From positions 1-52,538 of the forward strand of contig JABIVD010000046.1 in assembly GCA_018667335.1 (NCBI GenBank): a DNA stretch of 52,538 bases, in the 5' to 3' direction. The position numbers and the translations under genes are program-made. The DNA is from Rhodospirillaceae bacterium (lineage in GTDB: Bacteria; Pseudomonadota; Alphaproteobacteria; UBA6615). The notes beneath the pieces are model-generated. The model made no database searches. It was given only the letters and a program-made list of their open reading frames with translations, and had not been told where the DNA came from. Each line of letters opens with the position of its first letter. The stretch's first letter is position 1. Below are positions 1 through 52,538 of this stretch, piece by piece.

Positions 1-63
1 CAGCAGACCGGACGATAGGACGGCGTCGCCAATCCGGTTGGGACCGACATAGAGTATTCGCAT
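1..63 (-). CDS. Glycosyltransferase family 9 (heptosyltransferase-like), N-terminus only
   Basis: The reverse strand from 63 reads ATG and stays open to the window edge, giving MRILYVGPNRIGDAVLSSGL. This is the typical opening of GT9 enzymes (ADP-heptose:LPS heptosyltransferases), in which a first beta strand is followed by an R-I-G-D motif of the N-terminal Rossmann fold. Such enzymes add heptose or related sugars to lipopolysaccharide core at the cytoplasmic face of the inner membrane. Only 21 residues are visible, so the exact acceptor cannot be assigned. It is divergent from the YgfZ-like gene to the right. Confidence 0.6.
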   Translation of the reverse strand, partial: MRILYVGPNRIGDAVLSSGLL

Positions 64-216
64 GACGTTGAGGCTTATACGCGCGTGCCCAGCTTCGCGC
101 CAATTCTTGCTGAAAAAAGAATGGGCTCGCGCCTTGCCAGACAGGTGCGACAGACCAATTATCTATTCACCCACACAGAACAATGTCTGGCCGCCGCCAG
201 CCGTGAGAGGCGTCCA

Positions 217-1092
217 ATGACCATCTGCTCCGTCACACTGCAACGCGACATTGTCGCGATAAGCGGCGCCGACAACCGAACATTCCTGCAGGGCCTGGTA
301 TCCCAGGACATGGACCGGATCTCCACTGGGATGTCGGTCTACAGCGCCTTGCTGACACCGCAGGGGAAGTATCTGCATGACTTTCTCATCGCCCAGTCCG
401 GGGACAGCTTGCTGGTGGATTGCGAAGCCGGGCGCGGCGCTGACCTGATTCAACGGCTTTCGCGTTTCAAGCTTCGTGCCGACGTCCAGCTCGAAACGCG
501 CGAAGACCTCCGAGTCGTCGCGATTCTCGGGGCTGGCGCGCCCGAAACAATGGGGCTTTCGATGGAACCCGGGCAGACCGTCCCGATCGCCGACGGCTTG
601 GCCTTTGTCGACCCCCGTGCATCGGCACTGGGGTGTCGCTTTATCGGGTCACCGACCGCAACCCGGGCTTGGCTGGAACAGGCCGGGGTCCCTGAGGCAG
701 ATTTTGAAACCTACGACGCATTGCGCATCTCGCTCGAAATTCCGGATGGCTCACGCGACATGGACGTCGAGAAGTCCACGCTCATGGAATCCAATTTCGA
801 CGACCTGAACGGCATCGATTGGGAAAAGGGCTGCTATATGGGCCAGGAACTGACGGCGCGAACCAAATATCGCGGCCTGGTCAAGCGCAAGCTCGCGGCG
901 TTTCAGGCCACCCACGCGTCCCAGATACCCGGTGAAACAGTGCTCATGGGCGACCAGAAAGTTGGCGAAATCCGTTCTCGCAGCGGCGACCGCGTGCTGA
1001 TTTCCATTCGACTCGACGCCCTGGATTCTGCGCCACTGGCGCTCTCTGTCGCCGGCGAACCACTTATCGAACCCCCAACACCTGCCCGCTGA
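217..1092 (+). CDS. ygfZ: YgfZ/GcvT-like folate-binding protein (Fe-S cluster maintenance)
   Basis: A protein of 291 aa. Residues 204-212 read KGCYMGQEL, the K-G-C-Y-x-G-Q-E signature of the YgfZ family with its conserved cysteine. YgfZ is structurally related to GcvT, binds tetrahydrofolate and supports assembly or repair of iron-sulfur enzymes in the cytoplasm. The start at 217 is chosen over an in-frame GTG at 85 because GAGAGG lies 6 nt upstream and because homology-like sequence (ICSVTLQRDIVAISG) begins there. The N-terminal extension from 85 looks non-homologous. The gene stands alone between the divergent glycosyltransferase and a small gene. Confidence 0.88.
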   Translation: MTICSVTLQRDIVAISGADNRTFLQGLVSQDMDRISTGMSVYSALLTPQGKYLHDFLIAQSGDSLLVDCEAGRGADLIQRLSRFKLRADVQLETREDLRVVAILGAGAPETMGLSMEPGQTVPIADGLAFVDPRASALGCRFIGSPTATRAWLEQAGVPEADFETYDALRISLEIPDGSRDMDVEKSTLMESNFDDLNGIDWEKGCYMGQELTARTKYRGLVKRKLAAFQATHASQIPGETVLMGDQKVGEIRSRSGDRVLISIRLDALDSAPLALSVAGEPLIEPPTPAR

Positions 1093-1251
1093 TATGTTCC
1101 TTTATGGAACGAATTAACGCTATATTCACCTGATACAATCAATTCATACGATCTGGTATGCATTATTTGCAATGCTTGTCCATTGATAGATCACAGTTGC
1201 TGTCCTAGATACTTGGAACACGATGATCAACCAGAGCGTAGGAGCCACACC

Positions 1252-1407
1252 ATGAGCAACGAATTCAACTTCCAGTCAAATGTGGAAATCCTGCGTAAGG
1301 CAGAGCAACTCCGTGGCGAGTCGATGGCCGTCTTCTTCCGCTGGTTGTTCGCCAAGCGCGACCACACGGTGACCGAACATTCTGCAGATGTTGTCGCCGC
1401 CGAATAG
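1252..1407 (+). CDS. Small conserved-type hypothetical protein (51 aa)
   Basis: A 51-aa protein beginning MSNEFNFQSNVEILRKAEQL. GGAG lies 7 nt before the ATG, and a strong intrinsic terminator follows the stop, so this is probably a real monocistronic gene. It has no signal peptide. One amphipathic helix (about residues 8-34) carries the pattern of small alphaproteobacterial proteins that consist of a charged helix plus FFRWLF-like aromatic residues. Its function is unknown. An in-frame earlier start at 1183 has no ribosome-binding site. Other small helical regulators are possible, but nothing in the sequence decides it. Confidence 0.6.
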   Translation: MSNEFNFQSNVEILRKAEQLRGESMAVFFRWLFAKRDHTVTEHSADVVAAE

Positions 1408-1432
1408 CACCAAACCCGGATATGAAACGAAT

Positions 1433-1462
1433 AAAGCCGCGCCCCTTCGGGCGCGGCTTTTG
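1433..1462 (+). terminator. Rho-independent terminator
   Basis: AAAGCCGCGCCC pairs with GGGCGCGGCTTT across a CTTC-type loop and is followed by TTTTGTTTT. It lies 25 nt after the stop of the 51-aa gene. Because ppdK on the minus strand ends at 1503, and the reverse complement also ends in a short T-rich stretch, the hairpin may serve both convergent genes. Confidence 0.85.
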
Positions 1463-1502
1463 TTTTCATGAGACCTGGGTCGCGCGTGATCGTCGAATCC
1501 GA

Positions 1503-4223
1503 CTACGTCTTGGCCTCGACACTGGCCTGCGCCGCCGCCAGGCGTGCAATCGGGACGCGATAGGGAGAACAGGAGACATAATCGAGGCCGGTCCGGTCGC
1601 AGAATTTGACCGATGCCGGGTCACCACCGTGTTCGCCACAGATTCCGAGTTTGATATCCGGGCGCGTCGCACGCCCCCGCTCGACGGCGATCGAGACCAG
1701 CTCGCCGACCCCATCGACATCGATCGACACGAACGGATCGATATCAATGATGCCCTGATGCTCATAGTCGGTCAGGAAGTTCGACGCATCGTCGCGGCTG
1801 ATGCCGAATGTGGTCTGCGTCAGGTCATTGGTCCCGAAGCTGAAAAACTCCGCGGTTTCGGCGATTTCGCCCGCACGCAGCGCGGCGCGCGGCAGCTCGA
1901 TCATGGTGCCCACCTGATACGCCACGCGGGTGCCACTTTCCCCGAAGACCGCCTCGGCGACCTGATCAATCCGCTCCTTCAGGATATCGATCTCCTTACG
2001 CGTCGCCGCGAGCGGGATCATGATCTCGGGAAGAACCGTGTCATCTGATTCATTGGCGACGATCACGGCCGCCTCGAAGATCGCCCGGGCCTGCATCTCG
2101 TAGATCTCCGGATAGGTGATGCCAAGCCGACAACCACGATGCCCCAGCATCGGATTCGATTCATGGAGTTGCATCGCCCGGTCGGTCATGGCCTGCGGAT
2201 CGCGCCCGGCGACCCGCGCCACTTCTGCGATTTCCTCTTCCGACTTCGGCAGAAACTCATGCAACGGCGGGTCCAGAAGTCGGATCGTGACCGGAAGACC
2301 AGCCATGATATTGAACAACTCCACGAAATCCTGGCGCTGGAACGGCAGGAGTTCCGCCAGCGCCGCACGGCGACCCGCGACATCGTCGGCGAGGATCATC
2401 CGCCGCACGGCCACGATCCGTTCGGGATCGAAGAACATATGCTCAGTGCGGCACAGCCCGATGCCTTCCGCCCCGAACTCCCGCGCCGTCCGCGCATCGA
2501 TCGGCGTTTCCGCATTGGTTCGAACTTTGAGCCGGCGGATGGAATCTGCCCACGCCATCAGCTTGGCGAAATCACCCGACATCTCAGGTTCGATCCTCGG
2601 CACCTCGCCATCGATAATCTCGCCCGTGGCCCCGTCAATCGTGATCCGATCGCCTGCTTCGAGTGTTCGACCGCCGATACGAACTTGTCCCTGGTCATAG
2701 TCGATGTTGACTTCGCCGGCACCGGCAACACAGGGACGGCCCATGCCGCGGGCCACGACCGCCGCGTGGCTGGTCATCCCGCCGCGGGCTGTGAGGATGC
2801 CGCGCGCCGCATGCATGCCGTGAATGTCTTCCGGGCTGGTCTCGATCCGCACCAGGATCACGTCATCGCCCTTGCGCGCCATGTCCTCAGCGAGGTCAGC
2901 GCTGAGAACGATGCGCCCTGATGCGGCACCCGGTGATGCCGGAAGGCCCTTGCTCAGCACATTGCGGGGCGCATCGGGGTCCAGACGCGGATGCAGCAGC
3001 TGATCGAGCTGCCCGGCCTCGACCCGCATGATCGCGTCGGACTTGCTGATCAGGTCGTCTTCCACCATCTCCACCGCGATCCGCACCGCCGCGGCCGCCG
3101 TCCGCTTTCCCGATCGGGTCTGCAGCATGTAGAGCTTGTTGCTCTGCACGGTGAACTCGATGTCCTGCATGTCCTTGTAGTGGGCCTCAAGTGTCTCTCG
3201 GACTTCAGCCAACTGCCCGTACACCTCGGGCATGACCTCTTCCATCGATGGCAGGTCGGAGCCGTTTCGCTCCTTGCCCGCGATCGTCAGGTGCTGGGGC
3301 GTCCGGATACCGGCCACCACGTCCTCGCCCTGGGCGTTGACGAGATACTCGCCATAGAAAATGTCCTCACCCGTCGACGGATCGCGGGTGAAGGCGACAC
3401 CAGTTGCGCAGTCATCACCCATATTGCCGAACACCATCGCCTGCACATTCACCGCCGTGCCCCATTCGGCTGGAATGTTCTGCAGGCGGCGATAGGTGAT
3501 GGCGCGCTGGTTCATCCATGAGCCGAACACGGCTCCGATCGCGCCCCAAAGCTGCTCGCGCGGATCTTGCGGGAACGGTGAATCCAACTCCCGTTCCACG
3601 ATGGCCTTGTATTCGACGACGATCGCCTGCCAATCGTCAGCCGAAAGGTCGGTGTCGAGAATCAGGCCGTTGTCCATCTTGTGCTGCTCGAGCACCTCCT
3701 CGAACATGTAGTGATCAACGCCAAGCACCACGTCGCTGTACATCTGAATGAAGCGCCGATAGCTGTCGAACGCGAAGCGCGCATCACCCGAACGCGCCGC
3801 AAGGCCCGCCACCGTCATGTCATTCAGACCGAGGTTCAGGACCGTGTCCATCATGCCCGGCATCGACGCGCGGGCCCCGGACCGGACCGAGACAAGCAGC
3901 GGGTTCTTTGGGTCCCCGAAGAGCGTGCCGACATCCTTTTCAATCGCCGCCAGTGCCGACTCAACCTGCGCATCGAGCGTATCGGGATACGTCTCACCGT
4001 TGTCGTAATAGTGGGTGCAAAGGTCGGTCGTGATCGTGAACCCCGGGGGGACCGGCAATCCCAAATTGCACATCTCCGCCAGGTTGGCTCCCTTGCCACC
4101 CAGAAGGTTGCGCATTCCGGTATTGCCGTCGGATGAACCGGCGGCAAAGCTGTAGACCCACTTTTCAGGTGCACCGTTCATCGAATTTCCATCAGCCTTC
4201 GATTTTTGAGAAGTCTGCGACAT
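1503..4223 (-). CDS. ppdK: Pyruvate, phosphate dikinase
   Basis: A protein of 906 aa, normal for bacterial PPDK. It interconverts pyruvate + ATP + Pi with phosphoenolpyruvate + AMP + PPi in the cytoplasm. It has an N-terminal ATP-grasp region (GGKGANLAEM near residue 43), the swivelling phosphohistidine domain with GGMTSHAAVVARG (His486), and a C-terminal PEP/pyruvate barrel ending GICGEHGGDP with catalytic Cys862. The start at 4223 has AAGGGG upstream. It overlaps the end of glyS by 32 nt, so the two are co-transcribed. A second ATG 14 codons in (MNGAPEKW) is an alternative start. Confidence 0.96.
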   Translation of the reverse strand: MSQTSQKSKADGNSMNGAPEKWVYSFAAGSSDGNTGMRNLLGGKGANLAEMCNLGLPVPPGFTITTDLCTHYYDNGETYPDTLDAQVESALAAIEKDVGTLFGDPKNPLLVSVRSGARASMPGMMDTVLNLGLNDMTVAGLAARSGDARFAFDSYRRFIQMYSDVVLGVDHYMFEEVLEQHKMDNGLILDTDLSADDWQAIVVEYKAIVERELDSPFPQDPREQLWGAIGAVFGSWMNQRAITYRRLQNIPAEWGTAVNVQAMVFGNMGDDCATGVAFTRDPSTGEDIFYGEYLVNAQGEDVVAGIRTPQHLTIAGKERNGSDLPSMEEVMPEVYGQLAEVRETLEAHYKDMQDIEFTVQSNKLYMLQTRSGKRTAAAAVRIAVEMVEDDLISKSDAIMRVEAGQLDQLLHPRLDPDAPRNVLSKGLPASPGAASGRIVLSADLAEDMARKGDDVILVRIETSPEDIHGMHAARGILTARGGMTSHAAVVARGMGRPCVAGAGEVNIDYDQGQVRIGGRTLEAGDRITIDGATGEIIDGEVPRIEPEMSGDFAKLMAWADSIRRLKVRTNAETPIDARTAREFGAEGIGLCRTEHMFFDPERIVAVRRMILADDVAGRRAALAELLPFQRQDFVELFNIMAGLPVTIRLLDPPLHEFLPKSEEEIAEVARVAGRDPQAMTDRAMQLHESNPMLGHRGCRLGITYPEIYEMQARAIFEAAVIVANESDDTVLPEIMIPLAATRKEIDILKERIDQVAEAVFGESGTRVAYQVGTMIELPRAALRAGEIAETAEFFSFGTNDLTQTTFGISRDDASNFLTDYEHQGIIDIDPFVSIDVDGVGELVSIAVERGRATRPDIKLGICGEHGGDPASVKFCDRTGLDYVSCSPYRVPIARLAAAQASVEAKT

Positions 4224-6264
4224 TGTTCATAACCCCTTGGATGCGCGCGAGCAGGCGCAATCGATTGCCTCTCACGACAGAGTCGTCAACATTTACGGTC
4301 ACCTGATCGAAAAATGCATCGATAGGCTGGCGCAATCCGGCCAGGCTTTTCATGGCGGATTCAAACTCTTCGCCGGTCAATGCCGCCTCGATGTCGCTTT
4401 CGGTCCGCGTCAATACGTCCCAAAGCGCGCCTTCAATCGGCTCCGCGCCATTCAACCCGGGATCGTATGCCGCCCCGTCATAGCTGGTGCTGTCCTTTTT
4501 CTCTTCCGCGCGCACGATGTTGGCCGCGCGGCGATAGGCAACCAACAGGTTGGTGCCGTCATCCGATTGCAGAAAATCACTGAGCGCACGCACGCGGGCG
4601 ACCAGCTGAACCAGATCACCGTCGGTCTGCTGTTCGATCACGGCCTCGATATGATCGTGGCGCACACCTTCGTCGCGAAGGTGAACCTTGAGGCGGTCGG
4701 CAAAGAAGGACAGGAGATCAACATCGATCGCCGCATCATTGCATTTGTGATGCCTGCGGGCCTCGGCGAACGCATCGCGCAGGCTGATCCGCAATCCGTT
4801 CTCCAGAACGATCCGGATCACGCCCAGCGCGGCGCGGCGCAACGCGAAGGGATCTTTCGACCCGGTCGGCTTTTCATCAACCGACCAGAAACCGATCAGC
4901 GTATCGACCTTGTCGGCCATGGCCACCGCGGCGCTCACCGGCGCCGACGGGCAGGCATCGGCGGGGCCTTGCGGCGAATAATGTTCGGCAATGGCATCCG
5001 CCACGTCACCCGGCTCGCCCTGAGCCGTCGCATAGTAGCGCCCCATCGTACCCTGTAGATCGGGGAACTCCCCGACCATGCCGCTGACCAGGTCAGCCTT
5101 GGCCAGACGCGCAGCGCGTCCGACAGTCTGGGAATTTGCGTCGGGGATCGCGCCTGCCAACCACATCGCAAGCGCCTCGACCCGCTCGACCTTGTCACCG
5201 ATGGTGCCGAGTTTCGCGTGGAACACGATGCCGTCGAGGGCTTCGCCCATGGTCTCCAACGGGACCTTCAAATCCTGGTCCCAGAAATATTTGGCATCCG
5301 ACAGGCGGGCACGCAGCACCCGCTCGTTGCCCGCGACGACCGCCTCGGGTTGCACCGCCTCGATGTTCGAGACAAACGCAAATGATGGCGCAATCTCGCC
5401 ACTCGCCTGCTTCAGACCAAAATACTTCTGATGTTCGCGCATCGACGAGACCAGCACTTCGGCCGGAAGCCCCATGAAGGCCGGGTCGATCGACCCGATC
5501 AAGACCGTCGGCCATTCGACGAGGCCCGCCACCTCTGCGTACAGCCCGTCATCATCGGGCACCTGGAAACCGCCGGCGGCACACAATTCACCGAGCTGTT
5601 CGCGGATCGACTGCTCCCGCGTTGCGGAGTCCGCCACAACCTTGGCGTCACGCAGCCGCGCCTCATAGTCTTCAAAATCACGGACCGCGAAATGCTCGGG
5701 CGCATGGAACCGATGGCCCGCCGTCTCGTCGGTGAATTCGAGGATGCCGTCACCCGTGTCCAGGCCACCGTCCAGGCGCGCGCCATCGAAGATCGCCAGG
5801 ACGGCGTGCAATGGCCGGATCCAGCGGAAACTCGATTCCGCCCAGCGCATCGACTTCGGCCAGGGAATGTCATTCGCAACGGAGACGATGATTTCCGACA
5901 GCACGTCACGAGTGGGCCGGCCTGTTTCCTCCCAGACCGCGACATAGAAGGATCCCTTCTTGTCTTCGCGGACTTCGCAGTCCTCGAGCGCGATCGAAAT
6001 TGACCCGACAAAACCCTCGATGGCCTTCTCGGGTGCGTCCGTGCGCGGCCCCTTGCGCTCGACCGCGCGCGATGGCTGGGTCTCGGGGAGACCATCCACC
6101 CGGATTGCCAGGCGCCGCGGTGTGGCGCGCACATCGACGGCCCCGTGATCGAGATTATTTTCCTTGAGCGCCGCCGTCAGCAACCGCTCGAGATCCCCCG
6201 CCGCCCGGCGCTGCATGCGCGCCGGGATCTCTTCCGACCGGAATTCGAGAAGAAGTTCGGCCAT
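4192..6264 (-). CDS. glyS: Glycine-tRNA ligase beta subunit
   Basis: A protein of 690 aa beginning MAELLLEFRSEEIPARMQRR, the hallmark N-terminus of the bacterial GlyRS beta chain. In the alpha2beta2 enzyme the beta subunit carries the tRNA-binding, HD-like and C-terminal DALR-type anticodon-binding domains, while alpha holds the aminoacylation site. The start at 6264 is 4 nt after the glyQ stop. A longer in-frame reading from 6324 lies inside glyQ and is not needed. The 3' end overlaps ppdK. The order glyQ-glyS-ppdK on one strand implies one transcript linking translation and central carbon metabolism. Confidence 0.96.
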   Translation of the reverse strand: MAELLLEFRSEEIPARMQRRAAGDLERLLTAALKENNLDHGAVDVRATPRRLAIRVDGLPETQPSRAVERKGPRTDAPEKAIEGFVGSISIALEDCEVREDKKGSFYVAVWEETGRPTRDVLSEIIVSVANDIPWPKSMRWAESSFRWIRPLHAVLAIFDGARLDGGLDTGDGILEFTDETAGHRFHAPEHFAVRDFEDYEARLRDAKVVADSATREQSIREQLGELCAAGGFQVPDDDGLYAEVAGLVEWPTVLIGSIDPAFMGLPAEVLVSSMREHQKYFGLKQASGEIAPSFAFVSNIEAVQPEAVVAGNERVLRARLSDAKYFWDQDLKVPLETMGEALDGIVFHAKLGTIGDKVERVEALAMWLAGAIPDANSQTVGRAARLAKADLVSGMVGEFPDLQGTMGRYYATAQGEPGDVADAIAEHYSPQGPADACPSAPVSAAVAMADKVDTLIGFWSVDEKPTGSKDPFALRRAALGVIRIVLENGLRISLRDAFAEARRHHKCNDAAIDVDLLSFFADRLKVHLRDEGVRHDHIEAVIEQQTDGDLVQLVARVRALSDFLQSDDGTNLLVAYRRAANIVRAEEKKDSTSYDGAAYDPGLNGAEPIEGALWDVLTRTESDIEAALTGEEFESAMKSLAGLRQPIDAFFDQVTVNVDDSVVRGNRLRLLARIQGVMNNVADFSKIEG

Positions 6265-6268
6265 CGGC

Positions 6269-7165
6269 TCAGCCACCCGCCTGGGCTTGCAGCCAGATTT
6301 CGCAACAGCCCTTCGCCAGTTCACGAACCCGCAGGATATAAGCCTGCCGCTCCGTCACCGAGATCACGCCGCGCGCATCCAGCAAATTAAATGTGTGGCT
6401 CGCCTTGATGCACTGGTCGTATGCGGGCAGAGCGAGTTCCTGGGCGATCAACGCATGGCATTCCGCCTCGGCATCCGCGAAATGCTGAAACAGGATGTCG
6501 GTGTTCGCATGCTCGAAATTGTAGGCGCTGAATTCCTGCTCGGCCCGCAGGAACACGTCGCCATATTTGGTGCCAGCGCCGTTGAAGTCGAGGTCGTAGA
6601 CATTCTCGACGCCCTGGACATACATCGCCAGGCGCTCCAGCCCATAGGTCAGCTCGACGGCCACGGGATCGCAATCAAACCCGCCGACCTGCTGGAAATA
6701 AGTGAACTGGCTGACTTCCATTCCATCACACCAGACCTCCCAGCCCAGGCCCCACGCACCCAGGGTCGGGCTTTCCCAATCGTCTTCGACAAACCGGATA
6801 TCGTGGGAAAGAGGGTCAATCCCCAGCGCGCCGAGGCTCTGCAGGTAAAGCTCCTGGCTGTCCAGCGGCGACGGCTTCAGGATCACCTGAAACTGGTAGT
6901 AATGCTGCAACCGGTTCGGATTCTCGCCATATCGCCCATCGGTGGGCCGCCGGGACGGCTGCACGAATGCCGCGCGCCACGGGTCGGGCCCCAATGCGCG
7001 GAGCGTCGTCGCCGGATGAAACGTACCCGCGCCAACTTCCATATCGTAGGGCTGGAGAATGACACAGCCCTGGTCCGCCCAGAACCTCTGCAGTGTGAGG
7101 ATCAGGTCTTGAAAGCTGTGCGGCGACGCCGCAGAGCGAGCTGCATCGGGTTGGTTAATCGCCAT
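6269..7165 (-). CDS. glyQ: Glycine-tRNA ligase alpha subunit
   Basis: A protein of 298 aa. [19 protein letters not shown] followed by [23 protein letters not shown] is the class II catalytic core of the GlyRS alpha subunit, which charges tRNA-Gly together with GlyS. The start at 7165 ([13 protein letters not shown]) is preferred because the extra 19 residues from 7222 do not resemble the family and the family length is about 290-300 aa. It is the first gene of the glyQ-glyS-ppdK run. I see no T-box or glycine riboswitch in the 164 nt upstream. Confidence 0.96.
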
Positions 7166-7329
7166 CGTCCGGAGTAGTGCACCAAAGCCGTTCGGCGCGG
7201 GGGAAAATAGAAGCGGTCCCACCCTCGGTCAAGGCGGGGCAGCGGATGCCTGTGCGCAATATTTCCCGATGTCGCGCGGCGAAATTCTTCCCCTGCAACA
7301 TCAGGGCAATTCCGGCGTCGACATGCGTT

Positions 7330-7560
7330 TCAGTCCTGCTTCGCGTTTTTGTCTCGGACGACATAGGTGTCGGTTTCCGCGTCATACTCGGTATCGAACG
7401 CGTCGGGTTCGGGTTTGCCCGCCGCAGGGCCGCTGCGACCCTGGTTGCCGCCCTTATGACTGCCCTGAGCACCAACGCGACCGAACACGCGAAATCCAAT
7501 AATCACGGCGCCGACTATGACGGCCAGGACAAGCAGTTTGGTAAGGGAAAAACCGAACAT
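7330..7560 (-). CDS. Small single-pass membrane protein of unknown function
   Basis: A protein of 76 aa with an N-terminal hydrophobic helix (about residues 3-24, LTKLLVLAVIVGAVIIGFRV). A hydrophilic glycine-rich, acidic tail follows and ends DTYVVRDKNAKQD. The arrangement predicts an inner-membrane anchor with a cytoplasmic or periplasmic tail. Similar small anchored proteins are often found upstream of glyQ in Rhodospirillales-type genomes (recalled context, not searched). It is 164 nt upstream of glyQ on the same strand and may be in the same transcript. Its function is not known. Confidence 0.65.
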   Translation of the reverse strand: MFGFSLTKLLVLAVIVGAVIIGFRVFGRVGAQGSHKGGNQGRSGPAAGKPEPDAFDTEYDAETDTYVVRDKNAKQD

Positions 7561-7621
7561 GATCAGCTTCCTGCGTATCTTCGCGTCGCGCCCGCACGAC
7601 GCGCGCGCCAGACTTCATACC

Positions 7622-7708
7622 ACTAGCATCGTCGGTTCCGCCAACCGATCACTAGCATCGTCGGTTCCGCCAACCGACCACGAGCATCATCGGTTCTGCC
7701 AACCGATC
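7622..7708. repeat. Tandem array, three 29-bp units with internal dyad
   Basis: Three head-to-tail 29-bp units start at 7622, 7651 and 7680. The first two differ by one base near the end and the third carries several changes. Each unit holds CGGTT-ccgcc-AACCG, which can form a 5-bp hairpin. The last unit overlaps the TGA stop of trmN6 (7707-7709), so the array looks like duplications of that gene's 3' end. There are no spacers, so it is not a CRISPR. Confidence 0.9.
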
Positions 7709-8498
7709 AAGCGGGCGGCGCGGTTGCCTGCCCCGTTGCCCGGTCGGGCGTCACACCGAAGGCCAAAGCCTCCCCGGCTTCGATGACGTCACGCGCGGCC
7801 GATGTGTAGGCGCCATCGGCTGTGTGCAAAACCAAACCGGGGCAAAGCATGGTCGGTGTTTGCACACCGACCCGCGCCGTGATGATGACGCGCTTCGCCG
7901 GGCTGTCCGCGTGTGGCCAGATTGGAAGCACCTTGATCTCACCGGCGCACGCTGCGAACCCGGCAAGCAAATCCTCCAGCCGGTCGGCACGGTGAACAAT
8001 CGTCAAACGCCCCTTCGGCCTGCAGCAGGCCGCCATGAACGCCAGCCACGCGGCGAAGGGCAGAGATTCGATCGTTGCACCCCCAACCGCGTCGGCCAGT
8101 GTGCGTGAATCGGCGCGATGCGGAGGCAAATAGGGTGGATTGGAAAACACATGATCGAATGCACCACGCAGATCGTCGGGCACGCCTTTGGCAACGTCCA
8201 TGGTCTCGGCCACGACTCGGCCCGCAAATCCGTTCGCCGAAATACTCGCACGCAAACACGCGGTCATCTGCGCATCCCGGTCGATCCCGAGCACCTCGGC
8301 CTGCGCCACGCGCGAAGCGAGACATAGCGTCGCACCACCCGCGCCACAGCCGACATCAAGCGCCCGTTGCCCCCCGTCGAGAGCGACAGCCGCCGCAAGC
8401 AGGACCGCGTCCGTCGAGACGCGAAAACCGGCTCCGGGCTGGCGAATTTCGACGCGCCCACCAAGCAACCTGTCCGTTGTTTCGGCTTCTGGCGTCAC
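7707..8498 (-). CDS. trmN6: tRNA1(Val) (adenine(37)-N6)-methyltransferase-like protein
   Basis: A 263-aa SAM-dependent methyltransferase of the TrmN6/YfiC type. After GAGFRVSTDAVLLAAAV comes motif I ALDVGCGAGGATLCL. The N6-adenine catalytic motif NPPY is at residues 120-123 (SNPPYLPPHRAD). The family methylates A37 of tRNA1(Val). The GTG start at 8498 overlaps the stop of the DUF2007 gene as GTGA, which indicates translational coupling. The stop codon lies inside the 29-bp repeat array. HemK-type or rRNA N6-methyltransferase specificity cannot be excluded from the motif alone. Confidence 0.82.
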   Translation of the reverse strand: MTPEAETTDRLLGGRVEIRQPGAGFRVSTDAVLLAAAVALDGGQRALDVGCGAGGATLCLASRVAQAEVLGIDRDAQMTACLRASISANGFAGRVVAETMDVAKGVPDDLRGAFDHVFSNPPYLPPHRADSRTLADAVGGATIESLPFAAWLAFMAACCRPKGRLTIVHRADRLEDLLAGFAACAGEIKVLPIWPHADSPAKRVIITARVGVQTPTMLCPGLVLHTADGAYTSAARDVIEAGEALAFGVTPDRATGQATAPPA

Positions 8499-8734
8499 GC
8501 CGGCCCACCCCGAGGGGTATCGCGAGATTCAAGGAGTTCTGCGCCCACGAGCAATTCGCTGGCCACGGCATAGTCCTCATCCAAAACCATCATCCGCTTC
8601 TGGATTGCGGAGATGCTGCCCTCGATGATCGCGGAATGGGTGTCGAATATGACGCATTCGATCTCGGCATCCTTCAACAGTGCCATCGCAAGCGACAGGG
8701 CCACGTGGTCGTTTGTCCTCAGCAATTCGCGCAA
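8495..8734 (-). CDS. DUF2007 domain protein
   Basis: A 79-aa protein, LRELLRTNDHVALSLAMALL followed by VIFDTHSAIIEGSISAIQKR and LVDEDYA-like sequence, which is the DUF2007 (putative signal-transducing) fold. The start assigned here is TTG at 8734, with GGAG 6 nt upstream. The 47 extra residues up to 8875 do not resemble the family. A GTG five codons upstream is an alternative. It is coupled to trmN6 by a 4-nt overlap and divergent from the polyprenyl synthase, an arrangement I recall as common in alphaproteobacteria. Its molecular role is unknown. Confidence 0.8.
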   Translation of the reverse strand: MRELLRTNDHVALSLAMALLKDAEIECVIFDTHSAIIEGSISAIQKRMMVLDEDYAVASELLVGAELLESRDTPRGGPA

Positions 8735-8776
8735 GCTACGCTCCGTCACACCGCTGTGAATTGGTCGGCACCTTAC

Positions 8777-8804
8777 TTGACGCCCATATGAAACATCATA
8801 TGCT
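8777..8804 (+). promoter_or_regulatory. Candidate sigma-70-type promoter with paired CATATG
   Basis: TTGACG (8777-8782), a 16-nt spacer and TATGCT (8799-8804) lie about 90 nt upstream of the polyprenyl synthase start. Two CATATG hexamers (8785-8790 and 8797-8802), 12 bp apart, sit inside the promoter and could be an operator. This is a sequence match only. Confidence 0.4.
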
Positions 8805-8895
8805 CGCCGAATGCCGCTGACGTGAACATTCTGGTGCGCGGACAATCTGGTTGCGCTGAAGAGTTTATCCCGCAAACAATTTTGGAGAGAATATC

Positions 8896-9918
8896 GTGGC
8901 CGTAATTGCCCGCCTCGAGGGGTCGCAGTCGAAGGGAACGCCGAACGCGCTCGACGATCTGCGTGAGCTTTGTGCCACGGACTTTGCCCGGGTCAACCAG
9001 CTCATCGTCGACCACATGCAGTCCGATGTTCCGCTGATCCCGGAGCTCGCCGGCCACCTCGTTGCCGCCGGTGGCAAGCGGCTCCGCCCGCTTCTCACCC
9101 TGGCGAGTGCACGGTTGTGCGGCTATGACGGCGACAAGCATATCGGCCTCGCGGCGGCCGTCGAATTCATCCATACAGCAACGCTTCTGCATGACGACGT
9201 GGTCGATGAATCCGACCTTCGGCGCGGGCGCGACACGGCGAACGCCGTTTGGGGAAACCAGGCCAGCGTGCTGGTCGGAGACTTCCTGTTCAGCCGCGCC
9301 TTCCGGCTCATGGTCGAAAGTGAATCCCTGAAGGTTCTCGAAATTCTGGCCAACGCGAGCGCGGTCATCGCCGAGGGCGAAGTCGCGCAGCTCACGACGG
9401 CCAACGACACGGCGACGACGGAAGAGGATTATCTCTACGTCATCCGCTCGAAGACGGCGGCCTTGTTTGCGGCCGCCTGCGAGGTTGGCGGACATATCGC
9501 AGACCGCCACAGCGAAGACGAAGCAGCGCTCGACCAGTATGGCGCCAACCTCGGCATCGCCTTCCAGCTGGTCGATGACTATCTCGACTATTCCGCCACC
9601 GACAAGGCATTCGGCAAGGGTGTCGGCGACGATTTCCGCGAGGGCAAGATCACGCTCCCGATCGTGCTGGCACTGCGCCGGGGCGACGACAAAGAGCGCG
9701 TCTTCTGGAAGCGCACCCTTGAGGATCTCGACCAGCAGGACGGGGATCTCGAGCGGGCAATCGAAATACTCAACGCCCATGACGCATTGTCCGACACCCT
9801 GATCCGGGCGCGCGGCTACGCGGACACGGCGCGGGCCGCGCTCGCAACGCTCCCCGACAATGCGCACCGCAGCGCGCTGGAAAACGTCGTCGATTTCTGC
9901 GTCGAACGCGCCTACTAG
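8896..9918 (+). CDS. ispB: Polyprenyl (octaprenyl-type) diphosphate synthase
   Basis: A 340-aa trans-isoprenyl diphosphate synthase. GGKRLRPLL is near residue 57, the first aspartate-rich motif DDVVD is at 100-104, and the second, DDYLD, is at 227-231. These bind Mg-diphosphates for chain elongation of FPP/GGPP with IPP to make the ubiquinone side chain. The start is GTG at 8896 with GGAGAGA 6-8 nt upstream. Chain length (octa-, nona- or decaprenyl) cannot be read reliably. It is divergent from DUF2007/trmN6 and convergent with the alpha/beta hydrolase, from which it is separated by only 15 nt. Confidence 0.92.
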   Translation: MAVIARLEGSQSKGTPNALDDLRELCATDFARVNQLIVDHMQSDVPLIPELAGHLVAAGGKRLRPLLTLASARLCGYDGDKHIGLAAAVEFIHTATLLHDDVVDESDLRRGRDTANAVWGNQASVLVGDFLFSRAFRLMVESESLKVLEILANASAVIAEGEVAQLTTANDTATTEEDYLYVIRSKTAALFAAACEVGGHIADRHSEDEAALDQYGANLGIAFQLVDDYLDYSATDKAFGKGVGDDFREGKITLPIVLALRRGDDKERVFWKRTLEDLDQQDGDLERAIEILNAHDALSDTLIRARGYADTARAALATLPDNAHRSALENVVDFCVERAY

Positions 9919-9933
9919 GCCCGTTCCGCAATA

Positions 9934-10851
9934 TTACCCCGCCGGAATCGCCGCCTGACGCTCGGGAAGCGTCAGGAACCCGTGCAGCACATGAAAGAAG
10001 CGATGCCGGTTCACACCGAGCGTGCCGACATGCGCCTGATCGGGCAGCACGACCATCTGCTTGTCATCCGAGCGCAGCGCGCCGAAGAACGCGACGAGAT
10101 CCTCTTCCGTCGCGATCCCGTCATGTTCGCCACGCAGAATGAGCACCGGACAGGCAATCAGCGCGGGATCGACGACGGGTAGATTGGCGCACATATCCAG
10201 ATAGGTGCCGGTCGGCATCGTCGTCCCGTATTCCATCTCCGCGTCGGCGAACGCGTCTGCCACACCCGCCTCGACCAGCCCCGGCCGGTCACGGTTGAAG
10301 ATCGAGTGGAAGAACGCGCGATCGACATCGCGTGTGGGATGGGTCCGGAAGTGATCGAGATTCTCGCGGCGCTTCTCCAGTGTCGGCGAACCTTCGCCCG
10401 TCCACACGAACGCATCGAGCGTCAATGAGCACACATTCCCGGGATGCCGGGTGGCGAACAGGCCGGCCCGCAGTGCGCCCGACGAACTGCCGAAAAAATG
10501 AAACCTCTTCTGCCCGGTCTCGGCCTCGACGACGGACATCGCGGCCGCCAGATCATCGGCCCCGCTGCCGATGTCGGAATTGCTGTCCGTCCGGTCCGAA
10601 CGACCATAATTCTCATGATCCATCGTCCAGACGTCGAACCCGCGCGCCGCGAACCAGTCCATCATCGAGAATCCGGGCTTTCCCGGCACCTCGAGGTCAA
10701 ACCCGGTGCGTGCGCACAGCGACGAACCATGCACCAGGAACAGCACGGGCGCGTCTGCCGAGGCGCCGGCCAATCGCTTGCGGAATACAAACAGACGCAC
10801 ATCGTCCTTTTGCACCCAATATTCCTGCTGCTCGATCTGTCCCGTGGTCAT
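9934..10851 (-). CDS. Alpha/beta hydrolase
   Basis: A 305-aa alpha/beta-hydrolase. It has an oxyanion-type segment LVHGSSLCART, the nucleophile elbow FGSSSGAL (Ser123), a late acidic residue in LRGEHDG and a catalytic His in PDQAHVGTLG. Substrates of this fold range from esters to epoxides, and no substrate-specific motif is evident. The start at 10851 (MTTGQIEQQEYWVQ) has GGAAGA upstream. A 26-residue extension to 10929 is Arg-rich and unlikely. It has no signal peptide, so it is cytoplasmic. It reads toward ispB and may be a single-gene unit. Confidence 0.8.
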   Translation of the reverse strand: MTTGQIEQQEYWVQKDDVRLFVFRKRLAGASADAPVLFLVHGSSLCARTGFDLEVPGKPGFSMMDWFAARGFDVWTMDHENYGRSDRTDSNSDIGSGADDLAAAMSVVEAETGQKRFHFFGSSSGALRAGLFATRHPGNVCSLTLDAFVWTGEGSPTLEKRRENLDHFRTHPTRDVDRAFFHSIFNRDRPGLVEAGVADAFADAEMEYGTTMPTGTYLDMCANLPVVDPALIACPVLILRGEHDGIATEEDLVAFFGALRSDDKQMVVLPDQAHVGTLGVNRHRFFHVLHGFLTLPERQAAIPAG

Positions 10852-10935
10852 CACATTCTTCCGGTTGGCTAGAGATAGGGAGAATACAATCCTGCCACGC
10901 CGCCGCGCTGTCGCACAGCCAAAGACCATGTGGGT

Positions 10936-11370
10936 TTACTGATCCGTCGATGACCTGCCTTCGTCATCTGCATGTCGAAGACGGTCGCCGGGTTGCCGCA
11001 CCGCTGGGCTTACGATTGCGAAGATGGCATCCGCCGTCTGACCCACCTGCTGCACGCGGGCGCGAAGATCGCCAATTTCAATCTGCACGCTGTGAATCTC
11101 CTCGCGCAGCGCGTCCACACGGTTCCACAGTCGATCTCTCTGCTCCAGTTGGAACCGCGCCGAACTGTCGATCTCCTTCGCAAGTTCGCTGCCCTGCTGT
11201 GCGACGTCCCCGCGCACCAGCCGGACCTCATCGAACATGAACCACCAGCCACCGACGGCGATCGTGGCCATCGTCACCAGGACCTTGGCGAGGATCCGTA
11301 CCGTGACAGGCTGATCCACCAGGCGCGGTCCCGTCCCCGGCACCGCGCGTTCGGATTCATCGTCAGTCAT
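10936..11370 (-). CDS. Membrane-anchored coiled-coil protein of unknown function
   Basis: A protein of 144 aa. A short charged N-terminus leads to one transmembrane helix (about residues 20-40, AKVLVTMATIAVGGWWFMF). A long heptad-rich segment follows (about 45-115, SELAKEIDSSARFQLEQRDR onward), then a polar tail. The start at 11370 has GAGAGGGATC upstream. The topology recalls phage spanin/holin accessory proteins or envelope tethers. Because it lies 0.9 kb beyond the structural virus-type genes and on the same strand, a connection is possible but unproven. Confidence 0.55.
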   Translation of the reverse strand: MTDDESERAVPGTGPRLVDQPVTVRILAKVLVTMATIAVGGWWFMFDEVRLVRGDVAQQGSELAKEIDSSARFQLEQRDRLWNRVDALREEIHSVQIEIGDLRARVQQVGQTADAIFAIVSPAVRQPGDRLRHADDEGRSSTDQ

Positions 11371-11387
11371 GATCCCTCTCCAGAAAC

Positions 11388-11414
11388 GAAAACGGCCCCG
11401 CAATGCGGGGCCGT
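11388..11414 (-). terminator. Rho-independent terminator after the SIMPL gene
   Basis: ACGGCCCCGC-att-GCGGGGCCGT is followed, on the minus strand, by TTTTCGTTTC. It starts 22 nt after the stop of the SIMPL-domain gene and lies just upstream of the next minus-strand gene, so it separates the two transcripts. Confidence 0.88.
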
Positions 11415-11435
11415 CCGTTCAACCTGATTGTTTCC

Positions 11436-12134
11436 TTAGTCGATCTCGAACACGACCGAGACCTGCGCCCGGACCGTCAGCTCACCGGCGGCCACGGGCA
11501 CGCTGGAGGCTTCAGCACGGGCCAGGAACTGGCGCGGCGCCGGGCCCACACCGCCCGCGCTGATCGACAGGACCGGCCCCAGTTCGATGCCCGCCGCATC
11601 GGCGATATTCCGGGCCCGCGCGACTGCATCGCGAACCGCGTTTGCCATGGCCTTCTGTTCCATGTCATCGCGCTCGGCGATGCCGAAACGGATGCCCTGC
11701 ACCATGTTCGCGCCGGCATTGACGATGCCGTCGAGCACCACGCCGAACCCGGCGAGGTCGCGAACCGTGATGTGCACGTTGTTACGGACCGTGTAGCCGA
11801 TGATCTCGGGCTCGACCGGCTCATTGCCGCGGCGCGGCCGAAACTGCGGCGATACGGATATATTCGTCGACTGCATGTCACCCGGCCCGACGCCCGAGGC
11901 ACGCAGGAAATCGAACACCTTGCCCGCGCGCGTGTTGTTCGCGGCCAGCGCCGCACCGGCCGTGGCGGCCGTCGTGGTCACACCGACCGTGATCTCGACC
12001 AGATCCGGTGCCGCGGCAACAGAACCGGTCCCGGAAACGGACAAGGTCCGTGGCACCGATGAATCGTCATCGGCAATGGCCGCGCCCGCCCCGAACAGGG
12101 ACACCACCAGCACGAACGAAAGCAAAAACCTCAT
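11436..12134 (-). CDS. SIMPL-domain (DUF541) periplasmic protein
   Basis: A protein of 232 aa. A Sec signal peptide (MRFLLSFVLVVSLFGAGAAI-ADDD) is followed by a SIMPL/DUF541 domain that starts RTLSVSGTGSVAAAPDLVEI and contains the typical AANNTRAGKVFDFLRASG and SARAVWAR-type segments. SIMPL proteins are periplasmic or outer-membrane-associated, and some protect against oxidative stress. No enzymatic activity is established. The start at 12134 has AGGAGACGTGATC upstream. It is on the same strand as the virus-type genes but isolated from them by a 166-nt spacer with tandem repeats. Confidence 0.87.
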   Translation of the reverse strand: MRFLLSFVLVVSLFGAGAAIADDDSSVPRTLSVSGTGSVAAAPDLVEITVGVTTTAATAGAALAANNTRAGKVFDFLRASGVGPGDMQSTNISVSPQFRPRRGNEPVEPEIIGYTVRNNVHITVRDLAGFGVVLDGIVNAGANMVQGIRFGIAERDDMEQKAMANAVRDAVARARNIADAAGIELGPVLSISAGGVGPAPRQFLARAEASSVPVAAGELTVRAQVSVVFEID

Positions 12135-12147
12135 GATCACGTCTCCT

Positions 12148-12222
12148 GACTGCACAAACGCCTGACTCTACAAACGGCTGACTCTACAAACGCCAGACTC
12201 CACAAACGCCAGACTCCACAAC
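12148..12222. repeat. Tandem array, 16-bp unit, four copies plus a partial
   Basis: Units of GACTctACAAACGCC(t/a) start at 12148, 12164, 12180 and 12196, with a partial copy at 12212. They fill half of the 166-nt gap between the putative scaffold gene (stop at 12301) and the SIMPL start (12134). Units differ by one to three bases, so the array is not brand new. Confidence 0.88.
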
Positions 12223-12300
12223 GAACGACGAACATGCCCGTCAATTTTGGCGAAGCTGTGGCCAATCGTGATGCCGCCCACATTTTCCAGGGCACAGCCC

Positions 12301-13164
12301 CTATTCGTCGGAGCGCTCAGTGTCGTCGCCATAGGCCGCCCGGGCAAGGTCGGATCGCCGCGCCACCGTCTGCCGGTGCTCGGGATGGGCCCGATCGAGC
12401 AGCGCCGCCCGAAATTCGGGATCGGCCTCGAGCGCCGACAATTGGGCCCGGGCCTCCGAGGATGATCGCCCGATGCGGGCCTCCTTGCCCCCGACGAACT
12501 CGGCCTCCCCCATCAGGCCACCCAGTTTCGCGAACGCCCGCACCATGTCGGGGTGATCGCCCAGATACTGCCCGTTCGTGAGCCGGAGCTGGCGCACATC
12601 GTCCACACGTTCGCCGAACGCGGCCGCGAAGGCGCGGTTGGCCATGTCGACCTGTGCGTCGAAGCTCTCGCCCCATTCACGTCGCAAACCCGTCTCCGCC
12701 GCATCGAGAGCGCGGCCCTGCGCGGCGTTTGCATCCTGCCAGGACGTATTCTGAAGCTCGATATAGCCCTCGAGCAGGGCGCGCGCCTGGCCGTCGTTTA
12801 GTCCCGACGCGTGCATCCGGGCCAGCATCTGCTTCTCAAAGTCGTCGTCCCAGGGCAGGCCGTCGGGCCGTTCCAGCCCATCCAGATCATATGCATCCGG
12901 GCTCTCGGGCCGGCCGAGGGCGTCATAGAAGCGCGCATGCTCTGCATCATCCGCATCGGCCGCCGGCGGGACGACCCCCTTGCGGCCGATCAGTTTCTGC
13001 AAATTCACATGCTCGCGCGCCAGCGCCTCCAGATCGTCGAACCGTTCGAGCACCGGATGGTCGCGATACTCCTCGGGCAGTCCCGTACGCCAGCCCTCAT
13101 CCGCCTCGGCAGCGATCACGGGCGTCGAAGCATCGATTTGAGTCTCAGTCATGGTCATCGTCAT
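12301..13164 (-). CDS. Putative phage scaffold/head assembly protein
   Basis: A 287-aa, very acidic, helix-rich protein. The N-terminal segment WRTGLPEEYRDHPVLERFDD and LEALAREHVNLQKLIGRKG is the pattern of T7-like and other podoviral scaffold or capsid-assembly proteins. The C-terminal half is charged and Ala-rich, ending LARAAYGDDTERSDE, as expected for a scaffold that contacts the capsid. Three closely spaced Met codons (1, 3, 5) make the exact start uncertain. It is the last gene of the structural block and overlaps the Bbp19-like gene by 20 nt. Assignment is from pattern and position. Confidence 0.6.
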   Translation of the reverse strand: MTMTMTETQIDASTPVIAAEADEGWRTGLPEEYRDHPVLERFDDLEALAREHVNLQKLIGRKGVVPPAADADDAEHARFYDALGRPESPDAYDLDGLERPDGLPWDDDFEKQMLARMHASGLNDGQARALLEGYIELQNTSWQDANAAQGRALDAAETGLRREWGESFDAQVDMANRAFAAAFGERVDDVRQLRLTNGQYLGDHPDMVRAFAKLGGLMGEAEFVGGKEARIGRSSSEARAQLSALEADPEFRAALLDRAHPEHRQTVARRSDLARAAYGDDTERSDE

Positions 13165-13405
13165 TCTCCTGTCCAGATTGAATTTCGCTCAACATCGGGT
13201 CATCACCGGCCCGCGCCAGCGACGCGATGCGCCGGAACACCCGCTGCATCCCCATCGCGAAGACGGCCTCATTGGCGTCGGCCGTGGGCGCGGCATACAT
13301 GCAGAAACGGTTGAGATCGCGCAGCACCCGCCGGCCCTCAGGGCTCGAGAACACAACCCGATAGTCGCGTTTCAGCCGCCACAATTTGTCGATCATTCGC
13401 TGCAT
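13145..13405 (-). CDS. Bbp19-like phage protein
   Basis: An 86-aa protein. YRVVFSSPEGRRVLRDLNRF followed by CMYAAPTADANEAVFAMG and a basic VFRRIASL helix resembles the Bbp19 family of small virion-associated proteins in podoviruses and siphoviruses. The role is unknown, though the gene usually sits beside scaffold or capsid genes, as here. The start at 13405 (MQRMIDKLWRLKRD) is preferred to 13426 on similarity. Its 3' end overlaps the start of the scaffold-like gene. Confidence 0.6.
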   Translation of the reverse strand: MQRMIDKLWRLKRDYRVVFSSPEGRRVLRDLNRFCMYAAPTADANEAVFAMGMQRVFRRIASLARAGDDPMLSEIQSGQENDDDHD

Positions 13406-13446
13406 CGCGACGCTCCTGATTGTCAAATTGGGGAAACCCGAGCGGG

Positions 13447-13869
13447 CTAACGCAGGCCGCCCAGCAGGGTGGCGCCCGCCTCGAAAAGGCCCGCACGGCG
13501 CACGGCAGCGCCGCGGCGCCGGAACGCCTGGGCGCGGGTCAATTGATTGAGCGCGGTTAGATTTCCGGCATCGGCGCGCCGCAGTGCGTCGAACTCCGCC
13601 TCGGCTGAGATCTGGCCCTGCAGATCGAGGGGCGTGCCCGCCGCATCCGCGCCGGCATGGGCCAGGCGCGCGCGCTGGGTCGCCTGCCGTGCCGAACCGC
13701 GCCGGCGCGCCTCGTTTGCGTTCGTCTCACCCCGTTGCGCCGCAATGGCGGCATCGCGCTCGGCGTTGCTTGCGGAAGTCTCCTGACCCGCCTCGACGGC
13801 GCGTCCGTCTTCGACCGCGCGCAACGCCGAGAGCGCGGCGGTCGCGAAAATCAGTTCTGGTCCACTCAT
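13447..13869 (-). CDS. Putative internal virion protein (T7 gp14-type)
   Basis: A 140-aa Ala/Arg/Gln-rich helical protein. It opens MSGPELIFATAALSALRAVE and has QATQRARLAHAGADAAGTPL and a C-terminal GLFEAGATLLGGL. Small proteins of this composition, with a hydrophobic start and a repeated helical middle, occur beside tail genes in T7-like podoviruses as internal core (gp14-type) proteins. Those are thought to form part of the DNA ejection conduit. It overlaps the GNAT gene by 4 nt (ATGA), so the two are coupled. The large gp15/gp16-type core proteins are not seen. Confidence 0.55.
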   Translation of the reverse strand: MSGPELIFATAALSALRAVEDGRAVEAGQETSASNAERDAAIAAQRGETNANEARRRGSARQATQRARLAHAGADAAGTPLDLQGQISAEAEFDALRRADAGNLTALNQLTRAQAFRRRGAAVRRAGLFEAGATLLGGLR

Positions 13870-14303
13870 ATCGTCCTCCCATACATCCAGTAATCGCCCG
13901 ATCCGCCGGGCCCGTAATTCACCAGCAGCCCCTCGAGTTCGAATCCGAGAAACGACAGCCAGCGCGCACCGGCCCCATGCCCGTCACGCACGGTTGCCTG
14001 GACCCGCCGCAGATCCTGCGCTGCCGCGATCCGGTCAAGCGCCCGCGCGGTCCCGCGGGTCAAAGACGTCGGCTGTGCCAGAAGCCGGTCGGAGAATATC
14101 GCCCAGGCCTGGCCCACGCCGGGCCAGAGCGTCACCACGCCGGCGCAGCCCAGAACATCCACGCCATCAACCGCAGTGAACGCGGCGTCACACTGCACCA
14201 GCGCATCCGTGTCCAGGGCTTTGATGTAGGCGGTGAAATCAGACTGCGCGCATTGCGGCGCGACCGCGCGCAGGTGCGCCGGCTCGAACGGGATGATCTG
14301 CAT
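13866..14303 (-). CDS. GNAT-fold virion-type protein (T7 gp13-like)
   Basis: A 145-aa protein. MQIIPFEPAHLRAVAPQCAQ is followed by AAFTAVDGVDVLGCAGV and a C-terminal LRRVQATVRDGHGAGARWLS, with GFELEGLL matching the late beta strand of GNAT acetyltransferases. In T7-like phages a small GNAT-like protein (gp13/DUF2833-type) accompanies internal virion genes and helps morphogenesis, and no acetylation is established. Its position between tail nozzle and internal protein fits that family better than a metabolic acetyltransferase. It is separated from the tail gene by 5 nt. Confidence 0.65.
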   Translation of the reverse strand: MQIIPFEPAHLRAVAPQCAQSDFTAYIKALDTDALVQCDAAFTAVDGVDVLGCAGVVTLWPGVGQAWAIFSDRLLAQPTSLTRGTARALDRIAAAQDLRRVQATVRDGHGAGARWLSFLGFELEGLLVNYGPGGSGDYWMYGRTI

Positions 14304-14308
14304 GGGTC

Positions 14309-16990
14309 TTACCTCGAGGCGAGATTTACACGTGGCGAGAGGGACAGGATGGTCATCGGCAGCGGCGCGTCCTGCCGCAGCGCGACCACGCCTTCGACGT
14401 CATAGCCGGCGGGAAAACTGACGATCTTGATGCCCGAATAGGGCGGGCCGCCACTGTCGAAAGGCACCCGGTCCAGCGTGGCAAAATCGGGGCCCGTCTT
14501 GGCACCGCTGGTGCGGTGGAACCGCACCACGACGTCGCCGATGCGCTTGGTCTTGCCCTCACCGGACCCATCCGGCGTCCTGGCCGCGATCGGCAACGTC
14601 ACCACATCGGTCATATAGCCGAACCCGGCATGAACCCGGCTCGCCGGGCTGCTCAGGGTGATCGCGCCAGCGCTCGGCGTTTTCGTCCCGAGATGCACAC
14701 CGTCGGCAACGACATCCACGGCCACGCCATCCAGATGATCAGCACCGGTGATCGCGGTGACGGCCTTGCGCACCACACCGCCGGACGCATAGGCCGCAAA
14801 CCCCGATCCATCCACGCCCTGAAGGATGAAACTGTCGGTGGTCGCACCGGCGACGGTGTAGCGGTAGCCGTTCAGCGCGGTCATGCCGATCACGTCGCAC
14901 ACATCGATCAGGTCGCCATTCGACAGACCATGCCCCGGGACTGTGAGGGCGACCGGGTTCGCCTGGGTTGCACCCGTGACGGCCCTGGGGTCGTCATAGG
15001 ACAGGCCGCAATCCACGAAATAGGCGTCGGCGATGTCATCATCGCCGTTCCCATCGAAATCCCGCGCCATGAACTCGATGCAGCGGACATCCACGCCATC
15101 GATCGTCCGCGCCACCACGCCCCAGACCTGGTCATGGGTCTGGTCCGGCGCCGGGATGGTCGCCACCGATTCCCAGCGCGCCGTGCCACCCTGAAAACCG
15201 CCGCCGAGCGTATGGCGCTGCCAGCCGATCACCTCATGCTCACGGTTGTAGGTCATCCCCAGCAGGGTGCCGTCGGCCCGGCACATCACCACCAGCCCAT
15301 GGGGCTCCTGGGCGAAATCCATCTGCACCACGCCACCGGCCGTGATGTGTTCCGACAGGATGGAGAGATCCGGTGCCGCGAAATTGTCCCGCTCGAATAG
15401 GTAGGCGAGTTCGCGCAACTTGCGCGCGCTCGGCGACAGATAGAGCGTCACATCGCCCGCCGTCACCGGCTGGATGTCGGCAGCGCCATATGTGTTGGCC
15501 CGCTTGAACTGGATGTTCGTCGGGGTGAGCGGCTCGTCCAGCGAACTCGCCCGCACCGGCCAGGTGCCGCCTTGTGTGCCCAGCACCAGCGAGCGCTGGG
15601 ACTGCAGCCAGAGAATCGCGTTGGCCTGGTCCGCGCCGATCCGGTAGTTGAGCGCGGCATCGTCCTCGACCGCACCGTCCGTGGTGGTCGGCGCCATGTT
15701 CTCGAAATCGCCCGACTTGGAGGCCCGGAACATCTGCGGGCTGTTCCGCTCACCGGCCCAGCAAAGGCGCTGCTCGTGAAAGCTCACGCAGGACGGGTAT
15801 CCCGTCGCCAGATACTGCGAACCCGGCACCTGATCGACGGACGGGTTTGGATCGATCTCGCCCCACGCGCCCATGCGCCATCCGGTCTGGCCACTCGTCC
15901 CGCCGAAATCCGATTTGATGTCGACCGACACCTGCGTGGAGCTCAGAACTGCCACGATCACGCCCCAGCCCCATGTCGATGTGTGCTTGATACGAATGGA
16001 CCGGCCCAGATCGGTCGATGCGAACAAATTCTCCTGGCAGGTGACCGTGATCGCCTTGCCGCTCTGTGCGGCCGGGGTCATCGTCTTCGTGCTGGTGTTT
16101 TCGTCCAGGTAGGGGCCGTCCGTGAAATACACCCGCTCCAGCGACCATTCGTCGTCGCCATAGCGCAGCAGCTTGTGTGGGGGGTAATCCGGGTGCGCAA
16201 TGTAGAGCGTGTCCGCCGACTGGGCGATCTTGAGCCCGAACACATCGCCCGCAGCATAGGGTGTCGCCAGCTCAACGGGCGCACCGTCCACGACCGCAAC
16301 ATTGTCGATCTCCATGGTTTTGCCCAGCGCGTGGGCGAAGTGAATGTGAAAGTCATCCGCCGGCGGCCCCGACGAGGCGGGAAAGGCCACCACATGGTGC
16401 CCAACGCCCACATTGCGGATGAAGGCGAACCCGCCGAGGGCCCCGGTGCTGATACCGACCCTGTCGCCCGGGTCGCCGATCACGTCGAACGACACCAGCG
16501 CGTCATGGACCGAAGTGTTCGCAGCCGTGATCTGCTGGCTCGCCGCCGCGCTGTCCGCACCCGACCCCACCAGGCGCAACCGGCCGTTCGCGGCGTCGTG
16601 CGAAATCGACGCGCCGCCGGTCGAGTTGTTCGTCCAGCCGCCGATGTCCGACGTGAAGTCGCCGTTGGTCACCGATGCCCCGTTCATGTCGGGGCCGATG
16701 ACCTGGCCTTCGTCTCTGTAGAACCGGACATAGAAGTCGCCGAATTCCAGGATGTAGGCCTGCGCCTGGTTGAACCGGAACGGCGCCAACCGCACCGGCG
16801 TCGCGGCATCCCTTGTCACGGCGACAAACCTTGTGCCCGGGCGACGCGCCACGCCGCCATGGGGCTGGATGATGGCATTGAGGAGCGTCCCCGCCCCGTT
16901 GTCGTAGCGCGCCAGGTCCCGGCGGCCATACAGGCGCGGGCTCAACTCCCCGGCGGTGAAATTGGTCTGGGCCGGCTGCAGCTCCACCAT
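14309..16990 (-). CDS. Tail tubular protein B-like (podoviral tail nozzle)
   Basis: An 893-aa protein. MVELQPAQTNFTAGELSPRL and YGRRDLARYDNGAGTLLNAI with GGVARRPGTRFVA is the signature opening of podoviral tail-nozzle (T7 gp12-like) proteins, which close the portal-tail channel. Around residues 650-720 there is an inserted module, VALTVPGHGLSNGDLIDVCD followed by a MTALNGYRYTV-type strand. It resembles the beta-barrel (FCCH-like) insert seen in some phage tail proteins and may decorate the nozzle surface. It shares one base with tail tubular A upstream. The length is typical for the family. Confidence 0.85.
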   Translation of the reverse strand: MVELQPAQTNFTAGELSPRLYGRRDLARYDNGAGTLLNAIIQPHGGVARRPGTRFVAVTRDAATPVRLAPFRFNQAQAYILEFGDFYVRFYRDEGQVIGPDMNGASVTNGDFTSDIGGWTNNSTGGASISHDAANGRLRLVGSGADSAAASQQITAANTSVHDALVSFDVIGDPGDRVGISTGALGGFAFIRNVGVGHHVVAFPASSGPPADDFHIHFAHALGKTMEIDNVAVVDGAPVELATPYAAGDVFGLKIAQSADTLYIAHPDYPPHKLLRYGDDEWSLERVYFTDGPYLDENTSTKTMTPAAQSGKAITVTCQENLFASTDLGRSIRIKHTSTWGWGVIVAVLSSTQVSVDIKSDFGGTSGQTGWRMGAWGEIDPNPSVDQVPGSQYLATGYPSCVSFHEQRLCWAGERNSPQMFRASKSGDFENMAPTTTDGAVEDDAALNYRIGADQANAILWLQSQRSLVLGTQGGTWPVRASSLDEPLTPTNIQFKRANTYGAADIQPVTAGDVTLYLSPSARKLRELAYLFERDNFAAPDLSILSEHITAGGVVQMDFAQEPHGLVVMCRADGTLLGMTYNREHEVIGWQRHTLGGGFQGGTARWESVATIPAPDQTHDQVWGVVARTIDGVDVRCIEFMARDFDGNGDDDIADAYFVDCGLSYDDPRAVTGATQANPVALTVPGHGLSNGDLIDVCDVIGMTALNGYRYTVAGATTDSFILQGVDGSGFAAYASGGVVRKAVTAITGADHLDGVAVDVVADGVHLGTKTPSAGAITLSSPASRVHAGFGYMTDVVTLPIAARTPDGSGEGKTKRIGDVVVRFHRTSGAKTGPDFATLDRVPFDSGGPPYSGIKIVSFPAGYDVEGVVALRQDAPLPMTILSLSPRVNLASR

Positions 16991-17571
16991 CAGATCCGCG
17001 CCTCGAGCCAGCCATCCGCCGCCAGCATCTGGGCTGTGCCCTCCTGTCCGTCGGCCGAGCGCGCGGCGCGCAGCGTGTTGTCATAGAGCCGCGCCATGGC
17101 GTTGTGCAGCGAGGTGGACTTGCCCAGCGGTTCGGCCAGTTCCATCGCGATCCGGGCAGCCAGCGCATCCAGGGAAAGTGCGTCCCACAGCCCATAGTCG
17201 CTCACGCGGCGCAGATACAGAATCCGGATCGGGCTCGCGAGGTCGGTCACGATTTGCCGCGCCTCGATCTTCCACGCCCCGGCGCCCTCGTCGGCCTCGC
17301 CCTCGACCGAGATCACCCGCAGGCAGAAATCGGGATCGCCCGGCAGGTCATAGGCATTGGCGAACCCCCACAGGGGCGGCGTCACATGGGCGGTGAGTTC
17401 GGCCCGCACCATGGCGAAATTCCACGGATGGGCGCGCAGCACCACGTCGCGCTGATCGGCGAAGATCGCGTTTGCGAGCCGCGCGGGTTTCACGTCGTCG
17501 GCAAGGGTCGTGATGGTCGCCTCGCCGAGCTTGATCAGCCCGGCGTTGACGATATCGACGTCGGTGGTCAT
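16990..17571 (-). CDS. Tail tubular protein A-like (gatekeeper)
   Basis: A 193-aa protein. MTTDVDIVNAGLIKLGEATI then LANAIFADQRDVVLRAHPWN and FAMVRAEL is the T7 gp11 (tail tubular protein A) pattern. The Arg-x-x-x-Leu-x-x-x-Pro-W-N core is typical of connectors that dock under the portal ring. Its stop shares a base with the start of the nozzle gene (1-nt overlap), so both are translated together. It lies 90 nt downstream of the terminator that follows the capsid-associated gene, so it may need its own promoter. Confidence 0.85.
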   Translation of the reverse strand: MTTDVDIVNAGLIKLGEATITTLADDVKPARLANAIFADQRDVVLRAHPWNFAMVRAELTAHVTPPLWGFANAYDLPGDPDFCLRVISVEGEADEGAGAWKIEARQIVTDLASPIRILYLRRVSDYGLWDALSLDALAARIAMELAEPLGKSTSLHNAMARLYDNTLRAARSADGQEGTAQMLAADGWLEARI

Positions 17572-17599
17572 GGGCAGTCTCCTGAACAGATACCTGCAA

Positions 17600-17641
17600 A
17601 AGAAAACGGGGCGCCCTCCGGATAAGGAGAGCGCCCCGCTG
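17600..17641 (-). terminator. Rho-independent terminator downstream of capsid-associated gene
   Basis: On the minus strand, GCGGGGCGCTCTCC-ttat-CCGGAGGGCGCCCCG forms a long stem with one mismatch and is followed by TTTTCTTTT. It lies about 20 nt after the stop of the 162-aa structural gene. It resembles the strong terminator that in T7-like phages attenuates transcription after the capsid gene. Confidence 0.85.
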
Positions 17642-17660
17642 TCATGAAGGTTGGGACCCC

Positions 17661-18149
17661 CTAGTCCATGACGTAGGCGAGGTGTCCGTCGAGCACAGCG
17701 CCCGCCGGGATCGTCCCGTCATTGACCTGGGCGGTCACGACGACGCCGTCGAGGCTCTCGAACAGCTTCGTCTCGTCGCCGCCGAGCGTGCCGCCCGGTG
17801 CGAACGCGCCCGCCGAGGACGCCGCCACGCCGTCATCGAGGCCGTTCGGGTCGGCCGCGGTCTCGCCCGAGCCGTCGTCCGCCCGATGCGCGCCCCAGCC
17901 CAGATCGATCGTCCGGCTCGCGCCCAGCGCCGAATGCGCCATCCGCGACAGGGGCAGGATCACGCGTACTTTTCCCTTGGGCAAATTGACCAGCCGCGCG
18001 ATCGAACCGGCGTCACCGGCCGCCGGCCCTTGCGTGAAGTTGAACCGCGCAAACCGCAGCCGCCCATGGGCCTCATGGGTCGGATTCTGGATCCGCGGCA
18101 CGGCCTGCGTGTTGGCGTACTGGGTACTGTTTTCGGTCGTGATAGCCAT
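17661..18149 (-). CDS. Putative capsid-associated structural protein
   Basis: A 162-aa protein without transmembrane helices, beginning MAITTENSTQYANTQAVPRI and rich in Gly/Ala/Asp. It has a central IARLVNLPKGKVRVILPLSR and a C-terminal GTIPAGAVLDGHLAYVMD. It sits directly after the major capsid gene, as head decoration or head-completion proteins do in podoviral clusters. Separated from the capsid stop by the 60-bp direct repeat, it ends before a strong terminator. I recognise no named family, and the call is from position and composition. Confidence 0.6.
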   Translation of the reverse strand: MAITTENSTQYANTQAVPRIQNPTHEAHGRLRFARFNFTQGPAAGDAGSIARLVNLPKGKVRVILPLSRMAHSALGASRTIDLGWGAHRADDGSGETAADPNGLDDGVAASSAGAFAPGGTLGGDETKLFESLDGVVVTAQVNDGTIPAGAVLDGHLAYVMD

Positions 18150-18190
18150 CGGCCACCTCCGTTCTCAATAAGATTGGAAAAACCCCTTCG

Positions 18191-18303
18191 CATTCCCGAC
18201 AAGACGCAACGCCGCGCTCGGCGGGTCTGGGCGAATGGCAAAGACAAACCCATTCCCGACAAGACCCAGCGCCACGCGCGGCGGATCCGGGCGAAGGGAA
18301 AAA
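18191..18303. repeat. Imperfect direct repeat, 60-bp period
   Basis: CATTCCCGACAAGAC begins at 18191 and again at 18251. The two copies match over most of 53-60 bp, including GCGCTCGGCGGGTCTGGGCG versus GCGCGCGGCGGATCCGGGCG. They fill the gap between the capsid stop (18306) and the next minus-strand gene (start 18149). The second copy ends in the A-rich stretch adjoining the capsid stop. Confidence 0.85.
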
Positions 18304-18305
18304 AA

Positions 18306-19187
18306 CTAGCTCTCGACGCAGTCGATCTGCACGACCTTCTCTTCCTGCATCCGGGTCGCCCCGATATCCATGGAAGCGTAGACCTGCGCCGCGTAGTTCT
18401 TGTTCGGCAGCGGGTCGATCTTGGCCGTGATGTCCTGTCCCAGGCCGAGCAGCACGCCCGACTTGGCCCAGGCGAAGCACGACCGGGTACTGCCGCTCTT
18501 CGGCAACAGCGTCCCGTCGGCGGCGTCTTCCAGGCGGATGAACCTGAAGCCGTAGAAGCCCTCGACTCCACCCGACACCAGCACCTTCTGGGTGTTGTAA
18601 TCGACCGACTTGACCTCGTTCGTGTCCATGAACTCGTCCTCCTGGGCCGAGGTCCACGCCACATAGAGGTCGTCGCCGGGCATGATCGCGTTGTTCGCCT
18701 TGAACAGCTTCATCGCGCTGCGCAGCTTCGCCAACGTGAAGCCCGCACCGCCCGCCGCGAGCTTCTGGCCGGCCGGCAGGGTGACCGCGTTGGTTCCCGT
18801 CTCGCCGGTGTAGGCCGTGCCGAGTGCCGCCGTGGCGATCTCCCGGTCGATCGCCCGGTTGAGCGCCGCCGCGAAGGCCTGTGAATAGGCATTCGTCGGG
18901 TCGTTGAGGGTCCGGATCAGATCCGGCACATCGACCAGGTCGGCCACGCGGTAGGTCTTGGCGGCCACCGAGCGTCGCTTGTGGGGCGTCGACACATACT
19001 GGGTGTCGCCGTGGCGCTCGGTCGCCTCGGTCGCGGCGACGGCGCCCACCTGGTCGAAGAAGGCGCGCTTGGAACTGATCGCCTCCTCGCGCACGCTCGT
19101 GCGCATCTGGCTACTCATCTGCTGCACGAGCATCTCGATACCGCTCTTGTATTCCTGCCGGAAGGCAGTCGTGATCTCGACGGACAT
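18306..19187 (-). CDS. Major capsid protein
   Basis: A 293-aa protein starting MSVEITTAFRQEYKSGIEML. It continues with an N-terminal helix rich in Glu/Arg, TQYVSTPHKRRSVAAKTYRV, a DLIRTLNDPTNAYSQAFAAA segment, and a C-terminal QEEKVVQIDCVES. The size and its place between portal and tail genes fit a podovirus-type HK97-fold capsid subunit made without a fused scaffold. Conserved-looking features include NDPTNAYSQAFAAALNRAID and DDLYVAWTSAQEDEF. The coat lattice cannot be inferred. The stop (TAG, 18306-18308) is flanked downstream by the 60-bp repeat. Confidence 0.8.
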   Translation of the reverse strand: MSVEITTAFRQEYKSGIEMLVQQMSSQMRTSVREEAISSKRAFFDQVGAVAATEATERHGDTQYVSTPHKRRSVAAKTYRVADLVDVPDLIRTLNDPTNAYSQAFAAALNRAIDREIATAALGTAYTGETGTNAVTLPAGQKLAAGGAGFTLAKLRSAMKLFKANNAIMPGDDLYVAWTSAQEDEFMDTNEVKSVDYNTQKVLVSGGVEGFYGFRFIRLEDAADGTLLPKSGSTRSCFAWAKSGVLLGLGQDITAKIDPLPNKNYAAQVYASMDIGATRMQEEKVVQIDCVES

Positions 19188-19378
19188 ATCCGTCCTCCAT
19201 CAGTGGTTGAAAGGGATGACTGACGAAGGGCTGCCCGCATCCCGAAGGACCACGGACCCGTCTCGCATTTTCACGCCCGCGTCGGGCGGCCCGGCTTTCG
19301 GGCAGGGCACCGGACCCGCGCGCGCGGCTTTAACCGGGCGGCGGGCTGGCCGGGGTTTTGGAAACTATTCTCACATCG

Positions 19379-20965
19379 TCATGGCCGGGGGCCGCCCTCG
19401 CGCTCTGCGCGTTGGCGTAGAAATGCCGTTCCGGGCATCTCCTGCACAGGCACCTCGACCGCCCGCAGCGCGCGCAGGGCGGCGACATCCACCGCACCAC
19501 GCAATGCCTTGGCCGGCACGCCATTGGCCTCGGCGATCAGGCGCAGCCCGGCGTCGGGGTCAATCAAATCGGTCACCTGCGGGTCGATCGCCGCCATCGC
19601 CTCGGCCGCCTCCAGGGTGCGCAGCACCGCCTGGGCGTCGCCGGCCTTCTGGGCCCGGGCGATCGGCGAGACGTGGTCCACGCGCAGGGGCACGCCGATC
19701 AACACATCAGGCAGCGGCGGCAACGCACCCGCCCGTAGCAGGATCCCGAACACCCGCTCGATCATGGGCTCCAGCAGCTCGGCCTGCTGGCGGCCCAGCA
19801 TCGGGCCGAGCAACCGCTGCATCTCCTGCACCAGCTGCAACACCTGGGTCGCGGTCATCCGCGGGTCCTGGAAGAGCTGCAGCAGGCTGTGATGGAACGC
19901 CGCGCGCACGGCGTCGCGGCGCTGCTCCATCATCTCCAGGCCGATATCGATCCGCGGTGCGACCGGCAGCGGCCGCAGCGGGTCCTGGGACAGCGCACCC
20001 GCCCGCACCACGTTGATCCCGCCGGGCTGGGTGCGCAGCGGCATGACCACGCCGTCGTCGGCGATCAGCAGCGGCGGATCGACCGCCTTCTGCGCCGCCT
20101 TGAGTATGGTCTTGCTCATCTCGTTGAGCATCTTCTGGTCGGGCAACGCGTTCCACCCGGGCGCGCGGCCATAGATCTCGCCCGCATCCTTCGACCAGCG
20201 CGGCACCATGTAGGGCATCTCGTGATAGCCGCCTTCGGCCACCAGCGCGCGCTCGTCCACATTCACGTAGGTGGACGCAAAGGCAAATGCGCCCAGCGGC
20301 CCTGACCGAACCTCACCGGCAGCCGGCTTCACACAATGCAGAAACGAGAAACTCCGCTCGCCCTTGCCCGCCTCCAGCGCCGCCGTCACCGCCTTGCCCG
20401 CGGCCTGACCCCAGGCCTGGTGGGCCTGGCGCGCGGTAAATTTGAACCGGCGGAACACCGTGTCGACGCGCCCCTCGGCATTCTCGGCGATATGGATTTC
20501 GCCCAGCGGCCGGGCGGAGAACAGGATGCCCCGGCCCGGCCGGTCACCCACGTAGAGTGCCGCCGTGCCGAAGGCCACCTGGTCGAGATAGACCTCGTGG
20601 ATCTGCGGCGCGAAGTTCCCCTCCGGCGCATTGAACGCGGCATACAGCGCATCCTCCGCTTCGCCCAGCCAGGCCCGCACCGCCTCATCCTCCGCCAGCG
20701 CCCCATCCTCGGGCCGCAGCGCGAACCAGCGCAGCGCCGGATTGGTCAGGAACGAGTGCAGCGCCGCCGCGAGCAGGTCTGCCGCCTGGAGCCCGGTCGT
20801 ATCGTAGATGCGCGCCATCCGCTTACGGCCCGGCGACGCGCCGGCGGTGAAATCACGGCGTCCGAGCAGGTGATCGGCGATCTCCTGCCAGACGGACTGG
20901 AAGGCGGCACGGCCGGCGGCCACGTCGTCCCATTGGCGCAGGATGTCCTGGGCGGTGTCAGGCAT
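19379..20965 (-). CDS. Portal (head-tail connector) protein, T7 gp8-like
   Basis: A 528-aa protein. MPDTAQDILRQWDDVAAGRA and FQSVWQEIADHLLGRRDF then ARIYDTTGLQAADLLAAALH and SFLTNPALRWFALRP are the T7-like head-tail connector signature. A dodecamer of this protein forms the DNA channel of the capsid. The middle holds PRWSKDAGEIYGRAPGWNAL and ALPDQKMLNEMSKTILKAAQ, also typical. It lies 191 nt upstream of the capsid gene, and that gap holds no other gene. It is divergent from the sulfatase. The length is normal. Confidence 0.93.
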   Translation of the reverse strand: MPDTAQDILRQWDDVAAGRAAFQSVWQEIADHLLGRRDFTAGASPGRKRMARIYDTTGLQAADLLAAALHSFLTNPALRWFALRPEDGALAEDEAVRAWLGEAEDALYAAFNAPEGNFAPQIHEVYLDQVAFGTAALYVGDRPGRGILFSARPLGEIHIAENAEGRVDTVFRRFKFTARQAHQAWGQAAGKAVTAALEAGKGERSFSFLHCVKPAAGEVRSGPLGAFAFASTYVNVDERALVAEGGYHEMPYMVPRWSKDAGEIYGRAPGWNALPDQKMLNEMSKTILKAAQKAVDPPLLIADDGVVMPLRTQPGGINVVRAGALSQDPLRPLPVAPRIDIGLEMMEQRRDAVRAAFHHSLLQLFQDPRMTATQVLQLVQEMQRLLGPMLGRQQAELLEPMIERVFGILLRAGALPPLPDVLIGVPLRVDHVSPIARAQKAGDAQAVLRTLEAAEAMAAIDPQVTDLIDPDAGLRLIAEANGVPAKALRGAVDVAALRALRAVEVPVQEMPGTAFLRQRAEREGGPRP

Positions 20966-20992
20966 GCGAATGTCCTTGGTAGATTGGTGTGG

Positions 20993-21012
20993 CGCGAGAC
21001 GCGCATCTCGCG
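20993..21012. promoter_or_regulatory. Inverted repeat in the portal/sulfatase divergent gap
   Basis: CGCGAGA-cgcgca-TCTCGCG is a perfect 7-bp inverted repeat in the 79-nt gap between the divergent portal (start 20965) and sulfatase (start 21045) genes. It could be an operator controlling both, or a chance GC-rich dyad. No other evidence is available. Confidence 0.35.
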
Positions 21013-21044
21013 TTCACGCTGGGGTGGTGCTAGCGTTTGCGGTG

Positions 21045-22316
21045 ATGAGGCGACGTGATTTCTTATTGGCGACCGGCGCATCGCTGCTGCCGGTCAGGGC
21101 CCGGGCGCAAACACCGATGAATGTGTTGGTGCTGATCGCCGACGACATGCGCGCCGACCTGATGGGCGTCGCCGGCAACAAGCTCGTCCGGACACCGAAT
21201 CTCGACCGCCTGGCCCGCGCCGGACTCTACTTCCCAGACGCGTTTGTCACGACGTCGGTGTGCCCGACGAGCCGCGCCAGCATCATGCTCGGCGAATACG
21301 CCTCCCGGCACAAGAACATCGATTTCGGCACTCCTCTAGCGGCGAACCAGTGGGAAACCTCCTATCACGGCCGTCTGAAAGCCCAGGGTTACCGGACCGG
21401 GTATATCGGCAAATGGGGTCTCGGCGGCCCGCTGCCCAGCGGGTTCGACGTCTTCGATGGTTTCGCCGGGCCGGGCAAATACATCGAGGCCGGTCGCAAG
21501 CACCTGACCGCCCATCTCGCCGACCGCGCCCTGGAGTTCATCACCGACCAACGCGACCCCTACTGCCTCACCGTCGGCTTTTGGGCACCCCACGCCGAGC
21601 CCGGTCCGGACCCGGCACCCGCCGAGGAGCGGTTCAGGGCGCTGTATCGCGACGCGGATCTCACGCCGGCACGCACGTTCAGCGGCACCTACAATGACGA
21701 CCTGCCCGACAGCCTGAAGGAAGCCCATTCGGCCAGCCTGTTCGCGGACCAGCTCGCCACTCCCGAGCGCTACCGCGCCTTCCTGGCCGGCTATCTGGGC
21801 CTGATCACAGGCATGGACGACGCCATCGGGCGTATCCTGTCGGCGGTCGATCTCGACAACACCCTGGTCATCTTTCTGTCGGACAACGGCTTTTTCCTGG
21901 GCGAGCATGGCCTGCCCGGAAAATGGCTGGCGTTTGAGGAATCGATTCGCATTCCGCTCATCGTCAAGGCACCAGGCGTCACGGGCGTCTCAAACGAGCT
22001 GGCACTCAACATCGATGTCGCGCCGACAATCTACGGTGCCCTGGGTCTGCGCCATCGCCGCGACGGCCATGATCTGCTGCGCAACCGCCGGGACCATTTC
22101 TTCTACGAGTACGCACTGGCCACGTTCGGGGCCGCCGGCATCCGCACCCGGGACAAGAAGTTCGTGATCATGCCCGAGCATGAGTTCGAGATGGCCTTTG
22201 ACCTCAAAGCCGACCCCTTCGAGCAGAACAATCTGGCGCAGGAAAACCCGGACTGGGTTGCACTGCTTCGAGAGAAAGTCGTCGCCCGATATGGAGACAC
22301 ACTGCTGGCAGACTAG
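21045..22316 (+). CDS. Tat-type sulfatase (alkaline-phosphatase superfamily)
   Basis: A 423-aa protein. A twin-arginine signal (MRRRDFLLATGASLLPVRARA) precedes the sulfatase core with VLVLIADDMRADLMG (metal ligands), the catalytic Cys73 in VCPTSRASI and the late LVIFLSDNGFFLGEHGLPGK metal site. Formylglycine sulfatases hydrolyse sulfate esters, and the C-x-T-S-R form replaces the usual C-x-P-x-R proline with threonine. It lies on the plus strand inside the phage structural block and is convergent with the fibre gene, sharing a CTAG stop palindrome. This suggests acquisition. The substrate is unknown. Confidence 0.85.
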   Translation: MRRRDFLLATGASLLPVRARAQTPMNVLVLIADDMRADLMGVAGNKLVRTPNLDRLARAGLYFPDAFVTTSVCPTSRASIMLGEYASRHKNIDFGTPLAANQWETSYHGRLKAQGYRTGYIGKWGLGGPLPSGFDVFDGFAGPGKYIEAGRKHLTAHLADRALEFITDQRDPYCLTVGFWAPHAEPGPDPAPAEERFRALYRDADLTPARTFSGTYNDDLPDSLKEAHSASLFADQLATPERYRAFLAGYLGLITGMDDAIGRILSAVDLDNTLVIFLSDNGFFLGEHGLPGKWLAFEESIRIPLIVKAPGVTGVSNELALNIDVAPTIYGALGLRHRRDGHDLLRNRRDHFFYEYALATFGAAGIRTRDKKFVIMPEHEFEMAFDLKADPFEQNNLAQENPDWVALLREKVVARYGDTLLAD

Positions 22317-22786
22317 CCGGCGGACGGCGTACCTGTGACGTATGTACCGGTTACTCGGATTGCGGAATTATTGGCCATATCCGACGCTTCGATCGCCTTG
22401 TCTCCAACATTGTCGCCAAATTGAAGTAGCTGCATATACGAAACGCCACCGGGTGCCGTGAGCAAGGGAAAATAGTATCCATTAGCGGTATCGAGATTGA
22501 CGAATTGAAAACGCGCAATATCAACTGCGGACGAATTGTGACTCCCCCCCGACCCCACAAACGGCAGTCCGGTGATCAGCATCCCTCCCGCCGCCGCGCC
22601 ATCGAAAGCGCTCAACGCTGTAATCCCGGTCACCCAAACCAGCGGCCCGATCTTCACATACTGACCGCCCTGGTTCGCATAGGTATGGCTCCCGGCCACC
22701 ACCGACCCTTCGAGCACCGGCGTCCAGCTGCCCGCCTCATAGTCCGGGGCGCCGGCAATCAGCCGGCTGATTGCCTTGATGCTCAT
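22313..22786 (-). CDS. Putative tail fibre / receptor-binding-type protein
   Basis: A 157-aa protein. MSIKAISRLIAGAPDYEAGS leads to WTPVLEGSVVAGSHTYANQG and GQYVKIGPLVWVTGITALSA, a beta-rich segment of the kind found at the distal ends of phage tail fibres and tailspikes (G-x-W-T-P-x-L, Y-x-x-Q-x-G-x-Y). It starts directly after the stop of the preceding minus-strand gene and ends with TAG overlapping the sulfatase stop. Being only 157 aa and without a long stalk, it might be an appendage tip or a capsid-surface module. It has no signal peptide. Confidence 0.65.
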   Translation of the reverse strand: MSIKAISRLIAGAPDYEAGSWTPVLEGSVVAGSHTYANQGGQYVKIGPLVWVTGITALSAFDGAAAGGMLITGLPFVGSGGSHNSSAVDIARFQFVNLDTANGYYFPLLTAPGGVSYMQLLQFGDNVGDKAIEASDMANNSAIRVTGTYVTGTPSAG

Positions 22787-23098
22787 CTAGGCACCCTCCC
22801 CGAATGAGAAGTAGAGGTCGGCCGTGTCGGCGTTGGTGATGCCCGAGACATGGGTCGCCCAGGCGGGCCGCGTCAACGCCATCACGGCGCCGGGCGGGAT
22901 CGGGATGTTCGGCGCAGACGTGCCGCCCACCGCAGCCACATCGCTCGCACCAAAGTCGATGAATGCGAGCTGCGCGCTGTCGTTGTAGGCCAGCACCTGC
23001 GCCCCGGCGCCATAGCCGGGCATGGCGACCCGGTCGCCGGTGCTCGTCGTGGCCTGCAGGTAGACCCCCGAGGCCTGAATCTTGATCGGTGTGCTCAT
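22787..23098 (-). CDS. Small phage structural protein
   Basis: A 103-aa protein beginning MSTPIKIQASGVYLQATTST and GDRVAMPGYGAGAQVLAYND. It has beta-rich composition and a C-terminal ALTRPAWATHVSGITNADTA and DLYFSFGEGA. The fold looks like a small beta-sandwich of the type that decorates virions or fibres. It directly abuts the fibre gene (22786). Its start at 23098 is chosen over 23140 because the extra residues are Arg/His-rich and unlike the rest. No family name is certain. Confidence 0.55.
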   Translation of the reverse strand: MSTPIKIQASGVYLQATTSTGDRVAMPGYGAGAQVLAYNDSAQLAFIDFGASDVAAVGGTSAPNIPIPPGAVMALTRPAWATHVSGITNADTADLYFSFGEGA

Positions 23099-23102
23099 CT
23101 CG

Positions 23103-23318
23103 TCATGCTCCCAATAGTGTTTTCTTGGAGACCGGCGCATCGCTCGCCAGGCCCGTGAGCCCGCGATCCCCGGTCAAAACGGTGGCCGATCGACCACGCG
23201 CGTTGCCCGCGGCACGAACAGCCCGCTTGCGGGCCGCCTCGACAGCCGGATCGTCACGCGACGGCGCGGGCGGCGGCGGGGGTGGCGGCGGTGGTGGTCT
23301 GGAAAAGACGGCGCTCAT
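23103..23318 (-). CDS. Small proline-rich phage protein
   Basis: A 71-aa protein with a run of ten prolines after MSAVFSR, then a basic linker and a C-terminal TVLTGDRGLTGLASDAPVSK ending KTLLGA. The TxLTGxxGxTG...KTLLG tail is a recurrent ending of small podoviral head-region proteins (recalled, no search). The polyproline run comes from a GGC/GGT repeat at about 23266-23303. The start at 23318 has an AGGAGAAACC-type site. It is on the same strand and nearly contiguous with the two genes that follow it. Confidence 0.55.
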   Translation of the reverse strand: MSAVFSRPPPPPPPPPPAPSRDDPAVEAARKRAVRAAGNARGRSATVLTGDRGLTGLASDAPVSKKTLLGA

Positions 23319-23401
23319 GCTTGGTTTCTCCTGGTTAGAAAAGAGCTCGAATAGGTCGGCCGGGCATTGCCCCACGCACCGGTCGGTGCTTGGATCGGCC
23401 C

Positions 23402-23866
23402 ATGACGTATCTGGCAAAACTCCTGGCGCTGTTGCAGCGCGTTTTCTATCCGCTCACGAACACGCCCGAGCAGGCACTCGCCGCCATGCGCAACGGCACG
23501 ATCGCGGCCTGGATCATGGTCGCGATGCATTTCCTGCTCGGCGCGGTGATGCTGATTCAGCTCTCCGGCGACCCGAGCGTGAACAGCGGCGACCGGCTCA
23601 TCCCGGCGACCATTCAGCTCTTCTTCGCGCTGATTTATGCCGGCCTGGCCACCGCCAACTGGAAGGGATCCCGCGCGTCGGCGGTCACCATCCTCGTGCT
23701 TGTGTTGTTCGATATGTTCGTCGTTATGTCCCGGACTCAGGGCTTCGACCTTCAGCCGATCGCCCAGCTTCAGGCACTCTTCCAGATGATCCCGCTGTTG
23801 CTGGCGATCGGCGGGGTGCGTGGCACCTTCGCCTACGCCCGCTTCGCAAAGACCGGCGAGGTCTGA
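23402..23866 (+). CDS. Four-helix membrane protein of unknown function
   Basis: A 154-aa protein with four predicted transmembrane helices (approximately residues 30-55, 70-90, 93-115 and 125-145; e.g. AAWIMVAMHFLLGAVMLIQL and LVLVLFDMFVVMS). No family is recognised. The start at 23402 is used, though a TTG at 23390 is an alternative. Its stop overlaps the start of the Sel1-repeat gene (TGATG), so the two are co-translated. This gene opens the four-gene plus-strand cassette set against the minus-strand phage block. Confidence 0.65.
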   Translation: MTYLAKLLALLQRVFYPLTNTPEQALAAMRNGTIAAWIMVAMHFLLGAVMLIQLSGDPSVNSGDRLIPATIQLFFALIYAGLATANWKGSRASAVTILVLVLFDMFVVMSRTQGFDLQPIAQLQALFQMIPLLLAIGGVRGTFAYARFAKTGEV

Positions 23867-24612
23867 TGCGCGTGCCGCGCAGCCTGGCACGCTTCATCCC
23901 CGTCATCGGCCTGATCGCCGTCCTGCTGATGGTCGCGGCAGCACCCGCCGGGGCGCAGAATTTCCGGGCCGGTTACAATGCTTATCTGCGCGGCGACTTC
24001 GCCACGGCGCTCAAGGAATGGGAACCGCTGGCACAGCAGGGTTATGCGCAGGCCCAGACCAATCTCGGCACCATGTACAGCCACGCAAAAGGGGTCAGCC
24101 GCAACTATCCCCTGGCGGCGTTCTGGTACCGAAAAGCCGCTGCGCAAGGCAGCAAACGGTCGATGTACAATCTCGGCGTCGCCTACGAATTCGGCCGCGG
24201 GGTAGAGCAAAACGACACCATTGCGCTCAACTGGTATCGCCAGGCCGCCCTGCAGAATCTGGTCGAGGCCATGAACGCCATGGCCTGGCTTTTCGCCACA
24301 TCGCCCGACGACAATCTGCGGGACGGCCGCCAGGCGATCCGCTGGGCGGAGCAGGCCCTCACCCGGCGCGCAAACTCCAAACATCTGGGCACGCTGGCCG
24401 CCGCCTATGCCGAGACCGGCGAATTCCCGAAGGCCGTCGCCGCCGTGGAGCGCGCCATCAACGAACTGGATCGCGAACTTTATAAAACCCGCGTCGCGCA
24501 CACCGAGCGTGACCTGTTCTTGCTCGTGCGCCGCGTAGGTCGAACGGATGAGGCCACGCTGCTGCTCGAGCGCCTCGAATTCTATCGCAGCGGCCAGCCC
24601 ATTCGCGACTGA
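23866..24612 (+). CDS. Sel1-like repeat periplasmic protein
   Basis: A 248-aa protein. A signal peptide (RFIPVIGLIAVLLMVAAAPA-GAQ) is followed by Sel1-like (TPR-related) repeats: NFRAGYNAYLRGDFATALKE, WEPLAQQGYAQAQTNLGTMY, WYRKAAAQGSKRSMYNLGVA and NWYRQAALQNLVEAMNAMAW. A helical C-terminus follows. Such repeats mediate protein-protein contacts in the periplasm or at the inner-membrane surface. The start ATG at 23866 overlaps the upstream stop. A longer frame from 23089 runs through phage genes on the opposite strand and is spurious. Confidence 0.85.
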   Translation: MRVPRSLARFIPVIGLIAVLLMVAAAPAGAQNFRAGYNAYLRGDFATALKEWEPLAQQGYAQAQTNLGTMYSHAKGVSRNYPLAAFWYRKAAAQGSKRSMYNLGVAYEFGRGVEQNDTIALNWYRQAALQNLVEAMNAMAWLFATSPDDNLRDGRQAIRWAEQALTRRANSKHLGTLAAAYAETGEFPKAVAAVERAINELDRELYKTRVAHTERDLFLLVRRVGRTDEATLLLERLEFYRSGQPIRD

Positions 24613-24694
24613 CCCGACGAGGTTGTGGATCAGGCCGACACCGGCCTAGTCTTGACGATCAACCCCTTGACCATCAATCCACGGGAGAACTCAC

Positions 24695-25351
24695 ATGTTC
24701 CGCCGCACGCACACTTGGTTCATGGGCGCGCTCTGTCTTGTCCTGGCGGCCTGCGCCGGCCCCTCCGGCGATTTGACGATCGCCCCCGGACAGGCGCGCT
24801 TCTTCGAGGATGTCGAAAGCGGAAATATCGAATTCCTCGACGCCGCGTCCGGTCAGGTCTGGATGATCGACCATGGCGAGCGCGGCGTGATGGGCACCAC
24901 GATCGCGGATTTCGACGGCAAAATTCTCGGCAGCCCGAGCATCGTGTCCTATATCGGTGATCCGCGCGGCAAACATCTCATCCTCAACGAGCTCGAGGGC
25001 GGCACCACCGGCCCCCTGACCATGGAGATCGGCGCCAACTGGTTCTGGAGCCACAAGGTCGGGACCCGCGACGGCGCGGGAAACCCGGTCCTGTGGGAAT
25101 GGGACAACGTCTGGCACATCGAACATTTCAACCATCAGACCCGTGAAATCTGGATCTACCGCAAGGCGCCGGGCTTCGAAGACACCCATAAGACGCTCGA
25201 ACCCGATGCAGAACCACCGGAAGCCGGCGACTACACCGGGTTCGAAATTCGCAACCTCTCGAACGCCCCGGTCCGCCTCACGCTGGGCTTCGAAGTGCCG
25301 CCGACCGAAGCACGCAAACGTGCGGACGCGATGGCCGCGACCGTAAAGTAA
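24695..25351 (+). CDS. Hypothetical lipoprotein
   Basis: A 218-aa protein with a lipoprotein signal (MFRRTHTWFMGALCLVLAACA, lipobox LAAC at about residues 17-20), so it is lipidated and membrane-anchored outside the cytoplasm. The mature part is beta-rich (GQVWMIDHGERGVMGTTIAD and ANWFWSHKVGTRDGAGN) with no cysteines or recognised catalytic motif. It is 82 nt after the Sel1 gene. I do not recognise a family, and the name rests only on the signal. Confidence 0.7.
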   Translation: MFRRTHTWFMGALCLVLAACAGPSGDLTIAPGQARFFEDVESGNIEFLDAASGQVWMIDHGERGVMGTTIADFDGKILGSPSIVSYIGDPRGKHLILNELEGGTTGPLTMEIGANWFWSHKVGTRDGAGNPVLWEWDNVWHIEHFNHQTREIWIYRKAPGFEDTHKTLEPDAEPPEAGDYTGFEIRNLSNAPVRLTLGFEVPPTEARKRADAMAATVK

Positions 25352-25386
25352 CGCCAGATAACCCCCACACCGGAACAGCAGATATC

Positions 25387-25812
25387 ATGAGCGAAGACCT
25401 CACTCCCCACGCGAAACTTACCGTCCTTGGCGCCCGCAAGATCATCCGCGGCGCCACCGCCAAGGCCGAGGAAATCGGCCAGCCCGAATGCATCGCGGTG
25501 GTCGATGATGGCGGGCATCTCCTGGCTTTCATGCGCATGGACGGGGCCTTCGCCCTGTCCACCGACACGGCCATCGCCAAGGCGGTGACGGCCGCGATCT
25601 ATCGCGCGCCGACCGGCGAAATGCCCGACGGGCCCGACCTTCGCCTCGCCATCGCCACCCAGGGCAAGCGCATCAACCTGCCCGGCGGGCTGCCGATCAT
25701 CGTCGATGGCAAATGCGTCGGCGGCGTCGGGATCGGCTCGGGCACGGGTGCGGAAGACCGGATCTGCGCCAACGCCGGGCTGGCCATGCTCGACGGCGCC
25801 CAGACGTTCTAG
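25387..25812 (+). CDS. GlcG/HbpS-like (DUF336) protein
   Basis: A 141-aa protein. LTVLGARKIIRGATAKAEEI, IAVVDDGGHLLAFMRMDGAF and INLPGGLPIIVDGKCVGGVG with IGSGTGAEDRICANAGLAML are the DUF336/GlcG/HbpS pattern. This family includes heme-binding and glycolate- or propanediol-associated proteins of unclear enzymology. It has no signal peptide, so it is probably cytoplasmic. Its last codons are inside a 17-bp tandem repeat. It closes the plus-strand cassette, 53 nt before the terminase stop. Confidence 0.83.
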   Translation: MSEDLTPHAKLTVLGARKIIRGATAKAEEIGQPECIAVVDDGGHLLAFMRMDGAFALSTDTAIAKAVTAAIYRAPTGEMPDGPDLRLAIATQGKRINLPGGLPIIVDGKCVGGVGIGSGTGAEDRICANAGLAMLDGAQTF

Positions 25813-25862
25813 GGACAAAGACGTTCTAGGGACAAAGACGTTCTGGGTTCTGACGTTCTGAC
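25803..25862. repeat. Short tandem repeat over a stop codon (17-bp unit)
   Basis: GACGTTCTAGGGACAAA occurs at 25803 and 25820. Degenerate copies starting GACGTTCT follow at 25837 and 25852. The first copy carries the TAG stop of the GlcG-like gene (25810-25812), so its 3' end has been duplicated. The array lies between the convergent GlcG-like and large terminase genes. Confidence 0.85.
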
Positions 25863-25865
25863 GCC

Positions 25866-27371
25866 CTACCCCGCCGCGCCCAGCGGGTCCCAGTCCATCC
25901 CCACCGTCGCCGGGAACTGCTGCGCTGGTCCCGGCGGCCGGTGGCCGACCGCGAACATCCGGAACGCGTCGGCGCCGTGGGACGCCCCGTCGTGGCGGGG
26001 CCGATCCCGCCACACGCCGCGCTTGTCGTCCCAGGCCCGGCGATACCCGTCCAGGTGCCGCAGGCCCGCGTCGCAGTGCGCGCGATCGAACCAGCAGCGC
26101 GCCAGCGCGTTGCGCACCGCCTGGATGTCCGTGCCCAGATCGCCGCTGCGCGGCACGGTGATGACCGGGCGCAAACCGAGATCCTCGAGCATCCGGCGGC
26201 GGCTCAGGCCGCTGCCCAGTTCGCGCACCTCAACGTCATGGGGCAGGTAGTGATTGCCATAGGTGTAGGGCCGGTCGCGCAGCGCCTGGACGTAATGCGC
26301 CAGCCCCTCGCCCTCGTTCTCGTAATAGTCGATGAACCGGTCCTCGCGGCCCACCCGCTGGTGGAACCAGATGGCATTCGTGTCGTTGATCCCCAGGTCC
26401 CAGAACGTGTTCACCGGCAGCGCAGGATCATGGGGTAGACCCAATATGCGCCCCTCGGCGCGGACCCGCGCCATCTCGCGCGCATAGTAGGCGCCTGTCA
26501 CCGATGCCTCGAAGGCCTCATCCGGTGTGGCGGGAAACTCGCGGCGCATCGCGTCACCCTGTTGCATCGCCTTGCGGACATACCAGGCCCGTTGTGCGGA
26601 AGTCAGCACGATCCCAACCGCGCTCAGCCCGGCGAAGTAGCGCGCCAGCTTCTCAGGCGCCAACACCCCGTCCGGCGCCAGAACGTATCCGGGATGGCGC
26701 CACCAGGCGAAGAAGTGAAACCGGAAATCCAGCGCCGTCAGCGCCATCCCCTCGGCGGCGCGGTTGCGGGCGTTCATGCAGAATTCGTGAAAATCGCCGT
26801 CGCGGCCATCGGCCGTGGATTCGATGAAGATCCTCTGGCCCGGATGCACGGTGTTCAGCGCGCCGGCCCTGATCTCCGCGGCCTTCTCCGGATAGCGGGC
26901 GCAAATTTTCCCGTGCTCCGAGATATGCAAATACTGAAATGTCCCCGACCGCAGGCTGGTCCCGACCCGCAGGCTCGACCCGTTGGCGAAGGCCAGCTCG
27001 CGCGCGGAATCACTCACCGCCGGGATCGCGTGCCGCAGGCTCGGTGACAATTGTTCGTAGGGGTAGCGAATTTTCTCGCGAAAAATCGCCTCCGCGTCAT
27101 GCAGCGTGTGGGCGACCGTGCCTGCGGCCACATTCGGCTCGAACAGGCACGCATCAAGCATCAGCAGCTGGATGAAGGTCGTCATGCCCAGCTGCCGCGC
27201 CTTGAGGACGAGATTGAGCGTGTGCAGATCGTCGAACAGTGCGGTCTGGGCCCAGTTCATTCGGAACTTCACCCGCCGGCCATGGGCGTCCTTGATCCAG
27301 TAGAGGTTGTTGAGCCGCCAGCGGCGATCCGACAGACGATCCTTCGCGGTCTGATAAGCGCGGTCAGTCAT
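25866..27371 (-). CDS. Terminase large subunit
   Basis: A 501-aa protein. The ATPase part opens with LVLKARQLGMTTFIQLLMLD (the Walker-A-like K-A-R-Q-L-G-M-T form typical of TerL). The C-terminal nuclease part contains NTFWDLGINDTNAIWFHQRV and a last metal-binding Asp in SHGADAFRMF. It cuts and packages DNA into the prohead. The start at 27371 (MTDRAYQTAKDRLSDRRW) overlaps the small-subunit stop by 8 nt, and a 33-residue Arg/Cys-rich extension to 27470 is rejected. The full nuclease half is present. Confidence 0.93.
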   Translation of the reverse strand: MTDRAYQTAKDRLSDRRWRLNNLYWIKDAHGRRVKFRMNWAQTALFDDLHTLNLVLKARQLGMTTFIQLLMLDACLFEPNVAAGTVAHTLHDAEAIFREKIRYPYEQLSPSLRHAIPAVSDSARELAFANGSSLRVGTSLRSGTFQYLHISEHGKICARYPEKAAEIRAGALNTVHPGQRIFIESTADGRDGDFHEFCMNARNRAAEGMALTALDFRFHFFAWWRHPGYVLAPDGVLAPEKLARYFAGLSAVGIVLTSAQRAWYVRKAMQQGDAMRREFPATPDEAFEASVTGAYYAREMARVRAEGRILGLPHDPALPVNTFWDLGINDTNAIWFHQRVGREDRFIDYYENEGEGLAHYVQALRDRPYTYGNHYLPHDVEVRELGSGLSRRRMLEDLGLRPVITVPRSGDLGTDIQAVRNALARCWFDRAHCDAGLRHLDGYRRAWDDKRGVWRDRPRHDGASHGADAFRMFAVGHRPPGPAQQFPATVGMDWDPLGAAG

Positions 27372-27840
27372 CTCGCCCGTCTTCCTCACGCCCCGCCTCG
27401 CCGATCTCGCCGCCGATTTCCCGCAACAGCGCCGCCAGGTCGCTCGCCACCTCGATGTCACCCCGGTCACGAAACCGCTGCGGTCGCCGTGCCTTGAGCA
27501 CGAACATCAGCAAGCTGTCCGAGTACTTGCGGACCGAGCCCACCTGTTTGCCCTGATAGAAGACCGGCTCGGCGTGACCCGCCACCGCGCGGCGGACGGC
27601 CTCATCCTCCACCGTGTCGTTTCCCGCCTCCTGAGCCGCGTGCCAGGCCTCCGCGAAAACCGGGTCTGTATCGCGCAGCCAGTACCACCGCATCAGCGGC
27701 ACCCCGCTTTCGGCGGCCGCGTCGCTTACCCGCGCGGTCTCGGCCAGCACCCGCACGAAGGTCTCGCGTTGGGCGGCGGCGATCGTTTGGTCCGTGGGTT
27801 CAGAGGTGAGCGGGTCAGGAGGCGTTTCGCGTCGCGCCAT
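27364..27840 (-). CDS. Terminase small subunit (putative)
   Basis: A 158-aa protein. After a Pro/Thr-rich start, TIAAAQRETFVRVLAETARV and SDAAAESGVPLMRWYWLRDT with DPVFAEAWHAAQEAGNDTVE matches the helix-turn-helix plus D-P-x-F-x-x-x-W segment of small terminases that recognise the packaging site. The C-terminus is acidic. The start at 27840 (MARRETPPDP) is preferred over 27912 because of the Gly-rich extension. It is the first gene of the terminase pair, overlapping TerL by 8 nt. The 259 nt upstream holds a notable palindrome. Confidence 0.82.
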   Translation of the reverse strand: MARRETPPDPLTSEPTDQTIAAAQRETFVRVLAETARVSDAAAESGVPLMRWYWLRDTDPVFAEAWHAAQEAGNDTVEDEAVRRAVAGHAEPVFYQGKQVGSVRKYSDSLLMFVLKARRPQRFRDRGDIEVASDLAALLREIGGEIGEAGREEDGRDD

Positions 27841-27965
27841 GCCGCGGCCTCCGACCTGCACCCAAACAAAAACCCGCCAGACGGGGTCGGGCGGGCGCAT
27901 CAATGTGATCATGAATTTCGTGCACGCTATACCCGCATGCCAATGAATGCAAAAATCTAGTGCAG

Positions 27966-28016
27966 GCTGAACAACGAACCGTGGCGCCGGGGGCGCCGCG
28001 TAAGTCGTTGTTCAGC
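27966..28016. promoter_or_regulatory. Large inverted repeat upstream of the terminase genes
   Basis: GCTGAACAACGA (27966-27977) pairs perfectly with TCGTTGTTCAGC (28005-28016). The enclosed 27 nt contain a second dyad around GGCGCC-gg-GGGCGCC. AACCGTGGCGCC occurs both inside the loop and again downstream at about 28033. It lies about 125 nt upstream of terS and 85 nt upstream of the SGNH gene, so it could be an operator, terminator or packaging-site element. Confidence 0.5.
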
Positions 28017-28018
28017 AA

Positions 28019-28034
28019 TTAACAAAGAATCAAC
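28019..28034. promoter_or_regulatory. CtrA-like box (one mismatch)
   Basis: TTAA-CAAAGAA-TCAAC lies at 28019-28034. The alphaproteobacterial CtrA consensus is TTAA-N7-TTAAC, so there is one mismatch. It lies between the divergent terS (start 27840) and the SGNH hydrolase (start 28100). One-mismatch matches are expected now and then by chance. Confidence 0.3.
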
Positions 28035-28099
28035 CGTGGCGCCACAGGCGCGGGGCGGCTGACCTTGAAGATTTGCGACTTCAGAGACGGGGAACGACC

Positions 28100-28741
28100 A
28101 TGACCACATTGCGCATCTGTTTCGTCGGCGACAGCATCACCGTTGGCAGCGGCGACACGGGCTTCCTCGGATGGCCCGGCCATCTCTGCGTCGCCGAGAC
28201 GGCACGCGGCCATGACGTCACCCTCTACAACAACGCTGTGCGCGGCGACACGAGCGAGATGATCCGGCCGCGCTGGCGCCAGGAATGCGACGTGCGCCTG
28301 CCCGACCATGTGAACGGCCGCCTCGTCTTCTCGTTCGGGGTGAACGACATGGCCGAGGAGAGCGGCGCCGGCATCCGGGTGTCCGTAGAGGAATCCGTCG
28401 CCAACGCCCAGGCGATGCTGGCCGAGGCACGCGCCTGGCGCCCGACCCTGATGATCGGCCCGATCCCCATCATCGAAGACATGCAGCCCTACGTATTTCC
28501 CAACGGCATCGCCTACGATTTCAACAACGCCCGCATCGGCGAACTCAATCAGCGTTACGCCGAATTGTGCGCCACGCTCGACATCCCGTTCCTGGACGTC
28601 TTCGCCACCCTGAGCGGCAATGCCGCGTGGGAGGCCTCGCAGCGCGGCTGTGACGGGGTCCATGTGCTGGGCGACGGATACGCCATGATCGCAGCCCTGG
28701 TCGCGGAATGGCCGGCCTGGCGCGCCTGGCTCGATCAGTAA
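28100..28741 (+). CDS. SGNH/GDSL hydrolase
   Basis: A 213-aa protein. Block I is FVGDSITVGSG with the nucleophile Ser, block III is FSFGVNDMAEESG, and the final block is DGVHVLGDGYAM with catalytic Asp and His, which together give the SGNH catalytic set. The family hydrolyses esters, including lipid, sugar-acetyl and peptidoglycan-acetyl esters. It has no signal peptide and is cytoplasmic unless exported by another route. The start at 28100 has GGGGAACGACC upstream. It is divergent from the terminase operon. Confidence 0.88.
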   Translation: MTTLRICFVGDSITVGSGDTGFLGWPGHLCVAETARGHDVTLYNNAVRGDTSEMIRPRWRQECDVRLPDHVNGRLVFSFGVNDMAEESGAGIRVSVEESVANAQAMLAEARAWRPTLMIGPIPIIEDMQPYVFPNGIAYDFNNARIGELNQRYAELCATLDIPFLDVFATLSGNAAWEASQRGCDGVHVLGDGYAMIAALVAEWPAWRAWLDQ

Positions 28742-28774
28742 AAACCCTGTGAACACCCGGCCTCCAGCCGGAAA

Positions 28775-28790
28775 TTAGGAACTACTTAAC
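28775..28790 (+). promoter_or_regulatory. CtrA-like box (one mismatch) before a histidine kinase gene
   Basis: TTAG-GAACTAC-TTAAC lies at 28775-28790, one mismatch from TTAA-N7-TTAAC, and 68 nt upstream of the kinase start at 28858. The position fits direct control of the two-gene sensory operon by CtrA. Confidence 0.35.
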
Positions 28791-28857
28791 GCGCAGCGGT
28801 CATGGTTTACGGCCCGGCACGCGGTTCGCGCTGCGTGCGTTTGCGAGGTCGAACCCG

Positions 28858-31176
28858 ATGGGCTCTCAACGCCACATCAAGCTGAGCTACGCATCAAGGC
28901 TAACGCTCGCGGCGATGACCCTGCTGCTGCCGCTGATCGTGTTCGTATTCATCCTCGTCGACGACAGGAACACACAGATTGGCGCGGCACAGAACGAAAT
29001 CGCCGGGCTCAGCTATCTCGTCGAGTTCCGTCAGTTGCTCGAGCTCGTCCCCCGGCACCGCGGGCTTATCCAGCTCGCCCATCGCGGCGACGACCGGTTC
29101 GACGCCCGGATCGATGCGATCGAGTTGTCCATCAACACAGAGATCGCCGCGTTGCTGGAGCGCGCCCGGACATCGGGCGATCCGTTTCGGGTTCTGGATT
29201 CTCTGTCGAGACTGGAGGCGCTGTGGACCTCCGCGAAACAGAATCGACATGCCGAATCCATGTCGAATATTCTCGATGTCGACGAAAGCATCGTGCGTGA
29301 GCTGGTCGCGCTGAACCGGCATCTGGGAAACACATCGAACCTGGTGATCGATTCCGCTCTTGAATCGACGCATCTGATCGATCTGGTGGTCATCGAGCTG
29401 CCGCAGATGATCGCCCGGGTGAGCGAGGCGCGCAGTCGCGCATTGGATATTCTCGAAACTGGTGGTGAGCCGACATTGCGCGACCGCCAGCAATTGAGCA
29501 TCGACGACTGGGCGCTGCAAAACGCCCACGACAACCTCTTCTACGGCTTCAGTGTCGCGGTTGATGAGGACGACGATATCGCGCGCAATCTCGCGCAGCA
29601 GTTCGAGAACTTCGATCGCGACACCAACAAGTTCCATGCCTTCATCGCCGCCGGCGATTTCGGGCTGGATGCGGGCGAAACCTTTGCGCTCGGCACATCG
29701 TCGATCGAGGCCACCCTGCGGCTTTACGATCAGATCGTGCCGGAGCTGCGTCGCGTCCTCCAAAACCGGATAAACGACCTCAAGGACACAAGGTTCATCG
29801 CAATCGCGTCGGTGTTTGCCGCATCGATCATCGCCGGCCTGTCGGGCTGGGCACTGCTGCGTTCATTGACACGGCCTCTGCAGGACGAAATTCGCGAGCG
29901 CCGACGGGTCCAGGCCCGGCTGCGCGATTTGGCCGCCATCGTCGAGCAGTCCGAAGATTCGATCCTGACCCTGTCGCCCGACGGCCTGCTCACGAGTTGG
30001 AACGCCGGCGCGGAGCAACTGTATGGCTATCGCGCCGACGAAGTGGTCGGCAAGCATATCGACCTGCTCGCGCCCGAGGGATTCGAACATGAAACCAACA
30101 ATTGGCTGAAGAAGGTCACGTTCGGAGAGCCGCTGCCCGCCCATGAAACCATCCGGGTGCGCAAGGACGGCGAGCTGATTGACGTCTCGCTGCGTTTCTC
30201 CCTGATCCGCAATCCCGACGGCGATCTTCGCGGGGCGGCGGTGATCGCCCGTGACATCCGCGAACGAAAAATGGCCGAGGCCGAAATTCACAACAAGGAG
30301 CAGATGCTGCAGGCGCGCATCGACCAGCTACGCCTGACCCAGGACGAACTTCAGCAGCACCGCGATCGCCTCGAAGACACGGTCCGCGAGCGCACGGCCG
30401 AAGTGCAGGAAAAGGCCGCGCAGCTCGAAGACTCCCTGCAGAAAGAGAAAGAGTTCAGCGCCCTGCAGCAGAAGTTCGTCTCCATGGCCTCTCACGAATT
30501 CCGCACGCCGCTGGCCATCATCGATGGCGCGGCCCAGCGGGTGGAGCGCCGGATCGATTCCATCGAACCCGACGAACTCGGGAAACGCGTGTCGCGCATT
30601 CGCGGCGCGGTCCGGCGCATGCTCGATCTCATCGAGGGGACCCTGTCCGCCTCGCGCCTCGACGAGGGGCGGATCGAATTGCGACCGCAGGACCTGGATT
30701 TAGGCGCGCTTATACAGAAGGTCTGCGAACGCCAGAACGAACTCTCCGACGAGCTCAAAATTCAACTCACGCTGGAAGATTTGCCCGAGCGGATCGAAGG
30801 CGATCCCGCGCTGCTCGATCAGGTTTTCACCAATCTTCTCTCGAACGCCGCGAAATACACGCCGACATCACCACAGATTTCCATCACGGGCACCCGCGAT
30901 GCCGATGGATTTTTGGTCATCACCGTCGCCGACAACGGCATTGGTGTCCCCAGGGACGAACTCCCGCGCCTGTTCAAACGGTTTTTCCGCGCATCCACGT
31001 CCGAAGGCATTCCCGGAACCGGGATTGGCCTGAACCTCGTGCAGGAACTCTTGGAAATGCACGGCGGCTCGATCTCCGTCGAAAGCGACGTCGGCGTCGG
31101 CACAACATTCACGGTGCGTCTGCCGGAACGTTGCTCAGAACCATCTATCACCCAGACCACCAGAACCGCCGCCTAG
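28858..31176 (+). CDS. Membrane PAS-domain sensor histidine kinase
   Basis: A 772-aa protein. TM1 is about residues 18-38. A ~270-residue, mostly helical periplasmic sensing region runs from about 45 to 310 (HTLIDLVVIEL- and RVSEARSRALDIL-like helices). TM2 is about 320-340, a PAS domain about 355-470, a coiled coil about 480-530, then the HisKA dimerisation domain with SMASHEFRTPL (phospho-acceptor His546). An ATPase domain follows with N-box NAAKYTP and glycine motifs DNGIGV and PGTGIGL. The kinase phosphorylates the linked response regulator. The start is ATG at 28858. Confidence 0.92.
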   Translation: MGSQRHIKLSYASRLTLAAMTLLLPLIVFVFILVDDRNTQIGAAQNEIAGLSYLVEFRQLLELVPRHRGLIQLAHRGDDRFDARIDAIELSINTEIAALLERARTSGDPFRVLDSLSRLEALWTSAKQNRHAESMSNILDVDESIVRELVALNRHLGNTSNLVIDSALESTHLIDLVVIELPQMIARVSEARSRALDILETGGEPTLRDRQQLSIDDWALQNAHDNLFYGFSVAVDEDDDIARNLAQQFENFDRDTNKFHAFIAAGDFGLDAGETFALGTSSIEATLRLYDQIVPELRRVLQNRINDLKDTRFIAIASVFAASIIAGLSGWALLRSLTRPLQDEIRERRRVQARLRDLAAIVEQSEDSILTLSPDGLLTSWNAGAEQLYGYRADEVVGKHIDLLAPEGFEHETNNWLKKVTFGEPLPAHETIRVRKDGELIDVSLRFSLIRNPDGDLRGAAVIARDIRERKMAEAEIHNKEQMLQARIDQLRLTQDELQQHRDRLEDTVRERTAEVQEKAAQLEDSLQKEKEFSALQQKFVSMASHEFRTPLAIIDGAAQRVERRIDSIEPDELGKRVSRIRGAVRRMLDLIEGTLSASRLDEGRIELRPQDLDLGALIQKVCERQNELSDELKIQLTLEDLPERIEGDPALLDQVFTNLLSNAAKYTPTSPQISITGTRDADGFLVITVADNGIGVPRDELPRLFKRFFRASTSEGIPGTGIGLNLVQELLEMHGGSISVESDVGVGTTFTVRLPERCSEPSITQTTRTAA

Positions 31177-31198
31177 GCGCAAAATCAGGACAACGCGA

Positions 31199-32065
31199 AT
31201 GACCAGGATCCTCTGTATCGAAGACGAAGCCGCCCTGCGCGAAGACATCGTCGAAGAACTGAATGACGCCGGCTACGAGACGTTCGAAGCCGCAAATGGC
31301 AGCATCGGTTACGATGCCATTCTCGCGCATCGGCCGGATCTCGTTCTGTGTGATGTGAATATGCCCGACATGAACGGCTACGAGCTGCTCACCAAATTGC
31401 GCGAGACGAATGAGGAATTCGACGACGTACCGTTCGTCTTTCTATCCGCCCTGGCCGACCGGAAGGACATCATCGCGGGCAAGAAGCTCGGTGCAGATGA
31501 TTATCTGACCAAGCCGGTCGATTTCGAAATGTTGCTGGTCACGGTCGAATCCCGTCTACGCCAGATTGTGCGGATCAACCGACACAAGGAAGAGCAACTC
31601 GTGCGGCTCTACCGCGCGTTGTCCGAGACGCCGGACGCGTCTGACAATCCGGCATCCCCCAAAATCATCGAAAACGCCATGACGATAGCCGCCGTCGTCG
31701 ATGCGGAGTTCGATCTGTCGGAAATTCGTGCTGCGGTCGAGGCCGGCGGCCACACCGTCATCGAAATGAACAGCGGCAAGCAGTTCCTCGACAGCCAGGA
31801 AAGCCTCACGCCCGACCTGCTCCTTGTGTCCTTCAACACCGCCGATATGCAGGCACCGATGCTGGTCCGGCTCCTGGAGGACGCCGCCTACCCGAAGGTG
31901 CTTCTGATCCCGCCCTCGATGGCGGACATGGATCGTTTCGACGCGTTGCCCGGATTCGATGCGTCGGTCCGCTGGCCATGTCCGGCGGGCGATCTGCAGC
32001 AGCGAATTGCGCAATTGCAGGCGACGATCAGTGGCCCCGAAGCCCGGACCCAGCAGGCCAGCTAG
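31199..32065 (+). CDS. Response regulator with a degenerate second receiver
   Basis: A 288-aa protein. A standard CheY-like receiver occupies residues 1-120 with phospho-Asp52 in LVLCDVNMPDMNG, the Thr/Ser switch at FLSALADR and Lys in YLTKPVD. Residues about 160-280 repeat receiver-like strands (IAAVVDAEFDLSEIRAAVEA and LLLVSFNTADM), but the conserved Asp is replaced (SFN), so it is a pseudo-receiver rather than a DNA-binding output. It follows the kinase by 22 nt and is its probable partner. The output is likely protein-protein contact. Confidence 0.85.
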   Translation: MTRILCIEDEAALREDIVEELNDAGYETFEAANGSIGYDAILAHRPDLVLCDVNMPDMNGYELLTKLRETNEEFDDVPFVFLSALADRKDIIAGKKLGADDYLTKPVDFEMLLVTVESRLRQIVRINRHKEEQLVRLYRALSETPDASDNPASPKIIENAMTIAAVVDAEFDLSEIRAAVEAGGHTVIEMNSGKQFLDSQESLTPDLLLVSFNTADMQAPMLVRLLEDAAYPKVLLIPPSMADMDRFDALPGFDASVRWPCPAGDLQQRIAQLQATISGPEARTQQAS

Positions 32066-33148
32066 CTACGCCGCAAATTTCGCCACGGCGGCGGGCGCAA
32101 GGGTCAACCCAAGGCCCGGCCCCTCGGGCATCACGACCGCGCCGTCCTCGACCAGCAGCGGATCGGTAAACAGCTCCTCCCACCATTCCATATGTTCCAG
32201 CATCAGCGCATGGGGCTGTGCCGCGAGCACATGGGCCGAGGCTTCCGTGAACAAGTGCGACGACACCGGCTGTTCATAGGCAGCGCACAGTGCACAGGTG
32301 TTCAGATAATCGGTGATCCCGCCCATCCGCTGCAGGTCGGGCATCAGCACGTCCGCCGCGCGGGCATCCAGATGCTGCTTCATCGCCGCCGAGCCGTAGG
32401 ACGTCTCGCCGGTGGCGACCCGCATGTCCAGCGCAGCGGCGATCCGCGCGCAGCCCTCGATGTCGGTATAAAACACCGGTTCCTCCAGCCAGAAGACATC
32501 CAGCGCCTCGAATTCGCGCCCCGCCCGGATCGCGATCGATTCCGGCCAGGCCTGGTTGGCATCCACCATCAAGGTGATATCCGGGCCGACCGCCTCGCGC
32601 ACATGGCGGACACGTTCCACATCCGCCATGAAGTCCGCCTGCCCGACCCGCACCTTCATGGCCCGGTGACCCTCGCCCACGAGTTCGAGGGCCTCGGCAG
32701 CCAACGCGTCGATCGGCCGGTCGAGCCACAACGCCGACGAGGCATAGGTCTCGACCCGCGTCGCAGCACCGCCCAGATGGCGGTACAGCGGCACGTCGGC
32801 CGCCAGCGCGGCCAGCTCCCAGCACGCCGTGTCGAGACCCGACAGCGCGATCATCGACGCCCCGGCATGACCGAGGAAGTTCATGTCCTTCCAGGCAACG
32901 GCATGATTGTCGCGCACGGCGCGAGGATCGCGGCCGGTGTAGAGCGCAGCCAGGTCCTCCGCCAACAGCGCCAGCGCGGCCGCCTTGCGTTCCTCGAAGG
33001 CGAAGCACCAGCCGATCCCCGTCAGGCCGGCATCCGTGTGCATCTGCACCAGAACGGTATGGGCATGAGAAAAATTATGCACCGACGTGCGGATCGGGCG
33101 GCGCAACGGCACCGCCAGCAGGGTGATATCGGTTTGAGTGATCTTCAT
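32066..33148 (-). CDS. Mandelate racemase/muconate lactonizing enzyme family protein
   Basis: A 360-aa enolase-superfamily enzyme. Metal ligands are the Asp in LMVDANQAW, the Glu in FWLEEPVF and the Glu in VATGETSYG. The second-half Asp/His pair of the MR group is visible at DLQRMGG and SSHLF. The catalytic KxK of MLE reads KVR (AMKVRVG), so the second lysine is arginine, consistent with an acid-sugar dehydratase or racemase rather than a cycloisomerase. The start at 33148 has AAGGTAGCG upstream. The substrate is unknown. It is convergent with the response regulator. Confidence 0.88.
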   Translation of the reverse strand: MKITQTDITLLAVPLRRPIRTSVHNFSHAHTVLVQMHTDAGLTGIGWCFAFEERKAAALALLAEDLAALYTGRDPRAVRDNHAVAWKDMNFLGHAGASMIALSGLDTACWELAALAADVPLYRHLGGAATRVETYASSALWLDRPIDALAAEALELVGEGHRAMKVRVGQADFMADVERVRHVREAVGPDITLMVDANQAWPESIAIRAGREFEALDVFWLEEPVFYTDIEGCARIAAALDMRVATGETSYGSAAMKQHLDARAADVLMPDLQRMGGITDYLNTCALCAAYEQPVSSHLFTEASAHVLAAQPHALMLEHMEWWEELFTDPLLVEDGAVVMPEGPGLGLTLAPAAVAKFAA

Positions 33149-33219
33149 AACGCTACCTTCAGTTCTTTCTCCGCCGCGCGGACCCGTTACAATAACCGAA
33201 GCACAGGGAGGTGCGGGGC

Positions 33220-34152
33220 ATGAAGTTTCTGATTCTGGGGGCCGGCGCGATCGGCGGATATGTCGGCGGGCGGCTCACCGAAGCCGGGCGCGACGTCACC
33301 TTCCTGGTGCGCGACGCACGGCGCGAACAACTCGAACGCGACGGGCTCCGTCTCGAAAGCACCTACGGCGATTTCGCGGGCCCGGTGAAGACGATCAGCC
33401 AGGCCGAATTGACGCCGGATTACGACCTGATCCTCCTCACCTGCAAGGCCTACGACCTCGACGACGCGCTTGACGCCATCGCACCCGGCGTCGGTCCGGA
33501 CACGATGGTGTTCCCGATCCTCAACGGGCTCGGCCACATCGCGATCATGAATGACCGGCTCGGCGCCGAACATGTCCTCGCCGGGACCGTGAAAATCTCC
33601 GCCGCCCGGCAGGCCGACGGCACGATCAAGCACATGAACGACTGGCGCTGGCTGAATTTCGGCGAGCAGGCCGGCGGCATCAGCGACCGGATCTCGGCGC
33701 TCCGCGATGCGCTCGACGGGGCCACGGGTCTCGAGCCCGTGGCGCTCGAGAACGCCATGCAGGAGATGTGGGAGAAGATGGTCCATCTCGCCACCGCGGC
33801 CGGGATGACCACGCTGATGCGCGCCAATGTCGGGCAGATCGTGCGCACGCAAGAGGGCGCGTCCCTGTTTCAGCATTTCCTCGAGACGACCGCCGAGGTC
33901 GCCAAGCGCTCCGGCCATCCGCCGAGCGATGCCTTCATGAAAAACTACCGGGCGTTGTTCTCGGACCCGCAGTCCAAATACGTGACATCGATGTTACGCG
34001 ATATCGAGGCGGGCAACCGCTCCGAGGGGGAACACATCCTCGGCATGCTGCTCGCCACGGCGCGCGAGGTCGGCATCGATGAGCCGCTGCTCGCCACGGC
34101 CTATGCCGGTGTCAAAGCCTATGAGGCCCGCCAGAACGACGGCGGCCTGTAG
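33220..34152 (+). CDS. Ketopantoate reductase (PanE/ApbA) family protein
   Basis: A 310-aa protein. The N-terminal Rossmann motif FLILGAGAIGGYVGGRL is followed by the PanE/ApbA segments ILLTCKAYDLDDAL and MVFPILNGLGH. Catalytic-type LENAMQEMWEKMVH and C-terminal IEAGNRSEGEHILGMLL also appear, with K and N/E residues at the positions used by ketopantoate reductase. It reduces 2-oxo acids with NADPH. The ATG at 33220 has GGAGG 8 nt upstream, and a GTG at 33211 overlaps that site. The nearby enolase-type enzyme suggests a catabolic role. A dedicated pantothenate role is not certain. Confidence 0.85.
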   Translation: MKFLILGAGAIGGYVGGRLTEAGRDVTFLVRDARREQLERDGLRLESTYGDFAGPVKTISQAELTPDYDLILLTCKAYDLDDALDAIAPGVGPDTMVFPILNGLGHIAIMNDRLGAEHVLAGTVKISAARQADGTIKHMNDWRWLNFGEQAGGISDRISALRDALDGATGLEPVALENAMQEMWEKMVHLATAAGMTTLMRANVGQIVRTQEGASLFQHFLETTAEVAKRSGHPPSDAFMKNYRALFSDPQSKYVTSMLRDIEAGNRSEGEHILGMLLATAREVGIDEPLLATAYAGVKAYEARQNDGGL

Positions 34153-34158
34153 GGATCA

Positions 34159-34755
34159 TCAGGCCAGGCGCGTCGCGCGGGCGGCCGCCGAGTTGCTGTC
34201 GCCGCGCCCATAAGCCTCCGCTAACGCATCCAACCCGCGCAGCAATGCCGCGCGCTCGATCGCATCACCCTTGCCCAACGGCCCGGATTTGCTGCGCCAG
34301 AACCAGGCGGGCAGTCGGTGCTCGACACTCGCGCGCCGGGTCTCCGACCAGGCGAGCCGGCCCGCATTGCGCAAGACATTGTCACCGCGCGCGAAGATGT
34401 CTCGCGCCCGCGCATCCGCGTCGGGATAGAGGTTGGCGCCGCCGGCGTTCATCCCGGTGAGCCCGCTGGCGTAGCGTTCATAGATATGGGTGTAGGGCGT
34501 CGGCTTGCCGAAGGCGCGCCAGCGCATCACCGTGTAGACCCAGCCGGCATCCATCTGCGCCTGGGTGATGTGCCCCGAAAGCCGCAGGATGCCCAGCGGA
34601 TCGCCCGATCTCGGATCGCGCGCGCCGTCCGCACCGACGACCAGCGCCCGCCTCGCATAGAACTCCGGCGTCCCGGCATTTGCCGGGCGGCGTTCGATCC
34701 GCGTGCTCTTGCGACGCACCGCATCCAGCTTTCGCTTTCTTCCCGCACGCGCCAC
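34159..34755 (-). CDS. Phage-associated protein of unknown function
   Basis: A 198-aa protein with an Arg/Lys-rich N-terminus, then a middle LRLSGHITQAQMDAGWVYTV and MRWRAFGKPTPYTHIYERYA. It has a helical C-terminus (AWSETRRASVEHRL and RAALLRGLDALAEAY). I do not recognise a family. The start is GTG at 34755, since GGAG lies 7-9 nt upstream and the upstream gene stops at 34760. It is transcribed with the HTH gene immediately upstream and lies beside the divergent repressor, where lambdoid phages keep early regulators. Confidence 0.5.
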   Translation of the reverse strand: MARAGRKRKLDAVRRKSTRIERRPANAGTPEFYARRALVVGADGARDPRSGDPLGILRLSGHITQAQMDAGWVYTVMRWRAFGKPTPYTHIYERYASGLTGMNAGGANLYPDADARARDIFARGDNVLRNAGRLAWSETRRASVEHRLPAWFWRSKSGPLGKGDAIERAALLRGLDALAEAYGRGDSNSAAARATRLA

Positions 34756-34759
34756 CGGG

Positions 34760-35116
34760 TTACTCCGCCGCCTGGTACATAAGAGCCGGTTCGAGCAGCT
34801 GCGTCTGGCCCGGCACAACACGCACGGCCGGCGACCGTCGCCCCCAATCCTCATACCTGCGACCCGCATAAATTCGGGTCATGGCGGTCTTCGTAATCCG
34901 GCTGCCGGCGCGCCGCTCGCGCACCCGCGCGCGCTTCTTGCGCGGCAAGGCGGGCACACCGAACTTCATGCGCTGCCCATAGATGCTGGCCCGGCTCAGG
35001 CCGAGCAGGCGGGCGATCTCCAGATCGGTGCCCACGGCGCGTTGCCAGGCCAGCATTTCTTCGTCGGATCGCGGCGGCCACTGAAGGTCCGGCCGGTTGC
35101 GGCGAAATTTCGACAC
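34760..35116 (-). CDS. Small helix-turn-helix DNA-binding protein (putative)
   Basis: A 118-aa basic protein. AWQRAVGTDLEIARLLGLSR with ASIYGQRMKFGVPAL is a helix-turn-helix of the resolvase/Fis-like type, followed by a strongly basic segment (LPRKKRARVRERRAGSRITK). The start is placed at GTG 35116, where GGGGGAG lies 6 nt upstream. An ATG at 35122 is in frame but directly touches the ribosome-binding site. It is divergent from the S24 repressor across a 200-nt control region, so it may be a cro-like or early regulator. Confidence 0.55.
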   Translation of the reverse strand: MSKFRRNRPDLQWPPRSDEEMLAWQRAVGTDLEIARLLGLSRASIYGQRMKFGVPALPRKKRARVRERRAGSRITKTAMTRIYAGRRYEDWGRRSPAVRVVPGQTQLLEPALMYQAAE

Positions 35117-35316
35117 GTTCATCTCCCCCGGTTAGACTGAGAATTCGAATAGGAACAAAACAGGAACATTGTAACCACTCCTCCACCGAATGCATGCGGT
35201 ATTTCCATTCACAGCTGACAAAACAGTGCAGCGAGAATGTTGTGTTTTTCACATTGCCTATGCAACTTAAAACATGATAATTTCGCAACACCCTGAAATT
35301 TCAATGGTTTGAACCA
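35117..35316. promoter_or_regulatory. Divergent control region of the repressor
   Basis: The region between the HTH gene and the S24 repressor is markedly A+T-richer than its surroundings. TTGCCT (35255-35260), a 16-nt gap and GATAAT (35277-35282) form a promoter-like pair toward the repressor. AGGAACA repeats at 35151 and 35162 (11 bp apart, one helical turn) could be operator half-sites. These are sequence matches, not measured sites. Confidence 0.45.
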
Positions 35317-36003
35317 ATGGAACTCGATTGGATCCGCGACGGGTTGGTGAAGCCCGGCAAGACCCAGCGCGGTCTGGCCACGGCACTGGGTGTCGACCCG
35401 TCGGCGATCAGCCGCCTGCTCGCGGGAACACGCCAGCTGCGTGCGGCCGAGCTTCCGGTGGTCGCCGCCTACCTGGACTCACCAATCCCGCAGAACCTCA
35501 CACCCGACGCCGTACGGCCGGCAGACACACGCGCCATCGCAGCCAACCGCCCGGCCAACCACACCGGCATGAGCGCCCGGGACCTGCCCGTGCTGGGCAC
35601 CGCCGTCGGCGGATCCGCCGGCGGGACGCCCGAGGTATATGACGGCCTGTTCCTGATGAACGGGGAAATTCTCGACTATATCGAGCGCCCCCCGTCTCTG
35701 CGCGGCGTCACGAGCGCCTATGCCGTGTACGTCTCGGACACATCCATGGTGCCGCGCTACTTCCCGGGTGAGACCCTGCATGTCCATCCCGGCCGCGCCG
35801 TGGTGCGCGGTGAAGACACCTTCGTCATCGTGCAGCTCCGGCCCGATGCGGAGGGTGAGCCGCCCCGCGCCCTGGTCAAACAATTCTCCCGGCAGACTTC
35901 TGACACGCTGTTTCTGAAGCAATTCAATCCCGCGCTCGAGCTCGAATTCCCCCTCGAGCAGGTCGAAAGCCTGCACCTGGTCATCTGGGCCGGTCGCGGC
36001 TAA
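35317..36003 (+). CDS. Phage-type repressor with S24 (LexA/CI) peptidase domain
   Basis: A 228-aa protein. The N-terminal HTH (about residues 10-50, TQRGLATALGVDPSAISRLL) is followed by a linker and a C-terminal S24 peptidase domain. The domain has the nucleophile Ser143 in VSDTSMVPRYFPGE and the general-base Lys188 in ALVKQF, both intact. RecA-stimulated self-cleavage typically occurs at an Ala-Gly or Cys-Gly bond in the linker, and the TAVGGSAGG stretch is the candidate. It would repress the divergent early gene and itself. The presence of both catalytic residues suggests a working switch. Confidence 0.88.
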   Translation: MELDWIRDGLVKPGKTQRGLATALGVDPSAISRLLAGTRQLRAAELPVVAAYLDSPIPQNLTPDAVRPADTRAIAANRPANHTGMSARDLPVLGTAVGGSAGGTPEVYDGLFLMNGEILDYIERPPSLRGVTSAYAVYVSDTSMVPRYFPGETLHVHPGRAVVRGEDTFVIVQLRPDAEGEPPRALVKQFSRQTSDTLFLKQFNPALELEFPLEQVESLHLVIWAGRG

Positions 36004-36070
36004 ACCGCCCGCGGCGAAGTCCTGCATCCGGCGCTTGACGAAAGTTGCGTTTTCCGCAATATCCTGTGCC

Positions 36071-36337
36071 ATGCCAGCGCCGTTGATCGAAACATCGCGC
36101 CAATATCGCGAGCTGTGCAGTCGCATCGCGGCGCTGGAAACCCACGTCAGAGCGATCGATGCGGCCAGGTCCCTCGCCCTTGCCAACAAGACCGCCGGCC
36201 GGATCGCGACCGCGGATCTCCGCGACCTCCTCCCCCTCGAAGACGCCCGCAGCGACGTTGCCTACACCCTGCGGGGCCTGGTCCAGGCCGCGGGTGAGTG
36301 GGAGACGCGGAGATACACCAAACGGCACTCGCCCTGA
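36071..36337 (+). CDS. Hypothetical helical protein (88 aa)
   Basis: An 88-aa protein predicted to be all-helical (YRELCSRIAALETHVRAIDA and LVQAAGEWETRRYT). It has no signal peptide or recognised domain. The start at 36071 is preferred over an extension to 36035. It lies 67 nt after the repressor on the same strand and may be co-transcribed with it, or may belong to the following cellular gene. Function is unknown, and the call is weakly supported by context only. Confidence 0.4.
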   Translation: MPAPLIETSRQYRELCSRIAALETHVRAIDAARSLALANKTAGRIATADLRDLLPLEDARSDVAYTLRGLVQAAGEWETRRYTKRHSP

Positions 36338-36452
36338 GGCGGGTTTTCGTCTGCCACAGGCGCTTGCCTGTCCACCCCGGTTGCACCACCATGTGGCCAA
36401 CAGGCGCCGACAACTCTGTCAGGCAGCCGACCTCATTGGGAAAGCACGCACG

Positions 36453-38150
36453 ATGAAAAATGCACCCGACGGCGGCGATGCCGTCCTCCAGGCGTTCCGC
36501 AATCTCGGGATCGACTATGTGATGTCGTCACCGGGCTCCGAATGGGGCCCCGTCTGGGAGGCGATGGCCCAGCAGAAGCTCTCCAACGAACCCGGCCCCA
36601 CCTACCTCACCTGCGCCCACGAGACCCTCGCCGTCGGTCTGGCGACCGGCTACACCTCGATCACCGGGCGCATGCAGGCGGTGATGCTCCATGCCGGCGT
36701 CGGCCTGCTTCAGGGCGCGCTCGGCATCGAGGGTGCGCTGCGCGGCGCCATTCCCATGCTCGTCATGTCGGGTGAATCCCTCAGCTTCGGCGACGACCCC
36801 GAGATCAATCCGGGCTTCCAGTGGCAGGCGCTTCTGAACCAGGTCGGCGGCAACGCGCGGCTGCTCGAGCCGCTGGTTAAATGGTCTCAGCAGATCGGCA
36901 GCGTCACCACCATGCACCAGCAGATCGTCAGCGCCGGCGAACTCGCCCAGCGCAACCCGCGCGCGCCGGTCTACGTCTCGGCTCCCATCGAAGTGATGAT
37001 GCAGCCCTGGTCCCCGCCCGAGGACATGCGCACCCCGCCCCCGGCCCCGGTCGTCACGGCCACCGCCGACGATATCGACGCGGTCGCCCATATGCTGCTG
37101 GCGGCGAAGAACCCGGCAATCATCACCGAGGAGGCCGGCCGCGATCCGGCGGGCCACGCGGCGCTCGTCGAGCTTGCCGAACTGCTGGCAATCCCCGTGG
37201 TCGAGGGCCTGTTCGCGCTCTATGCGAACTTCCCGACCGACCACGCGCTGTATCAGGGCCCGGGCCGCCCGCCGCTGATCGATGAGGCCGACCTCATCCT
37301 CACAATCGGCTGTCGCCAGCCCTGGTACCCGCTGGCCAAGAAGCCCAGGAAAGCCCGCATCGTCGCCATCGACGACACGCCGTTCCGCGACCACATGGTC
37401 TATCAGCCAAGCGAGGCCGAACGGTTCATCGAGGGCAACATCACGGCCAACCTGGAACGCCTCGCCGAGGCCGTCCGGGCAGTCGGCCCCGATGCGCAGG
37501 CGGTCGAGGCGCGGCGCGAGACATGGACCGCGGCGTCGGACGCCCGGCGCGCGGAGCTGAAAACGATCGAGGTCGAAGCGGCGACGCGCGACACCATCTC
37601 GCCGGCACTCCTGGCGGCGGAACTCGCGAAGGCCGCGCCCGACGACGCGATCTTCGTCGACGAGTGCATCACCCATCGCCCGGCAATCCTGCGGCATCTG
37701 CGCAGCGGCGCGGCGCACAGTTACTTCCGGGTCAATGGCGGGCTCGGCCAGTCGATGGGCGTCGCCCTCGGCACCAAGCTGGCCGCGCCGGAACGCACGG
37801 TCGTCACCACGCTCGGCGACGGCACATTCCTCTACAACCCGGCCGTCCAGGCGCTCGCATTTGCCCGCGAGCAGCAGCTCGCGACCCTGACCATCGTGTT
37901 CAACAATCACGGCTACAACGCGATGCGCAAGGATCAGGAGAGCTACTACCCGGACGGCGTCGCGGCGCGGAACGACCTGTGGATGGGCCATCCCATCACC
38001 GAGTTCGACTACGCGGAGCTCGCGAAGCCATTCGGCGCATTCGGCGCAAAGGTCGAGAGCCCGGCCGAACTGCCCGGTGTCCTGGAGCAGGCCTTCGCGG
38101 CGGTCGCTGAGGGCCGCTCGGCTCTGCTCAACGTGCTGCTCGACGCCTGA
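36453..38150 (+). CDS. Thiamine diphosphate-dependent enzyme (acetolactate synthase-like)
   Basis: A 565-aa protein of the ThDP family. The N-terminal PYR domain holds the activating Glu in YLTCAHETLAVG, a central domain follows, and the C-terminal PP domain has GDGTFLYNPAVQALAF and the N-N-H-G segment VFNNHGYNAM (GDG-x(25-30)-NN Mg/ThDP motif). It resembles acetolactate synthase large-subunit-like or benzoylformate decarboxylase-type enzymes. A FAD-binding role is uncertain and the substrate is unknown. The start at 36453 has GGGAAAG upstream. It sits between phage repressor and phage lysis genes. Confidence 0.87.
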   Translation: MKNAPDGGDAVLQAFRNLGIDYVMSSPGSEWGPVWEAMAQQKLSNEPGPTYLTCAHETLAVGLATGYTSITGRMQAVMLHAGVGLLQGALGIEGALRGAIPMLVMSGESLSFGDDPEINPGFQWQALLNQVGGNARLLEPLVKWSQQIGSVTTMHQQIVSAGELAQRNPRAPVYVSAPIEVMMQPWSPPEDMRTPPPAPVVTATADDIDAVAHMLLAAKNPAIITEEAGRDPAGHAALVELAELLAIPVVEGLFALYANFPTDHALYQGPGRPPLIDEADLILTIGCRQPWYPLAKKPRKARIVAIDDTPFRDHMVYQPSEAERFIEGNITANLERLAEAVRAVGPDAQAVEARRETWTAASDARRAELKTIEVEAATRDTISPALLAAELAKAAPDDAIFVDECITHRPAILRHLRSGAAHSYFRVNGGLGQSMGVALGTKLAAPERTVVTTLGDGTFLYNPAVQALAFAREQQLATLTIVFNNHGYNAMRKDQESYYPDGVAARNDLWMGHPITEFDYAELAKPFGAFGAKVESPAELPGVLEQAFAAVAEGRSALLNVLLDA

Positions 38151-38287
38151 CTCGGACCAAAAACGCGCCCCGATCGGGTGCACGTCCCGCCTGCGCCTGA
38201 GATTTGCGGGCGGGTCTCGCGTGATCTAATACGCTTTCCAAAGTTTGTTTCCCGGCAACCGACAGCCGCAACGATGGGAGCAACCGG

Positions 38288-38857
38288 ATGGCAATTCCGA
38301 CAATCGAAGACATCCTCGACCAGGTCCTGCGCAGCGAGGGCGGGTTCGTCGAAGACCCGGCCGATCCCGGCGGGGCGACCAACCACGGTGTTTCATTGCG
38401 CTACGCGCGCGGTATCGGTCTCGACAATGACGGCGACGGCGACACGGACCTGGACGACATCCTGCTGGTGACCCCCGGACAGGCGCGCGACCTCTACCGC
38501 GACGATTTCTGGTCCGGCACCGGCATCAGCCGACTCCCCGGCGAGATCCAGCCCGTGATGGTCGACTGGGCCGTCAACAGCGGCACGCCCCGCCCGATCA
38601 TGGCGATGCAGCGGGTGATCAACATGGCGCAGATCGGCTTCGTGCTCGACGATGACGGCGTGATCGGCCCGAAAACCCGGCGCGCGGCCGAACATGCCCA
38701 ATTCGAAATGGGGACCTTCTTCAACAACGCGATCGTCGACGAGCGCATCGGCTTCTACCGGCACCTGGCAGAAAACCGCCCCGCCTCGCAACGGTTCCTG
38801 CGCGGCTGGCTCGCGCGCGCCGAACGCTTCCGGATGGAGACCGACATTGCTGCATAG
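38288..38857 (+). CDS. GH108 N-acetylmuramidase (endolysin-type)
   Basis: A 189-aa protein. VLRSEGGFVEDPADPGGATN with catalytic Glu17 is the glycoside hydrolase family 108 motif (E-G-G-Y/F). The DP-A-D-P-G-G-A-T-N-x-G-V-S continuation and the C-terminal PG_binding_3-type region ending RFLRGWLARAERFR complete the pattern. It cleaves peptidoglycan between MurNAc and GlcNAc, releasing virions or particles. No signal peptide is present, so a holin is required, and one follows with an 11-nt overlap. An EF-hand-like DNDGDGDTDLDD stretch (about 45-56) is an extra. Confidence 0.93.
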   Translation: MAIPTIEDILDQVLRSEGGFVEDPADPGGATNHGVSLRYARGIGLDNDGDGDTDLDDILLVTPGQARDLYRDDFWSGTGISRLPGEIQPVMVDWAVNSGTPRPIMAMQRVINMAQIGFVLDDDGVIGPKTRRAAEHAQFEMGTFFNNAIVDERIGFYRHLAENRPASQRFLRGWLARAERFRMETDIAA

Positions 38858-39419
38858 ACTGCTGAGCTTCATCCCCGGGATCGGCCCCATCCTGGCGGCC
38901 GGGACGGGCATCATCGATGCCGTCACCGGAAACAGACGTGAACGCGACACACAGGGGCATCTCGCAGATATGACCGTCCAGCAGCAGTTCGCGGCAGAGT
39001 TTCGCCGGCTCGAACGGCGCACCTGGTTCGACAGCCTGATCGACGGCCTCAACCGGCTGCCGCGCCCGGTCATCGTCGTCATGATCATCGGCTATTTTCT
39101 GGCGTCGTGGCGAGACCCGGAGGAATTCCAGATCATCAATCTGTCCCTCGATGCCGTGCCCGAGCGCATGTGGATCATCGCGGGCGTGATCGTGACCTTC
39201 TATTTCGGCGCGCGCGAACTCCAGAAATCCCGCGACCAGAAAAATCTGGCGCTGTCCGCCGAGGCCTTCGCGGAACAGCAGCGGCGGATCGGCATCCTGC
39301 GCCAGACCCAGCACGTCGCGTCCGGGACCTATGCCAACGAGATGGCGGATGAAACCGCGCCGCTCGGCAACCGCAGCATCGCGGAATGGAACCGGCGGCG
39401 GCAGGAAAAGGCGAACTGA
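38847..39419 (+). CDS. Holin family protein
   Basis: A 190-aa protein. An N-terminal hydrophobic stretch (LLSFIPGIGPILAAGTGIID) precedes a polar linker. Two further membrane helices follow (about 70-90 and 105-125, e.g. VIVVMIIGYFLASWRDPEEF and MWIIAGVIVTFYFGARELQK), then a cytoplasmic Arg/Gln-rich tail. This is the three-helix holin layout found downstream of GH108 lysozymes in alphaproteobacterial prophages and GTA lysis loci. The start is TTG at 38847, with GGAG about 9 nt upstream. An earlier Met (38694) falls inside the lysozyme in another frame and is spurious. Confidence 0.8.
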   Translation: MLHRLLSFIPGIGPILAAGTGIIDAVTGNRRERDTQGHLADMTVQQQFAAEFRRLERRTWFDSLIDGLNRLPRPVIVVMIIGYFLASWRDPEEFQIINLSLDAVPERMWIIAGVIVTFYFGARELQKSRDQKNLALSAEAFAEQQRRIGILRQTQHVASGTYANEMADETAPLGNRSIAEWNRRRQEKAN

Positions 39420-39450
39420 AGTACGGGAAGTATCAACCCTTAAAGCCGTC

Positions 39451-39473
39451 ATGCGCGGACTTGATCCGCGCAT
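39451..39473. repeat. Dispersed palindrome of the alphaproteobacterial type
   Basis: ATGCGCGGA-cttga-TCCGCGCAT is a perfect 9-bp inverted repeat in the 72-nt gap between the holin and the LeuB-like gene. Palindromes of this style (GTCATGC-type, repeated many times per genome) are common in alphaproteobacterial intergenic space, and one copy is seen here. Confidence 0.75.
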
Positions 39474-39491
39474 CTCCTCCCGCTGCCTCAG

Positions 39492-40601
39492 TCAGCGCCG
39501 CGCGAGCGCCGCCTGCATCTCCGACCGCACCCGGTCGGTGATTTCCGCCAACCCGTCGCGCCCACCCAGCTCGGTCGGCTTCAGCGCGCCGTCACGGAAA
39601 GCCGTATCGACCGCGGTACGGAATATCTCCGCGCCCTCGCGCAACTGCGGCGAGTCAATCCGCTCACCCAGCCAGTCGAGCATCATGGCGCCCGACAGGA
39701 ACATCGCCGTCGGGTTCGCCTTGCCGCTGCCCGCGATGTCCGGCGCGGTCCCATGACAAGGTTGGAACACCGCGTGGCCGGGACCGATGTCTGCGGAGGG
39801 CGCCATGCCCAGCCCGCCCATCAGGCCGGCGCCGAGGTCCGACAGGATGTCACCCAGCAAGTTCTCCATCACCATCACGTCGAACACCCAGGGCTGCTTG
39901 ACCAGCGCCAGCGCTGCCGCATCCGCGTAGATGTGTCGCGTCTCGATGTCCGGATAACGCGCGGCATGCGCGTCGAAGAGGCGTCGGAAGAAGCCGAACG
40001 ACTGGAGGACGTTGGCCTTGTCCACGCAGGTCACGATGCCGGGGCCGCCACGCGCCTGGCGCGTCCGTGCCAGCTCAAATGAGAAATCGAACAGCCGTTC
40101 GCAGGCCGCCCGCGTGATCGTCAGCCGGTCGGTGGAGCTGTCGTCCGTCTCCTCGGCTTCGCCGCGATGGGCAAATAATCCCTCGGTGGATTCCCGGACA
40201 ATCACGAAATCCAGACTTTGCCCGCGCGGGTCGGCCAGCGGCACCGGCATCCCCGGCTGGGTCGTAACCGGCCGCACCCCGGCGTAGAGCTCGAAATAGT
40301 CGCGCAGATCGATCTGCGGAACGATCTCGGTGCCGTCGGGATAGCGCACGTCAGGATCACCCATCGCGCCCAACAGGATCGCATCGGCCTCCGCCGCCCG
40401 GTCGAGCGAGGCCTGGGGCAGCGCGTCACCGGTCTTTACATAGTGGTCCGCACCCGCCGCCAGCGCCTCGAATTCGAGGGTCGGGCCGCCGAGTTTTTCT
40501 GTGAGCTCGCTCAGAATTTCGACACATGGCGCGGTCACTTCCGGGCCGATCCCGTCACCGGCAAACACCGCAATCTTGAGCTTGGAATTGTCCTGGGTCA
40601 T
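39492..40601 (-). CDS. Isocitrate/isopropylmalate dehydrogenase family protein
   Basis: A 369-aa protein. The NAD(P)-binding start [20 protein letters not shown] leads to family motifs [14 protein letters not shown] (substrate-binding Ser/Arg region), [11 protein letters not shown] and the Mg-binding [20 protein letters not shown]. It oxidises and decarboxylates 2-hydroxy acids. LeuB, tartrate dehydrogenase and isocitrate dehydrogenase are all in this family, and the LeuB/tartrate subgroup fits best. Without leuC/leuD next to it, a catabolic substrate is plausible. The start at 40601 (MTQDNSKLK) is chosen, and the frame continues only spuriously into 41681. Confidence 0.85.
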
Positions 40602-40727
40602 GGCCTTGTCATTCCGAAACTGGCGAAACATGTACGCACCGCTGAAGCTACCACGTCGGCGACACCTGTCGTAGGCTGTCAGTACGGGTTTGAAGCCCTT
40701 TCCATGCATGCCACGAAGGAAACCACC

Positions 40728-41705
40728 ATGCTGAAGAAAGTCTCCCTTGGCCGCTCGGGCCTGTCCGTGTCCTGCCTCGGCCTGGGCGCCAACGCCCTGC
40801 TCGACCCGGGTGAAGCCGAATGGGTCGCGACGGTCAACGAGGCACTCGACCAGGGCCTCAATTTCATCGACAGCGCGGCCATATACGGCATGGGGCGCAG
40901 CGAGTCTTTCTTCGGCGCCGTATTGGGCGAGCGCCGTCGCGACGTCGTGCTCGCCAGCAAGTGCGGCATCCATGTCGATGACGCCGGCAAGGTCGCCATC
41001 GACGCCAGCCCCGACACGATCCGACGCGAGTGTGACGAGAGCCTGCAGCGGCTCAACACCGATGTCATCGACCTCTACTATCTGCACCAGGTTCCCAAGG
41101 ACACGCCGCTCGAGGACAGCATCGGCGCGATGGCGGATCTCGTCACCGCCGGCAAGGTGCGCAACCTCGCGATCTGTAACGCGACCGCCGATGAGCTGCG
41201 TAGGGCCCACGCCACCCATCCCATGGCGGCCCTGCAGACCGAGTATTCGCTGTTCACCCGCGAGCCGGAGACCGATCTTCTGCCCGTGTGCCGCGAGCTC
41301 GACATCGCCCTCGTCGCATATGGCCCCCTCGCCTACGCGTTCTTCGGCGGCGGCGTCCGAAGCCGCGAAGACGTGCCGGCGGGCGACGCATGGCGGCGCA
41401 GCAACCAGCGCTTCCAGGACAACGCATTCGATCACAACCTGGCCCTGCTCGACGAACTGACCGCGTTGGCGGCCGAGGTCGGGGCGACAACCGGTCAACT
41501 CTCGCTCGCCTGGCTGCTGGCCAAGGGTGACGACGTCATCCCGATCCCGGGGTCGCGTCAGCTGAAGCATCTGCGGGAAAACCTCGGCGCCTTCGACATT
41601 CCCCTCACGCCCGATCAGGTCGCCCGGATCGATGCCGCCTTCCCGCCCGGCGTCGCCCAGGGCGGGGCCCGGGGCGGGCATTCACCGCAGGTCGCGGATT
41701 TCTAG
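40728..41705 (+). CDS. Aldo/keto reductase
   Basis: A 325-aa protein. The AKR tetrad is visible: Asp48 and Tyr53 in FIDSAAIYGMGRSE, Lys78 in ASKCG and His120 in YYLHQV. A C-terminal VIPIPGSRQLKHL phosphate-binding segment is typical. It is a cytoplasmic NADPH-dependent oxidoreductase of aldehydes, sugars or ketones. The start at 40728 has GAAGGAAACC upstream, and the longer upstream frame is antisense to the LeuB-like gene. It is divergent from that gene and 19 nt upstream of the GMC oxidoreductase, so it is in the same operon. Confidence 0.9.
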   Translation: MLKKVSLGRSGLSVSCLGLGANALLDPGEAEWVATVNEALDQGLNFIDSAAIYGMGRSESFFGAVLGERRRDVVLASKCGIHVDDAGKVAIDASPDTIRRECDESLQRLNTDVIDLYYLHQVPKDTPLEDSIGAMADLVTAGKVRNLAICNATADELRRAHATHPMAALQTEYSLFTREPETDLLPVCRELDIALVAYGPLAYAFFGGGVRSREDVPAGDAWRRSNQRFQDNAFDHNLALLDELTALAAEVGATTGQLSLAWLLAKGDDVIPIPGSRQLKHLRENLGAFDIPLTPDQVARIDAAFPPGVAQGGARGGHSPQVADF

Positions 41706-41723
41706 TTTCAGGGCTTCGACACC

Positions 41724-43355
41724 ATGGCAGACGAATTCGACTACATTATCATCGGGGCCGGCTCCGCCGGATCCATTCTCGCCAACCGCCTGTCGGCGGG
41801 CGACGCGACCGTCTGCCTGCTCGAGGCCGGGCCGCCCGACCGCAATCCGTGGATCCATATCCCCGCCGGCTTCACGCGAACGCTGAGCAACCCCAAGGTG
41901 AACTGGCTGTTCGAATCCGAGCCGAGTGAGGGCACGGCCGGACGCGCGGTGTATGTCCCGCGCGGCAAGACCCTGGGCGGCTCCAGTTCCATCAACGGAC
42001 ACATCTACAACCGCGGCCAGCGGATGGACTACGACAGCTGGGCCCAGGAAGGGAACCGCGGCTGGGGCTATGGCGACATCCTGCCCTACTTCAAGCGCAG
42101 CGAGCGCCGCATCGGGCCTGCCAACAAGGGAGCCGGCGAGGATTTCCACGGCCGCGACGGCGAGCTCCCCGTCACCGACATCGACGGGCCCGAACCGATC
42201 TGCGACGCCTTCATCGACGGTGCCGTCGGCATGGGCATCCCGCGCAACCCCGACTACAACGGCGCGACCCAGGCCGGTGTCGGCTATTTCCAGCGGGTGA
42301 TCGAGAATGGCCGCCGGGTCAGCGCGGCACGCGCCTTCCTCCACCCGGTCAAACAGCGACCGAACCTCGACATCCGCACCAATGCCCACACCCAGCGCAT
42401 CCTGTTCGAGGGCAAGCGCGCCACAGGCGTGCGTGTCCTGCAGGGTGATCGCGAGGTCGAGATCCGGGCCCGGCGCGAGATCATTCTGTCGAGCGGCTCC
42501 GTCGGCTCGCCCCAGCTCTTGCAGATCTCCGGCGTCGGCCCCGCCGCACTGCTCAAGGATATCGGTGTCGAAGTGGTGCATGACCTGCCTGGCGTCGGTG
42601 AGAACCTGTCGGACCACTATGTCGTCCGCATGGTCGCGCGGGTCCGCAACGCACGTACGATCAACGAGCGCGCCCGCGGCCTTTCGCTGGTCCGGGAGGT
42701 CGCCGACTACGCTCTGCGGCGCCGGGGGATCCTCGCCATGTCGCCGAGCCAGGTCTTCGCGTTCTGGAAATCCCATCCGGCGATGGACCTACCGGACCTG
42801 CAGCTGATCTTCACGCCGGCCAGCTACAAGGAGGGCATGATCGCGCAACTCGACGACAATCCGGGGATGACCGCCGCCTCCTTCGCGTTGCGCCCGCTCA
42901 GCCGGGGCTATGTGCGCGCGCGCACGGCCGCGGCCGGCGACAAGCCCGCGATCCAGCCGAACTACCTGGCCCACGAGACCGACCAGCAGGTCACGGTCGC
43001 CGGGCTGCGCCTCGACCGCGCGATATTCAACACGCCGGAGCTCGCGCATTATTTCGATCATGAGATGACGCCGGGCAACGATTTACAGAGCGACGACGAG
43101 CTGCTCGACTTCGCGCGGCGCTACGGCACCACCGTGTTCCACCTGGTCAGCACGTGCCGCATGGGTGCTGCTGATCGCGACAACGTCGTGAGTGACGAGC
43201 TCAGGGTCCACGGCATCGAGGGGCTGCGCGTCGTCGACGCCTCGGTCATGCCGACCATGCCGTCGGCCAACACCAACGCCGCGACCATGATGATCGCCGA
43301 GAAGGGCGCCGACATGATTCTGGGGAACACCCCGCTGCCGGCGGCGAACCTCTAG
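41724..43355 (+). CDS. GMC-family FAD oxidoreductase (choline dehydrogenase-like)
   Basis: A 543-aa protein. The FAD motif YIIIGAGSAGSILANRL (residues 8-24) precedes the GMC signature KTLGGSSSINGHIYNRGQR and SSGSVGSPQLLQISGVGP. A C-terminal VFHLVSTCRMG (catalytic His) and PSANTNAATMMIAEKGADMI complete the pattern. It oxidises alcohols (choline, polyethylene glycol, sugars and others). The length is normal for bacterial choline dehydrogenase-type enzymes. It has no signal peptide. It is 19 nt after the aldo/keto reductase, and its end is 10 nt from the end of a convergent amidohydrolase. Confidence 0.92.
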   Translation: MADEFDYIIIGAGSAGSILANRLSAGDATVCLLEAGPPDRNPWIHIPAGFTRTLSNPKVNWLFESEPSEGTAGRAVYVPRGKTLGGSSSINGHIYNRGQRMDYDSWAQEGNRGWGYGDILPYFKRSERRIGPANKGAGEDFHGRDGELPVTDIDGPEPICDAFIDGAVGMGIPRNPDYNGATQAGVGYFQRVIENGRRVSAARAFLHPVKQRPNLDIRTNAHTQRILFEGKRATGVRVLQGDREVEIRARREIILSSGSVGSPQLLQISGVGPAALLKDIGVEVVHDLPGVGENLSDHYVVRMVARVRNARTINERARGLSLVREVADYALRRRGILAMSPSQVFAFWKSHPAMDLPDLQLIFTPASYKEGMIAQLDDNPGMTAASFALRPLSRGYVRARTAAAGDKPAIQPNYLAHETDQQVTVAGLRLDRAIFNTPELAHYFDHEMTPGNDLQSDDELLDFARRYGTTVFHLVSTCRMGAADRDNVVSDELRVHGIEGLRVVDASVMPTMPSANTNAATMMIAEKGADMILGNTPLPAANL

Positions 43356-43364
43356 GCAACGCCG

Positions 43365-44720
43365 TCAGGCGGAAAGCCGCTTCTCGAACTCAGTCATGAT
43401 GCGCGCCCGCGCGCCGGCGAGCTTGCCAACCAGCTCGTCCAGATTGTCCTGCACCATCACGTGATCGCGTTTGCGGAATTTGCCGCCGATCATGACGCTG
43501 TCGACGTTGCCGGGATGCGCATGCAGGACGATCGCGCTGGCCGGGTCATCCATCGGCATCATATTCAGCCCCTTGCTGAGCAACACGATATCCGCCTGCT
43601 TCTTCGGTGTGATACTGCCGACGCGATGGCCCAAGCGGGCCATCCGCGCGCCGTCGATCGTCGCCCAGCGCAGCGCGTCCATGCAGCTGATCGAGACGGT
43701 GGGGTCCGCCGCGCCGTGCGCCTTGATGGCGGCGATATTGTCGAGATTTCGCTGGTGCTGCAGGGTCATGCGCATGGCGGCAAACATGTCGCCACTGACG
43801 TCGGACTCCAGGTCCGTGCCGATGGAGACCGGCGCACCACGGTCCCGCAAGTTACCGGTCTGCGGATTGCCGAAACCCATCTGCAGCTCCGACTCGATGG
43901 TGACGGTGACATTGCCTCCCGCCCCCAGGATCAAGTCCAGAACGTCGCCGGCGATGTCGTTGCCATGCACGATGTTGGCGTCCGGCGTGATCAAATTCTC
44001 GGCGGCAAGACGTTCGAAACCATCCGGGGCATACATCGGACCACCGCCGACATGCATGCTGGCGATCAGGTCCAGTTCGCGCGCCAGGATCATGTCTTCG
44101 CGCGTCGTCTCGTAGGTCGAGCGGGCCGGCCCCAGAATGCCAAGGCCGAACGTCACCAGCTGATCGTCGGACGAGAACTTGCCACCGCGCAACCGTTCAA
44201 CCTCGCCCCGCGGCATCGGCACCTCGCTGAAGTGCTTCTGCCCCGGCTTGGGGTCCGGTTTCGGTGAGCCATGCAGGAACAGCGCGCGCAGGCCCGAATC
44301 CTCGAGCCCCGCGATGGCGGCATCGGTGTGGGCGGGTGTCGGGTTGTTATGACACCAGTCGACCAGGGTCGTTGTCCCGCAATCGATCTGGTTGAGCGCC
44401 CCGACAAGGGTCGATATGTGGATGTCGTCCGGGCTGAAGATCGTCGCCAGGCCTGCGTGTATACCCTTCATGTAGTCGGACATGGTCCAGTCGACCGCGA
44501 TCCCGCGCAGCACCGTTTGCCAGGTGTGCAGATGCGCGTTGACCAGGCCCGGAATCATGATCTTGTCGGTCGCATCGATGATCTCGGTCCCTGCGGGACA
44601 TTCCAGATCGGCGCCGACCGCGACGATGACGTCGTCATCGATCAACACATCGCCCGACGACAGATCGCCGATCTGCGCATCCATCGAAACGATGTGGGCG
44701 TTTTTGATCAGAATGGGCAT
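43365..44720 (-). CDS. Metal-dependent amidohydrolase (chlorohydrolase/deaminase-type)
   Basis: A 451-aa protein. The N-terminal metal pair is His63/His65 in GLVNAHLHTWQT. Later metal residues are His in MHVGGGP and VHGNDIA and the Asp in GTDLESD. This is the TrzN/AtzA, guanine or 8-oxoguanine deaminase branch of the amidohydrolase superfamily. These enzymes deaminate or dechlorinate aromatic N-heterocycles. The start at 44720 has GGAGG 8 nt upstream. It is convergent with the GMC gene and divergent from the FAD oxidoreductase. The substrate is not predictable from the motifs seen. Confidence 0.88.
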   Translation of the reverse strand: MPILIKNAHIVSMDAQIGDLSSGDVLIDDDVIVAVGADLECPAGTEIIDATDKIMIPGLVNAHLHTWQTVLRGIAVDWTMSDYMKGIHAGLATIFSPDDIHISTLVGALNQIDCGTTTLVDWCHNNPTPAHTDAAIAGLEDSGLRALFLHGSPKPDPKPGQKHFSEVPMPRGEVERLRGGKFSSDDQLVTFGLGILGPARSTYETTREDMILARELDLIASMHVGGGPMYAPDGFERLAAENLITPDANIVHGNDIAGDVLDLILGAGGNVTVTIESELQMGFGNPQTGNLRDRGAPVSIGTDLESDVSGDMFAAMRMTLQHQRNLDNIAAIKAHGAADPTVSISCMDALRWATIDGARMARLGHRVGSITPKKQADIVLLSKGLNMMPMDDPASAIVLHAHPGNVDSVMIGGKFRKRDHVMVQDNLDELVGKLAGARARIMTEFEKRLSA

Positions 44721-44851
44721 CTCGCATTCCTCCATCGGGCGGCGTGTCACCGCGCACGCGACGTCAGCCTAGCCCAACAATCGGGGGCGCACATCTCTGA
44801 TCGTGCCATACTGACACCGACAAAGACGGACTGAATACCGGGGGAAACGTC

Positions 44852-46441
44852 ATGGCGGATTATGACGGCATCATCATCGGCGCCGGCCACAACGGGCTGA
44901 CCACCGCGGCCTACCTGTCACGAACTGGCCAGAAAATCGCCGTGCTGGAGGCCAATCCCCAGATCGGCGGCGGCACCGCGACCGAAGAACCGGCCCTGCC
45001 CGGCCACCGCGCCAATCTGCACGCCAGCTTCTTCATGGGCCTTGGCCACGCGCCCCTGATGCGCGATCTCGAGCTGCAGCGTTTCGGCTTCTCCTATGTC
45101 GAACCGGAGGTCCAGCAGGCCGGCACCTTCCGCGACGGCAGCTGCGTCGTTATCCACAAGGATCTGGAAAAGACCTGCGCGTCGCTGGCCCGCTTCTCAC
45201 AGCGCGACGCCGACACCTTCCGGGACCTGTACCACCGCTACGTAGAGGAAATGCGGCCCCTGCTGGTGTCGCTGATGTACAACGCGCCGCTGCCCCTGGA
45301 CCAGCTGCAGGACCGGCTCTCGGGCCCGAAGGCGAAGGAGCTTCTCGGCCACGCCCAGCATGACCTGTTCTCCGTCGTGTCGGAGTATTTCGACGACGAC
45401 CGCATCCGGACCCTTTTTACGTCGTACATGCATGTCATCACGACGGAGAATGTGCCCGGCAGCGGGATGGTCTTCCCCGGCATCTTCGCCAACGTGACCG
45501 GCTTCACCCTGCCGGTCGGCGGCGCCATCGCCTACCCGCTGGCCTGCGCGCGCATCGTCGCCGCATCCGGCGGCACCGTGCGCACCGACACGCGGGTGCG
45601 CGAGATCACGGTCACCGGCGGGCGGGCCACCGGCGTGGTGCTGGATGACGGCACGACGCTCACCGCCGACCGCTTCGTCGCCAGCTCCATCGACACACCC
45701 ACGACGGTCGCCATGGCCGGCCGCGACCTGTTCGACGATGCGGTGACCGAGAAGCTCGACAACTGGCACTGGGGCAACCACAGCCTGGTGACCCTGCACC
45801 TCGCACTCAAGCAGGCGCCCATCTACAAGGCGCGCGACTTCGACCCGGACATCGATGCGGCCTACAACGTCTTCTTCGGCATGGAGGATCTGGACGAGGT
45901 GCGCAGCTGCTTTGCCGACTGCGAGGCCAAGCGCTTCCCCGATGTGCTGATGGGCAACGGCGCGTGCAACAGCGCGTTCGATCCGTCCTACGCCCCCGCC
46001 GGCCGCCATTCAGCCTTCTGGTGGCCCTTCGCGCCCTACGCGGTGGACGGCGACGCGGCCAACTGGGACGAAAAGCGCGCGGACTACACCCAGCGGATTC
46101 TCGAACGGTGGCGCGACTATGCCGTCAACCTCGGGGACGACAATGTTGACGCGACCTACCTCTACACGCCGCTGGATATCGAACGGCACAACACGAACAT
46201 GATCCAGGGCGCGGTGCGCATGGGTGCCTACATCCCCAGCCAGCTGGGCGTAAACCGGCCGCACCCGCAGCTCTCGGGCACGCGCACGCCGGTCGAGGGG
46301 CTGTATATCTGTGGGTCCGGTGTCGGCAACGGCGGCGGCATGAACGGCGCACCTGGCTATATCGCGGCCAACGCCATCGTCGACGACCTCGGTCTCACCC
46401 GCGACTGGACACCCGTCGCCCAACCCGAGTGGCGCGACTGA
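44852..46441 (+). CDS. FAD-dependent oxidoreductase (phytoene desaturase-like)
   Basis: A 529-aa protein. The dinucleotide-binding start GIIIGAGHNGLTTAAYLSRTG and IAVLEANPQIGGGTATEEP, with the C-terminal YICGSGVGNGGGMNGAPGYI, is the CrtI/amine oxidase family fold. Family members desaturate carotenoids or oxidise amines and retinoid-like molecules. No carotenoid biosynthesis gene is nearby, and the neighbouring genes are catabolic, so a carotenoid role is unlikely. The start at 44852 has GGGGGAAACGTC upstream. It is divergent from the amidohydrolase across 131 nt. Confidence 0.85.
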   Translation: MADYDGIIIGAGHNGLTTAAYLSRTGQKIAVLEANPQIGGGTATEEPALPGHRANLHASFFMGLGHAPLMRDLELQRFGFSYVEPEVQQAGTFRDGSCVVIHKDLEKTCASLARFSQRDADTFRDLYHRYVEEMRPLLVSLMYNAPLPLDQLQDRLSGPKAKELLGHAQHDLFSVVSEYFDDDRIRTLFTSYMHVITTENVPGSGMVFPGIFANVTGFTLPVGGAIAYPLACARIVAASGGTVRTDTRVREITVTGGRATGVVLDDGTTLTADRFVASSIDTPTTVAMAGRDLFDDAVTEKLDNWHWGNHSLVTLHLALKQAPIYKARDFDPDIDAAYNVFFGMEDLDEVRSCFADCEAKRFPDVLMGNGACNSAFDPSYAPAGRHSAFWWPFAPYAVDGDAANWDEKRADYTQRILERWRDYAVNLGDDNVDATYLYTPLDIERHNTNMIQGAVRMGAYIPSQLGVNRPHPQLSGTRTPVEGLYICGSGVGNGGGMNGAPGYIAANAIVDDLGLTRDWTPVAQPEWRD

Positions 46442-46485
46442 CCCCTCCGTCGTTCTCAGGTTCCGGGCACAGGTTTCCTCGTCCG

Positions 46486-46501
46486 TTAACGTTAAATTAA
46501 C
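46486..46501 (+). promoter_or_regulatory. CtrA-type box
   Basis: TTAA-CGTTAAA-TTAAC at 46486-46501 matches the CtrA consensus TTAA-N7-TTAAC without a mismatch. It sits in the 181-nt gap, 122 nt before the first gene of the signalling operon. CtrA is the alphaproteobacterial master regulator of cell cycle and, in many lineages, motility. Confidence 0.6.
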
Positions 46502-46622
46502 CTCAGAATCAGATGTTCGTATGCACGATTCAGCACGCGTCCATACCGCAGTTTGGCCCCGAGTAGGATCTGGCGCGCACGGATCAAATGACACCCCCGA
46601 CACACTCGGAACTGGAACCGCA

Positions 46623-47825
46623 ATGCTTCAACCAATGAAACTCTCGACCATGGGCGCGTTGGTGATGGGGTTCCTGTCCGGGCTGTCGAGTCCGGTACTC
46701 GCAATCAACGCGGACGCACCCATCGTGATTGGTCTCGATGCGGCCATGTCCGGCGTCGACGCACAGGGCGGTGAGGCTATTCGCCGTGGCGCGACAATTG
46801 CGATTGCAGAAATCAATGCCGCAGGGGGCGTGCTGGACCGGCCGTTCAAGCTGATGATTCGCGATCATCGCGCAAACCCGGCGCGCGGCATCGACAACAT
46901 GGACGAATTCGGCGCCACTAAGGATCTCGTCGCGGTGATCGGCGGCGTTCACACCCCTGTCGCCATGGCCGAACTCGAATCCATCCACCGCCATCAGTTG
47001 ATTTACCTCGGGCCCTGGGCGGCGGGTACGCCCATCGTTGCCAACGGCCACAGCCCCAATTTCGTGTTTCGCGTCTCCGTCCGCGATGAACATGCCGGCG
47101 GATTCCTGATCGAAGCGGCCCAAAATCAGGGCTTCAAAAGCCCCGGACTGCTGTTGTGGCGCACGGCCTGGGGTCGGTCCAACGAAAAGGCGATGACGGC
47201 AGCGTTGGGAAACAGCGACATCAATCTGGCCGGAATCGAGTGGTTCAACAGCGGCGAGCGGGATATGAGCCAACAGATAGCCGCGCTGGCCGCCAAGGGG
47301 GCCGATGTGATCATCCTGGTCGCCAATTCGGCCGACGGACGGGTTGCCATTCGCGATATCGCACGCATGCCGGCATCGAACAGGCTCCCGGTCATTTCCC
47401 ACTGGGGCATCACTGGCGGTGATTTCTACGAACGCGCGTCGGCTGATATCAAGCAGGTGGAGCTCACATTCCTGCAGACGTTCTCGTTCTTCGATTCACC
47501 CTTCCCCGACCGGACCAGCCACGTCTACGAGGCTTACTGCGACCTGTTCGGTCCCTGCACATCCGTCGCTGATGTTCGCTCGCCGGTGGGCGTCGCGCAC
47601 GCATATGATCTGGTGCATATGCTGGGCCGCGCGATCGAGAACGCGAACTCAACCGATCGCGTCAAAATCCGGGCTGCGCTTGAAAACCTGCCGTCCCACC
47701 AGGGGCTCATGCGAGATTACAACCCACCGTTTACTGCCAATCGCCACGATGCACTCGACGCCCGGGATTTTCGGTTGAGCCGGTTTAGTACAATGGGATC
47801 AATCGTACCCGCGGAGACGCGGTGA
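46623..47825 (+). CDS. ABC-type substrate-binding protein (Leu/Ile/Val-binding fold)
   Basis: A 400-aa protein. A signal peptide (about residues 5-30, STMGALVMGFLSGLSSPVLA) is followed by a periplasmic binding protein type-1 fold with AIAEINAAGGVLDRPFKLMI, VAVIGGVHTPVAMAELESIH and FVFRVSVRDEHAGGFLI. The family normally hands amino-acid-like ligands to an ABC importer. No permease or ATPase gene adjoins, and the gene ends in a 4-nt overlap with a sensor kinase. It is therefore inferred to sense for that kinase. An alternative start is Met at 46635. Confidence 0.85.
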   Translation: MLQPMKLSTMGALVMGFLSGLSSPVLAINADAPIVIGLDAAMSGVDAQGGEAIRRGATIAIAEINAAGGVLDRPFKLMIRDHRANPARGIDNMDEFGATKDLVAVIGGVHTPVAMAELESIHRHQLIYLGPWAAGTPIVANGHSPNFVFRVSVRDEHAGGFLIEAAQNQGFKSPGLLLWRTAWGRSNEKAMTAALGNSDINLAGIEWFNSGERDMSQQIAALAAKGADVIILVANSADGRVAIRDIARMPASNRLPVISHWGITGGDFYERASADIKQVELTFLQTFSFFDSPFPDRTSHVYEAYCDLFGPCTSVADVRSPVGVAHAYDLVHMLGRAIENANSTDRVKIRAALENLPSHQGLMRDYNPPFTANRHDALDARDFRLSRFSTMGSIVPAETR

Positions 47826-49933
47826 TCCTCTCCAACAAAATTCTGCCGCGGGTTCTGGCCCAGATACTGCCGATCATGGTGGTCGTGATGCTTGCCATCG
47901 GGTACTTCGCCCAGCTGACGGTCAAGCAGGCCGCGCTCGACGTGCATCAAAAACGGTTGGAACAGGTGGCCGCGCAATCGTCGACCGCGCTTGCCGTGAG
48001 ATTGCAGAACGTCGTCGACACGGCGCAAGCACTGGCCGCCAATGACCTGGTGATCAACAGCCTGATCGATCTGACAGACCGGGAACGCTACATCCCGACC
48101 CTGTTCCAGTCGCTTGGCATTCCCGGTTCAACCCGCGCCCGGGTGTCGCTCGTCGACTACCGCGGACGGCCCATCGCCTCCAACGCACCGGGGCTCGACC
48201 ATTCGGATAAGGGCTGGATTCCCAATGTTATGGGCGGGCATGAGCTGATCCGAACTGACGCTGGCGGGATGATTGTCGCCGTCCCCATCCTCTTCGAGAA
48301 ACTGGCCGAGGGCATGATCCTCGTCGAACTCGACGCACGGGGATTTGCCGATCTCGTCGCGTTGCCGGTTCAGGCGGACGGCTACGCGATAACAACATTC
48401 GATGGCAGCACCGTTTATACGTCCGCAGACACCCTGTTACCGGCAAAAGGCCCGGAAGACGGCCCCGGAGACCGAAGCGAAAGTTGGATGTCCGTCTCAA
48501 CATTGATCGCGGGATTCCCAAACTTAAGTCTCGTGATCGGTGACCGAATGGCGACCGTCCTCGTTCCGATCGAGCGGCAAGAAACATTCTTTCTGGTGGC
48601 AATTCTGTTGAGCATCGTAGCGGTGGGCGTCGGTATATTCGTCACCGCGATCAAGGTCGTCATCCCCATCCGGCAATTCATCTCCGGTGTCGAGAATGTC
48701 AGCAGTTCCGCCGATCTTGGATACAGAATAGAGCCTTTTGGCACCGAGGAATTCAGGAAACTGACGGGCAGCTTCAACAACATGCTGGCCGATATCGAAA
48801 GCACCACGACGTCGCGCGACTACACCGACGGCATCCTCAACTCCATGAACGAATTCATGCTCGTGGTTTCTGACGACGGCCGCATTCAGTCCGGCAACAG
48901 GGCAATGGCCCGTGCGCTGGGATGCCCGGCAGACGATCTGGTGGGGCGAAAGGTCTCATCACTTGTCACGGGCGACTGGCACGAACTCGTGACGTCGGTG
49001 AACGAGGATCGACGATCCGTAGAACGCAGTCTGATCATCGGAGAAAATTCCAATATCCCCGTGCTTGTCTCGGTGTCGCCAATGCACCCGAATGACGAGA
49101 GTCTCGACCAACCACACGAGGCCGAAGCAAGAACACTGATCCTCGTTCTGAAGGACATGACCGAGCAGATCCATGACAAGGCGCTGCTCGACCGTCATGT
49201 CAGCGACTTGGAGCGTTCTAACGCGGATCTGGAGCAGTTTGCCTATGTCGCATCCCATGATCTGAAGGCACCGTTGCGGGCGATCGACAATCTGGCCGGC
49301 TGGATCGAGGAAGATGTCGCCGACCGGATGTCCGACGACAGTCGCGGCCACATGACCCTGCTGCGGAGCAGAATAAAACGTCTCGAGGCCTTGCTCGAAG
49401 GCTTGTTGCGCTACGCCCGTGCGGGCCGCGACGAGACCGAACTTTCATATGTCGACACGGGGCCTCTGGTGTCCGAATCCGTTGAATTGCTCGGCGAGCC
49501 GGAAGTCCTCCGCGTCGACATCCCTGGCGATATGCCCTGGATCCAAACGTCTGCGGCCGCGCTGCAGCAGGTGTTCCGCAACCTGATCGGCAACGCCGCC
49601 AAACATCGTGACCGGGACAACGTCCATGTCACGATCGGCTACCGAAATTTGGGGTCCGTGGTTGAATTCACCGTGGCCGATGACGGGCCGGGAATACCCG
49701 AAGAGTTTCATCACCGTATCTTCCAGATGTTCCAGACACTCAAACGGCGGGACGAGGTCGAAGGCAGCGGGCTGGGCCTCGCGATGGTGCAGAAACTGGT
49801 GCGCGCCAACGGCGGCGAGATCGAGGTGGAATCGCACAACGGTGAAAGAGGTTCGGTTTTCCGGTTCACCTGGGCCAACCACATATCGGAACCCGAACAA
49901 GAATTTCAGATGGAGAGAAAGAATGTCGCATAA
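47822..49933 (+). CDS. Membrane PAS-domain sensor histidine kinase
   Basis: A 703-aa protein. TM1 is about residues 13-33, a ~220-residue periplasmic sensing domain follows, TM2 is about 245-270, then HAMP (about 270-325) and PAS (about 335-450). The HisKA part contains YVASHDLKAPL (phospho-acceptor His479). The ATPase part has NAAKHRD and the DDGPGIPEEF and EGSGLGLAMV boxes. The start is GTG at 47822, overlapping the upstream stop as GTGA. Coupled to a periplasmic binding protein, it probably receives a ligand signal through that partner. Confidence 0.92.
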   Translation: MILSNKILPRVLAQILPIMVVVMLAIGYFAQLTVKQAALDVHQKRLEQVAAQSSTALAVRLQNVVDTAQALAANDLVINSLIDLTDRERYIPTLFQSLGIPGSTRARVSLVDYRGRPIASNAPGLDHSDKGWIPNVMGGHELIRTDAGGMIVAVPILFEKLAEGMILVELDARGFADLVALPVQADGYAITTFDGSTVYTSADTLLPAKGPEDGPGDRSESWMSVSTLIAGFPNLSLVIGDRMATVLVPIERQETFFLVAILLSIVAVGVGIFVTAIKVVIPIRQFISGVENVSSSADLGYRIEPFGTEEFRKLTGSFNNMLADIESTTTSRDYTDGILNSMNEFMLVVSDDGRIQSGNRAMARALGCPADDLVGRKVSSLVTGDWHELVTSVNEDRRSVERSLIIGENSNIPVLVSVSPMHPNDESLDQPHEAEARTLILVLKDMTEQIHDKALLDRHVSDLERSNADLEQFAYVASHDLKAPLRAIDNLAGWIEEDVADRMSDDSRGHMTLLRSRIKRLEALLEGLLRYARAGRDETELSYVDTGPLVSESVELLGEPEVLRVDIPGDMPWIQTSAAALQQVFRNLIGNAAKHRDRDNVHVTIGYRNLGSVVEFTVADDGPGIPEEFHHRIFQMFQTLKRRDEVEGSGLGLAMVQKLVRANGGEIEVESHNGERGSVFRFTWANHISEPEQEFQMERKNVA

Positions 49934-50354
49934 GGACGTCACGTTCCTGCTTGTCGAAGACGACGAAGTCGACATCATGCATCTGCAGCGGTCCTTCAAG
50001 AAATTGGATATCGCCAATCCGATGCTGGTGGCAAACGACGGTGTCGAGGCGCTGGAGATACTCCGCGGAGAAAACGGTCATACGCCGCTCGGGCATCCCT
50101 ACATAATCCTGCTCGACCTCAACATGCCGCGCATGTCGGGATTGGAATTTCTGCATGAAGTTCGAAGCGATCCGGCACTTCGTCGCAGCGTGATCTTCGT
50201 TCTGACCACCTCGAACGACGATCAGGACAAGATCAAAGCTTTCGACAACCACGTCGCCGGATACATCCTGAAAAGCGAGGCCGGTATTTCATTCCCCGAA
50301 GCGCTGGAGATGCTGGACTGCTATTTGCGCGTGGTGGAGCTGCCAGCGGCATGA
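49923..50354 (+). CDS. Rcp1-like single-domain response regulator
   Basis: A 143-aa CheY-like receiver. FLLVEDDEVDIMHLQRSFKK (acidic cluster) leads to phospho-Asp65 in IILLDLNMPRMSG, the Thr switch in VLTTSNDD and Lys at LKSEAGI. The DD(x)VD...HLQ variant is the Rcp1 type seen beside phytochrome/PAS kinases and signal relays. It overlaps the kinase gene by 11 nt and shares its last ATGA with the following REC-GGDEF-EAL gene. It has no output domain and is probably a phosphate relay or an adaptor. Confidence 0.92.
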   Translation: MSHKDVTFLLVEDDEVDIMHLQRSFKKLDIANPMLVANDGVEALEILRGENGHTPLGHPYIILLDLNMPRMSGLEFLHEVRSDPALRRSVIFVLTTSNDDQDKIKAFDNHVAGYILKSEAGISFPEALEMLDCYLRVVELPAA

Positions 50355-52087
50355 CAGATCATTTGAAAATATTGCTGGTCGATGATGATGATGTCGACCG
50401 TTTGACGGTGCGCCGTGCCATGGAGCAGTCGGGTCTGAACTACGACCTGACCGAAGCGGTGGACGGGGCTGGCGCTCTGGTGGCCTGTGCCGCCCAAAAG
50501 TTCGATTGCGTTTTTCTGGATTACCGCCTTCCCGACTACGACGGTGACATTATCTTTGCCGAAATGGTTGCGGAACATGACAGTCAGGCAGCAGTGATTT
50601 TTCTGACCGGAGAAAACGACGAAAAGCTCGCCCAGAAAATGATGGGCTCCGGTGCGGTCGACTATCTGACCAAAGCAGAAATTTCCGGGACCGTCCTGAG
50701 GCGCGCTGTGCAATACGCCAGCGCGCGCCATAATTTCCACAAACAGCTCGCCGAGATGGCTCGTATCGACGTGCTGACGGGTTTACCGAACCGGTCCGTT
50801 TTCGAGTCTGTGCTGACGAAGGCAATCGCCCAGGCAGGTCGTGCACAAAATATGGTCGCGGTAACGCTTCTGGATCTGGACAATTTCAAAGACGTGAATG
50901 ACACATTGGGCCACGCCGCAGGTGACCAACTTCTGAAAATGATGTCCGAACGACTGTCGGCACGGGGCCGCGTCACCGACACCGTAATCCGGCTCGGCGG
51001 CGACGAATTCGCGATCATCGCACCCAACATAAACGACGCCCAGGGGGCATCCCGGCACGCGCAGAAGATCATCGACGCATTGGCCGAGCCGTTCGAGGGC
51101 GAGGACCAGAAATTGTTCATGTCCTGTAGCGCCGGTATCGCACTGGCGCCGATGGACGGCACCGACCCGACACAGTTGTTGAAATGCGCCGATATGGCCC
51201 TCTACAGGGCCAAGGCCGAAGGTCGTGGCAGGTTTCACTTCTTCGATGAAAAAATGAACACCGCCGTGCAGGACCAGCGCGCCCTGGAATCCGACCTTCG
51301 ACAGGCCGTGGCCAAGAACGAGTTCGAACTCTTCTATCAACCCAAGGTCGACATCCGTACCGGCCAGGTGCTCGGCACGGAGAGCCTGATTCGTTGGAAC
51401 CAGCCCGAGCGCGGCCTGATTCCACCAAACGACTTCATTCCTGCCGCCGAGAAATGTCATCTCATCGTCGAAATCGGCGACTGGGTGCTCCGGGAAACCT
51501 GCCGCCAGCACGTCGCCTGGCGCGACGCGGGCATCCCGCCCCTCAACTGTTCGATCAACCTGTCACCGCACCAGTTGAAGGATACGCAGATCATTGCGTC
51601 GGTCGACCGGGCGTTGAAGCAATCGGGGCTGGAAGACGGTTGCCTGGAAATCGAGATCACCGAAAGCGCGATTCTGGACAACATCAAAAGCATCTCCGAA
51701 CTTCTCGGAATGTTGCGAATGCGTGGTGTCTCCGTATCGATCGACGATTTCGGCACCGGCTATTCCTCGCTCACTCACCTCAAACAGCTGCCGGTCGACA
51801 CGCTCAAGATCGATCGATCTTTTGTCTCGAATCTGCCCGGCGACGAAGGTGACGCCGCGATCACAAGTGCCACGATCTCGCTCGGCAAGACCTTTGGGTT
51901 GAAAGTCATCGCGGAAGGTGTCGAAGACCAGGAGCAGCTCGATTTCCTGCGCCGCGAGGGCTGCGATCAGGCGCAGGGCTACTATCTCAGCCGCCCCATG
52001 CCGGCTGCTGAATTCCCGAGCTGGTACCGGGAATATCAGACCCGCCGGATCGCCACGATCGGCGCGCCCGCAGCCCAGGCCGGCTAA
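50351..52087 (+). CDS. REC-GGDEF-EAL cyclic-di-GMP signalling protein
   Basis: A 578-aa protein. An N-terminal receiver has phospho-Asp57 (CVFLDYRLPDYDG). A GGDEF domain has GGDEF at 216-220 with the inhibitory RxxD I-site (RVTD) five residues before it. An EAL domain has ESL at 344-346 in place of EAL, and the remaining catalytic set (NCSINLSP, ITESAI, DDFGTGYSS, KIDRSF, AEGVE and QAQGYYLS) is present. Both cyclase and phosphodiesterase activity are plausible, and phosphorylation likely sets the balance. It is the last gene of the operon (4-nt overlap) and translates the upstream signal into c-di-GMP level. Confidence 0.93.
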   Translation: MTDHLKILLVDDDDVDRLTVRRAMEQSGLNYDLTEAVDGAGALVACAAQKFDCVFLDYRLPDYDGDIIFAEMVAEHDSQAAVIFLTGENDEKLAQKMMGSGAVDYLTKAEISGTVLRRAVQYASARHNFHKQLAEMARIDVLTGLPNRSVFESVLTKAIAQAGRAQNMVAVTLLDLDNFKDVNDTLGHAAGDQLLKMMSERLSARGRVTDTVIRLGGDEFAIIAPNINDAQGASRHAQKIIDALAEPFEGEDQKLFMSCSAGIALAPMDGTDPTQLLKCADMALYRAKAEGRGRFHFFDEKMNTAVQDQRALESDLRQAVAKNEFELFYQPKVDIRTGQVLGTESLIRWNQPERGLIPPNDFIPAAEKCHLIVEIGDWVLRETCRQHVAWRDAGIPPLNCSINLSPHQLKDTQIIASVDRALKQSGLEDGCLEIEITESAILDNIKSISELLGMLRMRGVSVSIDDFGTGYSSLTHLKQLPVDTLKIDRSFVSNLPGDEGDAAITSATISLGKTFGLKVIAEGVEDQEQLDFLRREGCDQAQGYYLSRPMPAAEFPSWYREYQTRRIATIGAPAAQAG

Positions 52088-52131
52088 CAGCTCACGGCGG
52101 ACAAACTTCGCGGATTATGTTTTGAGAAAAT

Positions 52132-52187
52132 TGGTCGGGAAGAGAGGATTCGAACCTCCGGCCCCTACGTCCCGAACGTAGTGCTCG
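52132..52187 (-). other. 3' half of tRNA-Pro(CGG): probable attachment site remnant
   Basis: On the minus strand the sequence reads an anticodon arm CTACG-TTCGGGA-CGTAG (anticodon CGG), the variable loop, T-arm GGAGG-TTCGAAT-CCTCT, the acceptor 3' strand CTTCCCG and A-CCA. The D-arm and 5' acceptor strand are missing: upstream is unrelated A+T-rich DNA. Such a 3' tRNA fragment next to an integrase gene marks the displaced end of an integrated element, and the intact tRNA should lie at the element's other end. Confidence 0.75.
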
Positions 52188-52312
52188 CAACATGATCATT
52201 TGAGATTAATTTTTTTATTATTGTTTAAATACAGTCGGTTAAGCCCCTCTAAAGTCAGACCAGATAGTTCCGTCGCGTTGCTTGTACCACTCCTGTGCCA
52301 CAGGAGATGGAT

Positions 52313-52538
52313 TTGGCATCAATAATGAAACGTAACGGGCGATATACGGCTCGTGTTCGGCGTCAGGGTACGCCTGTGCAGACCAAGACCTTTGATCTGA
52401 CCTCTGATGCTCGTCGTTGGGCTGCAGAGACGGAACGACAGATCGACCTTGGCCACTTAATTACGAATGATTGCACTGTCGGGCAGTTGCTCGAGCGCTA
52501 TGGTCGAGAGGTAACGCCAACCAAACGTGGCTTCTATG
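52313..52538 (+). CDS. Tyrosine-recombinase integrase, N-terminus only
   Basis: Seventy-five residues are visible before the window edge, starting (TTG) LASIMKRNGRYTARVRRQGT and continuing TKTFDLTSDARRWAAETERQ and VGQLLERYGREVTP. This is the N-terminal arm-binding/SAM-like part typical of phage and island integrases. The catalytic R-H-R-Y part lies outside. The TTG at 52313 has CAGGAG 6 nt upstream, whereas the ATG at 52307 abuts that site. It sits beside a tRNA-Pro 3' fragment, its likely target, so it belongs to an element extending to the right. Confidence 0.8.
   Translation, partial: MASIMKRNGRYTARVRRQGTPVQTKTFDLTSDARRWAAETERQIDLGHLITNDCTVGQLLERYGREVTPTKRGFY

Follow-up and report, generated by a model that had tools for sequence, protein, structure and literature searches.

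Genes and Features at the Contig End

The window, i.e., the whole stretch of DNA analyzed, comprised the complete 52,538-nucleotide contig C7 of the Rhodospirillaceae genome studied (G000; a draft of 62 contigs and 3.55 Mb), with position 52538 being the contig end, and the sequence of its last 1.5 kb was inspected directly. Towards this end, a FAD-dependent oxidoreductase gene (44852..46441, plus strand; Pfam Amino_oxidase and synteny with L035 and L037), used as the landmark of the empty site, was followed by a c-di-GMP operon (46521..52087, plus strand), a 3' part of tRNA-Pro(CGG) (52132..52186, minus strand), an A+T-rich stretch of element sequence reaching to the integrase-side arm site (52187..52278), and the beginning of a tyrosine integrase gene (52295..52538, plus strand) cut off by the contig end after 81 codons.

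The tRNA-Pro part included positions 23-77 with the CCA and, together with 7 nt of flank beyond the CCA (52125-52131), was identical at 62 of 62 positions to contig C20 of the same genome (33743-33804). The matching sequence on C20 sits within an intact tRNA-Pro(CGG) recognized by ARAGORN, an identity that marks the part in the window as a displaced fragment on the attR side and supplies an intact gene with the same 3' part, for which the sequence-only reading had proposed to look further rightward; C7 and C20 both terminate within the element. That reading had described an anticodon-to-CCA half of the tRNA lacking the 5' half; the 3' part through the CCA and the missing 5' half were both borne out, while the fragment starts at the end of the D-arm (position 23) and is slightly longer than proposed. 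ARAGORN detected no complete tRNA in the whole window, and no Rfam tRNA match in the window reached the gathering score, as expected where only positions 23-77 of a tRNA are present. The DNA adjoining the truncated side of the fragment was A+T-rich, as had been noted, with a G+C content of 0.24 at 52187-52240 and 0.36 at 52187-52278 against a window mean of 0.64, and a DNA search of G000 reported no second copy of the stretch 52187..52278.

The predicted rightward integrase N-terminus was likewise found as an open frame from 52295, its start codon being uncertain (GTG at 52295, TTG at 52313, or ATG at 52325). The 81 visible amino acids were 94% identical to the start of a full-length integrase of 328 residues in genome G011 whose C-terminal half matches Phage_integrase (PF00589, 1.7e-25), and it is via this relative that they were assigned as a tyrosine integrase; on their own they gave no Pfam or NCBIfam match. 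At the DNA level, the integrase start was identical at 245 of 262 positions to G011 and at 248 of 262 to G017, both of which hold elements in the forward layout defined below. The remainder of the gene was not detected elsewhere in G000 at E 1e-60, the integrase on contig C59 being the only one reported. The first integrase codons are overlapped by a doubled motif, TTGTACCACTCCTGTGCCA (52282..52300, plus strand), which was identified by pattern search and by its position relative to the tRNA and contains probable arm-type integrase binding sites.

The c-di-GMP operon encodes a periplasmic binding protein, a histidine kinase, a response regulator, and a GGDEF-EAL protein (Pfam and synteny); it lies outside the element and fills the space from the oxidoreductase gene to the tRNA-Pro fragment (46442-52131). 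Synteny placed no such operon at this position in the related genomes G004, G005, and G006. Among the matches listed, DNA searches of the family yielded pieces of at most 74 bp for the first part of the operon and of at most about 270 bp, at 67-69% identity, for the GGDEF-EAL gene. The operon has the appearance of an independent insertion into this locus.

Reconstruction of the tRNA-Pro Locus

The empty site was represented by two relatives. In G005, which belongs to the same genus, an intact tRNA-Pro lay 31 bp from the end of the homologue of window positions 44802-46441 (the FAD oxidoreductase gene) and was directly adjoined on its other side by the homologue of C20, and G004 displayed the same arrangement with 32 bp between the oxidoreductase gene and the tRNA-Pro. 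The same order of C7 and C20 homologues occurred in G006 with a gap of approximately 740 bp. Since the homologues of C7 and C20 flank one tRNA-Pro in these relatives, C7 and C20 constitute the two flanks of a single tRNA-Pro locus. Both this link and the orientation of the fragment relative to the tRNA (its 3' end, on the 3' side of the tRNA and in the same orientation, judged against the empty site of G005) come from synteny; no contig joins C7 to C20, and the interior and size of the window element are consequently unseen. DNA searches with the ends of C7 and C20 revealed no overlaps between contig ends beyond tRNAs and element relatives, and a search of G000 for the cargo gene of the G003 element (SNase) as a sign of the element interior gave only weak matches (E 1.6e-7 and 3.8e-5).

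On C20, the intact tRNA was followed by 66 bp of host-type flank, a stretch common to the tRNA 3' side of tRNA-Pro elements, and the far end of the element. The 66-bp flank (L009 8799-8864) includes the end of an oxidoreductase gene (its final eleven codons with the stop), the last 37 bases of which matched the corresponding gene of G000 at 30 of 37 positions, that of G005 at 30, and that of G004 at 29; the G006 row, being out of register, was left out of this comparison. As this tail differs from the G000 gene at 7 of 37 positions and resembles the G005 and G004 genes no better, it is taken to be an old or foreign copy of the host flank kept by the element. Reading the flank as a mark of transfer from another host was weakened, the tail not being a recent copy of the G000, G005, or G004 gene.

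A comparable pair of ends was present in G002. Its contig C10 carried an intact tRNA with flank and far end, like C20, and its contig C17 displayed a similar flank, then a 38-nt tRNA-Pro fragment, and then element DNA in the same layout as the window. The C17 element DNA was 78-79% identical to the sequence immediately 3' of the integrase in forward elements (L031 and L033) and 86% identical to part of L045 and, relative to the integrase direction of forward elements, its reading direction leads away from the fragment, just as in the window. No integrase or exact doubled motif was found beside the C17 fragment.

An intact tRNA gene and a displaced fragment at two ends and an integrase (first 81 amino acids) in G000, together with an empty site in the close relatives G004 and G005, are features by which tRNA islands are recognized. 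The proposal that the window closes with the left end of an integrated element was supported by the homologues of C7 and C20 adjoining one intact tRNA-Pro in G004 and G005 and by C20 bearing the other element end. The end of the window is thus regarded with good confidence as a genuine attR junction, belonging to a tRNA-Pro element of an ordinary kind but with a layout reversed compared to its close relatives; neither this reversal nor the position of the c-di-GMP operon outside the element had been anticipated by the sequence-only reading. We infer that the contig ends of C7 and C20 belong to one element and that it may be active at present. In the proposed mechanism, an integrative element would have entered tRNA-Pro(CGG) through recombination by its tyrosine integrase, somewhere from the D-arm to the 3' end of the gene, with a crossover probably at the anticodon. 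At the far end (C20), the tRNA would have been restored to an intact gene, and the original 3' part would have been displaced to become the fragment in the window. The element would thereby have been placed with its integrase end at the displaced fragment and its far end at the rebuilt tRNA, opposite to close relatives.

The Element Family and Its Doubled Motif

Integrases of this family were identified in six of the 24 genomes, G000 included (E 1e-60), where they adjoin tRNA-Pro(CGG), tRNA-Val(CAC), and tRNA-Thr (Thr read by eye), and G021 held a truncated integrase start beside tRNA-Ala(CGC). Forward elements, in which the tRNA 3' side faces the integrase, were located at tRNA-Pro (G011, G017, and G021), tRNA-Val (C59 of G000, G011, G020, and G021), and tRNA-Thr (G021 and G023, by eye). 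They share with the window the integrase family, the arm motif (inexact at two Thr integrase ends), and the tRNA anticodon core, whereas the window element is reversed. Relatives with both ends visible measured about 4.1, 7.1, 7.8, and 11.7 kb from motif to motif, the integrase-side position of the 4.1-kb relative being set by hand, and the integrase genes of several relatives were broken by a frameshift or stop. Cargo varied, including a UG4-type reverse transcriptase in G011, Sel1 repeats in G021, and a nuclease in G003. A PHROGs scan of ten proteins from related elements matched three of the nine non-integrase proteins to reverse transcriptase, nuclease, or unknown families and the other six to none, and no structural phage or conjugation genes were named among the selected proteins of related elements scanned.

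Several individual elements displayed features of their own. The reverse transcriptase of the G011 tRNA-Pro element (L033 2456-5776, contig C5) was identified as PADLOC RT_UG4 (2.6e-62), and beside it three open frames of 72 amino acids, about 0.75 kb apart, repeat its C-terminal part; judged by sequence, these frames are a putative tandem duplication of part of a defence-type gene. Complete tRNA-Pro(CGG) genes were present at both element ends in G021 (L031 3381-3457 and 10923-10999) and G011 (L033 129-205 and 8308-8384), and these elements therefore seem to bring a whole tRNA gene. The far ends of tRNA-Val elements (L090 450-565 on C19 of G000; L205 and L206 on C20 and C28 of G021) carried a tRNA-Val copy with 26 nt replacing 3 in the D-arm, a change that was identical by eye in the three far ends, i.e., a tRNA gene broken in one fixed way. 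In G023 (L044 2880-2960, contig C131), the 3' acceptor strand of the tRNA-Thr by the integrase seemed by eye to be unpaired with the 5' strand and ARAGORN made no call, such that this rebuilt tRNA may be damaged.

Comparison of element ends revealed an 8-mer doubled with an 11-bp period (TTGTNCCAnnnYTGTNCCA) and present at both the integrase end and the far end. The pattern had 19 matches in the 24 family genomes, spread over seven of them, compared to zero for the reversed-pattern control; one match (C7 of G011) duplicates another (C5 of G011) on overlapping contigs. All 19 lay within 321 bp of the anticodon arm of a tRNA-Pro, -Val, -Thr, or -Ala, intact or fragment, and the integrase end and far end were on the side predicted by motif direction in 19 of 19. 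G000 contained exactly four doubled motifs, on C7 and C20 for the Pro element and on C59 and C19 for the Val element. Inexact forms, outside the 19, were observed at the integrase ends of two Thr elements and at a far end in G001. The arm site in the window shares letters with the tRNA-Pro elements and not with C59. Because of its position and form, the doubled motif probably represents arm-type sites for the N-terminal domain of the integrase, which it would bind. In fragmented assemblies from these bacteria, it is also a precise marker by which either end of an element of this family can be located. A less strict end pattern of 17 bases was discarded as unspecific, with 7 matches in the 24 genomes versus 16 for its reversed control.

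Orientation of the tRNA Core Relative to the Integrase

Islands in tRNA genes are common, and the build of attP decides which end carries the integrase. Along the tRNA, 15 of the 19 motifs pointed 5' to 3'; nine of these sites were integrase ends, on the 3' side of the tRNA, and six were far ends, on its 5' side. The remaining four were reversed (C7 and C20 of G000, C10 of G002, and C185 of G003). All four reversed sites were tRNA-Pro in genus g1; tRNA-Pro elements of genus g6 were forward, as was the Val element of G000. Only the window displayed integrase and fragment on one contig among the reversed motifs, the other three marking far ends.

A 52-bp stretch around GGCGGCGTCAGGAAGCCGT was found on the tRNA 3' side in both forward (G011, G017, and G021) and reversed (C20 and G003) tRNA-Pro elements, the C20 and G017 copies aligning over 52 bp with a score of 74 (shuffle maximum 26). 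The transition out of this stretch and into the far end is further common to C20 and G003 (alignment score 191, shuffle maximum 32), from which it follows that the reversed state is older than their split and no artefact of a single assembly. At the two element ends, TGCTTGTACCACTCCT and TGCTTGTTCCACATCCT form a near-identical pair of inverted sequences, and inversion of the cassette between them gives the order observed. The 5' side of the window had no alignment with the matching side of forward elements outside a shared 17-bp site (score 22; shuffle maxima 25 and 24), and the inversion is for this reason not proven base by base.

These comparisons tip slightly in favor of an att cassette (tRNA core plus flank) that, prior to the divergence of the genus-g1 elements, would have been inverted between TGCTTGTACCACTCCT and TGCTTGTTCCACATCCT with respect to the arm sites and the integrase. 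A bolder proposal, put forward tentatively and judged rather doubtful, is that one integrase, acting on the same doubled arm sites, can integrate elements whose tRNA core faces either way, the att cassette being invertible between short inverted repeats at the element ends. If true, the orientation switch at tRNA attachment sites would be evolvable, perhaps made by the integrase, rather than a fixed trait of an integrase subfamily. Sister genera with near-identical integrase starts, the same arm motif, and opposite core orientation make the linkage between core orientation and integrase testable with natural pairs. Among the titles and abstracts listed for element orientation at tRNA sites, none dealt with closely related integrases of opposite core orientation. 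Chromosomal inversion between related elements is described in archaea (PMC8371274); as a candidate here it was rejected, as it would swap integrase halves and not bring the truncated side of the fragment to the integrase start.

Wider Integrase Loci and Alternative Explanations

A further 85 more distant integrase loci were collected, 80 from IMG/VR and five of 13 from GTDB genomes, and 60 of them offered 100 bp or more of upstream sequence. In 29 of the 60, this sequence contained a tRNA T-arm with CCA, on the integrase strand in 21 and on the opposite strand, as in the window, in eight. ARAGORN, which is blind to fragments, identified an intact tRNA upstream in ten of the 60, all on the integrase strand; five of these ten were missed by the T-arm pattern and their inclusion gave 26 versus 8. 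Five of the eight opposite-strand loci (L138-L141 and L144) resemble one group of related contigs, and the independent cases are fewer. At L056, where the integrase was 42% identical, the opposite strand carried a tRNA-Cys-like 3' part, and a doubled motif with the same form was present. The eight opposite-strand loci of 29 and L056 indicate that the reversed layout is a minority arrangement of a known type; unusual is the presence of both layouts with integrase starts about 94% identical. Two other candidates from this set were rejected. L058 had been considered a complete reversed element (fragment, integrase, and intact tRNA-Arg), but the fragment matched the tRNA at only 87.5% over 40 nt. 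Letter-for-letter conservation of the motif in distant relatives was also abandoned, a score of at least 14 of 16 being reached in 3 of the 60 upstream regions on the integrase strand and 13 on the opposite strand (mean best of shuffles 10.9 on the scale of 16). Outside the family, the tandem form alone is suggestive and no claim was built on it.

Both layouts occurring among these wider relatives, together with L056, would fit a history for the reversed junction without a recent inversion, which competes with the inversion and not with the integrated element itself. The integrase lineage would have long resided beside the displaced fragment and the 94% match would reflect a swapped integrase start, as could be accommodated by a window integrase visible for 81 amino acids only. 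The presence of the GGCGGCGTCAGGAAGCCGT stretch on the tRNA 3' side in both layouts fits one cassette turned in a shared ancestor, and the history without inversion is considered possible but not probable.

Two alternatives question whether the fragment and the integrase belong together. A nested or tandem arrangement, with the fragment as an old remnant and the integrase from a second element, has a precedent in the tandem islands possible in one tRNA gene according to the Islander source (PMC4383910), and the c-di-GMP operon shows that another insertion already lies between the tRNA and its usual neighbor. An old remnant is at odds with the identity of fragment and flank to the intact tRNA at 62 of 62 positions, and apart from the tRNA-Val contigs C59 and C19, G000 has one integrase-side and one far-side motif; this arrangement is thus deemed improbable. 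The junction also lies less than 400 bp from a contig end in a 62-contig draft, and with a related integrase in the genome at C59, an assembly chimera could have joined a tRNA-Pro fragment and an integrase start from different places. Far ends 3' of an intact tRNA-Pro in C20, G001 (inexact motif), G002, and G003 are nevertheless the reciprocal of the window, on C17 of G002 a displaced tRNA-Pro fragment is accompanied by element genes that run the same way, and the arm site in the window is lettered like those of tRNA-Pro elements and unlike C59. A chimera is accordingly rated as highly improbable, and an integrated tRNA-Pro element with reversed layout was retained as the preferred reading.

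Comparison With Known Integrative Systems

The satellite gene set of phage-inducible islands of the PICI type includes AlpA, primase, and similar genes. As presented in PMC10111431, helper-embedded PICIs carry a doubled tandem short motif once per core side with the copies co-oriented, which was also the case here. The letters differ, being TTGTNCCA with an 11-bp period in the present family compared to TGTATTGC in the helper-embedded PICIs, and the doubled motif beside the fragment reads TTGTACCACTCCTGTGCCA and not TGTATTGC. The present elements are also distinguished by tRNA targets and by a core orientation that varies between sister lineages. No satellite genes were seen among the proteins scanned from related elements, the interior of the window element lying beyond the contig.

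The use of a tRNA gene as attachment site is shared with the phages of tRNA-dependent lysogeny (PMC10865867), and the complete tRNA-Pro at both element ends in G011 and G021 adds a further likeness. In those phages, the sequence common to attP and attB is only about 10 bp long and integration does not rebuild the host tRNA, whereas 62 bp are shared here and an intact tRNA-Pro is present at the C20 junction.

Islander islands (PMC4383910) have an intact tRNA and a displaced 3' fragment at their ends with a tyrosine integrase between, as observed here, and an anticodon-centred crossover is among the sites described, a likeness to the element proposed above. Compared to these islands, the ends of the present element lie on separate contigs, and its integrase is positioned by the fragment, whereas in close relatives it is by the tRNA 3' side.
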